The translations under genes were made by a program, and so were the position numbers. The notes under the pieces are model-generated. The model had not been told where the DNA came from, ran no database searches, and saw only the letters and a program-made list of their open reading frames with translations. DNA of 57,881 bases from Planctomycetaceae bacterium (GTDB taxonomy: Bacteria; Planctomycetota; Planctomycetia; Planctomycetales; Planctomycetaceae), in NCBI GenBank assembly GCA_019636285.1, contig JAHBXV010000039.1:1-57881 (forward strand), in the 5' to 3' direction. Positions 1 to 57,881 of this stretch are shown here, in pieces (the first letter of the stretch is position 1; every line of letters begins with the position of its first letter).

Positions 1-45
1 TGGCATCGGGGATGTATGAAGTCATACGTCAGGCACAGCCACAAC

Positions 46-1191
46 CTACGCCTGATGCAACTCCCTCCAGACGCAGGCAAACCACATCAGGCCCGCCCGT
101 TCCTGGCCGATTGGGGAGAAGTGGCGGCGGGACATGTTGCCGCCGCGGTTTTCGCCGGCGAGGATGTCGGTGTCCGGACCGGGGGCGAAGCCGGGTTCGT
201 GCCAAAGCTGGTCGATCGCCGCGCGAATGCGGCCTTCTTCGACGGGCCTGTTATAAACGGTCGGGTGGAGCGTTGACTTGGCGAGCAGCCAGGGAGGTTC
301 GAACCCCCAGTCTTTCGCAAGGCTCGTGCGGATGGTCTTGAGGCGTTCGACATAAGTTTCCAGCGATGTCCCTTCGATGACGTCGCTTTCTCCCTGCTGC
401 CACAGCACCATTCGTGCGGGACCTCCTTTGAGTCCGCCGTCACGGAAGCGCTGATAGAGGGCTTCCCCCGGCATCCACTGTCGGCTGGCGGTTCCGCCGA
501 CTGCGACGTTGATGAGCCCCAGCGGCACGCGCAGCAGCGGTTGCAAGGCGTTCGCGAACGGTGGCCAGATCGTCCCGCCGGTGTCGACATGGGGAAACGG
601 ATCGTTCGCGGTCCGCCATTCACCCGTCACGAAATCAAAGAGCGTCGTCCGTTCGAGCGGGTCGTCGATCTTGAGATGCGCGTCGTTGGCGCCGGCCGCG
701 TACGACTGCCCGGAGATCAGGATCACTTCACCGACGCCGAATCGGTCGACGGTTGCCTTGCCGATCGTGCCGCTGTCACTCCGCGTCTCAAGTTCCAATC
801 GATACCAGCCCCCGGCCGGTACGGTCATTTTGTGCTCGAACGGACCAGGTTGTTCGATGGAACCAAGCTCGGTCCAGTCGACCCCGTGACCGGTGCAGCC
901 CTCCGCGAGCACGGTGCGTGCCCACAGTCGGATCGGAATGGTTCCCGACCACGTTCCGCGAAAGGTGACGACGGCCTGCCCCAGTTCCGGCCCGCCGGGG
1001 TTATGGTCGTGTGCGTTCGCGGCGACATAGCCCTGCCGTTGAATCACCTGTCCGCTGACTGGTGACTGGATTGTGAGTTCCGTCTGGCGAACCGCGGCCA
1101 TTCCCGTCAGGGCGACGGCACCCACGGCAACCGACTGGCAGAACTCGCGACGCGAGACGGGACTGGACGATTCAACAGGGAGACTGCTCAT
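46..1191 (-). CDS. Sialate O-acetylesterase-like (SASA/DUF303) exported protein
   Basis: 381 residues. Residues 10-35 carry a Tat-type signal (SRREFCQS followed by an Ala/Gly/Val-rich stretch), so the product is probably exported. Family marks are SGQSYAAG (the Ser nucleophile block, normally GQSN), GLINVAVGGT, WQQGESDV, and near the C-terminus HFSPIGQ, which would supply the catalytic His. Known members remove O-acetyl groups from sialic acids or other glycans. The ATG overlaps the TGA of the upstream nagA-like gene by 4 bp, so the two are translationally coupled. This suggests release and use of acetylated amino sugars. The Asn-to-Tyr change in the GQSN block is unusual. The substrate cannot be read from sequence; a general SGNH carbohydrate esterase is the alternative. 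Confidence 0.8.
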   Translation of the reverse strand: MSSLPVESSSPVSRREFCQSVAVGAVALTGMAAVRQTELTIQSPVSGQVIQRQGYVAANAHDHNPGGPELGQAVVTFRGTWSGTIPIRLWARTVLAEGCTGHGVDWTELGSIEQPGPFEHKMTVPAGGWYRLELETRSDSGTIGKATVDRFGVGEVILISGQSYAAGANDAHLKIDDPLERTTLFDFVTGEWRTANDPFPHVDTGGTIWPPFANALQPLLRVPLGLINVAVGGTASRQWMPGEALYQRFRDGGLKGGPARMVLWQQGESDVIEGTSLETYVERLKTIRTSLAKDWGFEPPWLLAKSTLHPTVYNRPVEEGRIRAAIDQLWHEPGFAPGPDTDILAGENRGGNMSRRHFSPIGQERAGLMWFACVWRELHQA

Positions 1192-2432
1192 ACAGGAGAC
1201 ACTCCAGAAGATGTGGATCGCGGCTGCCGTTTCGAAGAACTCGGGACAAGATGTCCCGACTGATAAACCTGACGAACCTGCAATCGCGACGACCAGACGA
1301 CGAGGTCCGCTCGTTTTCCGATGGCGATGCTTCCAACGTCCTGGTCGACTCCCGCGCGCTCGGCGGGAGTTAGACTCGCCATGCGAAACAAGTCTGGCAA
1401 CGGGGCGTCAGTCGCGCGGTGCATGTGGCGCACCATGCGATCCATGCCGGCGACGGAACTGGCGAGTGCCGATCCATCGGGAACCCGGCCGACATCGCCA
1501 TCGCTGACGAACCACGAACCGTCGGATTCGGGTCCAAAGCGATACTGCCCCGGCGGCATGTCGACAGCCCGGCTGGCATCGGTTACCAGGCACAGCCGTG
1601 CTGGCCCCTTCATGCGGTAGGCGAAGTTCAACAGCTCCGGCGACAGATGGCAGCCATCGGCGATTACTTCGGTGCTCATTTCGGGTTCGAGCAGCACGAA
1701 CTGCTCCATGCCGGCCTGCATGGGAGTACCGCATCGCGCGCGGAGCGAATCGACAGAGCTCATCACGCACCAGAAATGGTCGACGTGCCTGAGCCCCGCG
1801 CGGAAGCCGGCCGCCATTTCCTGATAGGTGCTGTTGGAATGACCGCAGGTGACCAGGCACCCCGCTCGTTTCGCGAGTCGATAGAACTGTGTCGCCCCAG
1901 GCAACTCGGCCGCGCAGGTGGCAATGCGGACCAGCCCCGTGTCGAAGTAAGCACGATACTCGGCGGGATCGGGCGGACGGCAACCGTCGAGGGCATGGCA
2001 GCCGACTTTGTCCGGAGCGAAGTAAGGACCATACAAATGAATTCCGGCGATGCGCGCTTCGTCCGAGCCGGGATGGTCCATCACTTCGCGGCAGGCGACG
2101 AACATCGCCCGCAGTTGCTCGGGCGAACCGGTCGTCGTTGTGGGAAAGATCGTCGTCGTGCCGTGCCGCAGATGGGTTCGGCAAACGGTACGCACGGCGT
2201 CGGCAGTGCCGTCCATGAAGTCGCCGCCACCGCCCCCATGGACGTGGATGTCGACCAGACCAGGCGTGAGCAGCGAGTTTTTGACATCAATGACCTGTAT
2301 CGACCGTGGCAATCGCCCCCGGTCGGCTTCGATCGCCGCAATTCGGCCGTTTTCAACGATCAGGCGGCGATCATCCACGATCCGATCGCTTAGAACCAGA
2401 CGTCCGGCACGAAAACAGATGGTCGAAGACAT
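1188..2432 (-). CDS. nagA: N-acetylglucosamine-6-phosphate deacetylase-like amidohydrolase
   Basis: 414 residues from the ATG at 2432. The frame stays open to 2630 but there it would run into the LacI gene, and only the 2432 start gives the normal NagA N-terminus. Seen: DIHVHGGGG (61-69), CGHSNST with His198, HVDHFW with His219, ADGCHLSPEL, and LVTDAS with the catalytic Asp285. In the family this cytosolic enzyme makes glucosamine-6-phosphate and acetate. Oddity: the block that normally reads HLEGP is HLYGP here, so the metal-binding Glu is Tyr134. The DNA at 2031-2033 (TAT on the minus strand) confirms it. The gene lies 58 bp after the LacI gene and overlaps the esterase gene by 4 bp, forming an apparent operon. 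The family is clear; activity on GlcNAc-6-P is less certain. Confidence 0.85.
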   Translation of the reverse strand: MSSTICFRAGRLVLSDRIVDDRRLIVENGRIAAIEADRGRLPRSIQVIDVKNSLLTPGLVDIHVHGGGGGDFMDGTADAVRTVCRTHLRHGTTTIFPTTTTGSPEQLRAMFVACREVMDHPGSDEARIAGIHLYGPYFAPDKVGCHALDGCRPPDPAEYRAYFDTGLVRIATCAAELPGATQFYRLAKRAGCLVTCGHSNSTYQEMAAGFRAGLRHVDHFWCVMSSVDSLRARCGTPMQAGMEQFVLLEPEMSTEVIADGCHLSPELLNFAYRMKGPARLCLVTDASRAVDMPPGQYRFGPESDGSWFVSDGDVGRVPDGSALASSVAGMDRMVRHMHRATDAPLPDLFRMASLTPAERAGVDQDVGSIAIGKRADLVVWSSRLQVRQVYQSGHLVPSSSKRQPRSTSSGVSPV

Positions 2433-2490
2433 GGGTGCCGCCGATAATTGCCTGTTGCCGTGCCGCCCGCGCCAAACGTGCCGTGATGCA

Positions 2491-3522
2491 TCAACTCGAT
2501 TCGCGAATTCGCAGCTCCGTGGGGACTTCGCGACGTCCCGGAACGGGAGTGTCGAGGGCATTGAGATAGCCGAATGCTTCGTCGAGTAACTGCGGGAGTT
2601 GCAACGAGACCGAGGTAATTGGCGGGTCATAGTTGCCGGCGAATTGTAGATCGCCCCAGCCGACGAACGACAGATCCTCGGGGATCCGCAATCCCTGGCG
2701 ACGTGCCGCGCGCATCAGGCCAACCGCCGTGAAGTCGGTATCACAAATGATCGAATCGGCGTTTCGTTCTTCGATAAGCTGCGTCAACAATTCGTCGAAC
2801 CATGGCCGATGAGCGGGGTTGGAAATGCTCCAGCCGAGCGTGGCGTAGACAACTCGCGACGAGTCGAAAGGGATGTCGTGCCATTCCCCCGCGCTCGTCA
2901 TGGCCCTGAGCCGACGGCGAATGTCGATCCCCTCTTCGCGCTCGCTGACAAATATTGGTCGAGACCTTCCGCGGCGGGCGAGATGTTCCATCGTCTGCGC
3001 GGCGGCGGTTTCGGGATTGCTGACCACGGAGGCAATCTCCGGGTCTTCCAGATCCCCCACGAGCGTGACGGAACGGGGGACGCCGCGGAAGAGGCGGCGC
3101 ACCTCGGGCCATTGGTCTTCGTTTTCAAAGGCCACGTAAATCAGGCCGTCGATCCATTGCGCGTTCAGATCGAAAATCAACTGCTCGAGCGGTTCCAGGG
3201 AATCCTGCGCGGTGGCGGAGAGGACGCGACAGCCGTGCTCCTCGGCACAGACATGCAACCAGGCCAGGAGTTGCTGGCGGAGAAAGTTCGACCAGTTCCG
3301 CGAAACAATGGCGACAATTCCGCTGGGCTTACCGGCAAGTTGCTGAGCCGCGCGGTTCGGGCGGTAGCCCATTTCCGTGGCGAGCCGTCGAATCTTCGCG
3401 GCGGTTTCGCTGGAGACCCGGATCCTCCCCTGGCCGGTTCCCATGAGGACTGCGGAGACCGACATTCGTGAGACACCGGCCGCGACGGCAATGTCGATCA
3501 TCCGTGGGGGAGACTTGCGCAC
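2491..3522 (-). CDS. LacI-family transcriptional regulator
   Basis: 343 residues from a GTG preceded by AGGAAG. Residues 8-60 form the LacI helix-turn-helix (MIDIAVAAGVSRMSVSAVL, then VSSETAAKIRRLATEMGYRPN with the hinge after it). The rest is a periplasmic-binding-protein-like sensor domain, ending with the usual dimer-core block (ICDTDFTAVGLMRAARRQGL, then SFVGWGD). Members bind palindromic operators and release them on sugar binding. It is first in line before the nagA-like and esterase genes, so it most likely controls them in response to an amino sugar or derivative. I did not find a convincing operator palindrome in the 58-bp gap before nagA. Confidence 0.9.
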   Translation of the reverse strand: MRKSPPRMIDIAVAAGVSRMSVSAVLMGTGQGRIRVSSETAAKIRRLATEMGYRPNRAAQQLAGKPSGIVAIVSRNWSNFLRQQLLAWLHVCAEEHGCRVLSATAQDSLEPLEQLIFDLNAQWIDGLIYVAFENEDQWPEVRRLFRGVPRSVTLVGDLEDPEIASVVSNPETAAAQTMEHLARRGRSRPIFVSEREEGIDIRRRLRAMTSAGEWHDIPFDSSRVVYATLGWSISNPAHRPWFDELLTQLIEERNADSIICDTDFTAVGLMRAARRQGLRIPEDLSFVGWGDLQFAGNYDPPITSVSLQLPQLLDEAFGYLNALDTPVPGRREVPTELRIRESS

Positions 3523-3581
3523 GGAACTTCCTTACTCGAAATGCCCGGGACGGTCCGTTCGTTGGGCAGGAACAAGAGTGG

Positions 3582-6203
3582 TCAATCGTGACGAGGCTGC
3601 AACAGCGGGGTCTGCCGGGCGGACTGGGCGGCGGCGGCGGCCTGAACCTGGGCTCGAACCAGCGGGTACAATTCATCGGCGGTCACATGCAGATCGCGAT
3701 CGGCATCGGCGGCGCCTTGGAATCCTCGGGCGACGGCCAGCCCGAAGAGGCCCGCGCGGGTCTTGGGATCGACGAGGCTGGTTTCGTCGTCGCCGCAGGC
3801 CAGCAGCACGCTAGCTTTGCGGAAGGGCGGGTCGAGCTTGGCCAGAACCTCGCGTCCCGAAACCTGCCGACGGGCGTCTCGTCCGCGAATGTTCGGTGTA
3901 ATGTCCAACAGCACCAGTTGATCGTTCGAGGGCGAGTCGTTCAGGTGCCGAGCAAGTTCCGCGAGTGCCAGTCCGGTGCGGGCCGGGTTTTCCAGGTCGA
4001 AATCGCGCGGCGCGAGATAGACCTGTCCCTGGTCGTCGGAGTAGGCATGACCGGAAATGCTGATCACGATCTGCGTGCCGGGGTTCGCATTGGCGCAGAC
4101 ATCTTTGATTTCGGTTTGCCACTGGGCAAGGGAGGCGTCGAGCAGCATGCGGCCGCGCCGTTCGGAGATGGCATAACGCTTGGTCATGGCGGCGAAAATC
4201 GCGCGGGCATCCTCGATGGCCGAGGGGACCGGCGACAGGGACGAATCCTGGTAGGACTGCGTCCCGAGCACGAGCGCCCAGCGATCGGTCTGCGGCGGCC
4301 GCCGCGCGTCGATCGTCGTGGCCCGCAGAACATCTCCTTCGCGGCGATAGGCGATGCGAACCTGGTCGAAACGCCGCAGATCCACCGGTTGGATCGGCTC
4401 AAGCGAGAGCGTCAATTCGGCCGCGTCGTCGATAACAATCTTCCGCAACTCCCCGCTGGCGAGCGAGACGGAAATGGTGTTGGCCGAATCGTCGAGCGCT
4501 GCGATTACGCCATCGAGATTCTCCTGCCGCGTGGCAGCCACTTCGTGCAGTTCGGTGTCGTGCCGAGCCGAGATCCGATCTCCGGGCTTCAAGTCGGCGA
4601 CCCCGCCGCTCGTGGGAGTCCCGTTAATGGTCACTTTGCAGTCGGCGGCCGCTGGCAGCTTGATGAGCGAGACGTTGGCCGACTGGCTCAGTTCGATCGC
4701 CAGCTCTCCGGTAGCGGGCAGAAAAGCCTGCACGTAGCCGACCAGCGTCACGGGGCGCTTCGCCGACAGCGTTTCGACGATGCGTCCTTTGCGGCCGTTT
4801 GGCTCGGCGAGATGGGTCAACTCGACGACGTCGCCGGTTTGCAGGTCGCGCAGGGGAACAGACTGGCGATTGAGCCGTAACTCGACCGATTCCGGAACGC
4901 GCAGCGGCAGGTCGTCACGCAGGTTTCCATCGGTCAACCCGACCACCAGTCGTTTTTCAGCAAGTTCCAGACTGCGCACGATGCCCGTATTGGAGACCGG
5001 ACGATCGGCGATAATTCCATGCACTTGCGTCGGGTCGGTGGCGTCGAGTTCGATCACCACATGGTCGCCCGGCTGAAGCTCCCGGAGCAGAATGTTTTCC
5101 TTCCGATTCAGCAGATAGATGTTCTGCCGGCGCCCGAGGCCGAGTTCTTCGAGCGCCCCCGTATCGACATCGCGGACCACGAGGCGGTTAGTTTCGGGGA
5201 GAACTTCGCGAACAATGCCGAGCGACTTCTTGCCAGCGGCCGTCGCTGTCTGTTTTGGAGTGCTTGGCCAGAACAGGATGGCCGCACTCATGAGGAGCGA
5301 CACCCCCAGCGCGCCGCCGGCAATCCAGAGTCGCCGGGGATCGGAACCGGGTTGAGTGGGCTCTTCGGCTCCGCCCACCAGCTTCAGGTCGACATTCAGA
5401 TCCGAAAGGGCCTCATCCGCGGTACGGTATCGCTTCGCCGGGTCTTTCGCGGTCAACCGGCCGATGGCCTTCTGCAGATCGTCCGGAACATCCTTGAGCA
5501 CGCGGGAGATTTCGGGAAGCTGCCGGTCGGCTGCGGCGTGCCACATCATCCACGCCATCTGCGGATTGCGACCGAAGGCATTGAGGCCCGGAAACAATTC
5601 GTCGAACCGGTTGCCGCACATCAGCTCGTAGGCGCTGAACCCCAGCGAGTAGAGGTCGCTTTGCGGTCCGACATCGCCGAAATCGTCCGAGACGACCTCC
5701 GGGGCCATGTACTTGGTTGAGCCTTTAATCAGACTCCCCGATTCGTCGCTGGCTCGCCGCGCCAGGCCAAAGTCTCCCAGTTTGACCCGCTTTCGCTGGT
5801 CGAGCATCAGGTTGCCGGGTTTCACGTCCCCGTGGATGATTCCCTGTGCGTGCAGGTACTTGAGGGCACGCAGACCGTGAACCAGCATGGCGCGCAACGC
5901 CCGGAGATCCATGGGTCGACCCTGCATGCGGTCGGCAAGGTTCCCCGTCATCAATTCCATCACCAGCCAGCCCTTTTCGCGAACGATGTCATAGATCGTC
6001 ACGATGTTGGGGTGGTGCAGCGATGCCAGAAGCTGCGCTTCCTGCCAATACCGCGCGAGCCGCCGCGGGTCGGCGAGGTATTCGTCGTGCAACTGCTTGA
6101 TGGCGACTTCGCGACCCAGTTCTTTATCGCGAGCGCGATAGACCGCGGCAAAGCTCCCCGAACCGAGTTTTTCGAGAAGTTCGTAACGGTTGCTGGAAGA
6201 CAC
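3582..6203 (-). CDS. Ser/Thr kinase - four beta-repeats - caspase-like pseudoenzyme fusion
   Basis: 873 residues from a GTG at 6203 with GAGG upstream; a TTG at 6239 would add 12 residues. Domains: kinase (about 6-270; glycine loop GSGSFAAVY, Lys36 in VAIK, HGDVKPGN with catalytic Asp126, DFG Asp144, APE), one membrane helix (about 293-313), four tandem beta-rich modules of 70-85 residues (about 328-637), and a caspase-fold domain (about 640-873). The caspase part has the ALVLGTQSY strand, SGHA with His719, and LLDITPN where LDxC is expected, so the catalytic Cys is Thr769. The kinase looks active but non-RD (HGD for HRD); the protease site looks dead. The FHA gene lies just upstream on the same strand. 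This suggests a membrane-anchored signalling protein whose caspase fold acts as a binding domain. Confidence 0.85.
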   Translation of the reverse strand: MSSSNRYELLEKLGSGSFAAVYRARDKELGREVAIKQLHDEYLADPRRLARYWQEAQLLASLHHPNIVTIYDIVREKGWLVMELMTGNLADRMQGRPMDLRALRAMLVHGLRALKYLHAQGIIHGDVKPGNLMLDQRKRVKLGDFGLARRASDESGSLIKGSTKYMAPEVVSDDFGDVGPQSDLYSLGFSAYELMCGNRFDELFPGLNAFGRNPQMAWMMWHAAADRQLPEISRVLKDVPDDLQKAIGRLTAKDPAKRYRTADEALSDLNVDLKLVGGAEEPTQPGSDPRRLWIAGGALGVSLLMSAAILFWPSTPKQTATAAGKKSLGIVREVLPETNRLVVRDVDTGALEELGLGRRQNIYLLNRKENILLRELQPGDHVVIELDATDPTQVHGIIADRPVSNTGIVRSLELAEKRLVVGLTDGNLRDDLPLRVPESVELRLNRQSVPLRDLQTGDVVELTHLAEPNGRKGRIVETLSAKRPVTLVGYVQAFLPATGELAIELSQSANVSLIKLPAAADCKVTINGTPTSGGVADLKPGDRISARHDTELHEVAATRQENLDGVIAALDDSANTISVSLASGELRKIVIDDAAELTLSLEPIQPVDLRRFDQVRIAYRREGDVLRATTIDARRPPQTDRWALVLGTQSYQDSSLSPVPSAIEDARAIFAAMTKRYAISERRGRMLLDASLAQWQTEIKDVCANANPGTQIVISISGHAYSDDQGQVYLAPRDFDLENPARTGLALAELARHLNDSPSNDQLVLLDITPNIRGRDARRQVSGREVLAKLDPPFRKASVLLACGDDETSLVDPKTRAGLFGLAVARGFQGAADADRDLHVTADELYPLVRAQVQAAAAAQSARQTPLLQPRHD

Positions 6204-6281
6204 GGCGGCCTCGAAGTGTCGGAGATCAAGAGGGTGCAAACTCAGTGATGGGAGCTAGTGCTTAATCATGGCTGTATCTTC

Positions 6282-6359
6282 GTGTGCCATTGGCTCTGCC
6301 AGTGCGCCTTGAATTGAGTGCCTCTAATAAAGAGGCACTGGCGAAGCCAGTGACACACG
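6282..6359. repeat. REPIN, family 1 copy A
   Basis: Two inverted arms, GTGTGCCATTGGC...GCCAGTGC and GCACTGGC...GCCAGTGACACAC, flank a spacer of about 28 nt. Each arm is itself a hairpin. The spacer holds a further perfect hairpin (AGTGCCTCT / AGAGGCACT around TAATAA). It starts 32 nt past the stop of the FHA gene, between two co-directional genes. Confidence 0.85.
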
Positions 6360-6391
6360 ATCGAGAAACCGTGACAAAGCATGGATCGCAT

Positions 6392-7318
6392 TCACTCCAG
6401 CAGGGTGGCGAGCAGTTTTCGCAGCCGTTCGTCGTCTTCGACATGCCCGGTCAATCCGGTGAATCGATTGAGATCTTCGGAGTTCAGCATTTTGAGCACG
6501 CGCTGGTAGGCGGCCCGCTCGGCTTTGCGGTCGCCGCGCGAGTGGGCGAGCCCCGCCTCCCGCAGGACTCGCTGCCACGGCTTGAGTTCCTTGCCCGGTT
6601 CGCCCAGGAAGTCGCGAAAGACGGTGGCCCGGGCATCCGACACCGTCGATGCAGAGACCGTTGTTCCATCGGATTCAAGGACCAACAGCAGCAGCGATGA
6701 CAGTACGCTGAATCCGAGAACTCCATACAGAACGGCCGGATTTCCCTGTTTTTTCGCGGCACCCCGCATGCGGGCGACGGTACGGTCCTGCTCGGCAAGT
6801 TGCAGATTCGGCAGATGTCCGTCTTCGCCCAGCCGGACCAGTGTTTCGCCGCTGCCTTCGGTAATGAACTTCGCGGTCTGCCGGGTTGCCTTACGGCTTT
6901 TCCCGCCAGCCGGCGCGGCCTTGGCGCGAATCCGCTGAAAATCGTCGACGGTCGATTTCCCGGGATCGATCGGGGCATCGCTCGGCTTGGGGACGGCAGC
7001 CGCGGCGGCTGACGAGAAGTGTAGCCGCACCGACGGGGAAACCGCGAGTACCGCTTGCGAGGGCAGCCAGACCCATTGATTACCGGGGACGGGTTGGCCG
7101 TCCATCACCAGGAGGTTGTCGTCCGGAGCGTGAATGGCATAGCGGCCGCCGCGCTGCACGATGGTCGCGTGCAAATCCAGAATGGCGGCATCGTCGATGA
7201 CCAGATTGCAATCGGCGTTTCGTCCAATGGTCAGCACGTCGCCGTCAAATGCCGTCACCTGCCCGCGACCGGGACCGGTGGCGATGGTGATCTGGGCGGC
7301 GGCTGTTGCTGATGCCAT
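6392..7318 (-). CDS. FHA-domain membrane protein
   Basis: 308 residues. An N-terminal forkhead-associated domain (about 8-105) shows LTIGRNADCNLVIDD with Arg33 and His50 in DLHATI. A basic linker follows (about 125-150), then one membrane helix (about 198-216, VLYGVLGFSVLSSLLLLVL) and a C-terminal helical segment of about 90 residues. FHA domains bind phosphothreonine peptides. Here the conserved Ser three residues before the His is Leu47 and the next Arg is Asp48, so phosphate contacts may be weakened. The gene precedes the kinase/caspase-like gene on the same strand, with only a repeat element between, so the two are probably co-expressed and may interact at the membrane. Confidence 0.82.
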   Translation of the reverse strand: MASATAAAQITIATGPGRGQVTAFDGDVLTIGRNADCNLVIDDAAILDLHATIVQRGGRYAIHAPDDNLLVMDGQPVPGNQWVWLPSQAVLAVSPSVRLHFSSAAAAAVPKPSDAPIDPGKSTVDDFQRIRAKAAPAGGKSRKATRQTAKFITEGSGETLVRLGEDGHLPNLQLAEQDRTVARMRGAAKKQGNPAVLYGVLGFSVLSSLLLLVLESDGTTVSASTVSDARATVFRDFLGEPGKELKPWQRVLREAGLAHSRGDRKAERAAYQRVLKMLNSEDLNRFTGLTGHVEDDERLRKLLATLLE

Positions 7319-7568
7319 GGATGGTTTGCCAGCGCGATGTCAAAACGTCTTATTTGGGAAGCGGTCTCGGGCAAGCGGAATCGGCCCCGGCGGACGAATC
7401 CGTTTATTCTGGCGGAGACATCAGGAATTGACCATGATGAAAAACTGATCGGTTTGCGGGACGGGAAAGATTCCTCCGGCCTCCGTCGTGGTGCCGCCAA
7501 GAATTCCGACCTTCGCCGCAGCCGATTCTTCGACGCTGCCTCTGAGTTGGATCAACGGGACGGACAGT

Positions 7569-10500
7569 ATGGCAATTCGCGACTGGTGCCTGGGATCGCT
7601 GGTTCTTGTGCTGGGAGGGATGGGATCTGTTGTTGCCACGGCCGCGGAACCCTTGCGTTACAACCGCGATATCCGGCCGATTCTTGCGGAAAACTGTTTC
7701 GCCTGCCACGGGCCCGATTCAGCCGCCCGCCAGGCGGAATTGCGGCTGGATCGCTTCGATGACGCGGTGACCGACCGTGGCGGATCGGCGGCGATCGTCC
7801 CCGAGCAGCCCGCGAAGTCGTCGGTGATGGAACGCGTGCATGCGACGGATCCCGATCTGGTCATGCCGCCCCCGTCCACGAAGAAAACGCTCACCGCCGA
7901 ACAGATCGCCAAGCTGGAACGCTGGATCGCGGAAGGGGCTCAGTACGAGCCGCACTGGTCGTTCATCCCTCCGGTTCGCCCGCAGCCGCCGGAAGTGAAG
8001 CAGATGGGCTGGGTCCGAAACCCCATCGACCAGTTCGTTCTCGCGAGGCTGGAGCAGATGGGGCTCGAACCGGCCCCCGAAGCCGATCGTCGTTCGTTGG
8101 CCCGTCGTGCGAGTCTTGACCTGACCGGCTTGCCGCCGGAACCCGCTGCTATCGATGCCTTCGTGAACGATGGCGAACCGGGAGCGTACGAGCGGTACGT
8201 CGATCGCCTGCTCGACTCCATCCACTGGGGCGAACATCGCGGCCGGTACTGGCTGGACGCCGCTCGCTACGCCGACACGCACGGTATTCACTTCGACAAT
8301 TACCGCGAATTCTGGGCGTACCGGGACTGGGTGATTCAGGCGTTTAACAGCAACATGCCCTTCGACCAGTTCACCATCGAGCAGCTTGCCGGCGACCTGC
8401 TTCCGGCAGCGACGCTCGAGCAGCAGATTGCCTCTGGATTTAACCGCAGCCACATCACCACGAACGAAGGGGGCATCATCGACGAGGAGTATCTCGTCCT
8501 GTATACCCGCGACCGGACCGAGACGATGTCGACGGTCTGGATGGGGCTGACCGCGAACTGTGCCGTCTGCCATGACCACAAGTTCGACCCCTTGAGCCAG
8601 CGCGAGTTCTATTCGCTGGCGGCGTTTTTCAACAACTCGAACGTGCCGGCCCGCGACGGCAACATTAAAGATCCGCCCCCCATCGCGGCGGTCCCGCGGC
8701 CCGAAGACCGCGATCGCTGGGCGGCGCTGCAGGTGGCGATTCCCCAGGCCCAGCAACGGGTGGCGGAACGCAAGGCAGCCGCACGCTCGGAATTCGACGG
8801 CTGGCTGGCTTCAGCAACGCCCGGAGTCTTCGAAGAACGGATTCCGCGATCGGGAATGGAGCTGCATATCCCGTTTCAAGAGGCGGAAGGCGCGGCGAAC
8901 ATCACGGTTGATGGTACGGCGCGGTCGCTGACTCTGGCGGAAGGAACCACTCGCGAGCCAGGCGCATTGGCTAGCCCCGCCGTGGTGCTGAATGGGGCTG
9001 CTGTCGCGGAAATTTCGGATGTCGGCGATTTTGAAGGCGATCAGCCGTTTACTCTGGCGGCATGGATCAAACTGTCGGCCAACGATGGCGTCGGCGCGAT
9101 CGCCGCACGGATGGACAATTCGGCTGAATTTCGCGGCTGGGACTTCTGGGTTGAAGGTCGGCGGATTGGGATGCACCTCATCAACCGCTGGAGCGATGAC
9201 GCTTTGAAAGTTGTGTCGCGATCGCAGGTGAAGGCCAACGAGTGGACCCACGTGGTCGTTACCTACGATGGCTCGCGTAAGGCGGCGGGCGTGAAGGTCT
9301 ACTTCGAGGGTCAGCCTCAGCCGACCAACACGCAGGCGGACACGCTCAAGAGCACGACACGGACCACCGTCCCCCTGAAGATCGGCTCACGACACACGGC
9401 GAACCCGCTCGCTGGCGCGGCCGTGCAGGATCTCCGCATTTATGAGCGAGCACTCCCGCCGCCGGATGCCGCGAACCTGGCGGGGGCCACGCGCCGTGCG
9501 GCGGTGATCGCCAAGTCCGCCGATCAGCGGACCGATGCCGAGAAGAACGACCTCTACGACTGGTGGCTGACTTCGCTCGACACCGAGTATCAAAATCGTG
9601 CGGCTGCTTTGGCCGGGCTGGAGCGCGAGCAGGCCGACATCAAATCGCGCGGGACTGTCGCTCACGTGATGACCGAGCGGACCGAACCGGCGATGGCCTT
9701 TATCCTCTCGCGCGGGGAGTACGATCGACGTCAGGACCAGGTCAGCGCGGCGACCCCGGCGGTCTTGCCGCACTGGGATGAGCAATTGCCGCGCAATCGC
9801 CTGGGCCTCGCGCAATGGCTGCTGCGGGCCGATCATCCGCTGACGGCGCGGGTCACCGTCAATCGCTTCTGGCAGGAAGTCTTCGGGACGGGCCTCGTGC
9901 GCACGGCCGGGGACTTTGGCATCACCGGCGAATTGCCGTCGCACCCGGAACTGCTTGATTGGCTGGCGGTCGAGTTCCGGGAATCGGGCTGGGACGTGAA
10001 GAAGTTCTTCAAGCTGCTGGTCACTTCGGCCACTTACAGCCAGGCCAGCACGCTGACACCGGAGAAACTGGCGGCTGATCCCGCGAACACGTGGCTGTCG
10101 CGCGGGCCGCGGTTCCGGATGGATGCCGAGATGGTTCGTGACCTCGCGTTGGCATCAAGCGGATTGCTGGTTCGCAAGATTGGCGGGCCCAGCGTGAAGC
10201 CCTACCAGCCCGATGGCGTGTGGGAAGCGGTCGCCATGGATGTCAGCAACACTCGCGAGTACCGCCGCGATTCGGGCGAGAACCTATATCGACGGAGCAT
10301 GTATACCTTCTGGAAGCGTTCCGCGCCGCCAGCGTCGATGGACATCTTCAACGCACCGTCCCGCGAAACGTGCAGCGTTCGCCGCGAGCGGACCAACACG
10401 CCGCTGCAGGCGCTGGTCACGCTGAACGATACGCAGTTTGTCGAAGCGGCTCGTGTGCTGGCGGAGCGGGTGCTGGCGGACGCAGCGCTGGACGATACCG

Positions 10501-10742
10501 GGCGAATGAACGCAATGGCGGCCCGCATTCTTTCTCGACCGCTCGACGAAGCCGAGGTGGCCGTCGTGCGGTCGACTGTCGATGATTTGAGACAGTACTA
10601 TGCCGCTCACCCGGAAGATGCCGACGCGCTGACGAGCGTGGGCGACATGCCGCGGCAGGGGATGGCGCCGGCCGGTGAACTCGCGGCGTGGACGATGATC
10701 GCGAATGAGCTGTTCAATATGGACGAAGCCCTGGTGAAGTAA
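7569..10742 (+). CDS. Planctomycete cytochrome c, PSCyt1-DUF1549-LamG-DUF1553
   Basis: 1057 residues from the ATG at 7569, which gives a good signal peptide ([19 protein letters not shown]); codons upstream to 7488 look non-coding. Residues 28-120 are the PSCyt1 domain with CFACHG (Cys43, Cys46, His47). The DUF1549 domain follows ([13 protein letters not shown], then ARYADTHG) with a second Cxx[10 protein letters not shown]. The middle (about 480-640) is a LamG-like jelly roll (FTLAAWIKL, then [10 protein letters not shown]), and the C-terminal third is DUF1553 ([20 protein letters not shown]). These proteins are abundant and periplasmic in planctomycetes; their reaction is not established. 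Usually a DUF1501 gene follows; here a TadC-like gene does. Confidence 0.92.
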
Positions 10743-10771
10743 GCAAACGTGAAGTGAGCGAAAGGGTCGGG

Positions 10772-11716
10772 ATGTTCCCGCTGGTCGCGCAACAGGTTTC
10801 CACGGGCTTCGATCCGATGGCCGTTCTGGCATCGGGGCTGGTGGCGCTGTCCGTCTATCTGTTCGTGGTTGTGATCGCGAACACACTGGCCAGCGAAGAC
10901 CCGACCCAGGACGACGAATGGCGGTATGACGTCGGGCGCATCAACGAGTTGCGCCGCATCAGTCCGTTCTACCGCATGCTCCAACCGGCAATTCAGGCGC
11001 TGGCCCGGTTTAATCGCGGAGCGTTTCAGAATCAGCTTCCCGATATCGGTCGGGAGATTCAGGCGGCCGGGCTGCCGCGGGTTTGGACGCCGGAAGAGTA
11101 CCTCGCGCGGATTGAACTGATTTCGATTTTTCTGCTGCCAGCCTACGTCTACTTCATGACGCAAATGATGGGGCCGGCCGGAATCGTGCTGGCCGTGGTC
11201 CTCAGCGGAATTACCGGGGTCATGCTGCGTCGACAGCTCGCCGCGAGGGCGCGGCATCGGCTGGTTCTCATCAAGCGGCGGATGCCGTTTCTGCTCGACC
11301 TCGTCACGTTGCTCATGGAAGCCGGTTCGACATTTCTACAGGCGCTGCAGAAGGCGGTTTCGGAGTATCGGACGCATCCCGTGGGGGTGGAGTTTGGCCG
11401 GGTGCTGGCGGAACTCAACATGGGGAAGGGCCGCATTCAGGCGCTCGAAGCCATGCGCGACCGACTGCACGATGACGAAATCACATCGATCGTCGGTTCG
11501 ATCATTCAGGGCGAACAACTCGGTACGCCGCTCGCCCGTATTTTCCGAACGCAGGCCGATGTCCTCCGCCTGAAGCGCAGCCAGCGGGCGGAGCGCATGT
11601 CGGGCGAGGCGGCGGTCAAAATGCTGCTGCCAGCCGTCCTCATCATGGCGGCCACCGTCATCATCATTCTCGGACCGTTCCTGCTGAACTTTATCTATTC
11701 GGAATGGATGGTTTAA
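10772..11716 (+). CDS. TadC-like type II secretion system F-family membrane protein
   Basis: 314 residues from the ATG at 10772, chosen for AAAGGG just upstream; a GTG at 10754 would add six residues. One N-terminal membrane helix (about 10-35), two central ones (about 110-150) and one at the C-terminus (about 285-308) surround the T2SSF domain (RRMPFLLDLVTLLMEAG, then QGEQLGTPLARIFRTQAD). In Tad pili and type II secretion this inner-membrane platform works with an ATPase and pilins. None is encoded here, so the protein is an orphan or works with a distant locus. It starts 29 bp after the cytochrome gene and the M48 protease gene follows. Confidence 0.88.
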   Translation: MFPLVAQQVSTGFDPMAVLASGLVALSVYLFVVVIANTLASEDPTQDDEWRYDVGRINELRRISPFYRMLQPAIQALARFNRGAFQNQLPDIGREIQAAGLPRVWTPEEYLARIELISIFLLPAYVYFMTQMMGPAGIVLAVVLSGITGVMLRRQLAARARHRLVLIKRRMPFLLDLVTLLMEAGSTFLQALQKAVSEYRTHPVGVEFGRVLAELNMGKGRIQALEAMRDRLHDDEITSIVGSIIQGEQLGTPLARIFRTQADVLRLKRSQRAERMSGEAAVKMLLPAVLIMAATVIIILGPFLLNFIYSEWMV

Positions 11717-11745
11717 CAGGAATACGACAGGAGCGGACAGAGCCG

Positions 11746-13158
11746 ATGGACGAGGCGGAGTCGAATCCCAACGCAATCGCCTGTCCCGGCTGCGGCGTTC
11801 GGCTACGTCTCGCGGCGAGCAAGAAGGTCTTCCGCGGCAAATGCCCCAAGTGCGGCTCGGTGGTTGAACGAAAGGCCGCGGTGCCGGAACTGGAACCGTC
11901 AGGGGTTTCCTTTCACCCCGCGCAACAGCCAGTCGATGAGCCAGAGCCACTGGCATTGCCAGCACGAGCGCAGAAGTCGCCCGCGGACGTCATGCGGAAG
12001 CTCCTGGCCGGCTTCACGGGGACCGTTCCTCGCCGCGGTCCAGGGATTGGATATCTCTTCGCGCTCTTGCTAACGGCTATCGTCATCGTCGTGCTGATCC
12101 TCGCGTATCTGGCGCTTGTCGCGGCCCTCGCTTACGGCGTTTACTGGTACGCGACAACGATCGCCCCGCTGCGGCCGATGTACAGCGGCCGTGCCATCGT
12201 CCTGATCTGGGCGTTTCATCTGGCCGTTATTTTCTCGGGGGGAATGCTCGTCATTTCCATGATCCTGCCCATCATTCCGCGCCGGCGGGGACGGATGGAG
12301 GGGAAACGCCTGACGCCGGGCGACGCGCCGATTTTGCATTCGTTCGCGGCGAAGATTGCCGAGTCGCTGGGGGCGCCGCCGCCGTCCGAAATCCGGCTGA
12401 CGCTCGACGTCAACGCGAGTGCCTGCCAGATCGGCCTGTTTCGACGGCGACTGATCCTGTCAATCGGGGCACCTTTGATTGCCGGTATGAGCGCTCAGCA
12501 ACTGGGGGCGATCATTGCCCACGAGCTCGGGCACTTCAGCCAGCGCGGCGGCTCGGGACTACACAGGTTTGTCCATTCGTTCGTGACCTGGTGCGCGACG
12601 GCGGCCGGTTATCAGCAAAGTTTCGGCGACGAATTCTTCGACCGGTCGGAAGCAGACACGGCGATCGAAATGATCCTCGCCTGGGTGACCTGGTTCGTGC
12701 AGTTCCTGGGGTCTCTTGCCGTCATGGGTCTGGCCTGGCTGGGGCTTCTGGCGACGATGTTCGTCTCGCGCCGCCAGGAGTACGACGCCGACCGGTACGA
12801 GGCCGCCTTTGCCGGGAGCGATGCCTTTTTCGGGACGACGCGCCGCCTCATCGAGCTGACACTGGGGCAGCAGATGATTCTCTCTCGCGGGTTTTCGTAC
12901 ATCGGCAGTGTTCTCAATGATTCTGACGGCGTGGAAAACTATGCCGCCGAGGTCGTGGCGGCGGCCGATGCCTTGGCCGAACACTCACGGGAAGTGGTCG
13001 AGAGCGACCTGCAAGCTCCGACCGGCTGGCTGAGCAGTCATCCGGGCAACCGGCAACGCATCGCCGCCGTTCGCGCGCGGCCGCAACCGGGAATCTTTCA
13101 TCTCAAAATGCCCGGCTACCGGTTGTACCCCCGATTGAACCCTCACAGTGCTTCGTGA
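11746..13158 (+). CDS. M48-family membrane zinc metalloprotease with N-terminal zinc ribbon
   Basis: 470 residues from the ATG at 11746, preceded by a purine-rich site. Residues 13-36 form a CPGC...CPKC zinc ribbon. Two strong membrane segments lie at about 102-135 and 150-176, and more at about 325-350. The catalytic motif is HELGH (259-263) and EYDADRYEAAFAG downstream supplies the expected acidic ligand. This is the HtpX/Ste24-like M48 type, typically an integral membrane protease that removes damaged or misfolded proteins. It sits 29 bp after the TadC-like gene in the same direction. The zinc ribbon is not part of classical HtpX and may mediate binding. Substrate unknown. Confidence 0.88.
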   Translation: MDEAESNPNAIACPGCGVRLRLAASKKVFRGKCPKCGSVVERKAAVPELEPSGVSFHPAQQPVDEPEPLALPARAQKSPADVMRKLLAGFTGTVPRRGPGIGYLFALLLTAIVIVVLILAYLALVAALAYGVYWYATTIAPLRPMYSGRAIVLIWAFHLAVIFSGGMLVISMILPIIPRRRGRMEGKRLTPGDAPILHSFAAKIAESLGAPPPSEIRLTLDVNASACQIGLFRRRLILSIGAPLIAGMSAQQLGAIIAHELGHFSQRGGSGLHRFVHSFVTWCATAAGYQQSFGDEFFDRSEADTAIEMILAWVTWFVQFLGSLAVMGLAWLGLLATMFVSRRQEYDADRYEAAFAGSDAFFGTTRRLIELTLGQQMILSRGFSYIGSVLNDSDGVENYAAEVVAAADALAEHSREVVESDLQAPTGWLSSHPGNRQRIAAVRARPQPGIFHLKMPGYRLYPRLNPHSAS

Positions 13159-13285
13159 GGAGCGTTGCGAACGCGGTCGCATGACAAATGTGGTCCGTTC
13201 GGAGTAATTTGAGGAACGGTCGGGGCCATCCTGGGCACCGGCGACTCCATTGACCCGGGTTCTGTCCCAGAAGGTATACGGCCTC

Positions 13286-14449
13286 ATGTCCGCTTCCTCA
13301 GCCACGGAACGACTTCAAGAAGAACTCGCGGCCGGCCCGTCAGCCGTGGTCGAACAACTCGTCCAGATTCTGCGAGACGAGAAAAACTATCACCGCCTGT
13401 TCGATGCGCTCCTCCTGCGGGAAAAGCTGGCTTTGGGAGCGCCGCTGACGCGTCCGACCGCCTTCGACGATGTTCCCGACGAGCGCCGGGACGACTTCGA
13501 GAAGGCGTACGTCGTCGCGGCGCGAGAAGTCGCGGACCTGCTGCTCGCGGAAGGGAAGCTGTCTCAGGCGTGGGTTTATTTTCATGCCATCCGCGAACTG
13601 ACGCCGCTGCGCGAAGCGCTCGACAAGATCGTTCCGTCGCGCGAAGCCGATGACAAATCCGAGGAACTGATCGAAGTCGCGCTCTTCAAGGGGGTTCACC
13701 CGCTCAAGGGGGTGGAGACCATGCTGAAGACGCATGGAACCTGTAGCACGATCACGGCGCTCGATCAGCAGTTTGCCCAACTGAAGTCGGAAGATCGCTC
13801 GGCATGTGCCGCGGCCATGGTGCGGCAGTTACACGGCGACCTGATGCACAATGTTTCGAACGAGGTCAAGCAGCGGATGCCGTTTGCCTCACCGGCCACG
13901 TCGCTTCGGGAACTGGTCGCCGGTCGCGACTGGCTGTTCGCCGATTCGAATTACCACATCGATGTCTCGCACCTGAACGCGACCGTCCGCTTTGCCCGGG
14001 CTCTCTCGGCCGACCAGCCGGAACTCAAGCTGGCTCGCGATCTGGCCGAATACGGGGCGTGCCTGGCCTCGCAGTTCCAGTATGCGGGCGAGCCCCCTTT
14101 CGAGGAGTTCTATCCGGCTCACCAGCACTACTTCCGCTTCCTGCTCAACGAAGAACGGCCCTTAGCGGAAGCGTACTTCCGGCAGAAGTTGGAGCAGGAA
14201 CCGGACGCGCAGGATCAGACGCTCATCGCGTATGTCCTGGTCGATCTGCTGGTTCGGGCCGATCGCTTCGACGAGGCCATTCCGCTGGCGGAACAGCACC
14301 TGGTAGACGCGGATGGCGATTTCGCCTCCGCCTTTGCCGAACTGTGCGAGAAAGCCCATCGGTTTGATGCCCTGAAACGGAGTGCCGAGCGACGCGGCGA
14401 CCTCGTGACCTTCACGGCTGCATTGCTGTCGCAACCGGCTGGTTCGTGA
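13286..14449 (+). CDS. Uncharacterised helical (TPR-like) protein
   Basis: 387 residues from the ATG at 13286. No signal peptide or membrane segment is visible, so it is probably cytosolic. The protein is almost wholly helical and acidic. Pairs of helices such as QAWVYFHAIRELTPLREAL and ERPLAEAYFRQKLEQEPDAQ resemble TPR-type solenoids. A short His-containing stretch, EEFYPAHQHYFRFLL, and NYHIDVSHLNATVRFA stand out as possible conserved sites. I do not recognise the family and assign no function. It is followed after a REP by the mutarotase gene and then the AAA ATPase gene. Confidence 0.7.
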   Translation: MSASSATERLQEELAAGPSAVVEQLVQILRDEKNYHRLFDALLLREKLALGAPLTRPTAFDDVPDERRDDFEKAYVVAAREVADLLLAEGKLSQAWVYFHAIRELTPLREALDKIVPSREADDKSEELIEVALFKGVHPLKGVETMLKTHGTCSTITALDQQFAQLKSEDRSACAAAMVRQLHGDLMHNVSNEVKQRMPFASPATSLRELVAGRDWLFADSNYHIDVSHLNATVRFARALSADQPELKLARDLAEYGACLASQFQYAGEPPFEEFYPAHQHYFRFLLNEERPLAEAYFRQKLEQEPDAQDQTLIAYVLVDLLVRADRFDEAIPLAEQHLVDADGDFASAFAELCEKAHRFDALKRSAERRGDLVTFTAALLSQPAGS

Positions 14450-14493
14450 TACTTCGTTGACGATTGCTTAGTCGTCGCGTGTCTGAGGGCAGG

Positions 14494-14521
14494 GCGCACT
14501 GGCGGAGCCAGTGGCACACAG
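14494..14521. repeat. REP, family 1 copy B (single arm)
   Basis: A single palindromic arm, GCGCACTGGCGGAGCCAGTG followed by GCACACA. It lies 44 nt after a stop codon and about 30 nt before the next start. No second arm is visible. Confidence 0.8.
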
Positions 14522-14552
14522 AGGTCACTTTTGCCGCAAGAAGCCAGCGCAC

Positions 14553-15005
14553 ATGCTCAAGAACATTCCTGCGGTACTGTCCCCCGAGTTGCTGTCGGTC
14601 CTGCTGCGGATGGGGCATGGGGACGATCTGGTGATTGCCGACGGTCACTTTCCGGCGGAGTCGTGCGGTCAGCGAGTGATCCGAGCCGATGGGCTGTCAG
14701 TCGCGGCACTACTGGATGCGATTCTTTACCTGTTGCCGCTCGATACGTTCGTGGACGACCCCGTCAAGGTGATGCAGCCGGTCGATCCCGCGACACCTGA
14801 GCCGTCGGTCTGGAGCACGTATCGCGAGATCGTCGCGCGACGGGAGCGGCCGTTGACGCTAAAACCGGTCGAGCGTTTTGAGTTCTACGAATTGACGAAG
14901 TCGGCGTTTGCCGTGGTCGCGACGAGCGATACGGCGGTCTACGCGAATATTCTCCTGAAGAAGGGGATCGCGCGGGGACTGGTGGAAGAGCCGTCGGCCG
15001 GTTGA
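14553..15005 (+). CDS. fucU: RbsD/FucU-family sugar mutarotase
   Basis: 150 residues, the normal length for the family. The N-terminal block LLRMGHGDDLVIADGHFPAE matches the RbsD/FucU active-site strand (His and Asp). VMQPVD, YREIVARRE, ERFEFYE, then AFAVVATSDTAVYANILLKKG, with the conserved Tyr, complete the signature. FucU interconverts alpha and beta anomers of L-fucose; RbsD acts on ribose. The shape of the C-terminal block favours FucU. The start at 14553 excludes 14 codons of doubtful sequence derived partly from the REP. A lactonase-like amidohydrolase and an aldose epimerase within 5 kb fit a sugar-handling context, but they are not in one operon. Confidence 0.85.
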   Translation: MLKNIPAVLSPELLSVLLRMGHGDDLVIADGHFPAESCGQRVIRADGLSVAALLDAILYLLPLDTFVDDPVKVMQPVDPATPEPSVWSTYREIVARRERPLTLKPVERFEFYELTKSAFAVVATSDTAVYANILLKKGIARGLVEEPSAG

Positions 15006-15129
15006 TATGAACCTCCGTCAAGACTCGGCTGGCGGCTCGGAAATCTCCACTGCTTCGGGAATATTGCGGACGTCCAGAGGGTTTTGACGGTACTACGTGG
15101 GTTGATCGTTCAAGAATCCGGGAGTTCTC

Positions 15130-17109
15130 ATGTCGACTTCGGCGATGCTGTCGGAACTCCAGGCGCGCATCACGGCGGGCTACCCCATTCTGTTCTGCAA
15201 GACTCATGAAGAGTCGCGGTGGGAGCAGTTGCTGGCGGAAGCGGCCCTGGAAATTGATCGGGGTCTGATCGTCTGGATCGAAACGGCTGGCTGGTCGAGT
15301 GATCCCGGCAAGGCGATGGGCCCCGAGGGCTTCACGCAGCTCGAAGAGCTTCCCGAGGACCATGTCCTGTTGGTCAAGGACGCGCATCGCCTGCTCGACA
15401 GCCCCCTGGTGCTGCGACGGCTGCGCGATGCCATACCCCTATTGGCGGAAAAACGGCAGACGCTGGTCTTCCTCGATCCCGTCGGCGTTCCGCCGGACGA
15501 GTTGTCGAAACAGTCGGTGCGACTGACGTTGCCGTTGCCGTTTTACGAAGACCTGCAAGCCGGGCTTGATGAGCTGATTGGGGAACTTGAGGCCGCCAAG
15601 GTTTCCATCCCGGAACTAGCCGCCAATGACACGAATCGATTGATCCAGGGCGTGCTGGGGCTGACGGCGGCGGAGGCCCGCAATGCGTGGAAGCGGGCGC
15701 TCTGGCAGCGGCCGGTCCTGGATGACGAAGCGCTCTCGCTCCTCATCGCGGAAAAGCGGACGCTGGCCGGAGGCTCCGCGTTTCTCGACTTTTACGACCT
15801 CGATGAAAGCGTCGGCGACGTCGGCGGCCTCGATCAGTTGAAGGACTGGCTGAGCAAGCGGGCGGAAGCCTACACACCGCGGGCTCGCGAGCAGGGGGTG
15901 CCGCTGCCGAAAGGGGTCATGCTGCTGGGGGTGCAGGGTTGCGGAAAAAGTCTGACGGCACGGGCCACGGCACGGCTGCTCAGCTTTCCGCTGATTCGCC
16001 TGGAAATCGGCAACCTGCTAGGAGCCCAGCGCGGCGAATCCGAACGCAACTTGCGCTCGGTGTTGGCGCTCCTGGAGTCGATTTCACCGGTGGTGTTGTG
16101 GCTGGACGAATTGGAAAAGGGGTTTGCCGGCGTCGTGGGCGAGGAAGGAGTCGATGCGACCATGACTCGCCTCGTGGGACAACTCCTGACGTGGATGAGT
16201 GATCTCGACAAGCCCGTCTTCGTCGTCGCAACGGCGAACTCGATCAACCAGTTGCCGCCGGAAATGCTGCGCCGCGGCCGCTTTGACGAGCTGTTCTTTA
16301 TCGATCTGCCGAACTGGGATGAACGGCGATCGATTCTCAAGATTCACTTGGAAAAACGGGGCTGGAAGTCCGACAAGTTCCCGCTCGACGAGCTGGCCAA
16401 CACAACGGAAGGCTTCAGCGGGGCGGAACTCGAGCAGGTCGTGGTGTCTGCCTTGATCGACGCATTCGGCGAAGGCCGCATCGTCACAGCCGAGGATCTG
16501 GACCGTTCGCGCCGCACGACGGTGCCGTTGTCCGTGACGATGGAAGACCAGGTGTTCGCGCTGCGGCAGTGGGCGCAGGATCGCTGCCGACGGGCCACCA
16601 GCGATAACCGTGTCGCCCAGATGCTCGACTCCGAGAGCCGCCAGGGATTACTGGATCAGGACGACAAGGAAACCGATGGCGCCTTGCCTCCCTGGGCACA
16701 ATTGGCGGCTCACGGCCAGATTAAGGCGGCGATTGTCGACTATGTTCGTCGCGAACGCGACGTTCTCTTTTCCGAGCTGACGACTGCATTCTTGCCGTAC
16801 ATCGAGTGCAACGGCGAGTTCGGCCTGGCCGTTCGGACGAACCCGAACATGGTCCTGTGGACGGGGCTCAGCAAGGAACTGTGCGACCTGATTTGCGAAC
16901 TGGTGACGTCGAAACGGCTGTATGTCCATCCGACCGCGGCCTCGCGGTATGCGGGAACCGCATTTCCGGAACTGGTGCCGCTACGCGAATTGACGGACGA
17001 AGCCGTGCCGCGTCCGTCGTGGCTGGCGTCTTCGCTACGAGTGGCGCCGCATGCCGAGCATGCTGGTCGCCTGGCCCGCATCGGCCGCATGAAACTGGCA
17101 CGTGGATAA
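15130..17109 (+). CDS. Ycf46-type AAA+ ATPase
   Basis: 659 residues. Residues 1-150 form a degenerate N-terminal P-loop-like domain (ELQARITAGYPILFCKTHEE, then LVFLDPVGVPPDEL). The AAA domain (about 225-480) has Walker A GVQGCGKS (267-274), Walker B VVLWLDELEK (Asp326, Glu327), a sensor in VVATANSINQLP and the arginine-finger region LRRGRFDELFFIDLPN. The C-terminal 170 residues, with a winged-helix-like look, are not part of the usual Ycf46 core. Homologues in cyanobacteria are cytosolic and poorly understood. The start at 15130 has weak upstream purines. The small membrane protein gene follows after 42 bp, likely co-transcribed. Confidence 0.85.
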   Translation: MSTSAMLSELQARITAGYPILFCKTHEESRWEQLLAEAALEIDRGLIVWIETAGWSSDPGKAMGPEGFTQLEELPEDHVLLVKDAHRLLDSPLVLRRLRDAIPLLAEKRQTLVFLDPVGVPPDELSKQSVRLTLPLPFYEDLQAGLDELIGELEAAKVSIPELAANDTNRLIQGVLGLTAAEARNAWKRALWQRPVLDDEALSLLIAEKRTLAGGSAFLDFYDLDESVGDVGGLDQLKDWLSKRAEAYTPRAREQGVPLPKGVMLLGVQGCGKSLTARATARLLSFPLIRLEIGNLLGAQRGESERNLRSVLALLESISPVVLWLDELEKGFAGVVGEEGVDATMTRLVGQLLTWMSDLDKPVFVVATANSINQLPPEMLRRGRFDELFFIDLPNWDERRSILKIHLEKRGWKSDKFPLDELANTTEGFSGAELEQVVVSALIDAFGEGRIVTAEDLDRSRRTTVPLSVTMEDQVFALRQWAQDRCRRATSDNRVAQMLDSESRQGLLDQDDKETDGALPPWAQLAAHGQIKAAIVDYVRRERDVLFSELTTAFLPYIECNGEFGLAVRTNPNMVLWTGLSKELCDLICELVTSKRLYVHPTAASRYAGTAFPELVPLRELTDEAVPRPSWLASSLRVAPHAEHAGRLARIGRMKLARG

Positions 17110-17151
17110 TTGACTCGAACCTCTTCGAGTCCTGCGAACTTTGGTGGAACG

Positions 17152-17340
17152 ATGAATCCGATACGAGGCCTGTTGCGCGATACGTGGTGGCTGTGGCTGA
17201 TTTTCATCGCCGCGACGATCGCGGGTTGCCTGTTTGTAACAGTCTTCTACGCGATCATGTTCCCGGTGCTGCTGATCCTGATCCCGTACTTCGCCTACCA
17301 GCGATACGACGCCGAGGGCAAGCCGCGCAAAGATATTTAG
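17152..17340 (+). CDS. Small membrane protein, function unknown
   Basis: 62 residues, start at ATG 17152 preceded by GGTGGAAC. After a short basic N-terminus there are two hydrophobic stretches (about 11-32 and 36-48, WWLWLIFIAATIAGCLFV and MFPVLLILIPYFA) and a charged tail. It lies 42 bp downstream of the AAA ATPase gene, same strand, and may be a membrane partner. No family recognised. A repeat element follows 23 nt after its stop. Confidence 0.6.
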   Translation: MNPIRGLLRDTWWLWLIFIAATIAGCLFVTVFYAIMFPVLLILIPYFAYQRYDAEGKPRKDI

Positions 17341-17363
17341 TGTTCTATCAGGGCTTGAATTTC

Positions 17364-17441
17364 GTGTGCCACTGGCTTTGCCAGTGCGTCTTAAGTCTCT
17401 TATTGACAAAAAGATGCACTGGCTAAGCCAGTGGCACACAC
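17364..17441. repeat. REPIN, family 1 copy C
   Basis: Arms GTGTGCCACTGGC...GCCAGTGC and GCACTGGC...GCCAGTGGCACAC point at each other across about 30 nt. Outside them, TGTTCTATCA on the left and TTGACAGAGCACT on the right continue the symmetry, giving an element of roughly 120 bp. It sits between convergent genes, 23 nt after the left stop. Confidence 0.88.
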
Positions 17442-17487
17442 CCGAATCTTTTACATTGACAGAGCACTCATTAAGGGTGGCGACGCA

Positions 17488-18438
17488 TCACGACGGGCGA
17501 CGGACCCAACGATAGGCCCGCGCGGCGTTTTCGGCGAAGAAGGCGCGGCGATCGGTCTCGCTGCGATCGGCCCAGTAAGCCTGGACGATGGCCAAGCCCT
17601 CGGCGTAGCTACCGGCCCGGAGCGAGACCGGCCAGTTGCTGCCATAGATGAGCCGTTCCGGCCCGAATACCCGCCAGCAGTGGTCGAGCCACGGACGGTA
17701 GAACTCCGGCTCCTTAGGAGCCGGACCGTTACGGCCCGCGCTCTCCATCAGGGCAGAGACCTTGAGAAAGACGTTCGGGCAGGGGCTTAGCTTCGCGAGG
17801 TCGGCTGCCCATGTCTCGTCCGGTCCCTGCGGCGTGATGGCCGTGTTCGCCAGATGATTGACGACGATCCGCAGGTCCGGCAGGCGCGTCGCCAGGTCTC
17901 GCACAATGGGAAGCATGTCCGGTCCGCCGTTGACGTCGACCGACAGGTTGGCTTCGTGGACCCGGCGAAAGTCCGCGAGAACCTCGGGCTCGTCGAGTTT
18001 GTCGGCGTACTCGCGTCCGGGAATGCGAAAGCCGCGATAGAGCGGATGTTTGGCGAACCGGGCGAGGTGTTCACCGAACCCGGCGGTTCCTGGCCGCAGG
18101 TTGCCGACGATTCCGACGATGGCCTGGGGATGACGATCGGCGAGCGCGAGCAGCCAGGCGTTGTCTTCCAGCCAGGGGCTGGCTTCGACGACGACTGTCC
18201 CGGTCACGCCGAGCGGGGTGGTCAATTTCGTGAACTCGTCCGGCAGGACCGGGCGATAGAGCAGGGGACTGTCCTTGGACGGCCAGGGGACACCCTCGGG
18301 GCGAGTCGGGTCATAGAAATGGGTATGGGTGTCGATGACTTCGGCGGTTGGCGGCTCGGCAGCCAAGAGGCCGGACAGCGGTCGGCCCGTGAGCGCCACG
18401 CCCGCCGCCAGGTGCGACAGCATTGTTCGACGATCCAT
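17488..18438 (-). CDS. Exported amidohydrolase, lactonase-like (COG3618 type)
   Basis: 316 residues with a signal beginning MDRRTMLSHLAAGVAL, Tat-like. The mature part opens with IDTHTHFYDP, the HxH metal motif of the TIM-barrel amidohydrolase-2 family. IVVNHLANTA and LIYGSNWPVS supply the later His and Asp ligands. This subfamily includes L-rhamnono- and L-fucono-lactonases and related hydrolases. It is transcribed alone, divergent from the aldose epimerase gene 182 bp away; the shared gap may carry both promoters. With FucU 3 kb away, sugar-acid lactone hydrolysis is a reasonable but unproved role. Confidence 0.85.
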   Translation of the reverse strand: MDRRTMLSHLAAGVALTGRPLSGLLAAEPPTAEVIDTHTHFYDPTRPEGVPWPSKDSPLLYRPVLPDEFTKLTTPLGVTGTVVVEASPWLEDNAWLLALADRHPQAIVGIVGNLRPGTAGFGEHLARFAKHPLYRGFRIPGREYADKLDEPEVLADFRRVHEANLSVDVNGGPDMLPIVRDLATRLPDLRIVVNHLANTAITPQGPDETWAADLAKLSPCPNVFLKVSALMESAGRNGPAPKEPEFYRPWLDHCWRVFGPERLIYGSNWPVSLRAGSYAEGLAIVQAYWADRSETDRRAFFAENAARAYRWVRRPS

Positions 18439-18620
18439 GTTCCGTCTCCTGACAGTCGGTCAAAGCCCTCGGGACGACTCGGCTGGAGCCCGTTTTGGCG
18501 AGAATTTCGCGAGTTTTCACGGCGAAGTCGACTGGCTACGTTCGTTGATATTTTTCAGCAGGCAGGTGCTGCCCAACGTGGTTATACTCCGGGATTACCC
18601 GTTAGTCAGGGACGGAGAGG

Positions 18621-19574
18621 ATGAACGTCGTCACGATCACCGATTCGCTCACCGGATCCACGGCCCGGATCGCGGCCGGATTCGGTTTTAACTGCTTCGA
18701 TTTTCAGGCTCGGGTCGGGAACGAAGTCGTTTCGGTCCTCGATTGCGAGCCGGGATTTCCCGCCGAGGGAATGCGTCCCAGCCGCAGCGGGATTCCAATC
18801 CTGTTTCCGTTTCCCAACCGGATTCGCGCGGGACGTTACTTTTGGGGCGGCCGCGAATACGCCATCCAGAATCTGACGCCGCAGGGCCACGCGATTCACG
18901 GGTTCTGCCTCGACCGCCCTTGGCGGGTCATCGCCCAGGGAAGCGATTTTGTCACCGGGCAGTTCCAGCTTAGCGTCGATGCTCCCGATCGCCTCGCGGA
19001 CTGGCCGTCGGACTTTGTCCTCGAAGTCGACTACGAGCTGACGCACAACCGGTTGCGAGCCAATTTCCGGGTGATGAACCCCGGCGAGACAGACTTGCCG
19101 TGGGGGCTGGGAACACATGCCTATTTCCACCTGCCACTGTCAGCGAAAAGCCAGCTAGAGGCGGTCACAGTGGAAGCCCCAGTCACGCGGATGTGGGAGT
19201 GCGCGGACAATTTGCCGACGGGTCGGATCGTCGACATTCCTCCCGAGAAACGGTTGCGCGATCCGGTCGGAGTGAAGTCGTTAAAACTCGACGACGTCTT
19301 CACCGATCTCGATTTCGAAGGTCCGCAGTTCGATTGCTCGATCGTCGACGAACGGGCGGGCCTGCAATTGACGCAAACGTGCCCACCCATCTTTCGCGAG
19401 ATTGTGGCGTTCACACCGCCCGAGCGGGCGGCGATCTGCCTGGAACCCTATACCTGCGTGACGGATGCCATCAATCTCGCGCGGAGTGGCGGCGATACCG
19501 GGCTGCGAGTTCTGGCACCCGGAACCGAATTTCACACCTGGATCGACTTGGCGGTGAGCCGGATCATCGCGTGA
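18621..19574 (+). CDS. Aldose 1-epimerase family protein
   Basis: 317 residues, no signal peptide. Family blocks: SRSGIPILFPFPNRI, GHAIHGF with the first active-site His, and LPWGLGTHAYFHL with the second His. PERAAICLEPYTCVTDAINL near the C-terminus contains the catalytic Glu. The enzyme equilibrates hexose anomers or hexose-6-phosphates in the cytosol. GGAGAGG lies immediately upstream of the ATG. A TATACT at 18583-18588 could be a -10 box, but I see no matching -35, so no promoter is claimed. Confidence 0.9.
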   Translation: MNVVTITDSLTGSTARIAAGFGFNCFDFQARVGNEVVSVLDCEPGFPAEGMRPSRSGIPILFPFPNRIRAGRYFWGGREYAIQNLTPQGHAIHGFCLDRPWRVIAQGSDFVTGQFQLSVDAPDRLADWPSDFVLEVDYELTHNRLRANFRVMNPGETDLPWGLGTHAYFHLPLSAKSQLEAVTVEAPVTRMWECADNLPTGRIVDIPPEKRLRDPVGVKSLKLDDVFTDLDFEGPQFDCSIVDERAGLQLTQTCPPIFREIVAFTPPERAAICLEPYTCVTDAINLARSGGDTGLRVLAPGTEFHTWIDLAVSRIIA

Positions 19575-19793
19575 CCCACGCCGAACGAAGAACTCCTCTT
19601 CCCCGATTCGACCAGGAGGCGTAGTATCCATGGGAGAGAGTTCAGAGTGAGTCGTCGAGTCGTTCCCGATTTTTTTCAGTTCCATCGAAACGATGGTGAG
19701 GAACGCGAACGTCGTACCGAGGGAGCGCGGCACTCGATTCAGATTTGATTTCGAGGTTGGTATTCACCCAACGATGCCGTGATCGCCACGCAC

Positions 19794-20255
19794 ATGCGTC
19801 TTGTCAACACCTTAGCTGTTCTGTTGGTCGCCATCACGCTGGTCTTACCACCGCGCTGGTGCTGCGCGCTGTTTTCGAATGGCGGACAAACTCTGTGCGT
19901 CGCCTCGTCAGACGCAGGCTGTGCGGCCGTGTCCCCGGTCCTTCGCAATTCGAACGGGAATTGTCGCGGCTCGACCGGTAACTGTTGCCGGAAGTGCGCA
20001 CCACGCGGACGCACGGCCCTGAAGGGCGACAGTCCGTCCGTTGAGCCTCCCGGCGAACCGGTCAACGTCTGCTTCTGTCCTGGCGTTCGAAATCTGGTGG
20101 TCGAACTGCAGCCACGGTTCGACGTGGCCGACATGGTCGCCACGCCGTTCCCTTTCCCGTTGGGCTTTGCAAGACCCATGGCGAAGGTTGAGGTCCCGTC
20201 AATTCCGTTGGATCTCGTTCGGCGCGAATGCCGCTTATGTCGCTGGCTTTGTTGA
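19794..20255 (+). CDS. Secreted cysteine-rich protein of unknown function
   Basis: 153 residues from ATG 19794, which gives a good signal peptide (MRLVNTLAVLLVAITLVLPP); an ATG at 19779 would only add a few residues. The mature part has scattered Cys pairs: WCCALF, NCCRKCA, VCFCPG, and CRLCRWLC at the very end. It has no membrane anchor. It is 127 bp before the copper-storage-like gene on the same strand and may share its metal-related role. The sequence is low in recognisable motifs, so both the reading frame and the function are uncertain. Confidence 0.5.
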   Translation: MRLVNTLAVLLVAITLVLPPRWCCALFSNGGQTLCVASSDAGCAAVSPVLRNSNGNCRGSTGNCCRKCAPRGRTALKGDSPSVEPPGEPVNVCFCPGVRNLVVELQPRFDVADMVATPFPFPLGFARPMAKVEVPSIPLDLVRRECRLCRWLC

Positions 20256-20382
20256 GAGTCCTTGGCAATTTCTCCGAGTTGCCTTCGATCCGACAACGTC
20301 GAGTCGGAGGATGTGGGACCGTCAATTGCCCAAGTTTTCTGGCTGCGAGCGCTGCTCGCCACCATTTCTTGAAGGATTCTCC

Positions 20383-20793
20383 ATGTCTCAAAACCTGATC
20401 AATCGTCGCGCGGCCCTGGCCGCTGCCGCCGTCGCCACTGGTAGTCTGCTAGCCGTTGGTCACCGTCGTCTGTTCGCAGAGGATAAAAAGTCGCTCGCGG
20501 ACTGTGCCAAGGCCTGCCGCGAATGCGCCGCGGAATGCAAGGACTGCAGTGTTTGTTGCAAGAAGGATCGACCCGAATGCAGCGAAATGTGCGAAGCTTG
20601 CCATCACATGTGCCTGGTGTGTGCCTACACCTGCGAAAAGAACCACGACAACCACGACGCCATTTGCAAGCTCTGCGAAGAGTTCTGCCGGAAGTGCGCC
20701 AAGTCGTGCCAGGAATGCGGTAAGGATTGCTGCAAGAAGTGCGCGGAAATGTGCCTGAAGTGCGCCGAAGCCTGCAAGGCGTGCCGTGCATAA
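20383..20793 (+). CDS. Four-helix-bundle copper-binding protein (Csp/DUF326-like), Tat-exported
   Basis: 136 residues; the ATG at 20383 has GAAGGA upstream. Residues 1-32 form a twin-arginine signal (NRRAALAAAAVATGSLLA). The mature chain of about 100 residues has 26 Cys by my count, most in CxxxC and CxxC spacing (CAKACRECAAECKDC, CKKCAEMCLKCAEACKAC). This is the pattern of copper storage proteins, where Cys line the core of a four-helix bundle and bind many Cu(I) ions. Export implies envelope copper storage or detoxification. A terminator-like hairpin follows 27 nt after the stop. The Cys content is higher than in the classical Csp1 of methanotrophs. Confidence 0.9.
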   Translation: MSQNLINRRAALAAAAVATGSLLAVGHRRLFAEDKKSLADCAKACRECAAECKDCSVCCKKDRPECSEMCEACHHMCLVCAYTCEKNHDNHDAICKLCEEFCRKCAKSCQECGKDCCKKCAEMCLKCAEACKACRA

Positions 20794-20820
20794 TTCCTGG
20801 AACTGACGTACGGTTGACGG

Positions 20821-20854
20821 AAGGCCCGGGGATTCTAATCCTCGGGCCTTCTTA
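20821..20854 (+). terminator. Rho-independent-type terminator hairpin
   Basis: A 14-bp stem with one mismatch (AAGGCCCGGGGATT / AATCCTCGGGCCTT), a very short loop and then CTT. It lies 27 nt after the copper-protein stop. The trailing T tract is weak. Confidence 0.7.
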
Positions 20855-20910
20855 ATGACCAGGAAAAGGACACTCCTGATCGCCGATAGTTTTTCTGGCA
20901 GCCCATCACC

Positions 20911-21486
20911 ATGTCGGACTCGGCCGTCACCCGGATACTCGCGCGTCTGCAAGAGGGCGAATCGGCATCGTCAGAGGAATTGTTACCGCTGGTCTACCAG
21001 GAGCTGCGCCGACTGGCTGCGGCGCGGCTCGGGCAGGAAGCGGCCGGTCAAACCTTGCAGCCGACGGCACTCGTCCATGAAGCCTACTTACGGCTGATTG
21101 GAGACGATTGCAGTGATGTTCGCTGGGATCACCGCGGGCATTTCTTTGCCGCGGCAGCCGAAGCCATGCGCCGGATTCTGGTGGAGTCCGCGCGGCGCAA
21201 AGGGCGGTTGAAACATGGGGGAGGGCGGCAGCGCGTTCTTGAAGCGGACATTGCCGCCAGGATCCCCGAAGGCCCGGAAGACCTTCTGAGTCTCGATGAA
21301 GCACTGACGGCGTTCGCCGAGGAATCGCCCGACAAGGCGGAACTTGTGAAGCTGCGCTATTTCGCGGGACTCTCGGAAGCGGAAGCGGCCCAGGCGCTGG
21401 CAATTTCCCGCGCGACGGCCTCGCGGTGGTGGACCTACGCCAAGGCGTGGATGTACGACCGCCTGCGGAATGCCGATGGGGAATGA
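20911..21486 (+). CDS. ECF-subfamily RNA polymerase sigma factor (TIGR02999 type)
   Basis: 191 residues. The N-terminal pattern VTRILARLQEGE...LLPLVYQELRRLAA, the block LQPTALVHEAYLRL and HFFAAAAEAMRRILVESARR are typical of the TIGR02999/ECF43-type sigma factors common in planctomycetes and acidobacteria. Region 4 is seen in ELVKLRYFAGLSEAEAAQAL and SRATASRWWTYAKAWM. Such factors are usually linked to Ser/Thr kinases instead of classical anti-sigma factors. Here the matching kinase lies 2.2 kb downstream on the same strand, with two unrelated genes between. The gene probably directs a small regulon; its target promoter is unknown. Confidence 0.88.
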   Translation: MSDSAVTRILARLQEGESASSEELLPLVYQELRRLAAARLGQEAAGQTLQPTALVHEAYLRLIGDDCSDVRWDHRGHFFAAAAEAMRRILVESARRKGRLKHGGGRQRVLEADIAARIPEGPEDLLSLDEALTAFAEESPDKAELVKLRYFAGLSEAEAAQALAISRATASRWWTYAKAWMYDRLRNADGE

Positions 21487-21549
21487 GCGACCGTTCGATC
21501 GCCGCAAGCCCCGAGCGGCATCCGCGTTTCCGGCGACGCGCCGGCGGCG

Positions 21550-22884
21550 CTACTTCTGCATCGGGATCTTGAGAGTTTGAGTTTTCCCGTCACGCATCAG
21601 TTTGATAGCGACCTGATCACCCAGTTTCTTCTTCGTGGTGGCGTGAAAGAAAATGTCCTGTTCGCGCGTCAGATCGTCGCGGCCATCGAATCCGATCAGG
21701 ATGTCATTCTTCTGAACACCGGCCCGTTTGGCGGCTGCATGTTCGCCGTACTGCCCGACATGCTGCACGCGCAGGGCCATCTTGCCGTTCGGAATGCTGG
21801 CAGCCTTTCGCTCCTCGTCGGTCAACTCTTCGAGTTTGAGCCCGCCGAGCGCCATACGCCGCAAACCCCAGGACGTGACGCGCCATTCAATATCGCTGGC
21901 GCGCCGCCAGCCTGAGGCGAGACTCATCGTCAGCGGTTTTTCGGCACTCTTCCGTCGTACGACGGCGGCGACTTGTCCCCCCTCGGCCGGAACCCGGTGC
22001 AGCACCCACTGGACATCTGCCATCGACAAAAGCGGCTGCCCGTTGAGCGAGATAATCTCGTCGCCCCCGAGGAAACCGGCTTTCGCAGCCGGGCTGTCCG
22101 GCGTGACTTCGGCGATCGTCGCTTTCTCGTGGGGATCGAGAACCAGCCCGATGGACTTGGGATGCGGGTAAGGGAACAGCACCGTCTCGGGAATTGGCTG
22201 GCCTTGAGCCCGGTAGAACTCGCGCTGGGCATCACCAATTTGGTGGCAGTGAATGCAGCTTTGAACGACGTTCCCCTCGTAGTTGAGCGTGGAGGTGAAC
22301 TTGTCGCGCAGGGAGGGGAATTTTTCTGGCGTGGAGAACTCGGGAGTCGGCCCGGTTTTTCCGGAGAGAGACGCCTTGTTGGCGGGATACCCGGCGTGCA
22401 GGTCGAGTGCTCCCTGGAGAGCCGCAGCCATCCCCTTGAGAGAGACGTCGCCAACCCATTCCGTGCGGTGCGAGCGCGTTCCGAAGCGACCGTAAATGGT
22501 GCGGTCGGCATTCAGGAGAAAGACGGCGAACGACTGATCGGTGTCGTATTGAAACAGCGAAAGATCGAGCCCGTTTGTTCCCACGACACGGACGCAGACA
22601 AAGCGGTCGAGCAGGGGACGAATGACGGGGTCTTTTTCGACGAGTTCATCGTCGAGCTTCACGCATTCTTCGCAGGGGAGGCAGCGCAGCACGACGAGCA
22701 TGGGCTTGCCGGTCTTGCGGGCTTCCTCGAAGCCTTTCTCGAGGTCGTTGTAGATCCAGAAGCCTTCGGCCTCGACCCGCTGTTTGTCGGCACGGACTTT
22801 CTGCTCGCGCGATTGCGGCGGCGCGGCGAGGAGCAGGGGAGCGATGAACAGGATGCATCCGGTGGCGATCAGGCTGCGGGGCAT
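21550..22884 (-). CDS. Secreted thioredoxin-fold / CxxCH / PDZ protein
   Basis: 444 residues from ATG 22884, which puts the signal peptide (MPRSLIATGCILFIAPLLLA) first. Residues 40-165 look like a thioredoxin fold with CLPCEEC (Cys68, Cys71, Cys74). A single CIHCH (Cys210, Cys213, His214) could bind heme c. Two PDZ-like regions follow (about 250-330, IGLVLDPHEKATI to GGDEIISLNGQPL; and about 375-440, GVQKNDILIGFDG). The protein therefore joins redox and peptide-binding functions in the periplasm. It faces the Uma2 gene divergently (112 bp). A related architecture is common in planctomycetes but its role is not known to me. Confidence 0.82.
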   Translation of the reverse strand: MPRSLIATGCILFIAPLLLAAPPQSREQKVRADKQRVEAEGFWIYNDLEKGFEEARKTGKPMLVVLRCLPCEECVKLDDELVEKDPVIRPLLDRFVCVRVVGTNGLDLSLFQYDTDQSFAVFLLNADRTIYGRFGTRSHRTEWVGDVSLKGMAAALQGALDLHAGYPANKASLSGKTGPTPEFSTPEKFPSLRDKFTSTLNYEGNVVQSCIHCHQIGDAQREFYRAQGQPIPETVLFPYPHPKSIGLVLDPHEKATIAEVTPDSPAAKAGFLGGDEIISLNGQPLLSMADVQWVLHRVPAEGGQVAAVVRRKSAEKPLTMSLASGWRRASDIEWRVTSWGLRRMALGGLKLEELTDEERKAASIPNGKMALRVQHVGQYGEHAAAKRAGVQKNDILIGFDGRDDLTREQDIFFHATTKKKLGDQVAIKLMRDGKTQTLKIPMQK

Positions 22885-22996
22885 CGGGGAGTCTCCACGA
22901 GAGAACTGGATGGACAAGTGAGTGAGCGTCGGGAAGCCGAAGGGCATTGAGTGTTGCCAGAACTGTGTGGCATAATCCTTTCGAGGGAGAATTTCC

Positions 22997-23575
22997 ATGT
23001 CGCCGACCGTCCTCGCGCAGCCCGCGATCGAAACGCCGCCCGACTATCTCTACGAGATGGTTGACGGTCGGTATGTGGAGAAAGTGGTTACCAGCTACTC
23101 TGCCTGGGTGATCAGTGCATTGAATGGCATGCTCTGGGACGTCGTCAATTCGCAGGGATTGGGATGGTTGCTGGTAGAAGCAACATTCTCGCTGGAGCCG
23201 AGTGGTCGGCTTCGCCGTAGGACCGATTTGGCGTTTATTTCAGCTTCCCGTTGGCCGCTGGATCGCCCGTTGCCCTACCGCAGCGAAATGCCAATCATGC
23301 CGGATCTGGCGATCGAAGTCATCAATCCCTCCACGACTGTGAACGAACTCGTCCGAAAGCGCGACGAGTACTTTCTTCACGGCGTGCGGGAAGTCTGGAT
23401 CGTCATCCCTTCCGCTCGCGTCGTGGAAGTCTGGTCGTCGACTGGCTGTCGGCTCGTTCGCCACGATCAGCTTCTCACCAGCGAGCTTTTTCCGGGAATC
23501 CCCGTCGATCTGTCGAAGATTCTTCGCGAAATCGATGCTGTCGAATCCACGGAAGACGGTGACGCTCGCAACTGA
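22997..23575 (+). CDS. Uma2-family (DUF820) restriction endonuclease-like protein
   Basis: 192 residues, start ATG 22997 with GAGGGAGA upstream. The PD-(D/E)XK-like core is seen as RTDLAFIS, then MPDLAIEVINPS, then KRDEYFLHGVREVWIV. This is the usual Uma2 order Asp...Glu-x-Val...Lys. The family is expanded in cyanobacteria and planctomycetes, with no established substrate. It is not next to a methylase or other restriction gene. A second Uma2 gene, clearly divergent, lies at 43.7 kb. The start of the opposing thioredoxin/PDZ gene is 112 bp away. Confidence 0.88.
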   Translation: MSPTVLAQPAIETPPDYLYEMVDGRYVEKVVTSYSAWVISALNGMLWDVVNSQGLGWLLVEATFSLEPSGRLRRRTDLAFISASRWPLDRPLPYRSEMPIMPDLAIEVINPSTTVNELVRKRDEYFLHGVREVWIVIPSARVVEVWSSTGCRLVRHDQLLTSELFPGIPVDLSKILREIDAVESTEDGDARN

Positions 23576-23688
23576 CCTCAAGCGGCGTGAATTGCAGTTT
23601 CGTTGTCGATTCAATCGCGTGAGGCGCGCCAGACGTGGTTGTCGCATGAACCTTCAGCCTGCAATGATGCGGCTTGGAGAATGCGCTC

Positions 23689-26600
23689 ATGTCTGAACAA
23701 ATGCTTCCATCCGGCGAGTCTGCCAATTCGCCCCAGCGGCGGGTCAACCCCGAGTCGATCGAAGGGCTGTTTCTGGAAGCCCTGGAGATCACCTCAGCGG
23801 CCGAACGGGTGGCGTTTCTGGATCGCGTGTCCGAGGGTGATCCGGTGCGCCGTCGCCGTTTGGAAGCGCTGCTGCGGGCCTACGACGATTCGGGAAGCTT
23901 TCTGGAGCATTCGCCGGTTGCAGCGGCTGAAGAGAATTTCGATTTTCTCACGCCGAGCGACAAGCCGGGAACGCTGGGGCTTCTGGGCCACTACGAAGTG
24001 ATTGACGTGATCGGCCGCGGCGGTATGGGGGTGGTCTTCCGGGCTTTGGACCCCAGGCTGAATCGCGTGGTGGCGATCAAGGTGCTCGCGCCAGAACTGG
24101 CGGCAAGTCCATTGGCCCGCCGCCGTTTCCTGCGAGAAGCCCAGGCGGCGGCAGCCGTCAGCCATCCGCATGTGGTCACCATACATGCGGTCGATGAGCA
24201 GAAGCTGCCGTACCTGGTGATGGAGTGCATTGTCGGCCAGTCGTTGCAACAGAAGATCGACAACGTGGGACCGCTGCGCCTGACCGAGATCTTGCGCATC
24301 GGCCATCAGATCGCCGAGGGGCTGGCGGCCGCCCATCGGCAGGGGCTCATTCACCGCGACATCAAGCCGGGGAATGTGCTGCTGGAGAACGGCGTCGAGC
24401 GGGTGAAGATCACGGATTTTGGCCTCGCTCGCGCGGCCGATGACGCGGCGATTACGCGGACCGGCGAAGTGTCGGGGACGCCGCAGTACATGTCGCCGGA
24501 ACAGGCAAAGGGCGAACGGGTCGACGCACGCAGCGATCTCTTCAGCCTGGGCTGCGTGATGTATGCGATGTGTACCGGACGTTCGCCATTCCGGGCCGAC
24601 AGCATGGCCGCCGCGATCCGTCGCGTATGCGATGACGCACCGAGACCAATCGGGGAGATCAATCCCGAAGTTCCGGGCTGGCTGATCGAGATTATCGGGA
24701 TTCTGTTGGAAAAGAAGCCGGAGAATCGCTTTCAAACGGCCGAGGAAGTTGGCACGGCGCTGGCGGCCTGTCTGGAGCGCATGCAGCGGCAGGGAGCGAT
24801 CCGGACGACACAAATTCCGCTGCCTCCACGTCCGGCGACGGCTAGCGAGGAAACGATTCCGCAGCCGCTGGCGGAGAAAGATTTCACGGATCGCTCGACG
24901 ACCGCGTATGACGATTTCTTCGATCGCGGCAAGACTCCGGTTGCCGGGTTGGCGACGTTCTTGGGCGGTTTGATGACGGCACTCATAGTGGGTTTCTGCG
25001 GCGCGATGTCTCAGGCGATGCAGCTGACGACGAATGGATTCTCGTCCACGGTGGAAGTTGTCGCCTTCATTATGTTCATCTTCTTTGTGACGTCGGCCGT
25101 CGGGGTCGGTCTACGGACCGATTTCACGAAGCGGGGAGACGGGGGGCTTCCGATCTCGCCCTCGCTGATTCTGGCGACCATCGCCACGTGGATCGTCGCG
25201 GTCTGGATGGGTTTTCTTGCTGCCATTCAACTTTGCGAAGCGCATGGCCTCTCGGCCATTGATGCCGCAGGCTTTCCCCTGAACGCGGCCTTGTTGCTCT
25301 CCACGATTCTGATTGTCGTGCTGACGTTGGGGACAAGCTGGTTCTGGGTCAGGGCGGGCATGGCGGCCAATCCCGATCCGCTCGCGGTCGATGCCAGACG
25401 CGCCGGCCGATTTCTGGTGGGTTTCGCGTTCTTCTCCTGGGCATCGCTCGTCACCTGGTGGACGGCGGTCGCGATTGGCGTGGCACAGCCGGTTCCTCTC
25501 GGCTCGCTCACTGAGCTGATGCCGGTTATCGGTGTCGAAATCGTGGCGATCGGCGCTATCCAATTGACGGTGGGACTCGTCCTGCAACGGCGACTCTTCG
25601 GACTGAAGACTTATCTTCAGTTGGGCAGCAGCGCCTTACTGGCAGGATTCGCGGGGGTCATGGTCTTGGCGGGCTTGGCGGTGCTGATGTTCCTGATGCC
25701 CTTCATCGCCTCCGTGGCAGTTAACAGTCATCAGTCTGAAACGTTCTTTTCCGGAAGGATCGGTTCGATCGGCGCGCTCGAAGCAATCGTCCTGTTGTTG
25801 GTGACTCTGGTCATGGCCAGTGCGGTCGCCGCCATCTGGAGAGTCTTGAGTCCGCCGCGCGGCTCTGTTCCGCCGCCGATACGCCGGAACACCGGGTGGC
25901 TCCGGCTGACCGTCATCGTCGCGATTGTGCTGTTTTTGATCCCCACTATCTTCGTCGTGACGGCTGCCGTTTCACATGACAACCGGCTCGCGGCGGCTCG
26001 TCGACAAGCGCTCGAGCAGCAAGCCCGAATGACCCGGCAGCAGGAGATCGCGCTCCAAAACCATGTCGTACCGCAAGTCGTCCATGTTGTGCCCGACGAA
26101 GAGTCCAACTGGGGAGCCGTGCTGATTGACTTCGGCGATGGCGTCTCGGCTGGGCTGCCGGGCAGCATGGGGGGGATGTCTCCATACTCCGGTCGGCAAG
26201 TCGCGATTCGACTGAGACCAGCAGGTGTTCCAGTCAGCACGGACGATTCCTCCGAGGGCTCGGGCTTTGCGGGAGGAATGGGGGGTGGGGATATGATGGG
26301 GGCCGGCATGTGGCCCAGCGATGACGTTGTCTTCCGCCGTGACGGGGAGTCATTCCGCCGCAGCCATGCGATTCGCGAGTCTGGCCTTTATCGTCTGGCT
26401 CCCGGCAAATACGACGTCTGGCTGTATGACTGGGAATTCGGCTGGGTCAATCCGGCTGATACCAACGAGATGGCTCCTCAGACCCCGGTGGCTCCCCAGC
26501 GGGGCGGATCGAAGCGTTTCTGGGGAAACGCCGAAATTAAAACGGGTGAAATCGGGACCATACAGGTCCGCGAATCCGACCCGGCCGCCTTATACAAGGC

Positions 26601-27291
26601 GGTTGCCGAAACACGGCCGAAACTCGAAGCATCCGATCGGTTGCGGACGTTTCTCTGGAATACGAACAGCTACACGCTGACGGAGCGACAAGCGGCCATT
26701 GTGCAGAGGTTGCTCGTGGCGGCGACCAAGGGGCAGCCGTTCGTTGAAGAGTCTGAGTTGCTTCAGCCGCTGGAGAAACCTGGAGTCGGGCAGCTTGAAG
26801 AGAATCCACCGACGGAGGTTCCCCAACCGGTTCCGCCGGTTGAAACTCCCGCGAGTTTGCCAGCGGTCTTCAACGACGGACGTCATCCCGCGATGGCGAT
26901 CCTGCAACTGGCGAACCCTGACGAACACGAAGGTCGTCGGCTGTGGCGACTCGCCGAACCGCGCGGGTTGCCCAAGCGAGTGACTTTCGGCACAACAATG
27001 CCTCCCGGTTCCATGCCAGCCTTCTCCGATCCGCTTGCTCCTGGGATGCCGGGGATGCCGCCTGGGACAACGAAGCAAAAGCCAGGGACGAACATCGAAC
27101 ACCTGGTGATTCCGTTGGAGGGCGGCAAAAAAGCCGGTGCCGCGCCCATGCCAGCCGTTCCGGGAGGGGCAAGGTTCCCGACTGTTCCAGTCGATGCCGA
27201 TCCCCCGGGGGAGGGTGACAGCAAGAATCCCGCTGCCGCTTCCGACGCACCCGTCGATGCGCTGAAAGCCGAGAACTCTCCGTCGCCTTGA
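23689..27291 (+). CDS. Multi-pass membrane Ser/Thr protein kinase
   Basis: 1200 residues; ATG 23689 with GGAG upstream. Residues 20-75 form the N-terminal segment typical of kinases linked to ECF43-type sigma factors (ESIEGLFLEALE, then LRAYDDSGSFLE). The kinase domain (about 101-365) has GRGGMGVVF, Lys131, HRDIKPGN with Asp224, DFG Asp243 and SGTPQYMSPEQA, so it should be active. About nine membrane helices follow (roughly 405-775). The extracytoplasmic C-terminal part contains Gly/Met-rich runs (GFAGGMGGGDMMGAGM) and a Pro-rich tail. It probably senses an envelope signal and phosphorylates cytosolic targets. An exported hydrolase gene starts 89 bp later. Confidence 0.92.
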   Translation: MSEQMLPSGESANSPQRRVNPESIEGLFLEALEITSAAERVAFLDRVSEGDPVRRRRLEALLRAYDDSGSFLEHSPVAAAEENFDFLTPSDKPGTLGLLGHYEVIDVIGRGGMGVVFRALDPRLNRVVAIKVLAPELAASPLARRRFLREAQAAAAVSHPHVVTIHAVDEQKLPYLVMECIVGQSLQQKIDNVGPLRLTEILRIGHQIAEGLAAAHRQGLIHRDIKPGNVLLENGVERVKITDFGLARAADDAAITRTGEVSGTPQYMSPEQAKGERVDARSDLFSLGCVMYAMCTGRSPFRADSMAAAIRRVCDDAPRPIGEINPEVPGWLIEIIGILLEKKPENRFQTAEEVGTALAACLERMQRQGAIRTTQIPLPPRPATASEETIPQPLAEKDFTDRSTTAYDDFFDRGKTPVAGLATFLGGLMTALIVGFCGAMSQAMQLTTNGFSSTVEVVAFIMFIFFVTSAVGVGLRTDFTKRGDGGLPISPSLILATIATWIVAVWMGFLAAIQLCEAHGLSAIDAAGFPLNAALLLSTILIVVLTLGTSWFWVRAGMAANPDPLAVDARRAGRFLVGFAFFSWASLVTWWTAVAIGVAQPVPLGSLTELMPVIGVEIVAIGAIQLTVGLVLQRRLFGLKTYLQLGSSALLAGFAGVMVLAGLAVLMFLMPFIASVAVNSHQSETFFSGRIGSIGALEAIVLLLVTLVMASAVAAIWRVLSPPRGSVPPPIRRNTGWLRLTVIVAIVLFLIPTIFVVTAAVSHDNRLAAARRQALEQQARMTRQQEIALQNHVVPQVVHVVPDEESNWGAVLIDFGDGVSAGLPGSMGGMSPYSGRQVAIRLRPAGVPVSTDDSSEGSGFAGGMGGGDMMGAGMWPSDDVVFRRDGESFRRSHAIRESGLYRLAPGKYDVWLYDWEFGWVNPADTNEMAPQTPVAPQRGGSKRFWGNAEIKTGEIGTIQVRESDPAALYKAVAETRPKLEASDRLRTFLWNTNSYTLTERQAAIVQRLLVAATKGQPFVEESELLQPLEKPGVGQLEENPPTEVPQPVPPVETPASLPAVFNDGRHPAMAILQLANPDEHEGRRLWRLAEPRGLPKRVTFGTTMPPGSMPAFSDPLAPGMPGMPPGTTKQKPGTNIEHLVIPLEGGKKAGAAPMPAVPGGARFPTVPVDADPPGEGDSKNPAAASDAPVDALKAENSPSP

Positions 27292-27380
27292 TCGACACGG
27301 CGTTCGCCGCTTTCCACGGGCAGGATTTCCGGGCAGACTGGGGATGTTTTCGCACCCGGTCTGTTACGGAGCTGTTACCG

Positions 27381-28295
27381 ATGCCCCGTGTTGTGTCGTA
27401 TTCGTGCCTGGCGGTGCTGGCCATCCTGGTCATCAACTCGCCACTTTTCGCCCAGGGAAATCGAAGTTATCCCCCCGAACTCCCCGGCTCGCAAACCGAG
27501 GTCTACAAGACCATCGGTAAAACGAAGCTGTCTTTGTGGATCTTCACTCCCCTCGATCATCGGCCGTCGGACAGTCGTCCGGCGATCGTCTTCTTCTTTG
27601 GCGGCGGCTGGCAGAACGGTTCGCCCGGCCAGTTCGAGCAGCAGTGTCGCTACCTGGCATCACGCGGCATGGTGGCCATCACGGCCGATTATCGCGTTGG
27701 CAGCCGCCATGGCGCGAAGGTTGTCGACTGTGTGCGTGATGCCAAATCGGCGATCCGCTACGTGAGGACCAACGCGGCACGGCTGGGGATTGATCCCGAG
27801 AAGATTGCGGCTGGCGGCGGATCGGCCGGCGGTCATCTCGCCGCTTGCTGCGGTACGCTGAACCGGTTTGATGAACCCGCTGAAGACAAGGCGATCAGTT
27901 CTCGTCCCAATGCGCTCGTCTTGTTCAATCCCCCCCTTCAATTCGCCCCATCCGACCGCGACCCTATCGATTCGCCGCGGTGGAAGCAGCTTATCGAGCG
28001 GATGGGTGAGACACCCGGCGAATTGTCTCCCGCCGATCATGTGACGAAAGACATCCCGCCGACGCTGATCTTGATTGGCACGAAAGACTTGCTGATCGAT
28101 GGCAATCGCGAATTCGCGAAACGTATGCGGGCCGCTCAGTGCCGCTGCGATCTGGTGGAATACCCCGGCCAAGAGCACGGATTCTTCAATTTTGGCCGGG
28201 CACAGAACACATATTACCGCCAGACTGTGATCGCGATGGACAAGTTTCTGGAGTCGATCGGTTATCTAAACGGTCCCCCGAAATACGCAAATTAG
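27381..28295 (+). CDS. Exported alpha/beta hydrolase (esterase, BD-FAE/lipase-like)
   Basis: 304 residues from ATG 27381, the first that gives a signal peptide (MPRVVSYSCLAVLAILVINS). The fold is marked by FFFGGGW (oxyanion loop), GGGSAGGHLAACC (Ser nucleophile), the Asp in IGTKDLLIDG, and GQEHGFFNF with the catalytic His. This is the hormone-sensitive-lipase/BD-FAE-like group, which often removes acetyl or feruloyl groups from plant polysaccharides. It is the first of three exported-protein genes in a row (27.4-31.5 kb), all on the plus strand, which may form an operon for polysaccharide side-chain removal. Confidence 0.88.
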   Translation: MPRVVSYSCLAVLAILVINSPLFAQGNRSYPPELPGSQTEVYKTIGKTKLSLWIFTPLDHRPSDSRPAIVFFFGGGWQNGSPGQFEQQCRYLASRGMVAITADYRVGSRHGAKVVDCVRDAKSAIRYVRTNAARLGIDPEKIAAGGGSAGGHLAACCGTLNRFDEPAEDKAISSRPNALVLFNPPLQFAPSDRDPIDSPRWKQLIERMGETPGELSPADHVTKDIPPTLILIGTKDLLIDGNREFAKRMRAAQCRCDLVEYPGQEHGFFNFGRAQNTYYRQTVIAMDKFLESIGYLNGPPKYAN

Positions 28296-28347
28296 CGGGC
28301 ACGGACGATCATCTGGAATGACTCCCAATCATCATGCAGGCCACACG

Positions 28348-29298
28348 ATGAACCGAATGATCAGCCGCGTTTGCCGATTGACTCTGCTGGTGCTGGCGGT
28401 GAACCAATGTCTGGACGCCCAGGCCCCGGTCCTGAAGACCGAACACGGCGACGTGGCGATCTTTCCAGCCGATAATCCCTGGAATCAGGACGTTTCCCGG
28501 TTGCCCGTTCATGAACGCTCGCGGCAGTATCTGGAGTCGGTTGGACTCGGGAAGCCGCTGCATCCCGACTTTGGGACAGTCTGGAATGGCGCTCCCAGCG
28601 GGATTCCCTATGTCGTCGTGGGGCCAACGCAGTCGAAGCAGACTGTCGAATTCGAGTATCCCGACGAGAGCGATGCCGGGCCGTATCCGATTCCCGACAA
28701 TCCTTCCTTGGAAGGGGGGCCGAACGCACCGCTCGACAGCGATCGCCACATTCTGATGATCGATCCAACCGCGAAGAAGCTCTACGAGCTGTTTCATTGC
28801 GTCCGGCAGCCCGATGGTCGCTGGAAGGCGGGTTCGGGGGCGATCTTCGATCTGACCACCAACAAGTTGCGACCGTCCGGTTGGACCTCGGCCGATGCGG
28901 CCGGCTTGCCGATCCTTCCGGGTCTCGCGCGGTACGACGAAGTCGTCGAGCAGGGCGAGTTGCGGCACGCGCTGCGGTTCACGGTGCGCAAGACGCAGCG
29001 GGCTTACATACCACCAGCCACGCACTTCGCCAGCCGATCGACCGATCCGAATCTGCCGCCGATGGGACTGCGGGTTCGTCTGCGGGCGGACTATGACATT
29101 TCGCGTTTTCCCGCCAGTGCACAAGTCATTCTGCGCGGCTTGAAAACCTATGGAATGATTCTCGCCGACAACGGTGGGGACTGGTTCGTCAGCGGAGCTC
29201 CGGACCCGCGCTGGAATGACGAGGAACTGGGAACGCTCAAGCGCGTGAAGGTGAGCGACTTCGAGGTTGTCGAAACCGGCCCGTTGGTGACGCGATGA
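28348..29298 (+). CDS. Secreted protein of unknown function
   Basis: 316 residues from ATG 28348 with a signal peptide (MNRMISRVCRLTLLVLAVNQ). The mature part has a beta-rich look and repeated short motifs: FPADNPWNQD, LHPDFGTVWNGAPSGIPYVV, DSDRHILMID, DLTTNKLRPSGWTSADAAGL, and APDPRWNDEELGTLK. Conserved-looking His and Trp blocks suggest an enzyme or carbohydrate-binding protein, but I recognise no named domain. It stands between two predicted exported esterases, so a role in the same polysaccharide process is possible. Confidence 0.75.
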   Translation: MNRMISRVCRLTLLVLAVNQCLDAQAPVLKTEHGDVAIFPADNPWNQDVSRLPVHERSRQYLESVGLGKPLHPDFGTVWNGAPSGIPYVVVGPTQSKQTVEFEYPDESDAGPYPIPDNPSLEGGPNAPLDSDRHILMIDPTAKKLYELFHCVRQPDGRWKAGSGAIFDLTTNKLRPSGWTSADAAGLPILPGLARYDEVVEQGELRHALRFTVRKTQRAYIPPATHFASRSTDPNLPPMGLRVRLRADYDISRFPASAQVILRGLKTYGMILADNGGDWFVSGAPDPRWNDEELGTLKRVKVSDFEVVETGPLVTR

Positions 29299-29413
29299 GC
29301 GCGAATCTGCGAGAATGACCGTCTTTGCAACGTTCGTGATTGGGCAGTTTCATCAGGCCAGACCGTCTGAATCGCAGCGGCAGAGCGAGCCAATGAAAAC
29401 CTGGGAGAACGGC

Positions 29414-31525
29414 ATGCAGTTGATGCGAATTGCGGGCATGACAGTGTTGCTCGTGTGGGGAGCGAATCTGGCGATTGCCGCAGAGGCAAGTTCTCCCGCC
29501 GACACAGCCGCGGCTGATGCGAAGCTCGCGGCTTACTTCGCGGCCGAGACTGCACGCTTACGCGATGCCTGTCTGACCGATCTCAAAACGATTGACGACT
29601 GGACCGCGAAGCAGGGGGAGTCTCGGCGGCAGTTGTTCGAGATGCTTGGTCTCGACCCGATGCCGCCGAAGACTGATCTTCAGCCGGTCGTAACGGGAAG
29701 GGTTGACCATCCCGAGTTCACGGTCGAGAAGCTCCACTTTCAGTCACGTCCCGGACTGTATGTGACCGGCAACCTGTATGTTCCCAAAAACCTGACCGGC
29801 CCGGCGCCGGCCGTCCTGTATGTGTGCGGGCACGGGCGGGTGGTGAAGGATGGCGTGAGCCTGGGGAACAAGACGCATTACCAGCACCACGGCGCCTGGC
29901 TGGCCCGGCATGGATACGTTTGCCTGACGATTGACACGCTGCAACTCGGCGAGATCGAGGGGATTCATCACGGGACGTATCGCGAAGGCCGCTGGTGGTG
30001 GCTCAGCCGTGGCTATACGCCAGCCGGAGTCGAAGCCTGGAACTGCATCCGTGCGCTCGACTATCTGGAAACCCGGCCCGAGGTCGACGCCACCCGCATG
30101 GGAGTGACGGGGCGGAGCGGAGGAGGGGCCTATAGCTGGTGGATTTCAGCTCTCGACGATCGCATTCAGGCCGCCATCCCTGTCGCCGGGATCACCGATC
30201 TCGAGAACCATGTCGTTGATGGCGTGGTGACCGGGCACTGCGACTGCATGTTCATGGTCAACACGTACGAGTGGGATTATCCGCAGGTCGCGGCCCTCAA
30301 CTATCCCCGCTCGCTGCTCATCTCCAACACCGACCGCGACCGGATTTTTCCGATCGACGGAGTCTACCGCACCTACATGAAAGCTCGGCATCTGTACGAC
30401 CTGGGAGGGGTTCCCGACAACATCGCACTCAACATCACGGCTGGCGGGCACGTCGACACGCAGGAATTGCAGACGCATGCCTTCCGCTGGTTCGACCGGC
30501 ACTTGAAGCAGTCCGATCGACTGCTCGAGATTCCCGCCACGAAACTCTTCCCACCGGAGTCGCTGAAGGTCTTTGATGAACTTCCCGGCGATGAACTGAA
30601 CACGAAGATTGATGAGACGTTCGTTCCAGTCGCGGGGCCGTTCGAGGCGCCGAAGGACTTTTCCGAGTGGATTCAGCAAACCGACGGCTGGATGAAGACT
30701 CTGAAGGAGAAGACGTTCCGAGCGTGGCCCTCGCAGGTCTCACTGGAGATCGAGGCACGCGGCCAGGCAACCTCCGATGGGTTGACTCTGCAGCAGTACA
30801 TGGTGAAGCCCCAGCAAAACGTCGAACTGACGTTGCACATTTTGAAGCGTGCCGATCTGGAGAAACCGGAAGTCGTAGCTTTGAAGATTCTCGATCAGGC
30901 CGAGTGGGAGGACTTTTCAGCGATCGCGGCTGCCCTGTTTCCAGGAGGGGTGGGGGGATTCAGCGGGGAAGCCGATCCTGAGGAGGTCAATTCCCTGAAA
31001 AAGCTACTCAACAATCAGCCCTGGGCGATGGCTTATTTCGCGCCGCGCGGAGTCGGTCCGACGCGGACGAATCCTGACTCGAAAGTCGAGACACAGAACC
31101 TCCGCCGTTACTACCTGCTGGGACAAACGCTGGCAGGGATGCAGACGTTGGATATCGTCCACGCAATGGAAGCCGTGCGGCTGGAAGATACCCTCGGGGA
31201 CGTACCGCTGTTCGTAGAAGCGCGGGGCAACATGGCGGTTCAGGTCGTGTATGCGTCGCTGTTCAGCCGCCAGGTCCGTCGACTCGACCTGTACGAGGTT
31301 CCGACGTCGCATCAGCCAGATGGTCCGGCGATGCTGAACGTGCTGCGTTTTCTGGATGTTCCGCAAGCACTGGCTATGGCGGCTTTCCGGAACCCCGTGG
31401 TTCTGTACAACTCACCGGAGGACCAATGGGGCTATCTGACGGCGACGATGAAGTCGCTTAAGCGTTCCGAAAAGCAGTTGCAGTTCCGCGAACTTCCCAA
31501 GGCTGCCGCGGCGGAGACGAAGTGA
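29414..31525 (+). CDS. Exported acetyl xylan esterase-like alpha/beta hydrolase
   Basis: 703 residues from ATG 29414, chosen because GGGAGA precedes it and a signal peptide follows (MQLMRIAGMTVLLVWGANL). The hydrolase core (about 90-400) has LYVCGHGR, GRSGGGAYSWW with the Ser nucleophile, the Asp in NTDRDRIFPIDG, and GGHVDTQ with the His. It resembles the AXE1/CE15-like group. The remaining 300 residues form a second, less recognisable domain with a hydrolase-like feel (PLFVEARGNMAV). Function is probably deacetylation or deacylation of a polysaccharide outside the cytoplasm. A 16-bp perfect inverted repeat lies 74 nt downstream. Confidence 0.85.
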   Translation: MQLMRIAGMTVLLVWGANLAIAAEASSPADTAAADAKLAAYFAAETARLRDACLTDLKTIDDWTAKQGESRRQLFEMLGLDPMPPKTDLQPVVTGRVDHPEFTVEKLHFQSRPGLYVTGNLYVPKNLTGPAPAVLYVCGHGRVVKDGVSLGNKTHYQHHGAWLARHGYVCLTIDTLQLGEIEGIHHGTYREGRWWWLSRGYTPAGVEAWNCIRALDYLETRPEVDATRMGVTGRSGGGAYSWWISALDDRIQAAIPVAGITDLENHVVDGVVTGHCDCMFMVNTYEWDYPQVAALNYPRSLLISNTDRDRIFPIDGVYRTYMKARHLYDLGGVPDNIALNITAGGHVDTQELQTHAFRWFDRHLKQSDRLLEIPATKLFPPESLKVFDELPGDELNTKIDETFVPVAGPFEAPKDFSEWIQQTDGWMKTLKEKTFRAWPSQVSLEIEARGQATSDGLTLQQYMVKPQQNVELTLHILKRADLEKPEVVALKILDQAEWEDFSAIAAALFPGGVGGFSGEADPEEVNSLKKLLNNQPWAMAYFAPRGVGPTRTNPDSKVETQNLRRYYLLGQTLAGMQTLDIVHAMEAVRLEDTLGDVPLFVEARGNMAVQVVYASLFSRQVRRLDLYEVPTSHQPDGPAMLNVLRFLDVPQALAMAAFRNPVVLYNSPEDQWGYLTATMKSLKRSEKQLQFRELPKAAAAETK

Positions 31526-31598
31526 GTCTTAGCGTCAGGCGAGCCTCGGATCTGCAAGTTCGCCTCGAATCACTCGGCTATTTGGAGGTAGTTGCTAT

Positions 31599-31686
31599 CG
31601 GGTGGCACGCCCTGAGTCTTCGAAGGGCGTGGTGAATTCGCGAATGCCACGCCCTTTCGCAAAGCCTTCAGGGCGTGCCACCCCGA
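31599..31686. repeat. Nested inverted repeat upstream of a sigma gene
   Basis: The outer stem is 16 bp and perfect: GGGTGGCACGCCCTGA (31600-31615) against TCAGGGCGTGCCACCC (31668-31683). An inner stem, AAGGGCGTGG / CCACGCCCTT, lies at 31623-31632 and 31647-31656. Its loop contains the palindrome ATTCGCGAAT. It lies 74 nt after the esterase stop and about 85 nt before the sigma-factor start. Confidence 0.9.
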
Positions 31687-31769
31687 CTCGGATGATACGC
31701 TCTGAGAAGTTTTGGGGAACTTCTTGGTTTGTCGATGCGTCCAAGGTGCAATCTGGAAGCTGGACCGAC

Positions 31770-32345
31770 GTGGAAACGACACTCGACCAGGAACTGATTG
31801 AACATAGCCTGAGCGGTCGGACCGAAGCCTTTGGGCTGTTGGTAAACCGTTATCAGCCAAGGCTCTATCGCGCGCTGGTGAATGTGCTGGGATCGCGGGA
31901 AGACGCGCTCGATGTCTCTCAGGATGCTTTTGTTCAGGCGTATCAAAAGCTCTCGTCGTTTCGGGGAGATTCGGCGTTTTATTCGTGGCTGTTCCGGATT
32001 GCCATGAACGCCGCGGTGAGCACGCGGCGGCGAGGCCGTAAGCCAACCGCGTCGATCGAATTGCGGCGCGAAATCGCGGGGGAAGAGCCGATCGATGGCC
32101 ATGTCGATCGGGCCCCCGAACATGGCCTCGAACAGCTTGAGCGGCAGCAACTGGTGCAGCGGGCGCTCTCTTCGTTGAGCGAGGAGTATCGGACGCCGCT
32201 GATTTTGAAAGAGATGGACGGCATGCGGTACGAGGAAATTGCCGAAGTTCTGGATTGTCCCCTGGGGACGGTGCGCAGCCGCATTCATCGTGGACGGACG
32301 GAACTGCGGGAGAAACTTCGCATTTTGCTCCAGTCGGAAGCGTAA
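31770..32345 (+). CDS. RpoE-like ECF sigma factor
   Basis: 191 residues from GTG 31770 with GGAAG upstream; this matches the usual ECF length. An ATG at 31692 would add 26 residues of non-family sequence. Region 2 is seen in DQELIEHSLSGRTEAFGLLV, then DVSQDAFVQAYQKL and GDSAFYSWLFRIAMN. Region 4 is ALSSLSEEYRTPLILKEMDG and YEEIAEVLDCPLGTVRSRIH. This is a typical group 4 sigma factor. The next gene encodes a membrane protein that looks like its anti-sigma factor, separated by 228 bp that hold a repeat element. It probably responds to envelope stress. Confidence 0.9.
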   Translation: METTLDQELIEHSLSGRTEAFGLLVNRYQPRLYRALVNVLGSREDALDVSQDAFVQAYQKLSSFRGDSAFYSWLFRIAMNAAVSTRRRGRKPTASIELRREIAGEEPIDGHVDRAPEHGLEQLERQQLVQRALSSLSEEYRTPLILKEMDGMRYEEIAEVLDCPLGTVRSRIHRGRTELREKLRILLQSEA

Positions 32346-32404
32346 GGGCAACCGGGCAGCGGACGCTGACATTTTCAATTCGGGGCATGCCATGAAAGTG
32401 GATC

Positions 32405-32490
32405 GAGTCGAGTGTCGAGAGACGAGAGTCGAGAAAGACGAGGGAATTTTTCGGTCTCTTTCACTCGACTCTAGACCCTCGACTCTCGAC
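32405..32490. repeat. Inverted repeat, family 2 copy A
   Basis: A left arm GAGTCGAGTGTCGAGAGACG with following GAGAGTCGAG faces a right arm CACTCGACTC...GACTCTCGAC, with about 35 nt between. It separates the sigma gene from its putative anti-sigma gene and ends 83 nt before the latter's start. Confidence 0.8.
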
Positions 32491-32573
32491 CTGGCGGCAA
32501 AGTCAGCCGAGGGTGAGTTTCCCAAAGACCCGAGGGACGCTGACGTCCGGTCGCGGACTGTGGAATCGAGACA

Positions 32574-34097
32574 ATGAACCAAGACGGAAACGACGATCTG
32601 CTGACGGGCTTCTTCGACGGGGAACTGTCGGCGGCGGAGCGCGCGCGGGCCGAAGAACTGTTGAAGAATTCGGCCGAGGCCCGGCACGAGTTGGCCGAGA
32701 TTGCGCGGCTGTCGGCCATTCTGCGTTCGACGGGGGATGCGATCCCGGTCCCGGAAGGGCTGTTGGAACAGACTCGATTACAGGTGGAGCAGGCCGTGCA
32801 GGCAACTCCGTTGTCGGCGATGCGCGGCTGGCGGCGTTATCGTCGGGAGCTTCTGGCGGGATGCACGGGCGTGCTGGCGACTGTCGCGACGCTGATGCTG
32901 GCGTTTCGCATTTCCGCGCCGTCGGCTCCCGCCGATTCGATGAGTGTCGCCACGCTGGAACCGGCGGGTAAATACACGGATCTGGCGGTGAGGGACTTTG
33001 TTCTCTCGGAGGGCTATCAACCCGAGCGTGAGGCCATGTTTTCCCGATTCGGGACTGGGAGTGGTACGGGTGACTTTGGCCGGACGGCGCCAAACGCGGC
33101 CCACCTGGGTGGCACCAACTCGACGGTTGATGGTGTCGCGCTAGGTTTGGCGGTGACTGCACCCATGCCAGCACCGGCTGCTGCGGGAACGGCTGGAGCG
33201 AACTCGTCCAACGACGGGCTGGAGGCCGCGATTTCTGAAAAGCTGGTCCGCACCAATACCTTCGAAGTTGGGAGTATCGTTCCCTATCTGAATACCAGCG
33301 GCCCCAATGGCGTGGCCGTGATGGAAGTGCTGACCGTATTGGACGTCGAGCCGGCTGCCGACCGCGTGCAGGTGCTGTTGACGCGGAACGGATTCGCGAC
33401 CGTGCAGGACGAGCGGGCCGCGGGGGCCGAGACGCCAAGGCGGGTCAAGACAACACCTGGTTCGAGCGAACTGGTGACCGTGCTGGTGGATGCCCCGGGT
33501 GACCGGCTGGCGCGGGCGCTGACGGAACTGGAAAAGGAGCCATACGTGGAGCAGGTTCGCCTGATGCCGCCGCTTGAAATGCCCGTTGTCGCGGAAAAGG
33601 AGGAGCAGGAGAGTAAGGGCAAAGCGCTGATTGGCCGCCAGACGCAGGAGAACTTGAACCAGCAATTGGCGCAGACCCTGGCCGATCGTGAACGGCAATT
33701 GGTCAGACGAGGTTTAAGCGAGAGCGAAGAACGTGGCATGAAGGCGGAGGACCGGCCGCTCTCTGTCGGGGATGAGAAGCAGTCAGCACGGCTAGACGAA
33801 AACAAGCGTGTCGCGAAATCGGTGAACTCGCCGACTTCTGCCGAATCGACGCAGAGCGTTAGCGGTGATGAGTCGATCGCGTACAACCAAAAACTGTCGT
33901 TTGACGTTCCGACAACCGCCCTCGCGCAGAAAGGCGATTTCGCCCGGTTTTCGAAGGACAATCTGAATTTGTCCCGGGCGAGAGGCTCGGTTGCCCCGGC
34001 AGACCGATTTTACTGGAACGACGCCGAGGGGACGCCGCGGGTGCGCATGCTGCTCTTGTTTCAGCGCTCGGCGAACAATGCGTCATCGACGAACTGA
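32574..34097 (+). CDS. Putative membrane anti-sigma factor
   Basis: 507 residues. Residues 1-50 form an acidic helical domain (NDDLLTGFFDGELSAAERAR, then ELLKNSAEARHELAEIARL) like the cytosolic end of zf-HC2-type anti-sigma factors, but without the usual HxxxCxxC zinc motif. One membrane helix lies at about 94-111 (LLAGCTGVLATVATLMLA). The rest is periplasmic, with Gly/Ala-rich linkers, a domain with beta character (about 220-330), a charged coiled-coil-like stretch (about 340-395) and a Ser-rich end. Position right after the ECF sigma gene supports a sigma-sequestering role. Direct evidence is limited to architecture. Confidence 0.75.
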   Translation: MNQDGNDDLLTGFFDGELSAAERARAEELLKNSAEARHELAEIARLSAILRSTGDAIPVPEGLLEQTRLQVEQAVQATPLSAMRGWRRYRRELLAGCTGVLATVATLMLAFRISAPSAPADSMSVATLEPAGKYTDLAVRDFVLSEGYQPEREAMFSRFGTGSGTGDFGRTAPNAAHLGGTNSTVDGVALGLAVTAPMPAPAAAGTAGANSSNDGLEAAISEKLVRTNTFEVGSIVPYLNTSGPNGVAVMEVLTVLDVEPAADRVQVLLTRNGFATVQDERAAGAETPRRVKTTPGSSELVTVLVDAPGDRLARALTELEKEPYVEQVRLMPPLEMPVVAEKEEQESKGKALIGRQTQENLNQQLAQTLADRERQLVRRGLSESEERGMKAEDRPLSVGDEKQSARLDENKRVAKSVNSPTSAESTQSVSGDESIAYNQKLSFDVPTTALAQKGDFARFSKDNLNLSRARGSVAPADRFYWNDAEGTPRVRMLLLFQRSANNASSTN

Positions 34098-34130
34098 GTC
34101 GAGCTTTTTGGAGCGGGGCTTGGTTCCGGA

Positions 34131-35420
34131 TCAGCAATTCACCCAGGTCTGATCGACGAGTGATTGCCGGGCCGCCAGCGTGACGCGCGTGTTGGCGATG
34201 GCGTCGTCGATGCCGCAAAGAGTCTGCCGATTTTTCGAGCGGACGGCCTCGACGAAGGCGAGGAGGGCATCGCGGGTGTCGTTTCCCCGGGGAAGAATCT
34301 CCAGCGGCTTGCCGCGCGGTGCCCAAGGATTGATGGCTTCTTTGAGAGTCTTCCCAGCGGTCACGAGCGCGGCATTCGCGCCCTGCTGGTCGGTCCAGGC
34401 GACGCTGGTTTCCGGCGCTTCGCGGTAGAGTTCGCCGCGCACGGGCGAAAGCCGGAGCGTGCCTCGCGTGCCGTAGATGGTCTCCGACGCGCCGGCGAAA
34501 CCATTGCCTTGCACGGAAGACCAGGTCATGCGGGCGGTGTAGGGAGCAGTGTCGGTTTCGCTCACAGAGGCTCCGCGCCTGGGGGCAGGGGGTGGTTCGA
34601 GAACGAAATCGGCCACGCAGGTGACATTGTCGGCCACTTCGCGACCATCGCGAAAAATGTCGATTCCTCCCGTGGCCATGATTCGCCGGGGCGGCGTGCC
34701 GAGGAGCCAGGCGATCAGGTCGAATTGATGGCTGGCGAATTCGGACAGCAAACCATGCGAACGGTCGGCGTACAGCCACCAGTTCATTTCCCGGTCGAGG
34801 TTCCGATATTCGGGGTCGTCGCGCTTGACCGGAATCGGGCGCCGCCAGGCCGTTTGCCGATGCCAGCGACAATCGACAGCGACGATCTTGCCCAGGAGGC
34901 CCGTCTCGATCATCGCCCGGGCTTGTCGATAGACGGCATTCGCGCGCAATTGCAGGCCAATCTGAAAGATCGTCTCCCGGTTGTTCACCGAGTCGGCAAT
35001 GCGGTTGGCCTCTTCAAGGCTGTAACACAGGAGCTTTTCGCAATAGACGGCGGCACCGGCGGTGGCTGCATCGATGACAATTTCCGCATGTGTATCAAGC
35101 GGTGTCGCGACGATGACGGCATCGGGCTTGAGCCGCTCGAGCATGGGGCGGTAGTCGGCACCGCTGCTGGCGAAGGGGCCGGCATATTGCCAGCCGCGTT
35201 CGAGATGGGGACCGTACGGATCGGCGACGCCAACGATGGACACGTCGTCGATGGTCGTGAGCGTGCGGATGAGCTCGCAGCCGCGTGAACCGCAACCAAT
35301 GGCGAGCACGCGGAGGGCTTCGTCTTCTCCTGCGGCGGCCATGGCAAGCGACGACATGGCCGCGAAACCGGTCGACTGCAGGAATTCCCGACGGGATGAC
35401 GACGCGGGTGGATTGCTCAT
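34131..35420 (-). CDS. Tat-exported Gfo/Idh/MocA-family oxidoreductase-like protein
   Basis: 429 residues with a Tat signal (SSRREFLQSTGFAAMSSLAM). The Rossmann domain shows VLAIGCGSRG and VIVATPLDTH. The usual CEKP motif is CEKL here (Glu128, Lys129, Leu130), and the later catalytic block appears as SEFASHQFDLIAWLLG with the expected His. Exported members of this family are frequent in planctomycetes and may carry their dinucleotide through the Tat system. The ATG overlaps the apbE stop by 4 bp, so both genes are co-translated. Substrate unknown, likely a sugar or cyclitol derivative. Confidence 0.9.
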   Translation of the reverse strand: MSNPPASSSRREFLQSTGFAAMSSLAMAAAGEDEALRVLAIGCGSRGCELIRTLTTIDDVSIVGVADPYGPHLERGWQYAGPFASSGADYRPMLERLKPDAVIVATPLDTHAEIVIDAATAGAAVYCEKLLCYSLEEANRIADSVNNRETIFQIGLQLRANAVYRQARAMIETGLLGKIVAVDCRWHRQTAWRRPIPVKRDDPEYRNLDREMNWWLYADRSHGLLSEFASHQFDLIAWLLGTPPRRIMATGGIDIFRDGREVADNVTCVADFVLEPPPAPRRGASVSETDTAPYTARMTWSSVQGNGFAGASETIYGTRGTLRLSPVRGELYREAPETSVAWTDQQGANAALVTAGKTLKEAINPWAPRGKPLEILPRGNDTRDALLAFVEAVRSKNRQTLCGIDDAIANTRVTLAARQSLVDQTWVNC

Positions 35421-36280
35421 CGCCGAACGACTCGCGGCGAATGGGGTGGGGGCGTCGCCGATCGAGACGTCGGCAACTGCTGTTGCCGCAGGACGATCTT
35501 CACCTGCGGATCCTCGATGCTGCGGATCGCCCGAGCGTGTCTGTCGCTGGGGATCACGAGTAGTGCCGTAGAAAGTATCTCGGCCAGCGTCGCGGTTCCC
35601 GCTTGGACCGTCACGAGGCGTTCGCCTTCGAGCGGTTGGCCGGTTTGCGGGGTCAAGACGTCGCTGACTTTCTGGGTCGGGTGTTTCGTGGCCGATGTCG
35701 ACAGGGCGGCGTTCGCGAGTTCCCAGTTGAGATCCAGCACCGGCAGGGCGATCGGCCAGCCGGCGGAATTTTCGGGGCTGCCAAGGGCAAGTTGGGAACT
35801 GCCGCCCGCATTGAGCAGGGCGCGCTCGACACCAGCCGCGAGCAGGATGCGACGCGCCCGATCGAGCGCATAGCCCTTGCCGACACCTCCGAAGTCGAGC
35901 CGTACGCCGTTCGCCAGTTTTGTGAGGCGCCGTCGCGAGGGATCAAACTCCAGGTCGGCCCAGGTCAGGGGCTGGCCGTCCTCGCCCCGCGAGCCGGCGA
36001 CGGGATCAAACGCGCCATCGAGCGTCTGCCAGGCCGCCGCGCAGACCGCGAGTAGGTCGTTCAACTCATGGTCGATACGCAGCGACTCGCCGACGTCGGC
36101 CCGGTTGATCCGCGAGGTTTCGCTGTCGTGCCGAAAACACGACAACCAGGCATCGATGCGCGAAATCTCGTCGAGAGCCGTTTCACCGGCGGCGCGGAGG
36201 TGGACGCGATCGTCGCCGACAAGCCGCAGTTCGCAGCGGCAGCCGAGGACGAGGCGTTCGCATCGGACAGTTTCGAGCAT
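35417..36280 (-). CDS. apbE: ApbE-family FAD:protein FMN transferase
   Basis: 287 residues from ATG 36280, selected for GGAGAGAG just upstream; an earlier ATG at 36307 would add nine. Motifs: ISRIDAWLSCFRHDSETSRI, then TLDGAFDPVAGS, then LDFGGVGKGYALDRA (the Mg/FAD site) and LNAGGSSQLALG. ApbE attaches FMN from FAD to Thr or Ser of target proteins, usually outside the cytosol. No signal peptide is evident, so it may act inside or the N-terminus may be mis-set. No NqrC/RnfG-like target is in the window. It is translationally coupled to the Gfo/Idh-type gene. Confidence 0.9.
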   Translation of the reverse strand: MLETVRCERLVLGCRCELRLVGDDRVHLRAAGETALDEISRIDAWLSCFRHDSETSRINRADVGESLRIDHELNDLLAVCAAAWQTLDGAFDPVAGSRGEDGQPLTWADLEFDPSRRRLTKLANGVRLDFGGVGKGYALDRARRILLAAGVERALLNAGGSSQLALGSPENSAGWPIALPVLDLNWELANAALSTSATKHPTQKVSDVLTPQTGQPLEGERLVTVQAGTATLAEILSTALLVIPSDRHARAIRSIEDPQVKIVLRQQQLPTSRSATPPPHSPRVVRR

Positions 36281-36347
36281 GACTCTCTCCGAATCGCGGC
36301 GCGGCAAATCAGGAACTCTCGTGCTTTGTCAAAGTTAAAAAATTAGT

Positions 36348-36425
36348 GTGTGCCACTGGCTCCGCCAGTGCATTCTTTTGGGGGATGAAAGATCCAAGAC
36401 GCACTGGCGGAGCCAGTGGCACACG
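36348..36425. repeat. REPIN, family 1 copy D
   Basis: Arms GTGTGCCACTGGC...GCCAGTGC and GCACTGGC...GCCAGTGGCACAC with 28-30 nt between. The flanks GTGCTTTGTCA (left) and CTGACAGAACACT (right) extend the symmetry as in copy C. It begins 68 nt upstream of the apbE start and ends 22 nt from the SGNH-gene stop. Confidence 0.88.
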
Positions 36426-36447
36426 AAAATCAAATCCTGACAGAACA

Positions 36448-37548
36448 CTACTTCATGACGAGCGGCCGCAGCACTTTGTCGAACTCGACAGCCTGTCGAT
36501 AGAACCCAAGATCGTTCGGATGGGACGAATCGACGGCGCCGTCGTTGTCGTCTCCCAACAGGTCGTCGCCGCCGAGGTAATAGAGGTTCTTGACGCCGTC
36601 GGCGATCAGTTCATCGTACGCCTTGCGGAGCGCTTCGTGGTTGCCGTCATTGCGCGCGGCCTTGCCGGGAATCAGCCAGGCATCGGTGTAGCGGCGATCT
36701 TCGACGAGCAGAATGGGGGTATCGGGCTTGGCCGCTCGCAATTGCTCGACGAGGGGCTTCGTTCGCGCGGCGGTCTGGTCGCCCGAGAGATTGGGGCAGC
36801 AGTCGATGACATAGACGGCTGCGTCGAGTTCGGTCAAGAGGGCAGTGACTTCCGGCTCCATGCGGCCGTTGCCGGAAAAGCCGAGGTTGATGATCGGACG
36901 CTTGTACCAGCGGCCAAGAATGGCGGTGTGGACCATTCCTGGACGGGACGCACAGGCGCCGTGTGTGATCGACGTTCCGTAGAACACGATGGGCTTGGCC
37001 TGCACGGCCGCATAGTCGGGAGCATCTGTGATCGTCTGCCCGGCGGGAACGCCGATCTCGACCGACGTGACGCCGTTGTAGAGCGGGAAGTAGATCATGT
37101 ACTCACGCTCGACGGTGGGAAGACCGTCAATCACCTTGGCGGTTGATGTCTTGGCAGTGGGCCGGCCGATGGAGACCCAGCGCCAGGTTCCCTTGTCGTC
37201 CTTGGCGTAGAGGTCGAGTCCGCTGACACCCGTGGCGGGCATGTGAACCATCGCGAGGTTCTCTTTGGTCAGCGTCCAACGGGCATGAATGGCGGGCGAG
37301 GCCGTCACGAAGCGCACGCACATGCCAGCCGAGTCGCGGCTGAGATTCCAGACGTCGTCGCGAACAACTCCCTGGGCTTTCTTGGGGAGACGGTCGTAGA
37401 TGCTGGTGACATCGGTCCAACCCTGGCCTTCGACTCCCAATTGATGAGCGTCGTACCAACGGATCCCATCCGCCTCGTTGGAGACCAGTTCCGCGGCGGA
37501 CAACGGACATGCCAGCGACAACGCAATCAGCAGGCGCGCGAACGACAT
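36448..37548 (-). CDS. Exported SGNH/GDSL-type hydrolase
   Basis: 366 residues from ATG 37548, which has GGGAAAGG upstream and opens with a signal peptide (MSFARLLIALSLACPLSA). The frame stays open further upstream to 38691, but that part overlaps the opposite-strand amidohydrolase gene and looks random. The N-terminal 170 residues form a beta-sandwich (SGLDLYAKDDKGTWRWV). The hydrolase domain has VFYGTSITHGACAS (Ser nucleophile), NLGFSGNGRMEPEV, and DSSHPNDLGF with the catalytic Asp and His. Members deacylate carbohydrates or lipids. Divergent from the amidohydrolase gene across 321 bp. Confidence 0.88.
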   Translation of the reverse strand: MSFARLLIALSLACPLSAAELVSNEADGIRWYDAHQLGVEGQGWTDVTSIYDRLPKKAQGVVRDDVWNLSRDSAGMCVRFVTASPAIHARWTLTKENLAMVHMPATGVSGLDLYAKDDKGTWRWVSIGRPTAKTSTAKVIDGLPTVEREYMIYFPLYNGVTSVEIGVPAGQTITDAPDYAAVQAKPIVFYGTSITHGACASRPGMVHTAILGRWYKRPIINLGFSGNGRMEPEVTALLTELDAAVYVIDCCPNLSGDQTAARTKPLVEQLRAAKPDTPILLVEDRRYTDAWLIPGKAARNDGNHEALRKAYDELIADGVKNLYYLGGDDLLGDDNDGAVDSSHPNDLGFYRQAVEFDKVLRPLVMK

Positions 37549-37632
37549 CGATGACCTTTCCCGGGGAGCAACATGAGACTGGGCTCGTTGGATTCGATGT
37601 TTGACGTTCGATGAAACGCGACGGGAAGTCAA

Positions 37633-37677
37633 GGGGAGGGGGAGGTGATGGGGGGCGAGGGTGAGGGGGAGATGGGG
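37633..37677 (+). other. G-run cluster, possible G-quadruplex
   Basis: The plus strand carries six runs of three to six G (GGGG, GGGGG, GGGGGG, GGG, GGGGG, GGGG) with loops of one to seven nt, enough for an intramolecular G-quadruplex. It lies in the 321-bp divergent gap 37549-37869 between the SGNH and amidohydrolase genes. The same gap also holds a family 2 repeat half-site; I see no other gene in it. Confidence 0.6.
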
Positions 37678-37712
37678 TGAATCATACCACGGCGGGTGCT
37701 GCCTGCTCTTCG

Positions 37713-37743
37713 CTCTCGACACTCGACCCTGGACTCTCGACTT
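37713..37743. repeat. Family 2 half-element copy B
   Basis: A single arm, CTCTCGACACTCGACCCTGG followed by ACTCTCGACTT. No inverted partner is visible nearby. It ends 126 nt before the start of the amidohydrolase gene. Confidence 0.65.
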
Positions 37744-37869
37744 CGCACGACCCGCGTGGCAACTCGTGACGGCGCGATCGAACGGTGGAAGTTCCTTGCT
37801 CGCGTGGGGGGAATGACCGATAACTGCCGGTCGAGAGGGCCAGTTCACTTGAGAGAAGGAAAGCCAGGC

Positions 37870-38808
37870 ATGATCGATCGTCGGCAGTTTCTCAGGATGG
37901 GTGCGACGGCTGTGTCGATGGGCGTGCTTTCGCGAGCCTTGCGAGCCGCGAACGCGGATCGGCCGGCATATGTCGACATGCACACGCACATCGGCACCTA
38001 CACGAACGGCAACAAGGAACTGACCGCGGCGGACCTGCTCAAGTGGATGGACGAGCATCACATCGAAAAGGCGATCGTTCTGCCGCTCGTTTCCCCCGAA
38101 TCGACGACGTATTTGCAGACGCCGGAATTCGTCTTGCGGGAGACGAAGCCCCATCGCGATCGCCTGATTCCATTCTGCAGCCTCGATCCGCGGGCCCATC
38201 TGTCGGGCGGGCAGGAGGGGATCAACGGCATCATCAAGAAGTATGTGGAGCAAGGAGCCCACGGATTCGGCGAACACAAGGTGGGGCTCGACATCGACGA
38301 CCCGCTCATGCTGCGCATCTATGAAGGTTGCAGCGAAGCGGGGATTCCGCTGCTGTTCCACATGGACAACATTCGCGGCAAGGACAAGCCGGGCCTGCCG
38401 GGGCTTGAGCGCGTGCTGAGTGCGTTTCCGAAGCTGAACTTCATCGGTCACGGTCCCGGCTTCTGGGCTTCGATTTCGGGCGATGTCGACCAGAAGGGAC
38501 TGGGTGGGTATCCCACGGGGCCGGTCGCTCCCGGCGGCGCGCTCGACCGATTGATGGCGAAGTATTCGAACCTGTTCTGCGATTTGTCCGCCGGGTCGGG
38601 GTCGAACGCCATCAGTCGCGACCTGGCGTTCGGGAAAGAGTTCCTGATCCGGAACCAGGACCGAATTTGTTTCGGAACCGACTATCTGCAACCGGGGCAG
38701 GAAGTGCCGCAGTTCCAGGTCTTCGAGGAACAGTTGGAACTTCCGGCCAATGTCTTCGCGAAGATCGCCCGGGGGAATGCCCTGCGGCTGGTCGAACGCC
38801 CGGCGTGA
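37870..38808 (+). CDS. Tat-exported amidohydrolase family protein
   Basis: 312 residues from ATG 37870; the start is set by the Tat signal MIDRRQFLRMGATAVSMGVL. The mature part has YVDMHTHIG (HxH), EHKVGL, LLFHMDN, FIGHGPGFW, and FGTDYLQP with the last Asp ligand, all typical of amidohydrolase-2 (COG2159-like) metal-dependent hydrolases. The substrate is unknown. It is followed by a Kelch-propeller gene 60 bp later, same strand, and divergent from the SGNH hydrolase gene, so the three may act together on an extracellular substrate. Confidence 0.87.
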   Translation: MIDRRQFLRMGATAVSMGVLSRALRAANADRPAYVDMHTHIGTYTNGNKELTAADLLKWMDEHHIEKAIVLPLVSPESTTYLQTPEFVLRETKPHRDRLIPFCSLDPRAHLSGGQEGINGIIKKYVEQGAHGFGEHKVGLDIDDPLMLRIYEGCSEAGIPLLFHMDNIRGKDKPGLPGLERVLSAFPKLNFIGHGPGFWASISGDVDQKGLGGYPTGPVAPGGALDRLMAKYSNLFCDLSAGSGSNAISRDLAFGKEFLIRNQDRICFGTDYLQPGQEVPQFQVFEEQLELPANVFAKIARGNALRLVERPA

Positions 38809-38868
38809 GTGCGTTCAAAGATCGTTTTGGAACATCGTCCGATTTCATTCCCACGAAGGAACTCGTTC

Positions 38869-39861
38869 ATGCTTCGTTGTGTGTTGCTCGTCGCCACGAT
38901 CGTGGTTGTGTCGGCCGTGTTCTCTTCGTCGCCTGCAATTGCGAGCGATTGGGAACTGGTCACGCCCAAGGCCGAGTGGCAGGCGCGCGATTCCAGTGCC
39001 GAGATGGTTCATGCCGGTCAGATGTGGATCATGGGGGGCTGGTTCGATTCGTTTTCGGAGCCGCCGAGCGACGTGTGGAAATCGGCTGATGGCAAGAACT
39101 GGGAGCGCGTCGCCGCGCGCAGTCCCTGGAAGCATTCGGACTTTCCCATGGGTGTTTCCTTTCGCGACCGCATGTTCCTGATGGGAGGCTGGCACAACGG
39201 ACGCTTGCCGGATGCCTCGGCGAGCAACCAGGTCTGGTCGAGCCGGGATGGCGCGGACTGGAAGCTGGAGACGAAAGACGCGGGCTGGTCCGCGCGGATG
39301 GCAGGGGCCGTTGTGGTCTTTCAGGACAAACTGTGGCTCTTGGGCGGGATCCAGAAGTATTACTTCGGCGACAATAGCGATCTCAAGAACGATGTCTGGT
39401 GCTCGGACGATGGCGTGAACTGGACGTGCGTGACGGAAGCCGCGGCGTGGCCGGCGCGAGCCTATCACCAGGCCGTCGCCTTCAACGGCAAGCTGTATGT
39501 TTTCGGCGGCGGGAACTATCTGCCGGAGTACCAGGTTCGCAATGACGTCTGGTGCAGCGAGGACGGCAAGACCTGGACTCAATTGACCGAAGCCGCCGAA
39601 TGGCCGCCGCGGATCTGGTTCGGTTCGGCGGTGTATCGTGACAGGATCTGGGTGCTGGGGGGCTGGTCGAACAATCCGGCGAGGAACTGGAACGACGTCT
39701 GGTCGTCGACGGATGGGAAGACCTGGGAACAATTCAAGACGCCGACCATCTGGAAAGAACGGCACGAGCACTCGGTCTACGTGAAAGACGATGCGATCTG
39801 GGTGGCGGGGGGGCACGCGCAGCCCCTGTCGAACGAAGTCTGGCGGCTGCGGTTGCCCTGA
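38869..39861 (+). CDS. Exported Kelch-type beta-propeller protein
   Basis: 330 residues from ATG 38869 with GAAGGA upstream and a signal peptide (MLRCVLLVATIVVVSAVF). About five propeller blades repeat the pattern MGGW/GGxx followed by DVWxSxDGKxW (for example DVWKSADGKNWERV, DVWCSEDGKTWTQL, DVWSSTDGKTWEQF). Kelch propellers bind other proteins or sugars; none has an inherent enzyme activity, though some bacterial ones are sialate-related epimerases (NanM-like). The protein is 60 bp downstream of the amidohydrolase gene and probably co-expressed. Confidence 0.88.
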   Translation: MLRCVLLVATIVVVSAVFSSSPAIASDWELVTPKAEWQARDSSAEMVHAGQMWIMGGWFDSFSEPPSDVWKSADGKNWERVAARSPWKHSDFPMGVSFRDRMFLMGGWHNGRLPDASASNQVWSSRDGADWKLETKDAGWSARMAGAVVVFQDKLWLLGGIQKYYFGDNSDLKNDVWCSDDGVNWTCVTEAAAWPARAYHQAVAFNGKLYVFGGGNYLPEYQVRNDVWCSEDGKTWTQLTEAAEWPPRIWFGSAVYRDRIWVLGGWSNNPARNWNDVWSSTDGKTWEQFKTPTIWKERHEHSVYVKDDAIWVAGGHAQPLSNEVWRLRLP

Positions 39862-39989
39862 GCGGCGGTCACGTCAAGGAATGTTGATCGGATCGCTGTC
39901 CGTCGGGTGCTCGCTACACCGGTGTCGCGTGGTCGGGTAACGTACCGGTTGAGCCGGTCGTCTCGTTTCACACGGAAGGTGTATTGCCC

Positions 39990-41483
39990 GTGAAAGTCCA
40001 GCAGTTCCTCGAGCATCAGGGGTTGTCGCAGAATCCATTCAGCCAGGAAGACGCCCAGACCGATCCGCTGTTCAAGCAGTTTTGCGCGAAGGACATTTTC
40101 CATCCGGCGTGGGACAAAATTTTCGGCGACGCTGGGCAGCCGGCGACGTCGGTCGTGTTCGGCGAAAAGGGGAGTGGCAAGACGGCGATGCGGTTGCAGA
40201 TGGTGCAGCAGATTTCCGCGCACAACGTGCAGCATCCCGATGACCGCGTCTATGTCATTGAGTACGACAACTTCAATCCGTTTCTGGATGCGTTTCATTC
40301 GCGGATGCTCCCCGTCGCCCGCAGTCCGGAACGGACGCTGTCGAAATGGCGGCTGTGGGATCACATGGACGCGATCCTGTCGCTGGGCGTGACAGGGCTC
40401 CTCAACGATTTGTTAAGCGACAACACGTCGGGCGAACCCGGGCCGAACGAGATTCATTCCGAAAGGCTGCGGAAGCTCAGCCGCTCGCAGCAACGGGATC
40501 TGTTGCTGTTGGCGTCGCTGTACGACCACAGCCTGGGACAAAGCCCCAGCGATCGGTGGACGGCGACGCGGCGACGGGCGGGGTTCGCGAACTGGAAGGT
40601 CTGGTGGGACTTTTCGCTGGGGCTCTCGGTGTCGCTCGTTCTGTTCCTGATCCTGGCGCAGTCGGGAAACCTGTCGCAGTTCGGCGAATTCTGGCCGTGG
40701 CTGTTGATCCTGGTCGCCTGGGGACCGTGGTTGTGGCGGCAGGCCCGCTTGTGGTGGCTGTCGTGGCGAATCGCGCATCAGATTCGCGTCTTCGAGCAGC
40801 CCGTCAATCTTTTGCGGTCGATGCTCGCGCGGTTCGAGTCGAAAGACCTGGTCGGTCAGCCCATGCCAAGCCGCGATCGCAGCGACGACCGGTATGAACT
40901 CCTCAGCAAGTTTCAGGGAATTCTCGGCACCCTGGGCTTCGCCGGGATCACGGTGATCGTGGACCGTGTCGACGAACCGCACCTAGTGAATGGCTCGGCG
41001 GAGCGGATGCGCGATTTGTTGTGGCCGATGTTCGACAACAAACTGCTCAAGCATGCGGGGGTGGGGTTCAAGCTGCTGCTGCCGATCGAAGTCAGCTTCT
41101 ACCTCGCGAAGGAAGATAAGACCTTCTACGAGAAGTCGCGGCTCGACAAGCAGCACCTGGTGCGTTCGCTGGAATGGACCGGCGAGTCGCTGTACGACCT
41201 TGCGAATGACCGGATTCGGGCTGTTTCGACGTCGCCGAGTTCGAAAACGCTTAAGAACTGGTTCGAGGATGGCATCACGGACGCGGAACTGATCAGCACG
41301 CTGGCACGGCTGCGCGTGCCGCGACATCTGTTCAAGTTCCTGCATCGTCTGCTGGTGGAGCACTGCCACCGTTACACGGACGATGCTCCGCGGTGGGACA
41401 TTGCCCGCGAGACGCTGCACTCGACGCTGGCCGTCTATCTGCGCGATCTGGAAGCGTACGACCGGGGATTGGGGGCGGGATGA
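39990..41483 (+). CDS. KAP-like P-loop NTPase with inserted membrane helices
   Basis: 497 residues from GTG 39990 with GGAAGG about ten nt upstream; TTG 39984 is an alternative. An N-terminal ExeA-like turn (GLSQNPFSQEDAQ) precedes Walker A GEKGSGKT (58-65). A pair of membrane helices (about 208-250) is inserted within the NTPase domain, and Walker B reads ITVIVDRVDEPH (about 315-326). Insertion of membrane spans inside the P-loop fold is the feature of the KAP NTPase group, known for phage defence and membrane-associated signalling. The partner is not known. It stands alone on the plus strand. Confidence 0.75.
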   Translation: MKVQQFLEHQGLSQNPFSQEDAQTDPLFKQFCAKDIFHPAWDKIFGDAGQPATSVVFGEKGSGKTAMRLQMVQQISAHNVQHPDDRVYVIEYDNFNPFLDAFHSRMLPVARSPERTLSKWRLWDHMDAILSLGVTGLLNDLLSDNTSGEPGPNEIHSERLRKLSRSQQRDLLLLASLYDHSLGQSPSDRWTATRRRAGFANWKVWWDFSLGLSVSLVLFLILAQSGNLSQFGEFWPWLLILVAWGPWLWRQARLWWLSWRIAHQIRVFEQPVNLLRSMLARFESKDLVGQPMPSRDRSDDRYELLSKFQGILGTLGFAGITVIVDRVDEPHLVNGSAERMRDLLWPMFDNKLLKHAGVGFKLLLPIEVSFYLAKEDKTFYEKSRLDKQHLVRSLEWTGESLYDLANDRIRAVSTSPSSKTLKNWFEDGITDAELISTLARLRVPRHLFKFLHRLLVEHCHRYTDDAPRWDIARETLHSTLAVYLRDLEAYDRGLGAG

Positions 41484-41564
41484 GGCCGAGGCGCCAGGGG
41501 CTCGAAGACTCGTCCTTGGCCAGACCCTGACGAGAATACCGTCCCGGGAACGAAGGGGAGGCGG

Positions 41565-42011
41565 TCACGTTCCCCACCAGGCGGTCCAGATGACGCTCGG
41601 CCAGCCGTGCGACAAGCCGTAGCCGATCAGGGCCAGGTGAATGGCGACGGTCAGCCAGAAGACGGCGCGGAACGAGAGCTTTTGCGTTTTGTGGCGAAAC
41701 AATTGTTGCCCGAGTTGCGCTCCCGGCCAGCCGCCGGCCAGGCTGACCAGGTGGAGCGTGTTCTCCGGAACGCGGCGGGAATCCTTGAGGGCGCAGCGCT
41801 TGTCCCAGCCGTAGAGGACGAACGCCGTGAGGCTGAGGACGATCGTCAAGAGGGCGTACAGGGCCAGTGTCCAAGGAAGCGAGATCCCCGTTCTCAGAAA
41901 GGCTCCCGCCAGGAGCGAGACGGCCAGCAGAAACCAGATGCTCCCCATGAGGGTGACCCAGTTTGCGGGGGAGAGGTACCAGCGAGAGCGGGCGCGGTAG
42001 GTGGTGGCCAC
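41565..42011 (-). CDS. DUF1294 membrane protein
   Basis: 148 residues from GTG 42011; TTG 42041 and ATG 41948 are alternatives and no start has a strong ribosome site. Membrane helices are visible at about 22-38, 45-68 and 118-137. The block LYGWDKRCALKDSRRVPENT, then LVSLAGGWPGAQLGQQLFRH, is the signature of DUF1294. Function unknown; family members are small integral membrane proteins sometimes fused to a cold-shock domain. Divergent from fumC over about 200 bp. Confidence 0.85.
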   Translation of the reverse strand: MATTYRARSRWYLSPANWVTLMGSIWFLLAVSLLAGAFLRTGISLPWTLALYALLTIVLSLTAFVLYGWDKRCALKDSRRVPENTLHLVSLAGGWPGAQLGQQLFRHKTQKLSFRAVFWLTVAIHLALIGYGLSHGWPSVIWTAWWGT

Positions 42012-42085
42012 AAGAAACGTCCGGTTGATTGAACACGGCAATTGAGGGTGACAGTATAACGGGTCGAGGGCGTCGGTGGATCATT

Positions 42086-42116
42086 GAGTCGAGAGACGAG
42101 AGTCGAGAGTCGAGCG
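42086..42116. repeat. Family 2 half-element copy C
   Basis: A single arm, GAGTCGAGAGACGAGAGTCG followed by AGAGTCGAGCG. It lies in the divergent gap between DUF1294 and fumC and ends 99 nt before the fumC start. Confidence 0.7.
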
Positions 42117-42215
42117 CGACGGGGTGAGGTCTTCGTTTTTTCGACGAGTTCCATGGTTTTCGAGACGCCAACCGGGTTTTGAAACGAGTTCCACAGAGAC
42201 AGCGAGCACTTTTCG

Positions 42216-43640
42216 ATGACCGAATTTCGGACCGAACACGATTCGATGGGTGATGTGCGAGTTCCCGCGAAGGCTTACTACGGCGCGCAGACGCAACGGG
42301 CCGTCGAGAACTTCCCGGTTTCTGGCTGGACGCTCCGGGGCGAGATGATTCACGCGATGGGGCTGGTGAAATATGCCTGCGGCGTCGCCAATCGCGACCT
42401 GGGCAAGCTGACCGGCACCGGAAAGAACCCGCTCAAAGACAGTCAGGTCGAGGCGATGCTGGCGGCGGCCCGCGAGGTCGCCGAAGGAAAGTTCGATGCC
42501 GAGTTTCCGATCGACGTCTTTCAGACGGGCTCGGGGACGTCGAGCAACATGAACGTCAACGAGGTGATCTCCAATCGTGCGATAGAGATGACGGGGGGCG
42601 ATCGGTTTTCGATGACGAAGCCGATCCATCCGAACGATCACGTCAACATGGGGCAAAGCACGAACGATACGTTCCCGACGGCCATTCATGTGGCAGTGGC
42701 GATAAGCATCCAGCAGCGGCTGATTCCGGCGCTGGAGAGTTTTCAGGACGTGCTGAGCCGGAAGGCGGCCGCGTGGGACAGGATCATCAAGATCGGCCGG
42801 ACGCATCTGGCCGATGCAACGCCATTGCGGCTGGGGCAGGAGATTGGCGGTTTCGCGCGGCAGTTGGAGCTGTCCGTCGCACGGGCCAGGCAGGCACTCA
42901 AAGCGGTCCTGGAGTTGCCCGTTGGCGGGACGGCCGTGGGGACGGGGATCAACACGCATCCCGAGTTCTCTCGCCGGGTCGCGGCGGCGCTGGAGCAGGA
43001 GACGGGGATTGGGTTTGTGGAAGCGGTGAACCATTTCGAGGCAAACGCGCAGCGGGATGGGCTGGTCGATTGCCATGGTCATTTGCGGACGATCGCCGTC
43101 ACGCTGTTCAACGTGGCGAACAATCTGCGCTGGCTCTCGTCGGGACCGCGGTGCGGGTTCTATGAAGTGATGTTGCCGGACCGTCAGCCGGGAAGTTCCA
43201 TCATGCCGGGGAAGGTGAACCCGGTGCTGTGCGAAAGCCTGATGCAGGTCGCCGCCCGCGTGATGGGGAATGACCAGACCGTCTCGTTCAGCGGGGCGAC
43301 CGGTGGGAACTTCCAGCTCAACATCATGATGCCGATCATGGGGCATGCGACGCTGGAGAGCGTGGCGATCATGGCCCAGGGAACAACGGCGTTTGTCGAC
43401 CTGTGTGCCGAGGACATGGAAGCCAACGAAGAACAGTGCAACGCCATGGTCGAAAAGAGCCTGGCGATGGTCACGAGCCTGAACCCGTACGTGGGCTATG
43501 AAAAGGCTGCTGCCCTTGCGAAAGAGGCGTTCAAGTCGGGCAAGACCGTGCGGGATCTTTGCCGCGAGCAGAACATTCTGCCCGAGGATCAGCTCACGAA
43601 GGCGCTCGATCCCTGGAGCATGACCGAACCGCAGGCCTGA
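42216..43640 (+). CDS. fumC: Class II fumarate hydratase
   Basis: 474 residues, full length for the family. The signature GSSIMPGKVNP is present, with the upstream blocks TGSGTSSNMNVNEV and HPNDHVNMGQSTNDTFPTA and the catalytic TGINTHPEF region. The enzyme interconverts fumarate and L-malate in the cytosol as part of the TCA cycle, and works as a tetramer without an iron-sulfur cluster. The start at 42216 begins the protein directly with MTEFRTEHDSMG, as usual. The Uma2 gene follows after 47 bp. Confidence 0.97.
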   Translation: MTEFRTEHDSMGDVRVPAKAYYGAQTQRAVENFPVSGWTLRGEMIHAMGLVKYACGVANRDLGKLTGTGKNPLKDSQVEAMLAAAREVAEGKFDAEFPIDVFQTGSGTSSNMNVNEVISNRAIEMTGGDRFSMTKPIHPNDHVNMGQSTNDTFPTAIHVAVAISIQQRLIPALESFQDVLSRKAAAWDRIIKIGRTHLADATPLRLGQEIGGFARQLELSVARARQALKAVLELPVGGTAVGTGINTHPEFSRRVAAALEQETGIGFVEAVNHFEANAQRDGLVDCHGHLRTIAVTLFNVANNLRWLSSGPRCGFYEVMLPDRQPGSSIMPGKVNPVLCESLMQVAARVMGNDQTVSFSGATGGNFQLNIMMPIMGHATLESVAIMAQGTTAFVDLCAEDMEANEEQCNAMVEKSLAMVTSLNPYVGYEKAAALAKEAFKSGKTVRDLCREQNILPEDQLTKALDPWSMTEPQA

Positions 43641-43687
43641 AAAGCCGCCGATGCCATCGGCGGAATTCGTCGACTGGAGAAATCACC

Positions 43688-44323
43688 GTGTCCACGGCCA
43701 CGAGATCGGACGGCGGAAGCGTCTTCCTGCAGAACGTGAGTTGGGAGTTATACACCCAGCTTCGCGATGATCCTGAGCGCGACCGTGTACGGATGACGTA
43801 CCAGCAAGGAGTCCTGGAACTCATGTCTCCATCGGGCCCGCACGAACGCATCAATCGCATTCTCGAACGACTGATTGGGGTGTGGTGCGAGGTGCATGAG
43901 ATCCCGATGGCGAGCTTCGGCAGCACGACTTATCGGTCCGAGCGGCGGCGACTGGGGCTGGAACCTGATTCGTGCTTCTACTTTGAAAACGAAGCCGCTG
44001 TACGCGGTCATGAAGAAATCGACCTGACCATTCAGCCGCCGCCTGATCTGGCGATTGAAGTCGATATCTCGTCGTCATCGACCCGGCGGATGTCGATCTA
44101 CGCCGGGCTGGGCGTGCCGGAAGTGTGGCGGACCGATGGCGAGGGATTGTGGATGTTTCACCTTGATGAGTCGGGCGAGTATGTCGAGATCGCCGAGTCC
44201 CAGGCGCTGGCGCGTCTGCGCCACGATGATTTGACGAGCTTTTTGGCGAAACGACTGGAACTGGATGACACGACTTTAGGGCGTCAGTTTCGCGAGCGTG
44301 TCCTGTCTGGCGAAAATAAATAA
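43688..44323 (+). CDS. Uma2-family (DUF820) protein, second copy
   Basis: 211 residues from GTG 43688 with GGAGAAATC upstream. The nuclease-like core is LELMSPSGPHERINRILERL, then GLEPDSCFYF, then PPDLAIEVDISSSSTRRMSI, then GVPEVWRTD. It is clearly a different subgroup from the 23.0-kb copy. A family 1 REP begins one nt past its TAA. No restriction-modification partner is nearby. Confidence 0.88.
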   Translation: MSTATRSDGGSVFLQNVSWELYTQLRDDPERDRVRMTYQQGVLELMSPSGPHERINRILERLIGVWCEVHEIPMASFGSTTYRSERRRLGLEPDSCFYFENEAAVRGHEEIDLTIQPPPDLAIEVDISSSSTRRMSIYAGLGVPEVWRTDGEGLWMFHLDESGEYVEIAESQALARLRHDDLTSFLAKRLELDDTTLGRQFRERVLSGENK

Positions 44324-44324
44324 A

Positions 44325-44352
44325 GGCACACTGGCAGAGCCAGTGGCACACA
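44325..44352. repeat. REP, family 1 copy E
   Basis: A single palindromic arm, GGCACACTGGCAGAGCCAGT followed by GGCACACA. It starts one nt after the Uma2 stop, in a convergent gap. Confidence 0.8.
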
Positions 44353-44374
44353 GGTAAGAAGCCGTGATTCAGCG

Positions 44375-45667
44375 TTAGCTGAACAACGGCAGTGCGTCGC
44401 CCACGCCGACGATGGTCAGGTCCGGGTTTTTCGCGAGATCGACGATTTCGACGTCGTGGTGCTGGCCCGTCAGGTCGATGGCTTCGACGACCGGTCGGGC
44501 GAAGAGGCCGTCGTTGGCTCGCAGGACGCGGGCGGCCCGTCCATCGCTGAGGCGAACAGCGGAGCCGACCGGGAACAGCGAGACCGTGTGGAGCAGGGCT
44601 CTGACGGCGGGGCTGTCGAATTCCCCGGAGCGGCTGGCTTGCAGAATCTTTTCGATCGCCTGATAGGGCTTGAGGGGAGCCCGCTGCGCGCAGGAGGAGA
44701 CCAGCATCAGGTAAGTATCGGCCACCATGGCGATGCGGGCCAGGGGATGAATCTGCTGGCCGGAACGCTGCTTCGGGTAACCCGAGCCATCCAGGCGTTC
44801 GTGAATCTGGTAGGCGACCATCTTCGCGTGATGCGAGACGGAGTTGAGTTTGTTGAGGACGTTGGCCGTGTAGATCGGATGCTTGCGGAATTCGATCTGG
44901 TCGGACCAGGTGAGTTCGCCGCGCGCTTCGACGAGACGTTCGGGTAGCAGGGTGAGCCCGGCGTCGTGCAGCAGACATCCAAAACTCAGGTCTTTCAGTT
45001 CCGAAGCCGTCAGTCCCATGACGGTCCCCATGCCTGCGGCCAGCATGGCGGTTTGCAGGCTGTGGCGGCTGGGGTAGTCGTGCAAGATCGGCTGGGCGCT
45101 CTGCGTGATGAAGAGGGGGAGGTTTTCGCAGATCGACGAGAGATGGCTGACCGCGACCCGGACGACGCGTTCGGGGTCGACCTTCCGCTGTTCGCGGAAC
45201 TCGGAAAAGATCTCGCGGGTCTGTTCGGTGTCGTGACGATACGCGGCACTGAAGCGGTCGAGGACTTCTCGCGAGGGTTTGGGATCCTCGCAGGGTTTGA
45301 GCTGATGCAGAAACGAGTCGGGCCGAACCATCCAGCCCGGTACGCTGGGCGAGCGCGATTCCGGGGCGGGCGTGCTCCCGCGAACATCGCGAATGAGCTT
45401 GGGACCATCGGCCCCGTTCGTCAGTCGTTCGACTTCTCGCGGGTCGACCAGGACTTCCGACACACCGCGCCGGCGGAGGAGCGCCAGTTGCGATGCCGTT
45501 AGAACGCGGCCGGATGCCAACAGCAGGGGGCGATTCGGTTTGCCGCCGTCATAGATGGGCGACCGCAGTTTGACGCCCGTGCGCAATTGCGACAGCTTCA
45601 GGACCGCCATGCGATCCGGCGGCGGAGCGATGGTTCCGGAATTGGCGGGCAATGTGATCGTGTCCAT
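44375..45667 (-). CDS. HD-GYP domain phosphodiesterase-like protein
   Basis: 430 residues, no membrane segment. The N-terminal 170 residues have no clear domain. The HD-GYP domain (about 195-400) shows His202, LLHDAGLTLLP with His234-Asp235, KHPIYTANVL, HH (279-280) and HERLDGSGYP (289-298). This group hydrolyses cyclic di-GMP or related cyclic dinucleotides. The GYP motif is intact, suggesting activity. It is transcribed alone, 152 bp upstream of the next start and convergent with Uma2. No GGDEF protein is in the window. Confidence 0.9.
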   Translation of the reverse strand: MDTITLPANSGTIAPPPDRMAVLKLSQLRTGVKLRSPIYDGGKPNRPLLLASGRVLTASQLALLRRRGVSEVLVDPREVERLTNGADGPKLIRDVRGSTPAPESRSPSVPGWMVRPDSFLHQLKPCEDPKPSREVLDRFSAAYRHDTEQTREIFSEFREQRKVDPERVVRVAVSHLSSICENLPLFITQSAQPILHDYPSRHSLQTAMLAAGMGTVMGLTASELKDLSFGCLLHDAGLTLLPERLVEARGELTWSDQIEFRKHPIYTANVLNKLNSVSHHAKMVAYQIHERLDGSGYPKQRSGQQIHPLARIAMVADTYLMLVSSCAQRAPLKPYQAIEKILQASRSGEFDSPAVRALLHTVSLFPVGSAVRLSDGRAARVLRANDGLFARPVVEAIDLTGQHHDVEIVDLAKNPDLTIVGVGDALPLFS

Positions 45668-45819
45668 GGTGGTTAAGCCTCGACGGAGTCGCGGACCAGG
45701 AGCGACACCTTGAGACGAAACTTAGCCCAACATTTCCGACACTAAAAACCGCTCAGCGGGCGTGAACGAAAGACGCCCCCGACGGGAAGAGGTCCGATCG
45801 AATGTGCGAGTGATGACGA

Positions 45820-46575
45820 TCAGGCCGATTGTGACGATCGCGATACGGCGACGGCTTCCGCGAGTTGGAACGCGCCGTCATACAGCGCCCGGCCGATGAT
45901 CGCTCCCACCAGTTGCGGCTGACGGCGATGAATGTCCGCGAGCCGTCGAATGTCGTCGAGACTGGTGACGCCTCCCGAGGCAATAACCGGGAAGCCACGG
46001 TCCGCCAGCCGTTCGAGGTCTTCGAGCGTCGCGGGGTCGATCCCCTGCATCATGCCGTCGTTGGCAATGTTCGTGTAGATGACGGCCGCGAGCGGCAGGC
46101 CCGCGAACTGGTTCGCCAGGTCGAACGCCGATGTGTCAGAAACATCGAGCCAGCCCTCGGTCGCGACGCGGCCATCGCGAGCGTCGAGCCCGAGGGCAAT
46201 TCGGTTGGGAAAGCGTTCGGCCAGGCTGGCGAACCAGGCGGGGTTCTTGAGGGCCGCGGTGCCGATGATCGCGCGATCGATCTTCAGGTCGTTGAGGACC
46301 AGTTCGACAGCAGCATCGTCGCGAAGGCCGCCGCCGAGTTCGCAGGGAAACGAGACGGCCGCGGTGATGGACCGTAAGGCGTCGAGGTTTACGGGACGCC
46401 CGGCTTTCGCACCATCCAGGTCGACGAGGTGGAGCCGGTCGCCGCCTCCTTCTTCCCAAAGCCGGGCCATCTCGGCGGGAGTGTCAGAAAAGACGGTTTC
46501 GCGTTGGTAGTCACCCTGCTGCAAGCGGACACAGCGTCCATTTCGCAGGTCGATAGCGGGAAGAATCTGCAGCAT
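45820..46575 (-). CDS. hisA: Phosphoribosylformimino-AICAR phosphate isomerase
   Basis: 251 residues. A (beta/alpha)8 barrel with two phosphate-binding halves: [14 protein letters not shown] with the catalytic Asp near position 8, [15 protein letters not shown] with the second Asp, then [12 protein letters not shown] and [11 protein letters not shown]. The enzyme catalyses the fourth step of histidine biosynthesis in the cytosol. In YTNIANDG the usual TDI is TNI; the catalytic Thr is kept. hisH precedes it on the same strand by 116 bp, so they probably form an operon. Confidence 0.95.
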
Positions 46576-46691
46576 GGCGGTCGATCCAAATGTGGCACCA
46601 TCCGAGGGACGGCGCGGACTCGATGAGGCTTATGAAAACCAGATCGGTGCTCGGCTATGGCTCCCGACACGGAATCAGGAAAGCATGGTCG

Positions 46692-47303
46692 TCACGCGGG
46701 GAGGTTCGCGAAGTTTTCCAGGAGCTTCAGCCCGACGCGCTGGCTTTTTTCGGGATGGAACTGCGTGGCGAACAGACGTCCGCGGGAGACCATGGAGACG
46801 AAAGGTTTTCCGTAGGTCGTCTCGGTGGCAATCACCGAACTGTCAGTTGGAACAACATGGTAGCTGTGGACAAAATAGACTGACGGCGATTCGGGCAGTC
46901 CAGCCAACAGCGGGTTCGGGTGGACGACGTCCAGCGTATTCCAGCCCATGTGAGGCACCTTGAAGCCCGGGGCCGATTCGAACCGCCGCACTTCGCCGGG
47001 AATCACCCCCAGGCCGCGATGTTCGCCGTCTTCGTAGCTGACATCGAACAGGAGTTGGAGGCCCAGGCAAATCCCCAGGAAGGGGCAATCTTTGGCGAGA
47101 GCGTCGAGCAACGGTTCGACGAGATTGAGTCGCTTCAGTTCGGCGATCGCATCGCGAAAGGCGCCGACGCCGGGGAGGACGAGCTTTTCCGCCGTGGCGA
47201 TTTCCTCGGGGGCGTTGCTGATGCGGGCTACGGCGTGAACCTTTTCGAATCCCTTCTGCACGCTGCGAAGATTGCCCATGCCGTAGTCAACGATCGTGAT
47301 CAT
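46692..47303 (-). CDS. hisH: Imidazole glycerol phosphate synthase, glutaminase subunit
   Basis: 203 residues from ATG 47303, which gives the usual start [18 protein letters not shown]; the frame extends upstream into a repeat and that part is not coding. The glutaminase triad is [10 protein letters not shown] (Cys) and QFHPEKSQ (His, Glu). HisH supplies ammonia to HisF in the fifth step of histidine synthesis. No hisF is in the window. Its 5' side holds a family 2 repeat. Confidence 0.95.
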
Positions 47304-47350
47304 CCGGAATCCAGCACGTGAAACGACGAAAAAACGGAGAGCCAATACGG

Positions 47351-47434
47351 TCGAGAGTCGAGGGTCCAGAGTCGAGTGAGTAAGACTGAAGAAGCCTTTT
47401 GTCTTCTTCGACTCTGGACTCTCGACCCTCGACT
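47351..47434. repeat. Inverted repeat, family 2 copy D
   Basis: A left arm TCGAGAGTCGAGGGTCCAGA followed by GTCGAG faces a right arm CGACTCTGGACTCTCGACCC and CGACT. The two are joined by about 20 nt with an internal AAGAAG / CTTCTT stem. It lies between divergent hisH and YeaQ genes, 47 nt before the hisH start. Confidence 0.82.
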
Positions 47435-47569
47435 TGTCCCGCAACACAGTACCAGAGTCCGCGCATTTCGGGGAGGTTCGGGCTAGAATCCAGCGGGTTA
47501 GCGGTTCGATGCCGGCAGGGTTGGTTTGGCCGCGGAACGAGTATCGGCGGTCGGAAGAAGGGGAGAGAC

Positions 47570-47821
47570 ATGGGGTTCCTCAGTTGGGCGCTGTTCGGGC
47601 TGATCGCGGGGGTTGTCGCCCGCATGATCGTCCCGAGTTCACAGCCGGGGGGCTGCATCATGACGGCCATTCTGGGAGTTGTCGGCGCGGCGATCGGGGG
47701 CTGGATCGGCACGCAACTGGGCTGGGGGACGGTGCAGGGTTTCGACATTCGAAGCCTGGGACTGGCGATTCTGGGAGCGATTGTCCTGCTACTGGTGTTG
47801 GAAGCGATCCGACGTCGATAG
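47570..47821 (+). CDS. GlsB/YeaQ/YmgE-family membrane protein, copy 1
   Basis: 83 residues from ATG 47570 with GGGGAGAG upstream. The sequence [13 protein letters not shown], then [18 protein letters not shown], then [14 protein letters not shown] shows the three Gly-rich hydrophobic helices of this transglycosylase-associated/stress family. Members are small inner-membrane proteins induced by stress; role unknown. The next gene is a paralogue 26 bp downstream. Confidence 0.9.
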
Positions 47822-47847
47822 CGGTGGACAAATAAGGAGATCTTGCG

Positions 47848-48096
47848 ATGGGATGGCTGGCTTGGATTGTGCTGGGACTTGTTGCGGGAATCCTGGCGAA
47901 GCTCGTCATGGGTGGGAGCGGTGGAATCATCACCACGACCATTCTCGGGATCATCGGGGCGTTTGTCGGGGGTTGGCTGGGGACGCAACTGGGGATCGGG
48001 GACGTCAAGAAGTTCGATCTGCGCAGCCTGGGACTGGCGACACTGGGGGCGATCGTCGTGATCGCCCTGGCACGAATTCTGAACGGGCAGGTGTAG
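47848..48096 (+). CDS. GlsB/YeaQ/YmgE-family membrane protein, copy 2
   Basis: 82 residues. WLAWIVLGLVAGILAKLVMG, then ILGIIGAFVGGWLGTQLG, then LATLGAIVVIALARIL parallels copy 1 closely in the centre, so the two arose by tandem duplication. GGAG lies upstream of the ATG. The gene is followed by a repeat-filled stretch up to 48591. Confidence 0.9.
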   Translation: MGWLAWIVLGLVAGILAKLVMGGSGGIITTTILGIIGAFVGGWLGTQLGIGDVKKFDLRSLGLATLGAIVVIALARILNGQV

Positions 48097-48140
48097 CGGC
48101 CTGGCGATGTGAAAGAGACGGGTGGGAGCGGGTGGCCCCC

Positions 48141-48200
48141 GCAAGTGCATCTTTTCATGGGCGAAAATCTCAAGACACACTGGCAGCGCCAGTGGCACCC
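48141..48200. repeat. REPIN, family 1 copy F (left arm degraded)
   Basis: The right arm ACACACTGGCAGCGCCAGTG followed by GCACCC is intact at 48175-48200. The spacer (GTGCATCTTTTCATGG...AAATCTCAAGAC) matches the spacer of copies C and D, but the left arm has decayed. It lies about 45-80 nt after the YeaQ copy 2 stop. Confidence 0.75.
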
Positions 48201-48252
48201 TACGCTGTTAACGCTTTGGTGGATCAAGAGCTGCGAAAAACGTTTGGTCCCC

Positions 48253-48535
48253 GAAAGCCCCGGCGGGCTTGTCCCGCCGGACGGAAAGTTTGAAGGCTAG
48301 AGCTTTCACGCCAGATCTCTCTGCTCCCCTGCCCGGCTTGCCCGGCAGGAAGCCAAGTCTGCCAGACCAGGGTCGTTGAAGACCAGCCCTCAAACTTTTG
48401 CTCCGGCCAGACAGGCTGGCCGGGGGCGGACCGGGAACGGATCGTGGTCTCGCGATAGCTGTCAATCTCCCGTTCCCACCGGTCAAGCCGGTGGGGGCGG
48501 CAGCCAAGAGGGTTAACGGCGTAGCGTGGCACCCG
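48253..48535. repeat. Cluster of short perfect hairpins
   Basis: Non-coding stretch with four compact hairpins. Three have perfect 8-bp stems and 5-nt loops: CCGGCGGG/CCCGCCGG (48260-48280), CCGGCCAG/CTGGCCGG (48404-48424) and CCCACCGG/CCGGTGGG (48476-48496). A weaker one lies at 48328-48349. The right end carries GTTAACGGCGTAGCGTGGCA, which is close to the inverse of GGCACCCTACGCTGTTAACG at 48193, so the whole island may be one mosaic element. Within the gap 48097-48591 I see no gene. Confidence 0.75.
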
Positions 48536-48591
48536 AAGTCTTAGGCCATGGCAGGGCAGTCGTGGCCTGGCAGGTGCTTCGCGCTCAGCAA

Positions 48592-49557
48592 TCAATTGCC
48601 CGGCCGCGCGCGATTCTTCGTGGTCGACTGACGTGTTGCTCCGCAGGGAGTGCCGTTCGCGAGTCGTCCCATCAACCGTTCACCGCCGGGCTGGAGCGTA
48701 ACAAGAGCCGTTCCGCCCCACGAAGCGGTGATCGTGTAGCGGTCATCGCCACTCTTTTTCCACATGGTTCCTCCCGGTTCTCCGCGACCATTTTTCTTCA
48801 ATTCGAGGTTGAAGATGCGCTGCCGTTCGCCGGGTTTCCCGATCACAAATCGCCAGGTGCCGACAATCGGATCGTCCGGAGCGTTGGCAGCCGCTTCGGC
48901 CGCCTGGGCCTCGGCGTCGAGTCGGGCGATCCAGAACTGAATGGGTTTCTGATCGGCGACGTCACTCAGAAGACGCCGGGCGAGGCCTCGATCGCCGGAG
49001 TCATCGACAGCGTGGAGCATTCCGGCGAGGAACTTGTCGTCAACGGACATGGGGCTCGCCAAGTCGGCGAGAGTCAACAGGTCGGCCGCGCGAACATCGT
49101 CGAAAGTGCGGGTTGATTCGCGGCCTCCCGAGGCGAGTTTCACGACGACGCGCGACTTTCCGTCCATGTCGTCCCGCTTCACGACCTGATACGCGATGCC
49201 GGCAAAGGTGACGCGGTCGCCAGCCTTCAGGTTGTCAAACTTCTCTCGTGCCCGACGTTCGAGGGTGGTGAGATCTTTGAAGATCTGAACGTGTTCTTCG
49301 ATCAATCTTATAGGTCGGCTCGATTTGGCTGACTTATCAACGAGCTGACGCTGCCGCTCGAGCAGTTGAATCGCGGCGCCGTACTCGCGGTTGCCCAGCA
49401 GCGGCTGAATCTTGGCCCAGAGTTCGGGGCCTTCCATCGGTTGCGGCTGGGCCCATGCGATGCCCGCGCTGGATAGGATCGATCCGATCATCGCGGCCCT
49501 GATGAGCCCAGGCGTATAACCGAAACGAACTGTGCGGACCGCTGATTTTGGCTTCAC
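48592..49557 (-). CDS. Exported protein of unknown function
   Basis: 321 residues from GTG 49557 with GGGAGA eight nt upstream. The N-terminus is basic, then hydrophobic (LIRAAMIGSILSSAGIAWA), consistent with a signal peptide. A helical part (about 30-85) is followed by a small beta domain (LKAGDRVTFAGIAYQVVKRD, then RVVVKLASGGRESTRTF) and, at the C-terminus, a beta-sheet block (VGTWRFVIGK, then FNLELKKNGRGEPGGTMWKK, then LVTLQPGGERLMG) like a lipocalin-type strand pattern. I do not recognise a family. Confidence 0.7.
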   Translation of the reverse strand: MKPKSAVRTVRFGYTPGLIRAAMIGSILSSAGIAWAQPQPMEGPELWAKIQPLLGNREYGAAIQLLERQRQLVDKSAKSSRPIRLIEEHVQIFKDLTTLERRAREKFDNLKAGDRVTFAGIAYQVVKRDDMDGKSRVVVKLASGGRESTRTFDDVRAADLLTLADLASPMSVDDKFLAGMLHAVDDSGDRGLARRLLSDVADQKPIQFWIARLDAEAQAAEAAANAPDDPIVGTWRFVIGKPGERQRIFNLELKKNGRGEPGGTMWKKSGDDRYTITASWGGTALVTLQPGGERLMGRLANGTPCGATRQSTTKNRARPGN

Positions 49558-49889
49558 GGAAACGTCTCCCGATACCAAACCTCAGAACAGGACGGGGTGT
49601 ATCAGTGGTCGTAGTGTACCAGCCGCTCCGGGAGCGAGCACGTTATTCGGAAATCTTCACACGACCCTGTTCGAGTTCAACCGTGATTGTGCGGACATGA
49701 TTCGGGAGAAACCTTGTTGCCTCGGCCAAATTCGCCGGAGTTGCCGGTGTCACCAGGGTGATACGCCGTGCAAGGCAGGAGTTTCAGCCGGGTGATGTTG
49801 CAGGGGCTGGCGACGATTCTTTATTTCCTCGAAGTGGGCCTGGTCGGCGCGCTGGCGCCGTCTTCGCGCAACTTCAGGGATCCGTTTCG
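49558..49889. other. Divergent intergenic region without recognised gene
   Basis: 332 bp between the divergent exported protein and lipoprotein genes. Short frames are present but none has a good start, length or composition. It should hold both promoters; I found no confident -35/-10 pair and no strong repeat apart from GCCGCTCCGGGAGCG-like local pairing near 49622. Confidence 0.5.
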
Positions 49890-50618
49890 ATGTTTCGGAA
49901 TGAACTGCTGGCTTACAGCGTCGCAACCCTGTGCGTGGCGGCGACGGTGTCGGGCTGTACTTCCACGAAGACAACGAACACCGCACGAACGGCACGCGAG
50001 CAGCTCCTGCTCTCGAATGCCGTCGACACATCGCTCGCAAAGGTCGATCTGAGTTCGTTCGCGGGACAGAAGGTGTTCATCGAGGAGAAGTACCTCGACT
50101 GCGTCGACAAGGGGTACCTGGTCGGTTCGATTCGTCATCGGGCGATGGTGAATGGAGCGACGCTGGTTCCCAAGGCGGATGATGCGGACATCGTTCTGGA
50201 ACTGCGAGCCGGGGCGCTGGGAACCGATTCGGCGGACTCCTTTCTGGGAACGCCGGAGATTGCCCTCCCTGGGATGCTGACCGTTCCCGAAGTCCGGCTG
50301 GTGTCGCGGATGCGGCAATCGGCGACCGCGAAAATCGGCCTGGTGGCCTACGACGCGAAGACGAACCAGCTTCTGGGGATGGGGGGCGTTTCGTCCTCCA
50401 TGTCGGACGATAACAACTGGTTCGTCATGGGCGTTGGTCCTTACCAGTCCGGGACGGTGAAGAAGGAGCTGGATCGCACGACGATCGCGGCTCCGGGCGC
50501 GTATCATACGTTGCCCAGCACGGTGGCGTTCAGCGCTCCGCCGACTCAGCAGGCTCCCGATGCCGGATCGCCCGGACGTCTGCAACTGACCTCCGAAGAA
50601 CAATCGACGACCCGCTGA
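49890..50618 (+). CDS. Lipoprotein of unknown function
   Basis: 242 residues from ATG 49890. Residues 1-23 form a lipoprotein signal with lipobox VSGC, so Cys23 should be lipidated. The mature part begins TSTKTTNTARTAREQLLLSN. That block, followed by SFAGQKVFIEEKYLDCVDKG and GATLVPKADDADIVLELRAG, looks like a conserved family (possibly DUF6655, from memory). DAKTNQLLGMGG follows. The fold resembles outer-membrane assembly-type lipoproteins, but no function is known to me. Confidence 0.8.
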   Translation: MFRNELLAYSVATLCVAATVSGCTSTKTTNTARTAREQLLLSNAVDTSLAKVDLSSFAGQKVFIEEKYLDCVDKGYLVGSIRHRAMVNGATLVPKADDADIVLELRAGALGTDSADSFLGTPEIALPGMLTVPEVRLVSRMRQSATAKIGLVAYDAKTNQLLGMGGVSSSMSDDNNWFVMGVGPYQSGTVKKELDRTTIAAPGAYHTLPSTVAFSAPPTQQAPDAGSPGRLQLTSEEQSTTR

Positions 50619-50763
50619 TCGACGGAGATCGCGGTCGTGGAGTTCTGGATTCGCGCGCGGGCCGATACGATGAGCGGGACGGCGGCGGGGCTGCGACCCC
50701 GTTGCCCAGATGCTCAAGGAATCGTTCCCGGCGCGCGATCTTCGCCGGGCAGGGGGGCTGGCG

Positions 50764-52599
50764 ATGTCTCGAGTCGACGCGCTTTCGGACGACGACTTTC
50801 TGGACGCACCGCCCGGCTTCCGCAGCGAAGCGCATAAGACGCGCGCCAGCACGTGGATTGGCATGACCGCCGCGGTCTACTTCCTGGTGCAGATGGTTCT
50901 GCCACAGGTGATTAACTTCACGATGATGCCCGGCTTTGTCGGACGTCCGTTCGGGATGCAATTTCCGAACTTCGCGATCGCCGCCGTTCATGACGAGCGA
51001 TTGTGGTATGTCATCTTCGATGCCATGGCGGGTCCGTCGGCCTCGTCGAAATTGAAATCGATGACGCTCGACGGTCAGTCGGAGGGAAGGGAACTGTCCG
51101 TCGGCTTCGATGTGAAGGGGCTGGCGTCGCTGGATGGCGCGTTATGGGCCGTGGGTAATTCGCAAGTGGCGATGATTGTCGAGGGATCGCCGGTGGTGAT
51201 CCATCCGGCTCGTTCGCTGGTTCAGCCCTCGGCGCCGTTCCGCTGGGGGACGGAACTTGGCGTGATCGACCGGGACGACCAGGGACGGTTTACCCTGTTG
51301 CGACTGAGCGACGGGGAGTGGCTTGATCGTGGCGAGATCGTGTGGCCGGGCGAGGAAGATCGTCCAGCCGATGCTTTGGAGCCCGAGACGGGGCCCCCCT
51401 CGGCACGTGAACTGGCCATGCGCAACTATTCGCAATCGGCAAGTGGCGCTTCGGAGCGGCATCTGTGGGTGGTGGGTGATGGGGAGCAGGGCTACCTGTT
51501 CGCCGCCGAGGGGCCGAATCTGGCCGGATCACCCTTTGTTGGCAGGTTCACCTCCTTGTCGTACGGAGCCCGGTACTGGTTTCGTCCGTCGCGGTTGGAC
51601 GATGGCGACCCATCGGCGTGGATCGAGCTTCGGCTGCATCCGAACCCGGCGACGGCAGCGATTGGCGACATACCGCCGGCGTTCGCGCTGCTGGACGGCG
51701 AACTCACGATGATCCGGCTGGTGAACGACTCGACTTCATCGAGCACGGGGACGCTGGAAGCCTTGCATGTCGACGAGGCGACGGCCGAGGTGACGAGTTT
51801 TGCGAAACTGCCCATCTCCGGCGCGAGTTCCGTTCGCGGTCTGGCGGATACCGAGGCCGATCGGATTGTCGTCGTGTGCGACACGTTGACAGGGGGCGCG
51901 GAACTGCGGCGACTTCATTCCACGGGGTTTGACGAAATTCGCGCGAAGAATTCGGGGATGCTGGGCGAACTGTTTCGTCAATATTGGCCGGCGTACCTGG
52001 CACTCGCGTTCGCGACCATCGTCCCGATGCTGATCTTCGTGGTGACTTCGGATGTGCTGATGCGGAAGGCTCGGACGTTTCTGACACGTCGCGGCAAGCG
52101 AACGGTCCGGCAGTCGACGCTGCTGCGGAGAGGCGTCGCTCGGTTTATCGATGGGATCGTCTTCAGCCTGCCGACGACGGTAGCGATGTGGGCTTACTTC
52201 TGGACGCTTGATCTGAACGACCTGGTCGCGCGGTTTCGGAACGACTGGGCGCCAGTCGTCATCGAATTCGCCTGGTTTTTCGGGATTCTAACGGCGGTAG
52301 GCTTCGGCATTCTGATCGTGATGGCGATCCTGGAAGGTTACTGGGGGATCAGCCCCGGCAAGTGGATTTGCGGATTGCGCGTGATTCGCAAGACGACGTT
52401 GAAGCCGCCGGGATTCCTTAGGGCCATGGCCCGATTGATCCTGCTGATCGCCGATTCGATGTTCAATTACATTCCGGCCGTGGTGCTGATTGGCCTGACG
52501 GCCGACCAGCAGCGGATTGGCGATTTCGCGGCCGATACCATTGTCGTGACGGCTGACAGTTACCGGGCAAGTCAGCCTGAGGCGATTAGTTTTGCGTGA
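50764..52599 (+). CDS. RDD-family membrane protein with a large extracytoplasmic domain
   Basis: 611 residues from ATG 50764; an ATG at 50710 would add 18 residues with no family support. One helix lies near 30-50. A 330-residue domain with a propeller-like strand pattern follows (ERLWYVIFD, SQVAMIV, RHLWVVGDGEQGYLFAA). From about 410 to the end are five or six membrane helices with the RDD hallmarks RGVARFIDGIVF and the late RIGDFAADTIVV. RDD proteins are thought to be transporters or ion antiporters. The fused domain is uncommon. A PQQ-propeller gene starts 47 bp later. Confidence 0.85.
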   Translation: MSRVDALSDDDFLDAPPGFRSEAHKTRASTWIGMTAAVYFLVQMVLPQVINFTMMPGFVGRPFGMQFPNFAIAAVHDERLWYVIFDAMAGPSASSKLKSMTLDGQSEGRELSVGFDVKGLASLDGALWAVGNSQVAMIVEGSPVVIHPARSLVQPSAPFRWGTELGVIDRDDQGRFTLLRLSDGEWLDRGEIVWPGEEDRPADALEPETGPPSARELAMRNYSQSASGASERHLWVVGDGEQGYLFAAEGPNLAGSPFVGRFTSLSYGARYWFRPSRLDDGDPSAWIELRLHPNPATAAIGDIPPAFALLDGELTMIRLVNDSTSSSTGTLEALHVDEATAEVTSFAKLPISGASSVRGLADTEADRIVVVCDTLTGGAELRRLHSTGFDEIRAKNSGMLGELFRQYWPAYLALAFATIVPMLIFVVTSDVLMRKARTFLTRRGKRTVRQSTLLRRGVARFIDGIVFSLPTTVAMWAYFWTLDLNDLVARFRNDWAPVVIEFAWFFGILTAVGFGILIVMAILEGYWGISPGKWICGLRVIRKTTLKPPGFLRAMARLILLIADSMFNYIPAVVLIGLTADQQRIGDFAADTIVVTADSYRASQPEAISFA

Positions 52600-52646
52600 T
52601 CTCCAAAAAAATGCCGTCATCAAATACTCTTTTGCCGGGACCGATC

Positions 52647-53996
52647 ATGATCCTGTTACGCCCGATCCAGTGCCTGCTCCTTATGACGTTGGCGTGCGTC
52701 TCTCCCGTTATGGCCAATGACTGGCCGCAATGGATGGGGCCCGAGCGCGATGGAGTGTGGCGAGAAGAGGGGATTGTTGACACGCTGCCCGTCGGGGACG
52801 ATCGCGTCTTGTGGCGGGTGCCGATTGGCGGGGGGTATGCCGGACCGGCGGTCGTCGGCGAGCGGGTCTATGTGACCGATAAGCAGCTCGTTGGCGATGC
52901 CCGCGATCCCGATAACCCGTTTCAGCGCGGGTCAGCGAACGCGACCGAGCGGGTGCTGTGCCTCGATGCCGCGACGGGGGAGACGGTCTGGAAGTATGAG
53001 TATCCTTGCGCTTACACGGTCAGCTATCCGGCTGGCCCGCGGACGACGCCCGTTGTGCGCGATGGGCGAATGTATACGCTGGGAGCAGAGGGTCACCTGG
53101 TTTGCTTGAATGCTGAAACCGGCGAACTGGTTTGGAAGCGGCACTTCGCCACCGATTATGGCCGCGAGACATCGCCCGTGTGGGGCTACTCGGCCAATCT
53201 GCTCCTCGATGGAGACCGCCTGATTGCGCTGGTGGGCGGAAAGGGGACCACCGTTGTCGCCTTTCATAAAGACGATGGCCGCGAACTGTGGCGAGCCCTG
53301 GATTCCATGGGAGAACATGGTCCCGGTTACAGCAGCCCGATCATTGTTGAAGCGGGCGGGACGCGGCAATTGATTGTCTGGCATCCGGCGGCTCTCTCGT
53401 CGCTGAATCCTGAAACGGGAGAGGTTTACTGGAACCAGCCCTTTGTGCTGAAAGCGGGCCTGGCGGTGGCTACGCCGCGGGTGCAGGGCGACCTTCTGTT
53501 TGTCAGTTCGTTCTACAACGGTTCGCTGATGATGCGGCTGAATCGTGATAAGCCGACCGCCGAGGTGGCCTGGCAGCGTTCGGGACAGAACGAACGGTTA
53601 ACGGACTCACTGCATTGCATGATCTCAACGCCCGCTCTGGATGGCGAATTCATCTACGGAGCTGACAGCTACGGGGAGTTCCGTTGCATCGACCGGGATA
53701 CGGGGGACCGGATCTGGGAAACCTTCGCTCCGACGAGCGGCCAATCAGCACGCTGGGGGAATGCGTTCTTGGTTCGTCACGAAGATCGCTATTTCCTGTT
53801 CAGCGAACAGGGCGACCTGATTCTGGCGAAGCTGTCCCCCGAGAAGTACGAGGAGATTGGCCGCATGCACCTGGTTGACCCGACCGGGCCTGCTCAGCGT
53901 CGCGACGTTGTCTGGACCCACCCCGCCTTCGCCCGCAAATGCGTGTTTGCCCGTAATGACAAAGAAATTGTCTGCGTGTCGCTGGCGAAAGAGTAG
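52647..53996 (+). CDS. Exported PQQ-like beta-propeller protein
   Basis: 449 residues from ATG 52647, which starts a signal peptide (MILLRPIQCLLLMTLACVSP). The mature part has the WPQWMGPERDGVW block found in many planctomycete propellers. Repeated blades of the type LCLDAATGETVWKYEYP, LVCLNAETGELVWKRHF and CIDRDTGDRIWETF follow. Such proteins fold as eight-bladed propellers; many do not bind PQQ. It is 47 bp after the RDD gene and 22 bp before the phosphoesterase gene, suggesting an operon of envelope proteins. Confidence 0.92.
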   Translation: MILLRPIQCLLLMTLACVSPVMANDWPQWMGPERDGVWREEGIVDTLPVGDDRVLWRVPIGGGYAGPAVVGERVYVTDKQLVGDARDPDNPFQRGSANATERVLCLDAATGETVWKYEYPCAYTVSYPAGPRTTPVVRDGRMYTLGAEGHLVCLNAETGELVWKRHFATDYGRETSPVWGYSANLLLDGDRLIALVGGKGTTVVAFHKDDGRELWRALDSMGEHGPGYSSPIIVEAGGTRQLIVWHPAALSSLNPETGEVYWNQPFVLKAGLAVATPRVQGDLLFVSSFYNGSLMMRLNRDKPTAEVAWQRSGQNERLTDSLHCMISTPALDGEFIYGADSYGEFRCIDRDTGDRIWETFAPTSGQSARWGNAFLVRHEDRYFLFSEQGDLILAKLSPEKYEEIGRMHLVDPTGPAQRRDVVWTHPAFARKCVFARNDKEIVCVSLAKE

Positions 53997-54018
53997 GGAC
54001 GTTGTTGACCACTTGCAG

Positions 54019-54903
54019 ATGAGCACGTCATTGCCCGAACGTCGCCGCATGTCCCGGCGTCGCCTTCTGGCGGCTTCGGTCGCGGCGGCGACGTCGGCTC
54101 TCGGCCTGTATGCGTGGCGAATCGAGCCGCATTGGCTGAGGGTCGAGCATCGCCCGATGCCGATTCGGGGCCTGCCGACAAATCTCGTGGGAGCGCGGCT
54201 GGTGCAGATCAGCGATCTGCATATTGGCCCGCGTGTCGACAGCGACTATCTCTTGCGTGTGTTCCAGACAGTGCGCGAGCTGAAACCTACGATCGTTGCC
54301 TATACGGGCGACTTCATCACCGCGAAGTCATCCATCGACGACAACGCGCGGCGGGTCTTCGACAAGCTGGTGCAAGGTTCGCTCGGGACGTTCGGAATTC
54401 TTGGGAACCACGACTATGGACGGGGTTGGGAGTCGTTCGACGTGGCTGAGGAGGTGGTGAGCCTGTCGGCAAAGGCGGGGGTTACCATTCTTCGTAACCA
54501 AGTCGCGAACGTCGGGGGGCTCTCAGTCCTCGGATTCGATGATCTCTGGGCCGGGCAGTTCTCGCTCTCCGAAGGGATGGCACAACTTCAGCCAGACGAT
54601 CCGTGTGTCGCGCTAGTTCACAATCCCGACGCGGTTGATGAACCGGGCTGGGGCAATTTCCGGGGTTGGATTCTGTCTGGCCATACTCATGGCGGGCAGT
54701 GCAAGCCGCCATTTCTGGATCCGCCGCTTCTTCCCGTGAGGAATCGCCGCTATACGAGCGGGGAATTTGAATTGTCGGGCGAACGGCGGCTTTACATCAG
54801 CCGCGGTGTGGGCCACCTGATTCGCGTGCGATTCAATGTCCGACCAGAAATTACTGTGTTTGAACTGGAGCGAGAAAGCGATAATGGTCAGCGTTCCGTG
54901 TGA
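54019..54903 (+). CDS. Tat-exported metallophosphoesterase
   Basis: 294 residues from ATG 54019. The N-terminus (SRRRLLAASVAAATSALGL) looks Tat-type and may stay as a membrane anchor. All motifs of the calcineurin-like phosphoesterase core are present: LVQISDLHIG, YTGDFI, GNHDYG, LVHNPD and SGHTHGGQ. The nearest characterised relatives (YkuE-like) hydrolyse UDP-linked lipid precursors or phospholipids. It lies 22 bp after the propeller gene, and DUF2306 follows after 42 bp. Confidence 0.92.
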   Translation: MSTSLPERRRMSRRRLLAASVAAATSALGLYAWRIEPHWLRVEHRPMPIRGLPTNLVGARLVQISDLHIGPRVDSDYLLRVFQTVRELKPTIVAYTGDFITAKSSIDDNARRVFDKLVQGSLGTFGILGNHDYGRGWESFDVAEEVVSLSAKAGVTILRNQVANVGGLSVLGFDDLWAGQFSLSEGMAQLQPDDPCVALVHNPDAVDEPGWGNFRGWILSGHTHGGQCKPPFLDPPLLPVRNRRYTSGEFELSGERRLYISRGVGHLIRVRFNVRPEITVFELERESDNGQRSV

Positions 54904-54945
54904 AGGCTGAGCTTTCTTACAGAGTGCGCACCTCGGCCGGCTTGC

Positions 54946-55641
54946 ATGTCACGCATCACCCCCTCGCAGGCGAAACGCATTTTTGCCATCGCGGCGACGG
55001 TCGTTGTCTGCAAGGTGCTGGTCGAAGTTCTGCGGAATTATCCGGACTATTTGCCGCCCAATTTCACGGCTGATTTCCTGCTGGGGCGTGAAGAATACTT
55101 CTGGCAGGGCTATCACCTGCCGTTTTATGTCCACTTGACCGTCGGGCCGGTCACGCTGGTGTTGGGGATGCTGCTGATCAGCGACCGATTCCGCAGCCGA
55201 TGGCCTCGCTGGCATCGGCGGTTAGGTCGGGCTCAGGCTTCTTTCATTCTGGTGCTGCTGGTCCCAAGTGGATTGTGGATGGCGGCGTATGCGGCGAGCG
55301 GGCCGATTGCTGGGACAGGACTGGCGGTGTTAGCGGTGCTGACGGGAACGAGCGTGGCACTCGGCTGGCGGGCAGCCGTCTCGCGCCGGTTCAACGAGCA
55401 CCGCCGTTGGATGATGCGGTGTTATCTCTGCCTGTGTTCGACGGTCCTCCTGCGGCTGATGGGGGGCGTGGGGACGGTCCTGGAGATCGCCGCCCCGTGG
55501 TACGGCATTCAGGCGACCTGGACGAGCTGGGCGATTCCGCTGCTGGCGTATGAAGTCTGGCTGCGCCGCACGGGGTTGCCGTTCGTTGGGACGGGTTTGT
55601 TGGGGTCTCACAAAGCCGCGGAGGCACGGAGAATGCAATAA
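54946..55641 (+). CDS. DUF2306 membrane protein with a repeat-derived C-terminus
   Basis: 231 residues. Six or seven hydrophobic helices, with HRRLGRAQASFILV and SRRFNEHRRWMMRCYLCLCS typical of DUF2306 (His/Arg-rich loops between helices). Function unknown. The last 13 residues (GSHKAAEARRMQ at the end) are encoded inside the left arm of the inverted repeat at 55605-55684 and end with its TAA. Such a tail would not be expected in homologues, so a repeat probably replaced the original stop. Confidence 0.85.
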   Translation: MSRITPSQAKRIFAIAATVVVCKVLVEVLRNYPDYLPPNFTADFLLGREEYFWQGYHLPFYVHLTVGPVTLVLGMLLISDRFRSRWPRWHRRLGRAQASFILVLLVPSGLWMAAYAASGPIAGTGLAVLAVLTGTSVALGWRAAVSRRFNEHRRWMMRCYLCLCSTVLLRLMGGVGTVLEIAAPWYGIQATWTSWAIPLLAYEVWLRRTGLPFVGTGLLGSHKAAEARRMQ

Positions 55642-55684
55642 GAGCGGCTTCGTCTTTCTCCGTGACTTTGTGACTTTGTGAGAC
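55605..55684. repeat. Inverted repeat overlapping the end of the DUF2306 gene
   Basis: Outer arms GTCTCACAAAG (55605) and CTTTGTGAGAC (55674-55684) pair perfectly over 11 bp, with a second paired block ACGGAGAA / TTCTCCGT. The left arm is coding; the right arm has two tandem copies of GACTTTGT. Sited between convergent genes. Confidence 0.82.
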
Positions 55685-55751
55685 TCTCTTCTTTGTTGTG
55701 AGCCGAGCCCGGATGCCAACTGGCATCTGCGACGTGTATAGAGGGCTGAGG

Positions 55752-56522
55752 TTAAAACTCGTCGATCGTCTCTCCACCGGCCGCGGTGGCTAGTGCCTTG
55801 ACGGTTTCTAGTGGTGTTGTTTGGGAGAGAAATCGCACGGCGCCATCCATGGGCAGGATGTGGCGTCCGCCGGTATGCGATTCCGTCGTCTTCTGGTCAA
55901 AAGTGAGGAGCGCGGCTTCATCGAGATCTCGGGGCTCCATCCACGGCACCGCCTGGTTTTGCCGGACTTCGACGATGCACATCGTGTTGGCGGTGCCGTC
56001 GGTGATTTCTGACAAAGTCAGCGACCGGATGGGGCGGAGGCAACTGGACTCGGTGACGATCGCCAAATAGTTGGTCTCGAACTCTCCGTGATTGGCGCTG
56101 GGGCATTGAAACGGAAACAATCGCTCGTTTTCAAAGACGGCTGCGTTCTCGGGGGTGTTCCAGGGCTTCGTCAGGTCGAGACGGTCGTAGAGATCCTTCT
56201 TGTTGAGATAAGGGAGCAACAGGGTCCGCCAGCTATGGAGTGACTTGCCGTCTGCATCGACCGTGTAGGCGGGAGGCAGTTCGCCGTACTCATCGTGGTA
56301 GTTGTGAAGCGCGAGGCCGATTTGTTTGAGGTTGTTGCGGCAGTGTGTTCGATGGGCGGCCTCTCGTGGATTGCGCACTGCTGGAAGCAGCAGTGCGATG
56401 ACGACGCCGAGCATCACGAGAACGAGGATCAGCTCGATGAGCGTGAAGCCTGCCCACGAGCGGGCGGCGTGAAGTTTGGATGAAATGACTTCGGACTGCT
56501 GGCGATCGGATATCGTAAGCAT
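55752..56522 (-). CDS. DUF1559-family pilin-like protein, copy 2
   Basis: 256 residues. [20 protein letters not shown] is a type IV pilin N-terminal methylation motif and helix (residues 25-45). The DUF1559 part shows [40 protein letters not shown] and the closing [13 protein letters not shown]. Such proteins are very numerous in planctomycetes and processed by a prepilin peptidase. It is the second of a tandem pair (40 bp apart). Role unknown, perhaps an envelope or pseudopilus component. Confidence 0.92.
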
Positions 56523-56562
56523 GTTCTCGCGACCCCCTTCAATTCTGTCGTCCGTGCTTCGA

Positions 56563-57354
56563 TCACTCGTCCTCGATCGTTTCTCCGCCTGCCGCGGTGG
56601 CGAGTGCGTTGACGGTTTCGTATGTCATCTTTGCATGGAGCGGGATCACCGCTCCGTCCATCTTGATGGCATGCCTGATGCCGGAGTGCGGATCGGAATC
56701 GTTCTGTGTCACCGCGAGCAGGATCGCCTCGTCGGCATCTCGCGGCTCCATCCAGGGGACTGCATAGTCGGCCGTGACTTCGATCACACCGATGGTGGCG
56801 TGCTTTTCATCAGTGATTTCCGAGTAGGCGAGCGAGCGAGCCGGGCGTAGACAACTGGTGTCGGTGACGATTGCCAGATAGTTGGTTTGCGACCGGGGTA
56901 AGTCTCGGAGCGACGGACATTGCATCCAGGCTTCATTCTCGAAGACGCTGGCGTTTTCCGGAGCATCCCACGATTTTGCGAGATTGAGACGGTCGTAGAG
57001 ATTCTTGCGGTCAAGATAAGGGAGCAACAGGGTTCGCCAGCTATGGAGTGGCTTGCCGTCGGCGTCGACCGTATACGCGGGGGGCAGTTCGCCGTATTCG
57101 TTGTGGTAATTGTCGATCGCCCACCCAATTTGCTTGAGATGCCGGTTGCATTGCATTCGCCGTGCGGGTTCTCGCGCGGTCCGAACGGCAGGGAGCAGCA
57201 GGGCAACGATGGCTGCGAGGATCACCAGAACGACGAGCACTTCGACCAGCGTGAAGCCACTGCGATCGCGGTCGGCCGCCAGACGTGTCTGCGCAAAGCA
57301 GCGGGGCGTTTTCCAACGCCGCATGGACCGGGAAGGTTGTCTGGCGGATGTCAT
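56563..57354 (-). CDS. DUF1559-family pilin-like protein, copy 1
   Basis: 263 residues. The pilin motif [20 protein letters not shown] lies after a longer cytoplasmic leader (about 32 residues). The body repeats that of copy 2, for example [27 protein letters not shown] and TAAGGETI. The pair is therefore a tandem duplication. The ATG overlaps the upstream gene's stop by 4 bp, so it is co-translated with the GspI-like pseudopilin. Confidence 0.92.
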
Positions 57355-57806
57355 TGAAGCAGATCCAGTGCGCTGGAAGTGGACGAGGCCGACGCAGCGT
57401 TCAGGAACAGTTGCGGATCGCGGATGATCCGGCGCAGCGTGGCAGTGCCATTCACCCGCCCGGTTTCAGTGGTGTGTTCGACCGCCACCGTCAGGAGCAG
57501 CGTGTCGACATGCGGGCCGCTCTCGACAGTCAGCGACCACTGCCAGGCGGCATCGTCTTCAAACGACTTCCGTTCCGCCTGCAGCGGCACAATCCCCGCC
57601 ACGGCCTCGGCCATGCACGATTCCGCCCGCAGCGTGGCCTCGCTTTGAAACTGGGCCCGGGCCGAGGCCCGCGAACCGGTGCTGATGATCTGCGTAATGA
57701 CCGCCAGCGCCGCAATGAAAATCGCCAGGGCCACAAAGACCTCCAGCAGCGACATGCCGCTTCGATGCGGCCGGGCCGGAACAGTCGCCAGGCGATGCCG
57801 CTTCAT
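57351..57806 (-). CDS. GspI-like prepilin-type protein
   Basis: 151 residues. A short basic leader ends before GMSLLEVFVALAIFIAALAV, the pilin-type cleavage site with Glu at +5 and a helix. The body is short and resembles minor pseudopilin I (SEATLRAESCMAEAVAGI, then WQWSLTVESG). Minor pseudopilins start assembly of the type II secretion pseudopilus. It overlaps its neighbours by 4 bp on both sides, so the four genes are one operon. Confidence 0.85.
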   Translation of the reverse strand: MKRHRLATVPARPHRSGMSLLEVFVALAIFIAALAVITQIISTGSRASARAQFQSEATLRAESCMAEAVAGIVPLQAERKSFEDDAAWQWSLTVESGPHVDTLLLTVAVEHTTETGRVNGTATLRRIIRDPQLFLNAASASSTSSALDLLQ

Positions 57807-57881
57807 CGACCCGCCTCCTTGACGACAGGCCCCGTCGTGACCCCTCCCGTCAGTCCCCGCAGCGTCAACGTCTGCGAATGC
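57803..57881 (-). CDS. Partial upstream pseudopilin-operon gene (3' end only)
   Basis: Only the last 25 codons are in the window, reading HSQTLTLRGLTGG...VVKEAGR and a TGA that overlaps the next ATG. The coupling and position suggest another pilin-type protein, but the fragment is too short to identify. Confidence 0.5.
   Translation of the reverse strand, partial: HSQTLTLRGLTGGVTTGPVVKEAGR

Follow-up and report, generated by a model that had tools for sequence, protein, structure and literature searches.

A planctomycete kinase-pseudo-caspase fusion and its partner protein are associated with a Tad (type IVc) system and may signal to the FHA domain of the TadA motor

We analyzed a window of 57,881 nucleotides from a Planctomycetaceae bacterium (contig JAHBXV010000039.1), in which two adjacent minus-strand genes encode an FHA protein, here called the partner, and a kinase fused to a caspase fold (Table 1). 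A sequence-only reading of this DNA had described the gene pair and had drawn the larger product as one chain running from a kinase through a membrane helix and four beta-rich repeats to a caspase fold. Both open reading frames exist, with Pfam matches to Pkinase (PF00069, 1e-49) and FHA (PF00498, 6e-7), respectively, and the layout of the larger product was borne out by Pfam, by structure and by reading the sequence by eye. The larger frame is counted from a TTG codon, and in an alignment of relatives the conserved N terminus starts near a GTG 12 codons downstream. The earlier numbering ran from that GTG, so its Thr769 is the Thr781 of this report.

Table 1. Features of the window, with residue numbers of the kinase counted from TTG
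Feature	Position	Strand	Remarks
Kinase, TM, four beta repeats and pseudo-caspase gene	3582..6239	-	885 aa counted from TTG; the GTG at 6203 is the likely start
Hanks-type Ser/Thr kinase domain, res 19-278	5406..6185	-	non-RD (HGD), catalytic residues kept
Predicted single transmembrane helix, res about 304-324	5268..5330	-	hydrophobic stretch, by eye
Four beta repeats, res about 338-645	4305..5228	-	extracytoplasmic by inference
Pseudo-caspase domain, res about 648-885	3585..4298	-	
His731 (SGH)	4047..4049	-	catalytic-His position, kept
Thr781	3897..3899	-	catalytic-Cys position
EF-hand-like loop DADRDLHVTADE, res 845-856	3672..3707	-	between two predicted helices
Partner gene, 308 aa	6392..7318	-	degenerate FHA, disordered linker, TM-like helix, helical C-terminal domain
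Partner FHA domain, res 9-102	7013..7294	-	LDLH instead of SRxH
Partner conserved core, common to class	6395..6883	-	juxtamembrane motif, TM-like helix, C-terminal helices
TadC-type inner-membrane protein gene (T2SSF)	10754..11716	+	

The fold, the VAIK Lys, the catalytic Asp and Asn and the DFG motif together assign the catalytic domain to the Hanks-type Ser/Thr kinases, and these residues would be consistent with an active enzyme. The window kinase keeps all of them, with HGD in place of HRD. Among relatives, the VAIK Lys was found in 50 of the 53 rows with a residue there (Arg replaces it in the other 3), DFG in 53 of 53, and HGDxKPxN was conserved in at least 90% of 45 kinase rows. The HRD motif of RD-type kinases was absent from the window kinase, and all the variants listed for its relatives also carry HGD; non-RD kinases can be active. 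The dN/dS of the kinase was 0.004 to 0.09; several of the pairs compared had a dS above 1 and give rough values.

The region beyond the predicted helix, which would face away from the cytoplasm, gave an AlphaFold model with a mean pLDDT of 92.6. Residues 321 to 554 of this ectodomain model aligned to metacaspase-4 (Z, 21.3; rmsd, 2.7; 204 aligned), and the model also aligned to MALT1 (Z, 20.9). For the protein encoded in the window, Pfam gave no caspase match at E<1, so its caspase identity rests on relatives and on structure: of 48 orthologous ectodomains, 31 matched PF00656 (best, 5.9e-18), and that of the window was not one of them. The modeled fold and this homology place the domain in caspase family C14. 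The preceding part of the window protein holds four copies of a "DLxxGD"-like beta repeat, read from the sequence by eye; Pfam scored 10 of the 48 ectodomains of relatives as CusF and 5 of the 48 as DUF5666.

The His-Cys dyad of active caspases and orthocaspases is missing from the window protein. As had been claimed, the His of SGH (His731) is kept, and the motif LDITPN puts a Thr at the Cys place of DxC. The domain is a pseudo-orthocaspase by definition, with a caspase p20 fold that lacks the His-Cys dyad, and is probably inactive as a protease. The Tyr/Ser pair typical of pseudo-orthocaspases was not seen.

Among the relatives of the kinase, the catalytic dyad decays repeatedly. His and Cys occur together in 8 of 58 aligned sequences (many of these named loci encode the same proteins as unnamed ones, 16 being new) versus 25 of 28 other caspase domains from such genomes (Fisher, 1e-11), which came from 20 loci chosen among weaker matches where 30 ORFs matched and two short ones were dropped. 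Cys is present at the catalytic site in 10 of the 58 homologues, 8 of them with His; 28 combine the His with a Ser or Thr in place of the Cys, and the remaining 22 have lost the His or carry a non-nucleophile at that site (Val, Gly, Ala, Pro, Asp, Asn or Phe). On a kinase tree built by a quick method, rooted on 13 hand-picked rows and bearing stars on 20 of its 65 inner branches, the Cys site changed residue at least 27 times, domain loss being counted as one state, and passed between Cys and not-Cys at least 8 times. Given these changes, Cys-to-Thr was rejected as a conserved functional substitution. Within the ten rows of the window's clade the site is Thr in 7, Pro in 2, Ser in 1 and Cys in none. 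The earlier reading had named homologues with an intact Cys as evidence against it, and this objection applies in part: Cys persists in some homologues, and Thr is a local state.

On the same tree, the caspase domain disappeared altogether on two occasions while the kinase and repeats were retained, so the pathway cannot depend on it in every lineage. For relatives of roughly 650 aa, the idea of a split caspase gene was rejected, because none of the ORFs at eight such loci gave a caspase match at E values as high as 10; the control for this search is weak in that 45 other loci matched a model built from those same sequences. In most relatives, the data support a caspase fold that has been maintained as a pseudoenzyme. 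The pseudo-caspase has a low dN/dS, and its EF-hand-like loop is found in 54 of the 58 relatives, but 19 of the 28 other caspase domains have the loop as well, and it may have been retained as part of an inherited structure. A remaining protease, using Cys in some lineages or a Ser or Thr nucleophile in others to cleave an envelope substrate of the Tad machine described below, would fit the intact fold and the sequences that pair His with Cys, Ser or Thr. We consider this very improbable given the 22 sequences that lack the His or a nucleophile, the many residue changes at the Cys site and the two outright losses of the domain.

The partner's FHA region aligned with the solved FHA domain of DgcB at a TM-score of 0.86 (target normalized), which together with the Pfam match points to a true FHA fold. 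The conserved phosphate contacts of phosphothreonine-binding FHA domains (the GR-motif Arg and the Ser and Arg of SRxH) are not all kept in this domain: the window partner retains the GR Arg, and its SRxH is replaced, with ILDLHA where GarA has VSRRHA. Across 50 partner FHAs of the family, the GR Arg was retained in 36, the SRxH Ser in 7 and the SRxH Arg in 1, with Asp or Glu in 43. Among 20 distinct partners from outside the window's family, 19 have a CxxC-CxxC zinc ribbon where the FHA would be, a count with duplicates removed in which 7 of the 20 carry the codes of other families and have no twin, one has an unclear start and 12 others were assigned by record title or by their place in the tree. 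Judged by these residues, the partner FHA appears to be a poor phospho-reader.

The earlier proposal was that the kinase marks a site read by this adjacent FHA protein, with the caspase fold as a switch. It could draw on the reality of the FHA fold, the frequent retention of the GR Arg and the co-occurrence of the two genes reported below. However, because the Ser and Arg contacts are mostly replaced and a zinc ribbon takes the place of the FHA outside the family, the partner FHA is unsupported as a phospho-reader; we rejected it as the general reader and judge the proposal improbable. The conserved Thr of the partner's juxtamembrane motif (FIT) was also rejected as a phospho-site, since several relatives have Ala, Ser or Pro there.

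The kinase and partner are strongly associated with a Tad (type IVc pilus/secretion) system. In relatives of the window's family the gene order is FHA-TadA, TadB, TadC, partner and kinase, and all five genes were present in 10 of 13 loci fetched from other families of the class; in one genome of another family (L287), TadA, TadB, TadC and the partner were present, but the stretch retrieved contained no identifiable kinase. Homologues of TadA, TadB and TadC, the mark of a Tad (type IVc) system, thus occur in one system, with the T2SSF genes split into TadB and TadC by order and length. The CpaB-like and pilin-like neighbors in the Tad loci had no Pfam match and were named by eye. Of 49 testable loci, 33 have a TadC-type gene immediately upstream of the partner, and 16 partner loci had neither kinase nor TadC adjoining, a contig end being the cause for some. 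In the window's genome, FHA-TadA and TadB are on separate contigs (C68 and C75) and TadC is in the window (C47), where the TadC-type gene is probably a remnant of the shared Tad operon.

We searched 150 genomes of the same family, the window's own included, and found the kinase in 56 (counting a match at a contig edge in G030, E 4e-152, and a 79-aa edge ORF in G016), the partner in 51, FHA-TadA in 52, all three in 48 and none of the three in 94. No genome had the partner or FHA-TadA without the kinase, and co-occurrence was thus nearly perfect; the co-occurrence tests assume independent genomes, an assumption that does not hold. The kinase occurred without the partner in G010, G048, G092, G093 and G110 and without FHA-TadA in G035, G089, G110 and G124 (99% complete). 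In the searches of the phylum and class, nine candidates were scored per genome among the matches listed, and absence there carries little weight. The suggested linkage of the kinase to its FHA neighbor therefore stands at the level of genomes, with the partner in 51 of the 56 that have the kinase, but is loose at the level of gene order, the two genes lying side by side in 17 of the family's 44 testable loci and not in the other 27.

The TadA motor ATPase of this system has an FHA domain in which the conserved phosphate contacts of phosphothreonine-binding FHA domains are present. TadA of the window's genome carries the motifs GRD, SKRH and VNGC, and the contacts were found as Arg in 32 of 32 sequences, Ser in 26 of 32 (Gly in three and Ala in three), Lys or Arg in 32 of 32 and Asn in 32 of 33. 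The domain could be aligned to the FHA domains of Rv1747, GarA and EmbR, which are kinase linked. These residues make the TadA FHA a better candidate phospho-reader than the partner FHA.

On balance, we favor a model in which the two genes would form the regulatory module of a Tad (type IVc) pilus/secretion machine in planctomycetes. The partner would be a single-pass membrane adaptor, its gene normally next to TadC, and the kinase would be a single-pass Hanks-type enzyme with its catalytic domain in the cytosol and an outer part of beta repeats ending in the caspase fold, with the catalytic Cys mostly lost and the EF-hand-like loop kept. This outer part may sense a condition beyond the inner membrane, such as the presence of a ligand or of Ca2+ or the state of the pilus or secretin, and sensing would alter kinase activity. 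The kinase would phosphorylate a threonine on itself or on a component of the machine, and the N-terminal FHA of TadA would read the phosphothreonine and gate or recruit the motor. A narrower version, in which a Ca2+-binding extracytoplasmic pseudo-caspase serves as receptor for a dedicated transmembrane kinase and the TadA FHA reads the phosphothreonine made by that kinase, is offered tentatively, as possible rather than probable.

The T6SS threonine phosphorylation pathway comprises the PpkA kinase, Fha1 and the PppA phosphatase, and the proposed module resembles it in having a membrane Ser/Thr kinase and FHA control of a secretion machine. It differs in the machine concerned, in the fusion of the FHA to the motor ATPase and in an outer part made of beta repeats and a pseudo-caspase. 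If the narrower version of the model is correct, a T6SS-like threonine phosphorylation switch would operate in a type IVc pilus, and a caspase would have turned from protease into sensor.

The same layout of a single-TM kinase-fold protein and an FHA-fused ATPase in a secretion machine is found in T7SSb (EssB/YukC with EssC/YukB), a likeness that we treat as analogy only. According to passages of PMC9600267, the pseudokinase YukC binds the FHA of YukB in E. coli in a manner judged phosphate independent, and by that precedent the kinase fold, FHA-TadA and partner could dock as a phosphate-free scaffold. Those passages also state that the corresponding FHA residues are not conserved in T7SSb, whereas here both sets are kept, Lys, Asp, Asn and DFG in the kinase and Arg, Ser and Asn in the TadA FHA. 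We regard such a scaffold as unlikely.

The planctomycete system also resembles known Tad-type machines. Passages of PMC12019362 report FHA domains on the class III CpaF/TadA ATPases of Tad pili, and the Myxococcus Kil system is described in PMC8460266 as a Tad-like killing machine with the FHA-ATPase KilF and more FHA proteins nearby. Both are like the present system in being Tad-type machines whose motor ATPase has an N-terminal FHA; here, the operon includes a kinase with a pseudo-caspase as well. No kinase is named in the FHA passages of PMC12019362, and the word "kinase" is absent from the main text of PMC8460266. A kinase in the same operon, covarying with FHA-TadA over the 150 genomes, makes the question of a kinase for FHA-bearing motors directly testable, and its tie to Tad, with a motor that carries its own putative phosphate-reading domain, suggests that phosphorylation controls this machine in a new way.

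The pseudo-orthocaspases treated in PMC6426788 are likewise bacterial caspase folds without the His-Cys dyad. The commonest change there, in alphaproteobacteria and cyanobacteria, replaces His by Tyr and Cys by Ser; "planctomycet" does not occur in the main text of that article. In contrast to those proteins, the domains reported here usually keep the His, drift at the Cys site (Ser, Thr, Val, Gly and others) and are fused to a kinase. They form a natural series from caspase to nonenzymatic domain, in which the Cys state has changed repeatedly, the calcium-type loop and the fold have been kept and the domain has twice been dropped.

The kinase gene lies downstream of the FHA partner gene, and its product carries a Hanks-type kinase domain (Pfam PF00069, 1e-49), then a single hydrophobic stretch, then four beta repeats and finally a caspase fold. 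The kinase retains its catalytic residues, with HGD replacing HRD. Comparison with relatives points to a start at a GTG 12 codons downstream of the TTG, which would account for the threonine at the caspase Cys site being Thr769 in an earlier sequence-only reading and T781 in ours. A model of the ectodomain (48 sequences; mean pLDDT, 92.6) matched metacaspase-4 (Z, 21.3; rmsd, 2.7; 204 aligned), as well as MALT1 and procaspases. Pfam found PF00656 in 31 of 48 relatives and had no match to it in the window protein itself.

We counted residues at the caspase Cys site in 58 sequences, including that of the window, and found Ser in 18, Thr in 12, Cys in 10, and other residues in 18. The caspase His was retained in 44, but His and Cys occurred together in 8 of the 58, versus 25 of 28 other caspase domains from same-family genomes (Fisher, about 1e-11). 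The Cys-to-Thr change singled out by the sequence-only reading is a local state: the window's clade of ten rows has Thr in 7, Pro in 2, Ser in 1, and His in all ten. On the kinase-domain tree, Cys/not-Cys changed at least 8 times and residue identity at least 27 times; two lineages lack the caspase domain, and we found no separate gene carrying the lost domain. A C-terminal loop with EF-hand spacing, between two predicted helices in the ectodomain model, was present in 54/58 kinase-linked domains and in 19/28 of the others. The dN/dS values, with dS above 1 in several pairs, were 0.004 to 0.09 for the kinase (14 close pairs) and 0.05 to 0.39 for the caspase domain (the 13 computable pairs of the 14). 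Cys was absent on both sides in 11 of those 13 pairs. The caspase domain thus seems to be maintained without its enzymatic function. Three very long open reading frames (1,314 to 1,764 aa) at loci L178 and L179 have degenerate caspase domains without the Cys and are possibly another pseudo-caspase family.

We searched 150 same-family genomes, including the window's own, with the outer part of the kinase, the FHA partner (both E < 1e-15) and the FHA-bearing N terminus of the motor ATPase TadA (E < 1e-60), and added two contig-edge kinases. The kinase was found in 56 genomes, the partner in 51, TadA in 52, and none of them in 94; no genome among the 150 had the partner or TadA without the kinase, and each was present in nine-tenths of kinase genomes. 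Two genera (g25 and g34) contain some genomes with all or most genes and others with none of the three. Named relatives comprised 58 loci (16 being proteins not seen before), under titles including Planctomycetaceae, Schlesneria, Planctomicrobium, Pirellulales and Thermoguttaceae. Among 397 genomes of the class, 54 had the conserved core of the partner; across the phylum, 12 genomes out of 392 had it, every one of them from the window's class. A locus carrying the planctomycete-type module but titled "Candidatus Nealsonbacteria" (L233) looks like a mislabelled bin.

Clustering the genes around the kinase and partner by recurrence, with Pfam naming, gave T2SSE plus FHA (TadA) and T2SSF (TadB/TadC) as the recurring neighbors, usually in the order FHA-TadA, TadB, TadC, partner, kinase. 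At 33/49 testable loci, the gene immediately upstream of the partner was of the TadC type. The kinase, partner and TadA genes occurred together in 48 of the 56 kinase genomes. The proposed linkage of kinase and FHA neighbor is near perfect as co-occurrence but not as strict adjacency, the kinase being immediately downstream of the partner at 17/44 testable loci. In other families of the class, the five genes had the typical order at 10/13 loci; two of the 13 end at a contig edge, and at L287 the kinase was not found within the fetched stretch. The operon is scattered in the window's genome, with TadA on contig C68, TadB on C75 and TadC inside the window. TPR-like and BON-like genes some kilobases from this TadA are possibly outer Tad parts. 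In one genome the kinase may be fused to a partner-like core, since a kinase relative at L286 has a second match, to the core of the partner (1.5e-9).

Coordinates of features in the window and at fetched loci
Feature	Location	Position	Strand	Remark
Kinase gene	window	3582-6239	(-)	885-aa reading from TTG
TadC	window	10754-11716	opposite to partner	3 kb from partner
Second large Ser/Thr kinase gene	window	23674-27291		1205 aa
REP-like palindrome CACTGGCnnnGCCAGTG	window	6288-6352, 14497, 17370-17433, 36354-36418, 44329, 48178		
TPR-like and BON-like genes	L244	7768-11233		by eye
Kinase relative	L286	329-4480		1383 aa
Very long ORF	L178	1-3987		
Very long ORFs	L179	1-3942, 5697-10991		

The 308-aa partner has an FHA domain by Pfam; in its AlphaFold model (22 sequences; mean pLDDT, 77.8), this is accompanied by a linker of low confidence, a predicted transmembrane segment assigned to the helix at 194-216, and C-terminal helices. 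The GR Arg, Ser, Lys/Arg, His and Asn of FHA domains have established roles. Same-family partners retained the Arg in 36/50, had Ser at the Ser position in 7/50 and had Asp/Glu at the following position in 43/50; the window partner aligns ILDLHA to VSRRHA of GarA. A CxxC-CxxC N terminus was present in 19 of 20 distinct partners outside the family (the remaining one has an unclear start) and in 0/51 within it, and three such N termini matched Pfam zinc-ribbon models below curated cutoffs only. These observations argue against the earlier proposal that the adjacent partner FHA is the phospho-reader. The TadA FHA had Arg in 32/32, Ser in 26/32, Lys/Arg in 32/32, His in 23/32 and Asn in 32/33, with GRD, SKRH and VNGC in the window's genome.

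With outer part, transmembrane segment and kinase in one protein and an FHA domain on the motor, the layout suggests a model in which the outer part would control kinase activity and the TadA FHA would read the kinase's mark. Such a scheme would resemble the T6SS pathway (PMC8460266). It would also resemble T7SSb, in which the ATPase FHA region is bound by a pseudokinase independently of phosphate and its FHA contacts are unconserved (PMC9600267). CpaF with FHA is known as class III (PMC12019362), and pseudo-orthocaspases have been described (PMC6426788). Among the matches listed by our searches of open-access text, we found no published account of a Tad kinase or a kinase/pseudo-caspase fusion.

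The kinase query matched 36 places in the window's genome, and the window holds a second large Ser/Thr kinase gene. The REP-like palindrome has 294 sites genome-wide, versus zero for a reversed control pattern, and the window has 8 exact copies plus one more that differs at a single position (0.02 expected at ≤1 mismatch). Copies are frequently paired at about 47-bp spacing, and the gap separating the partner gene from the kinase gene contains one such pair.
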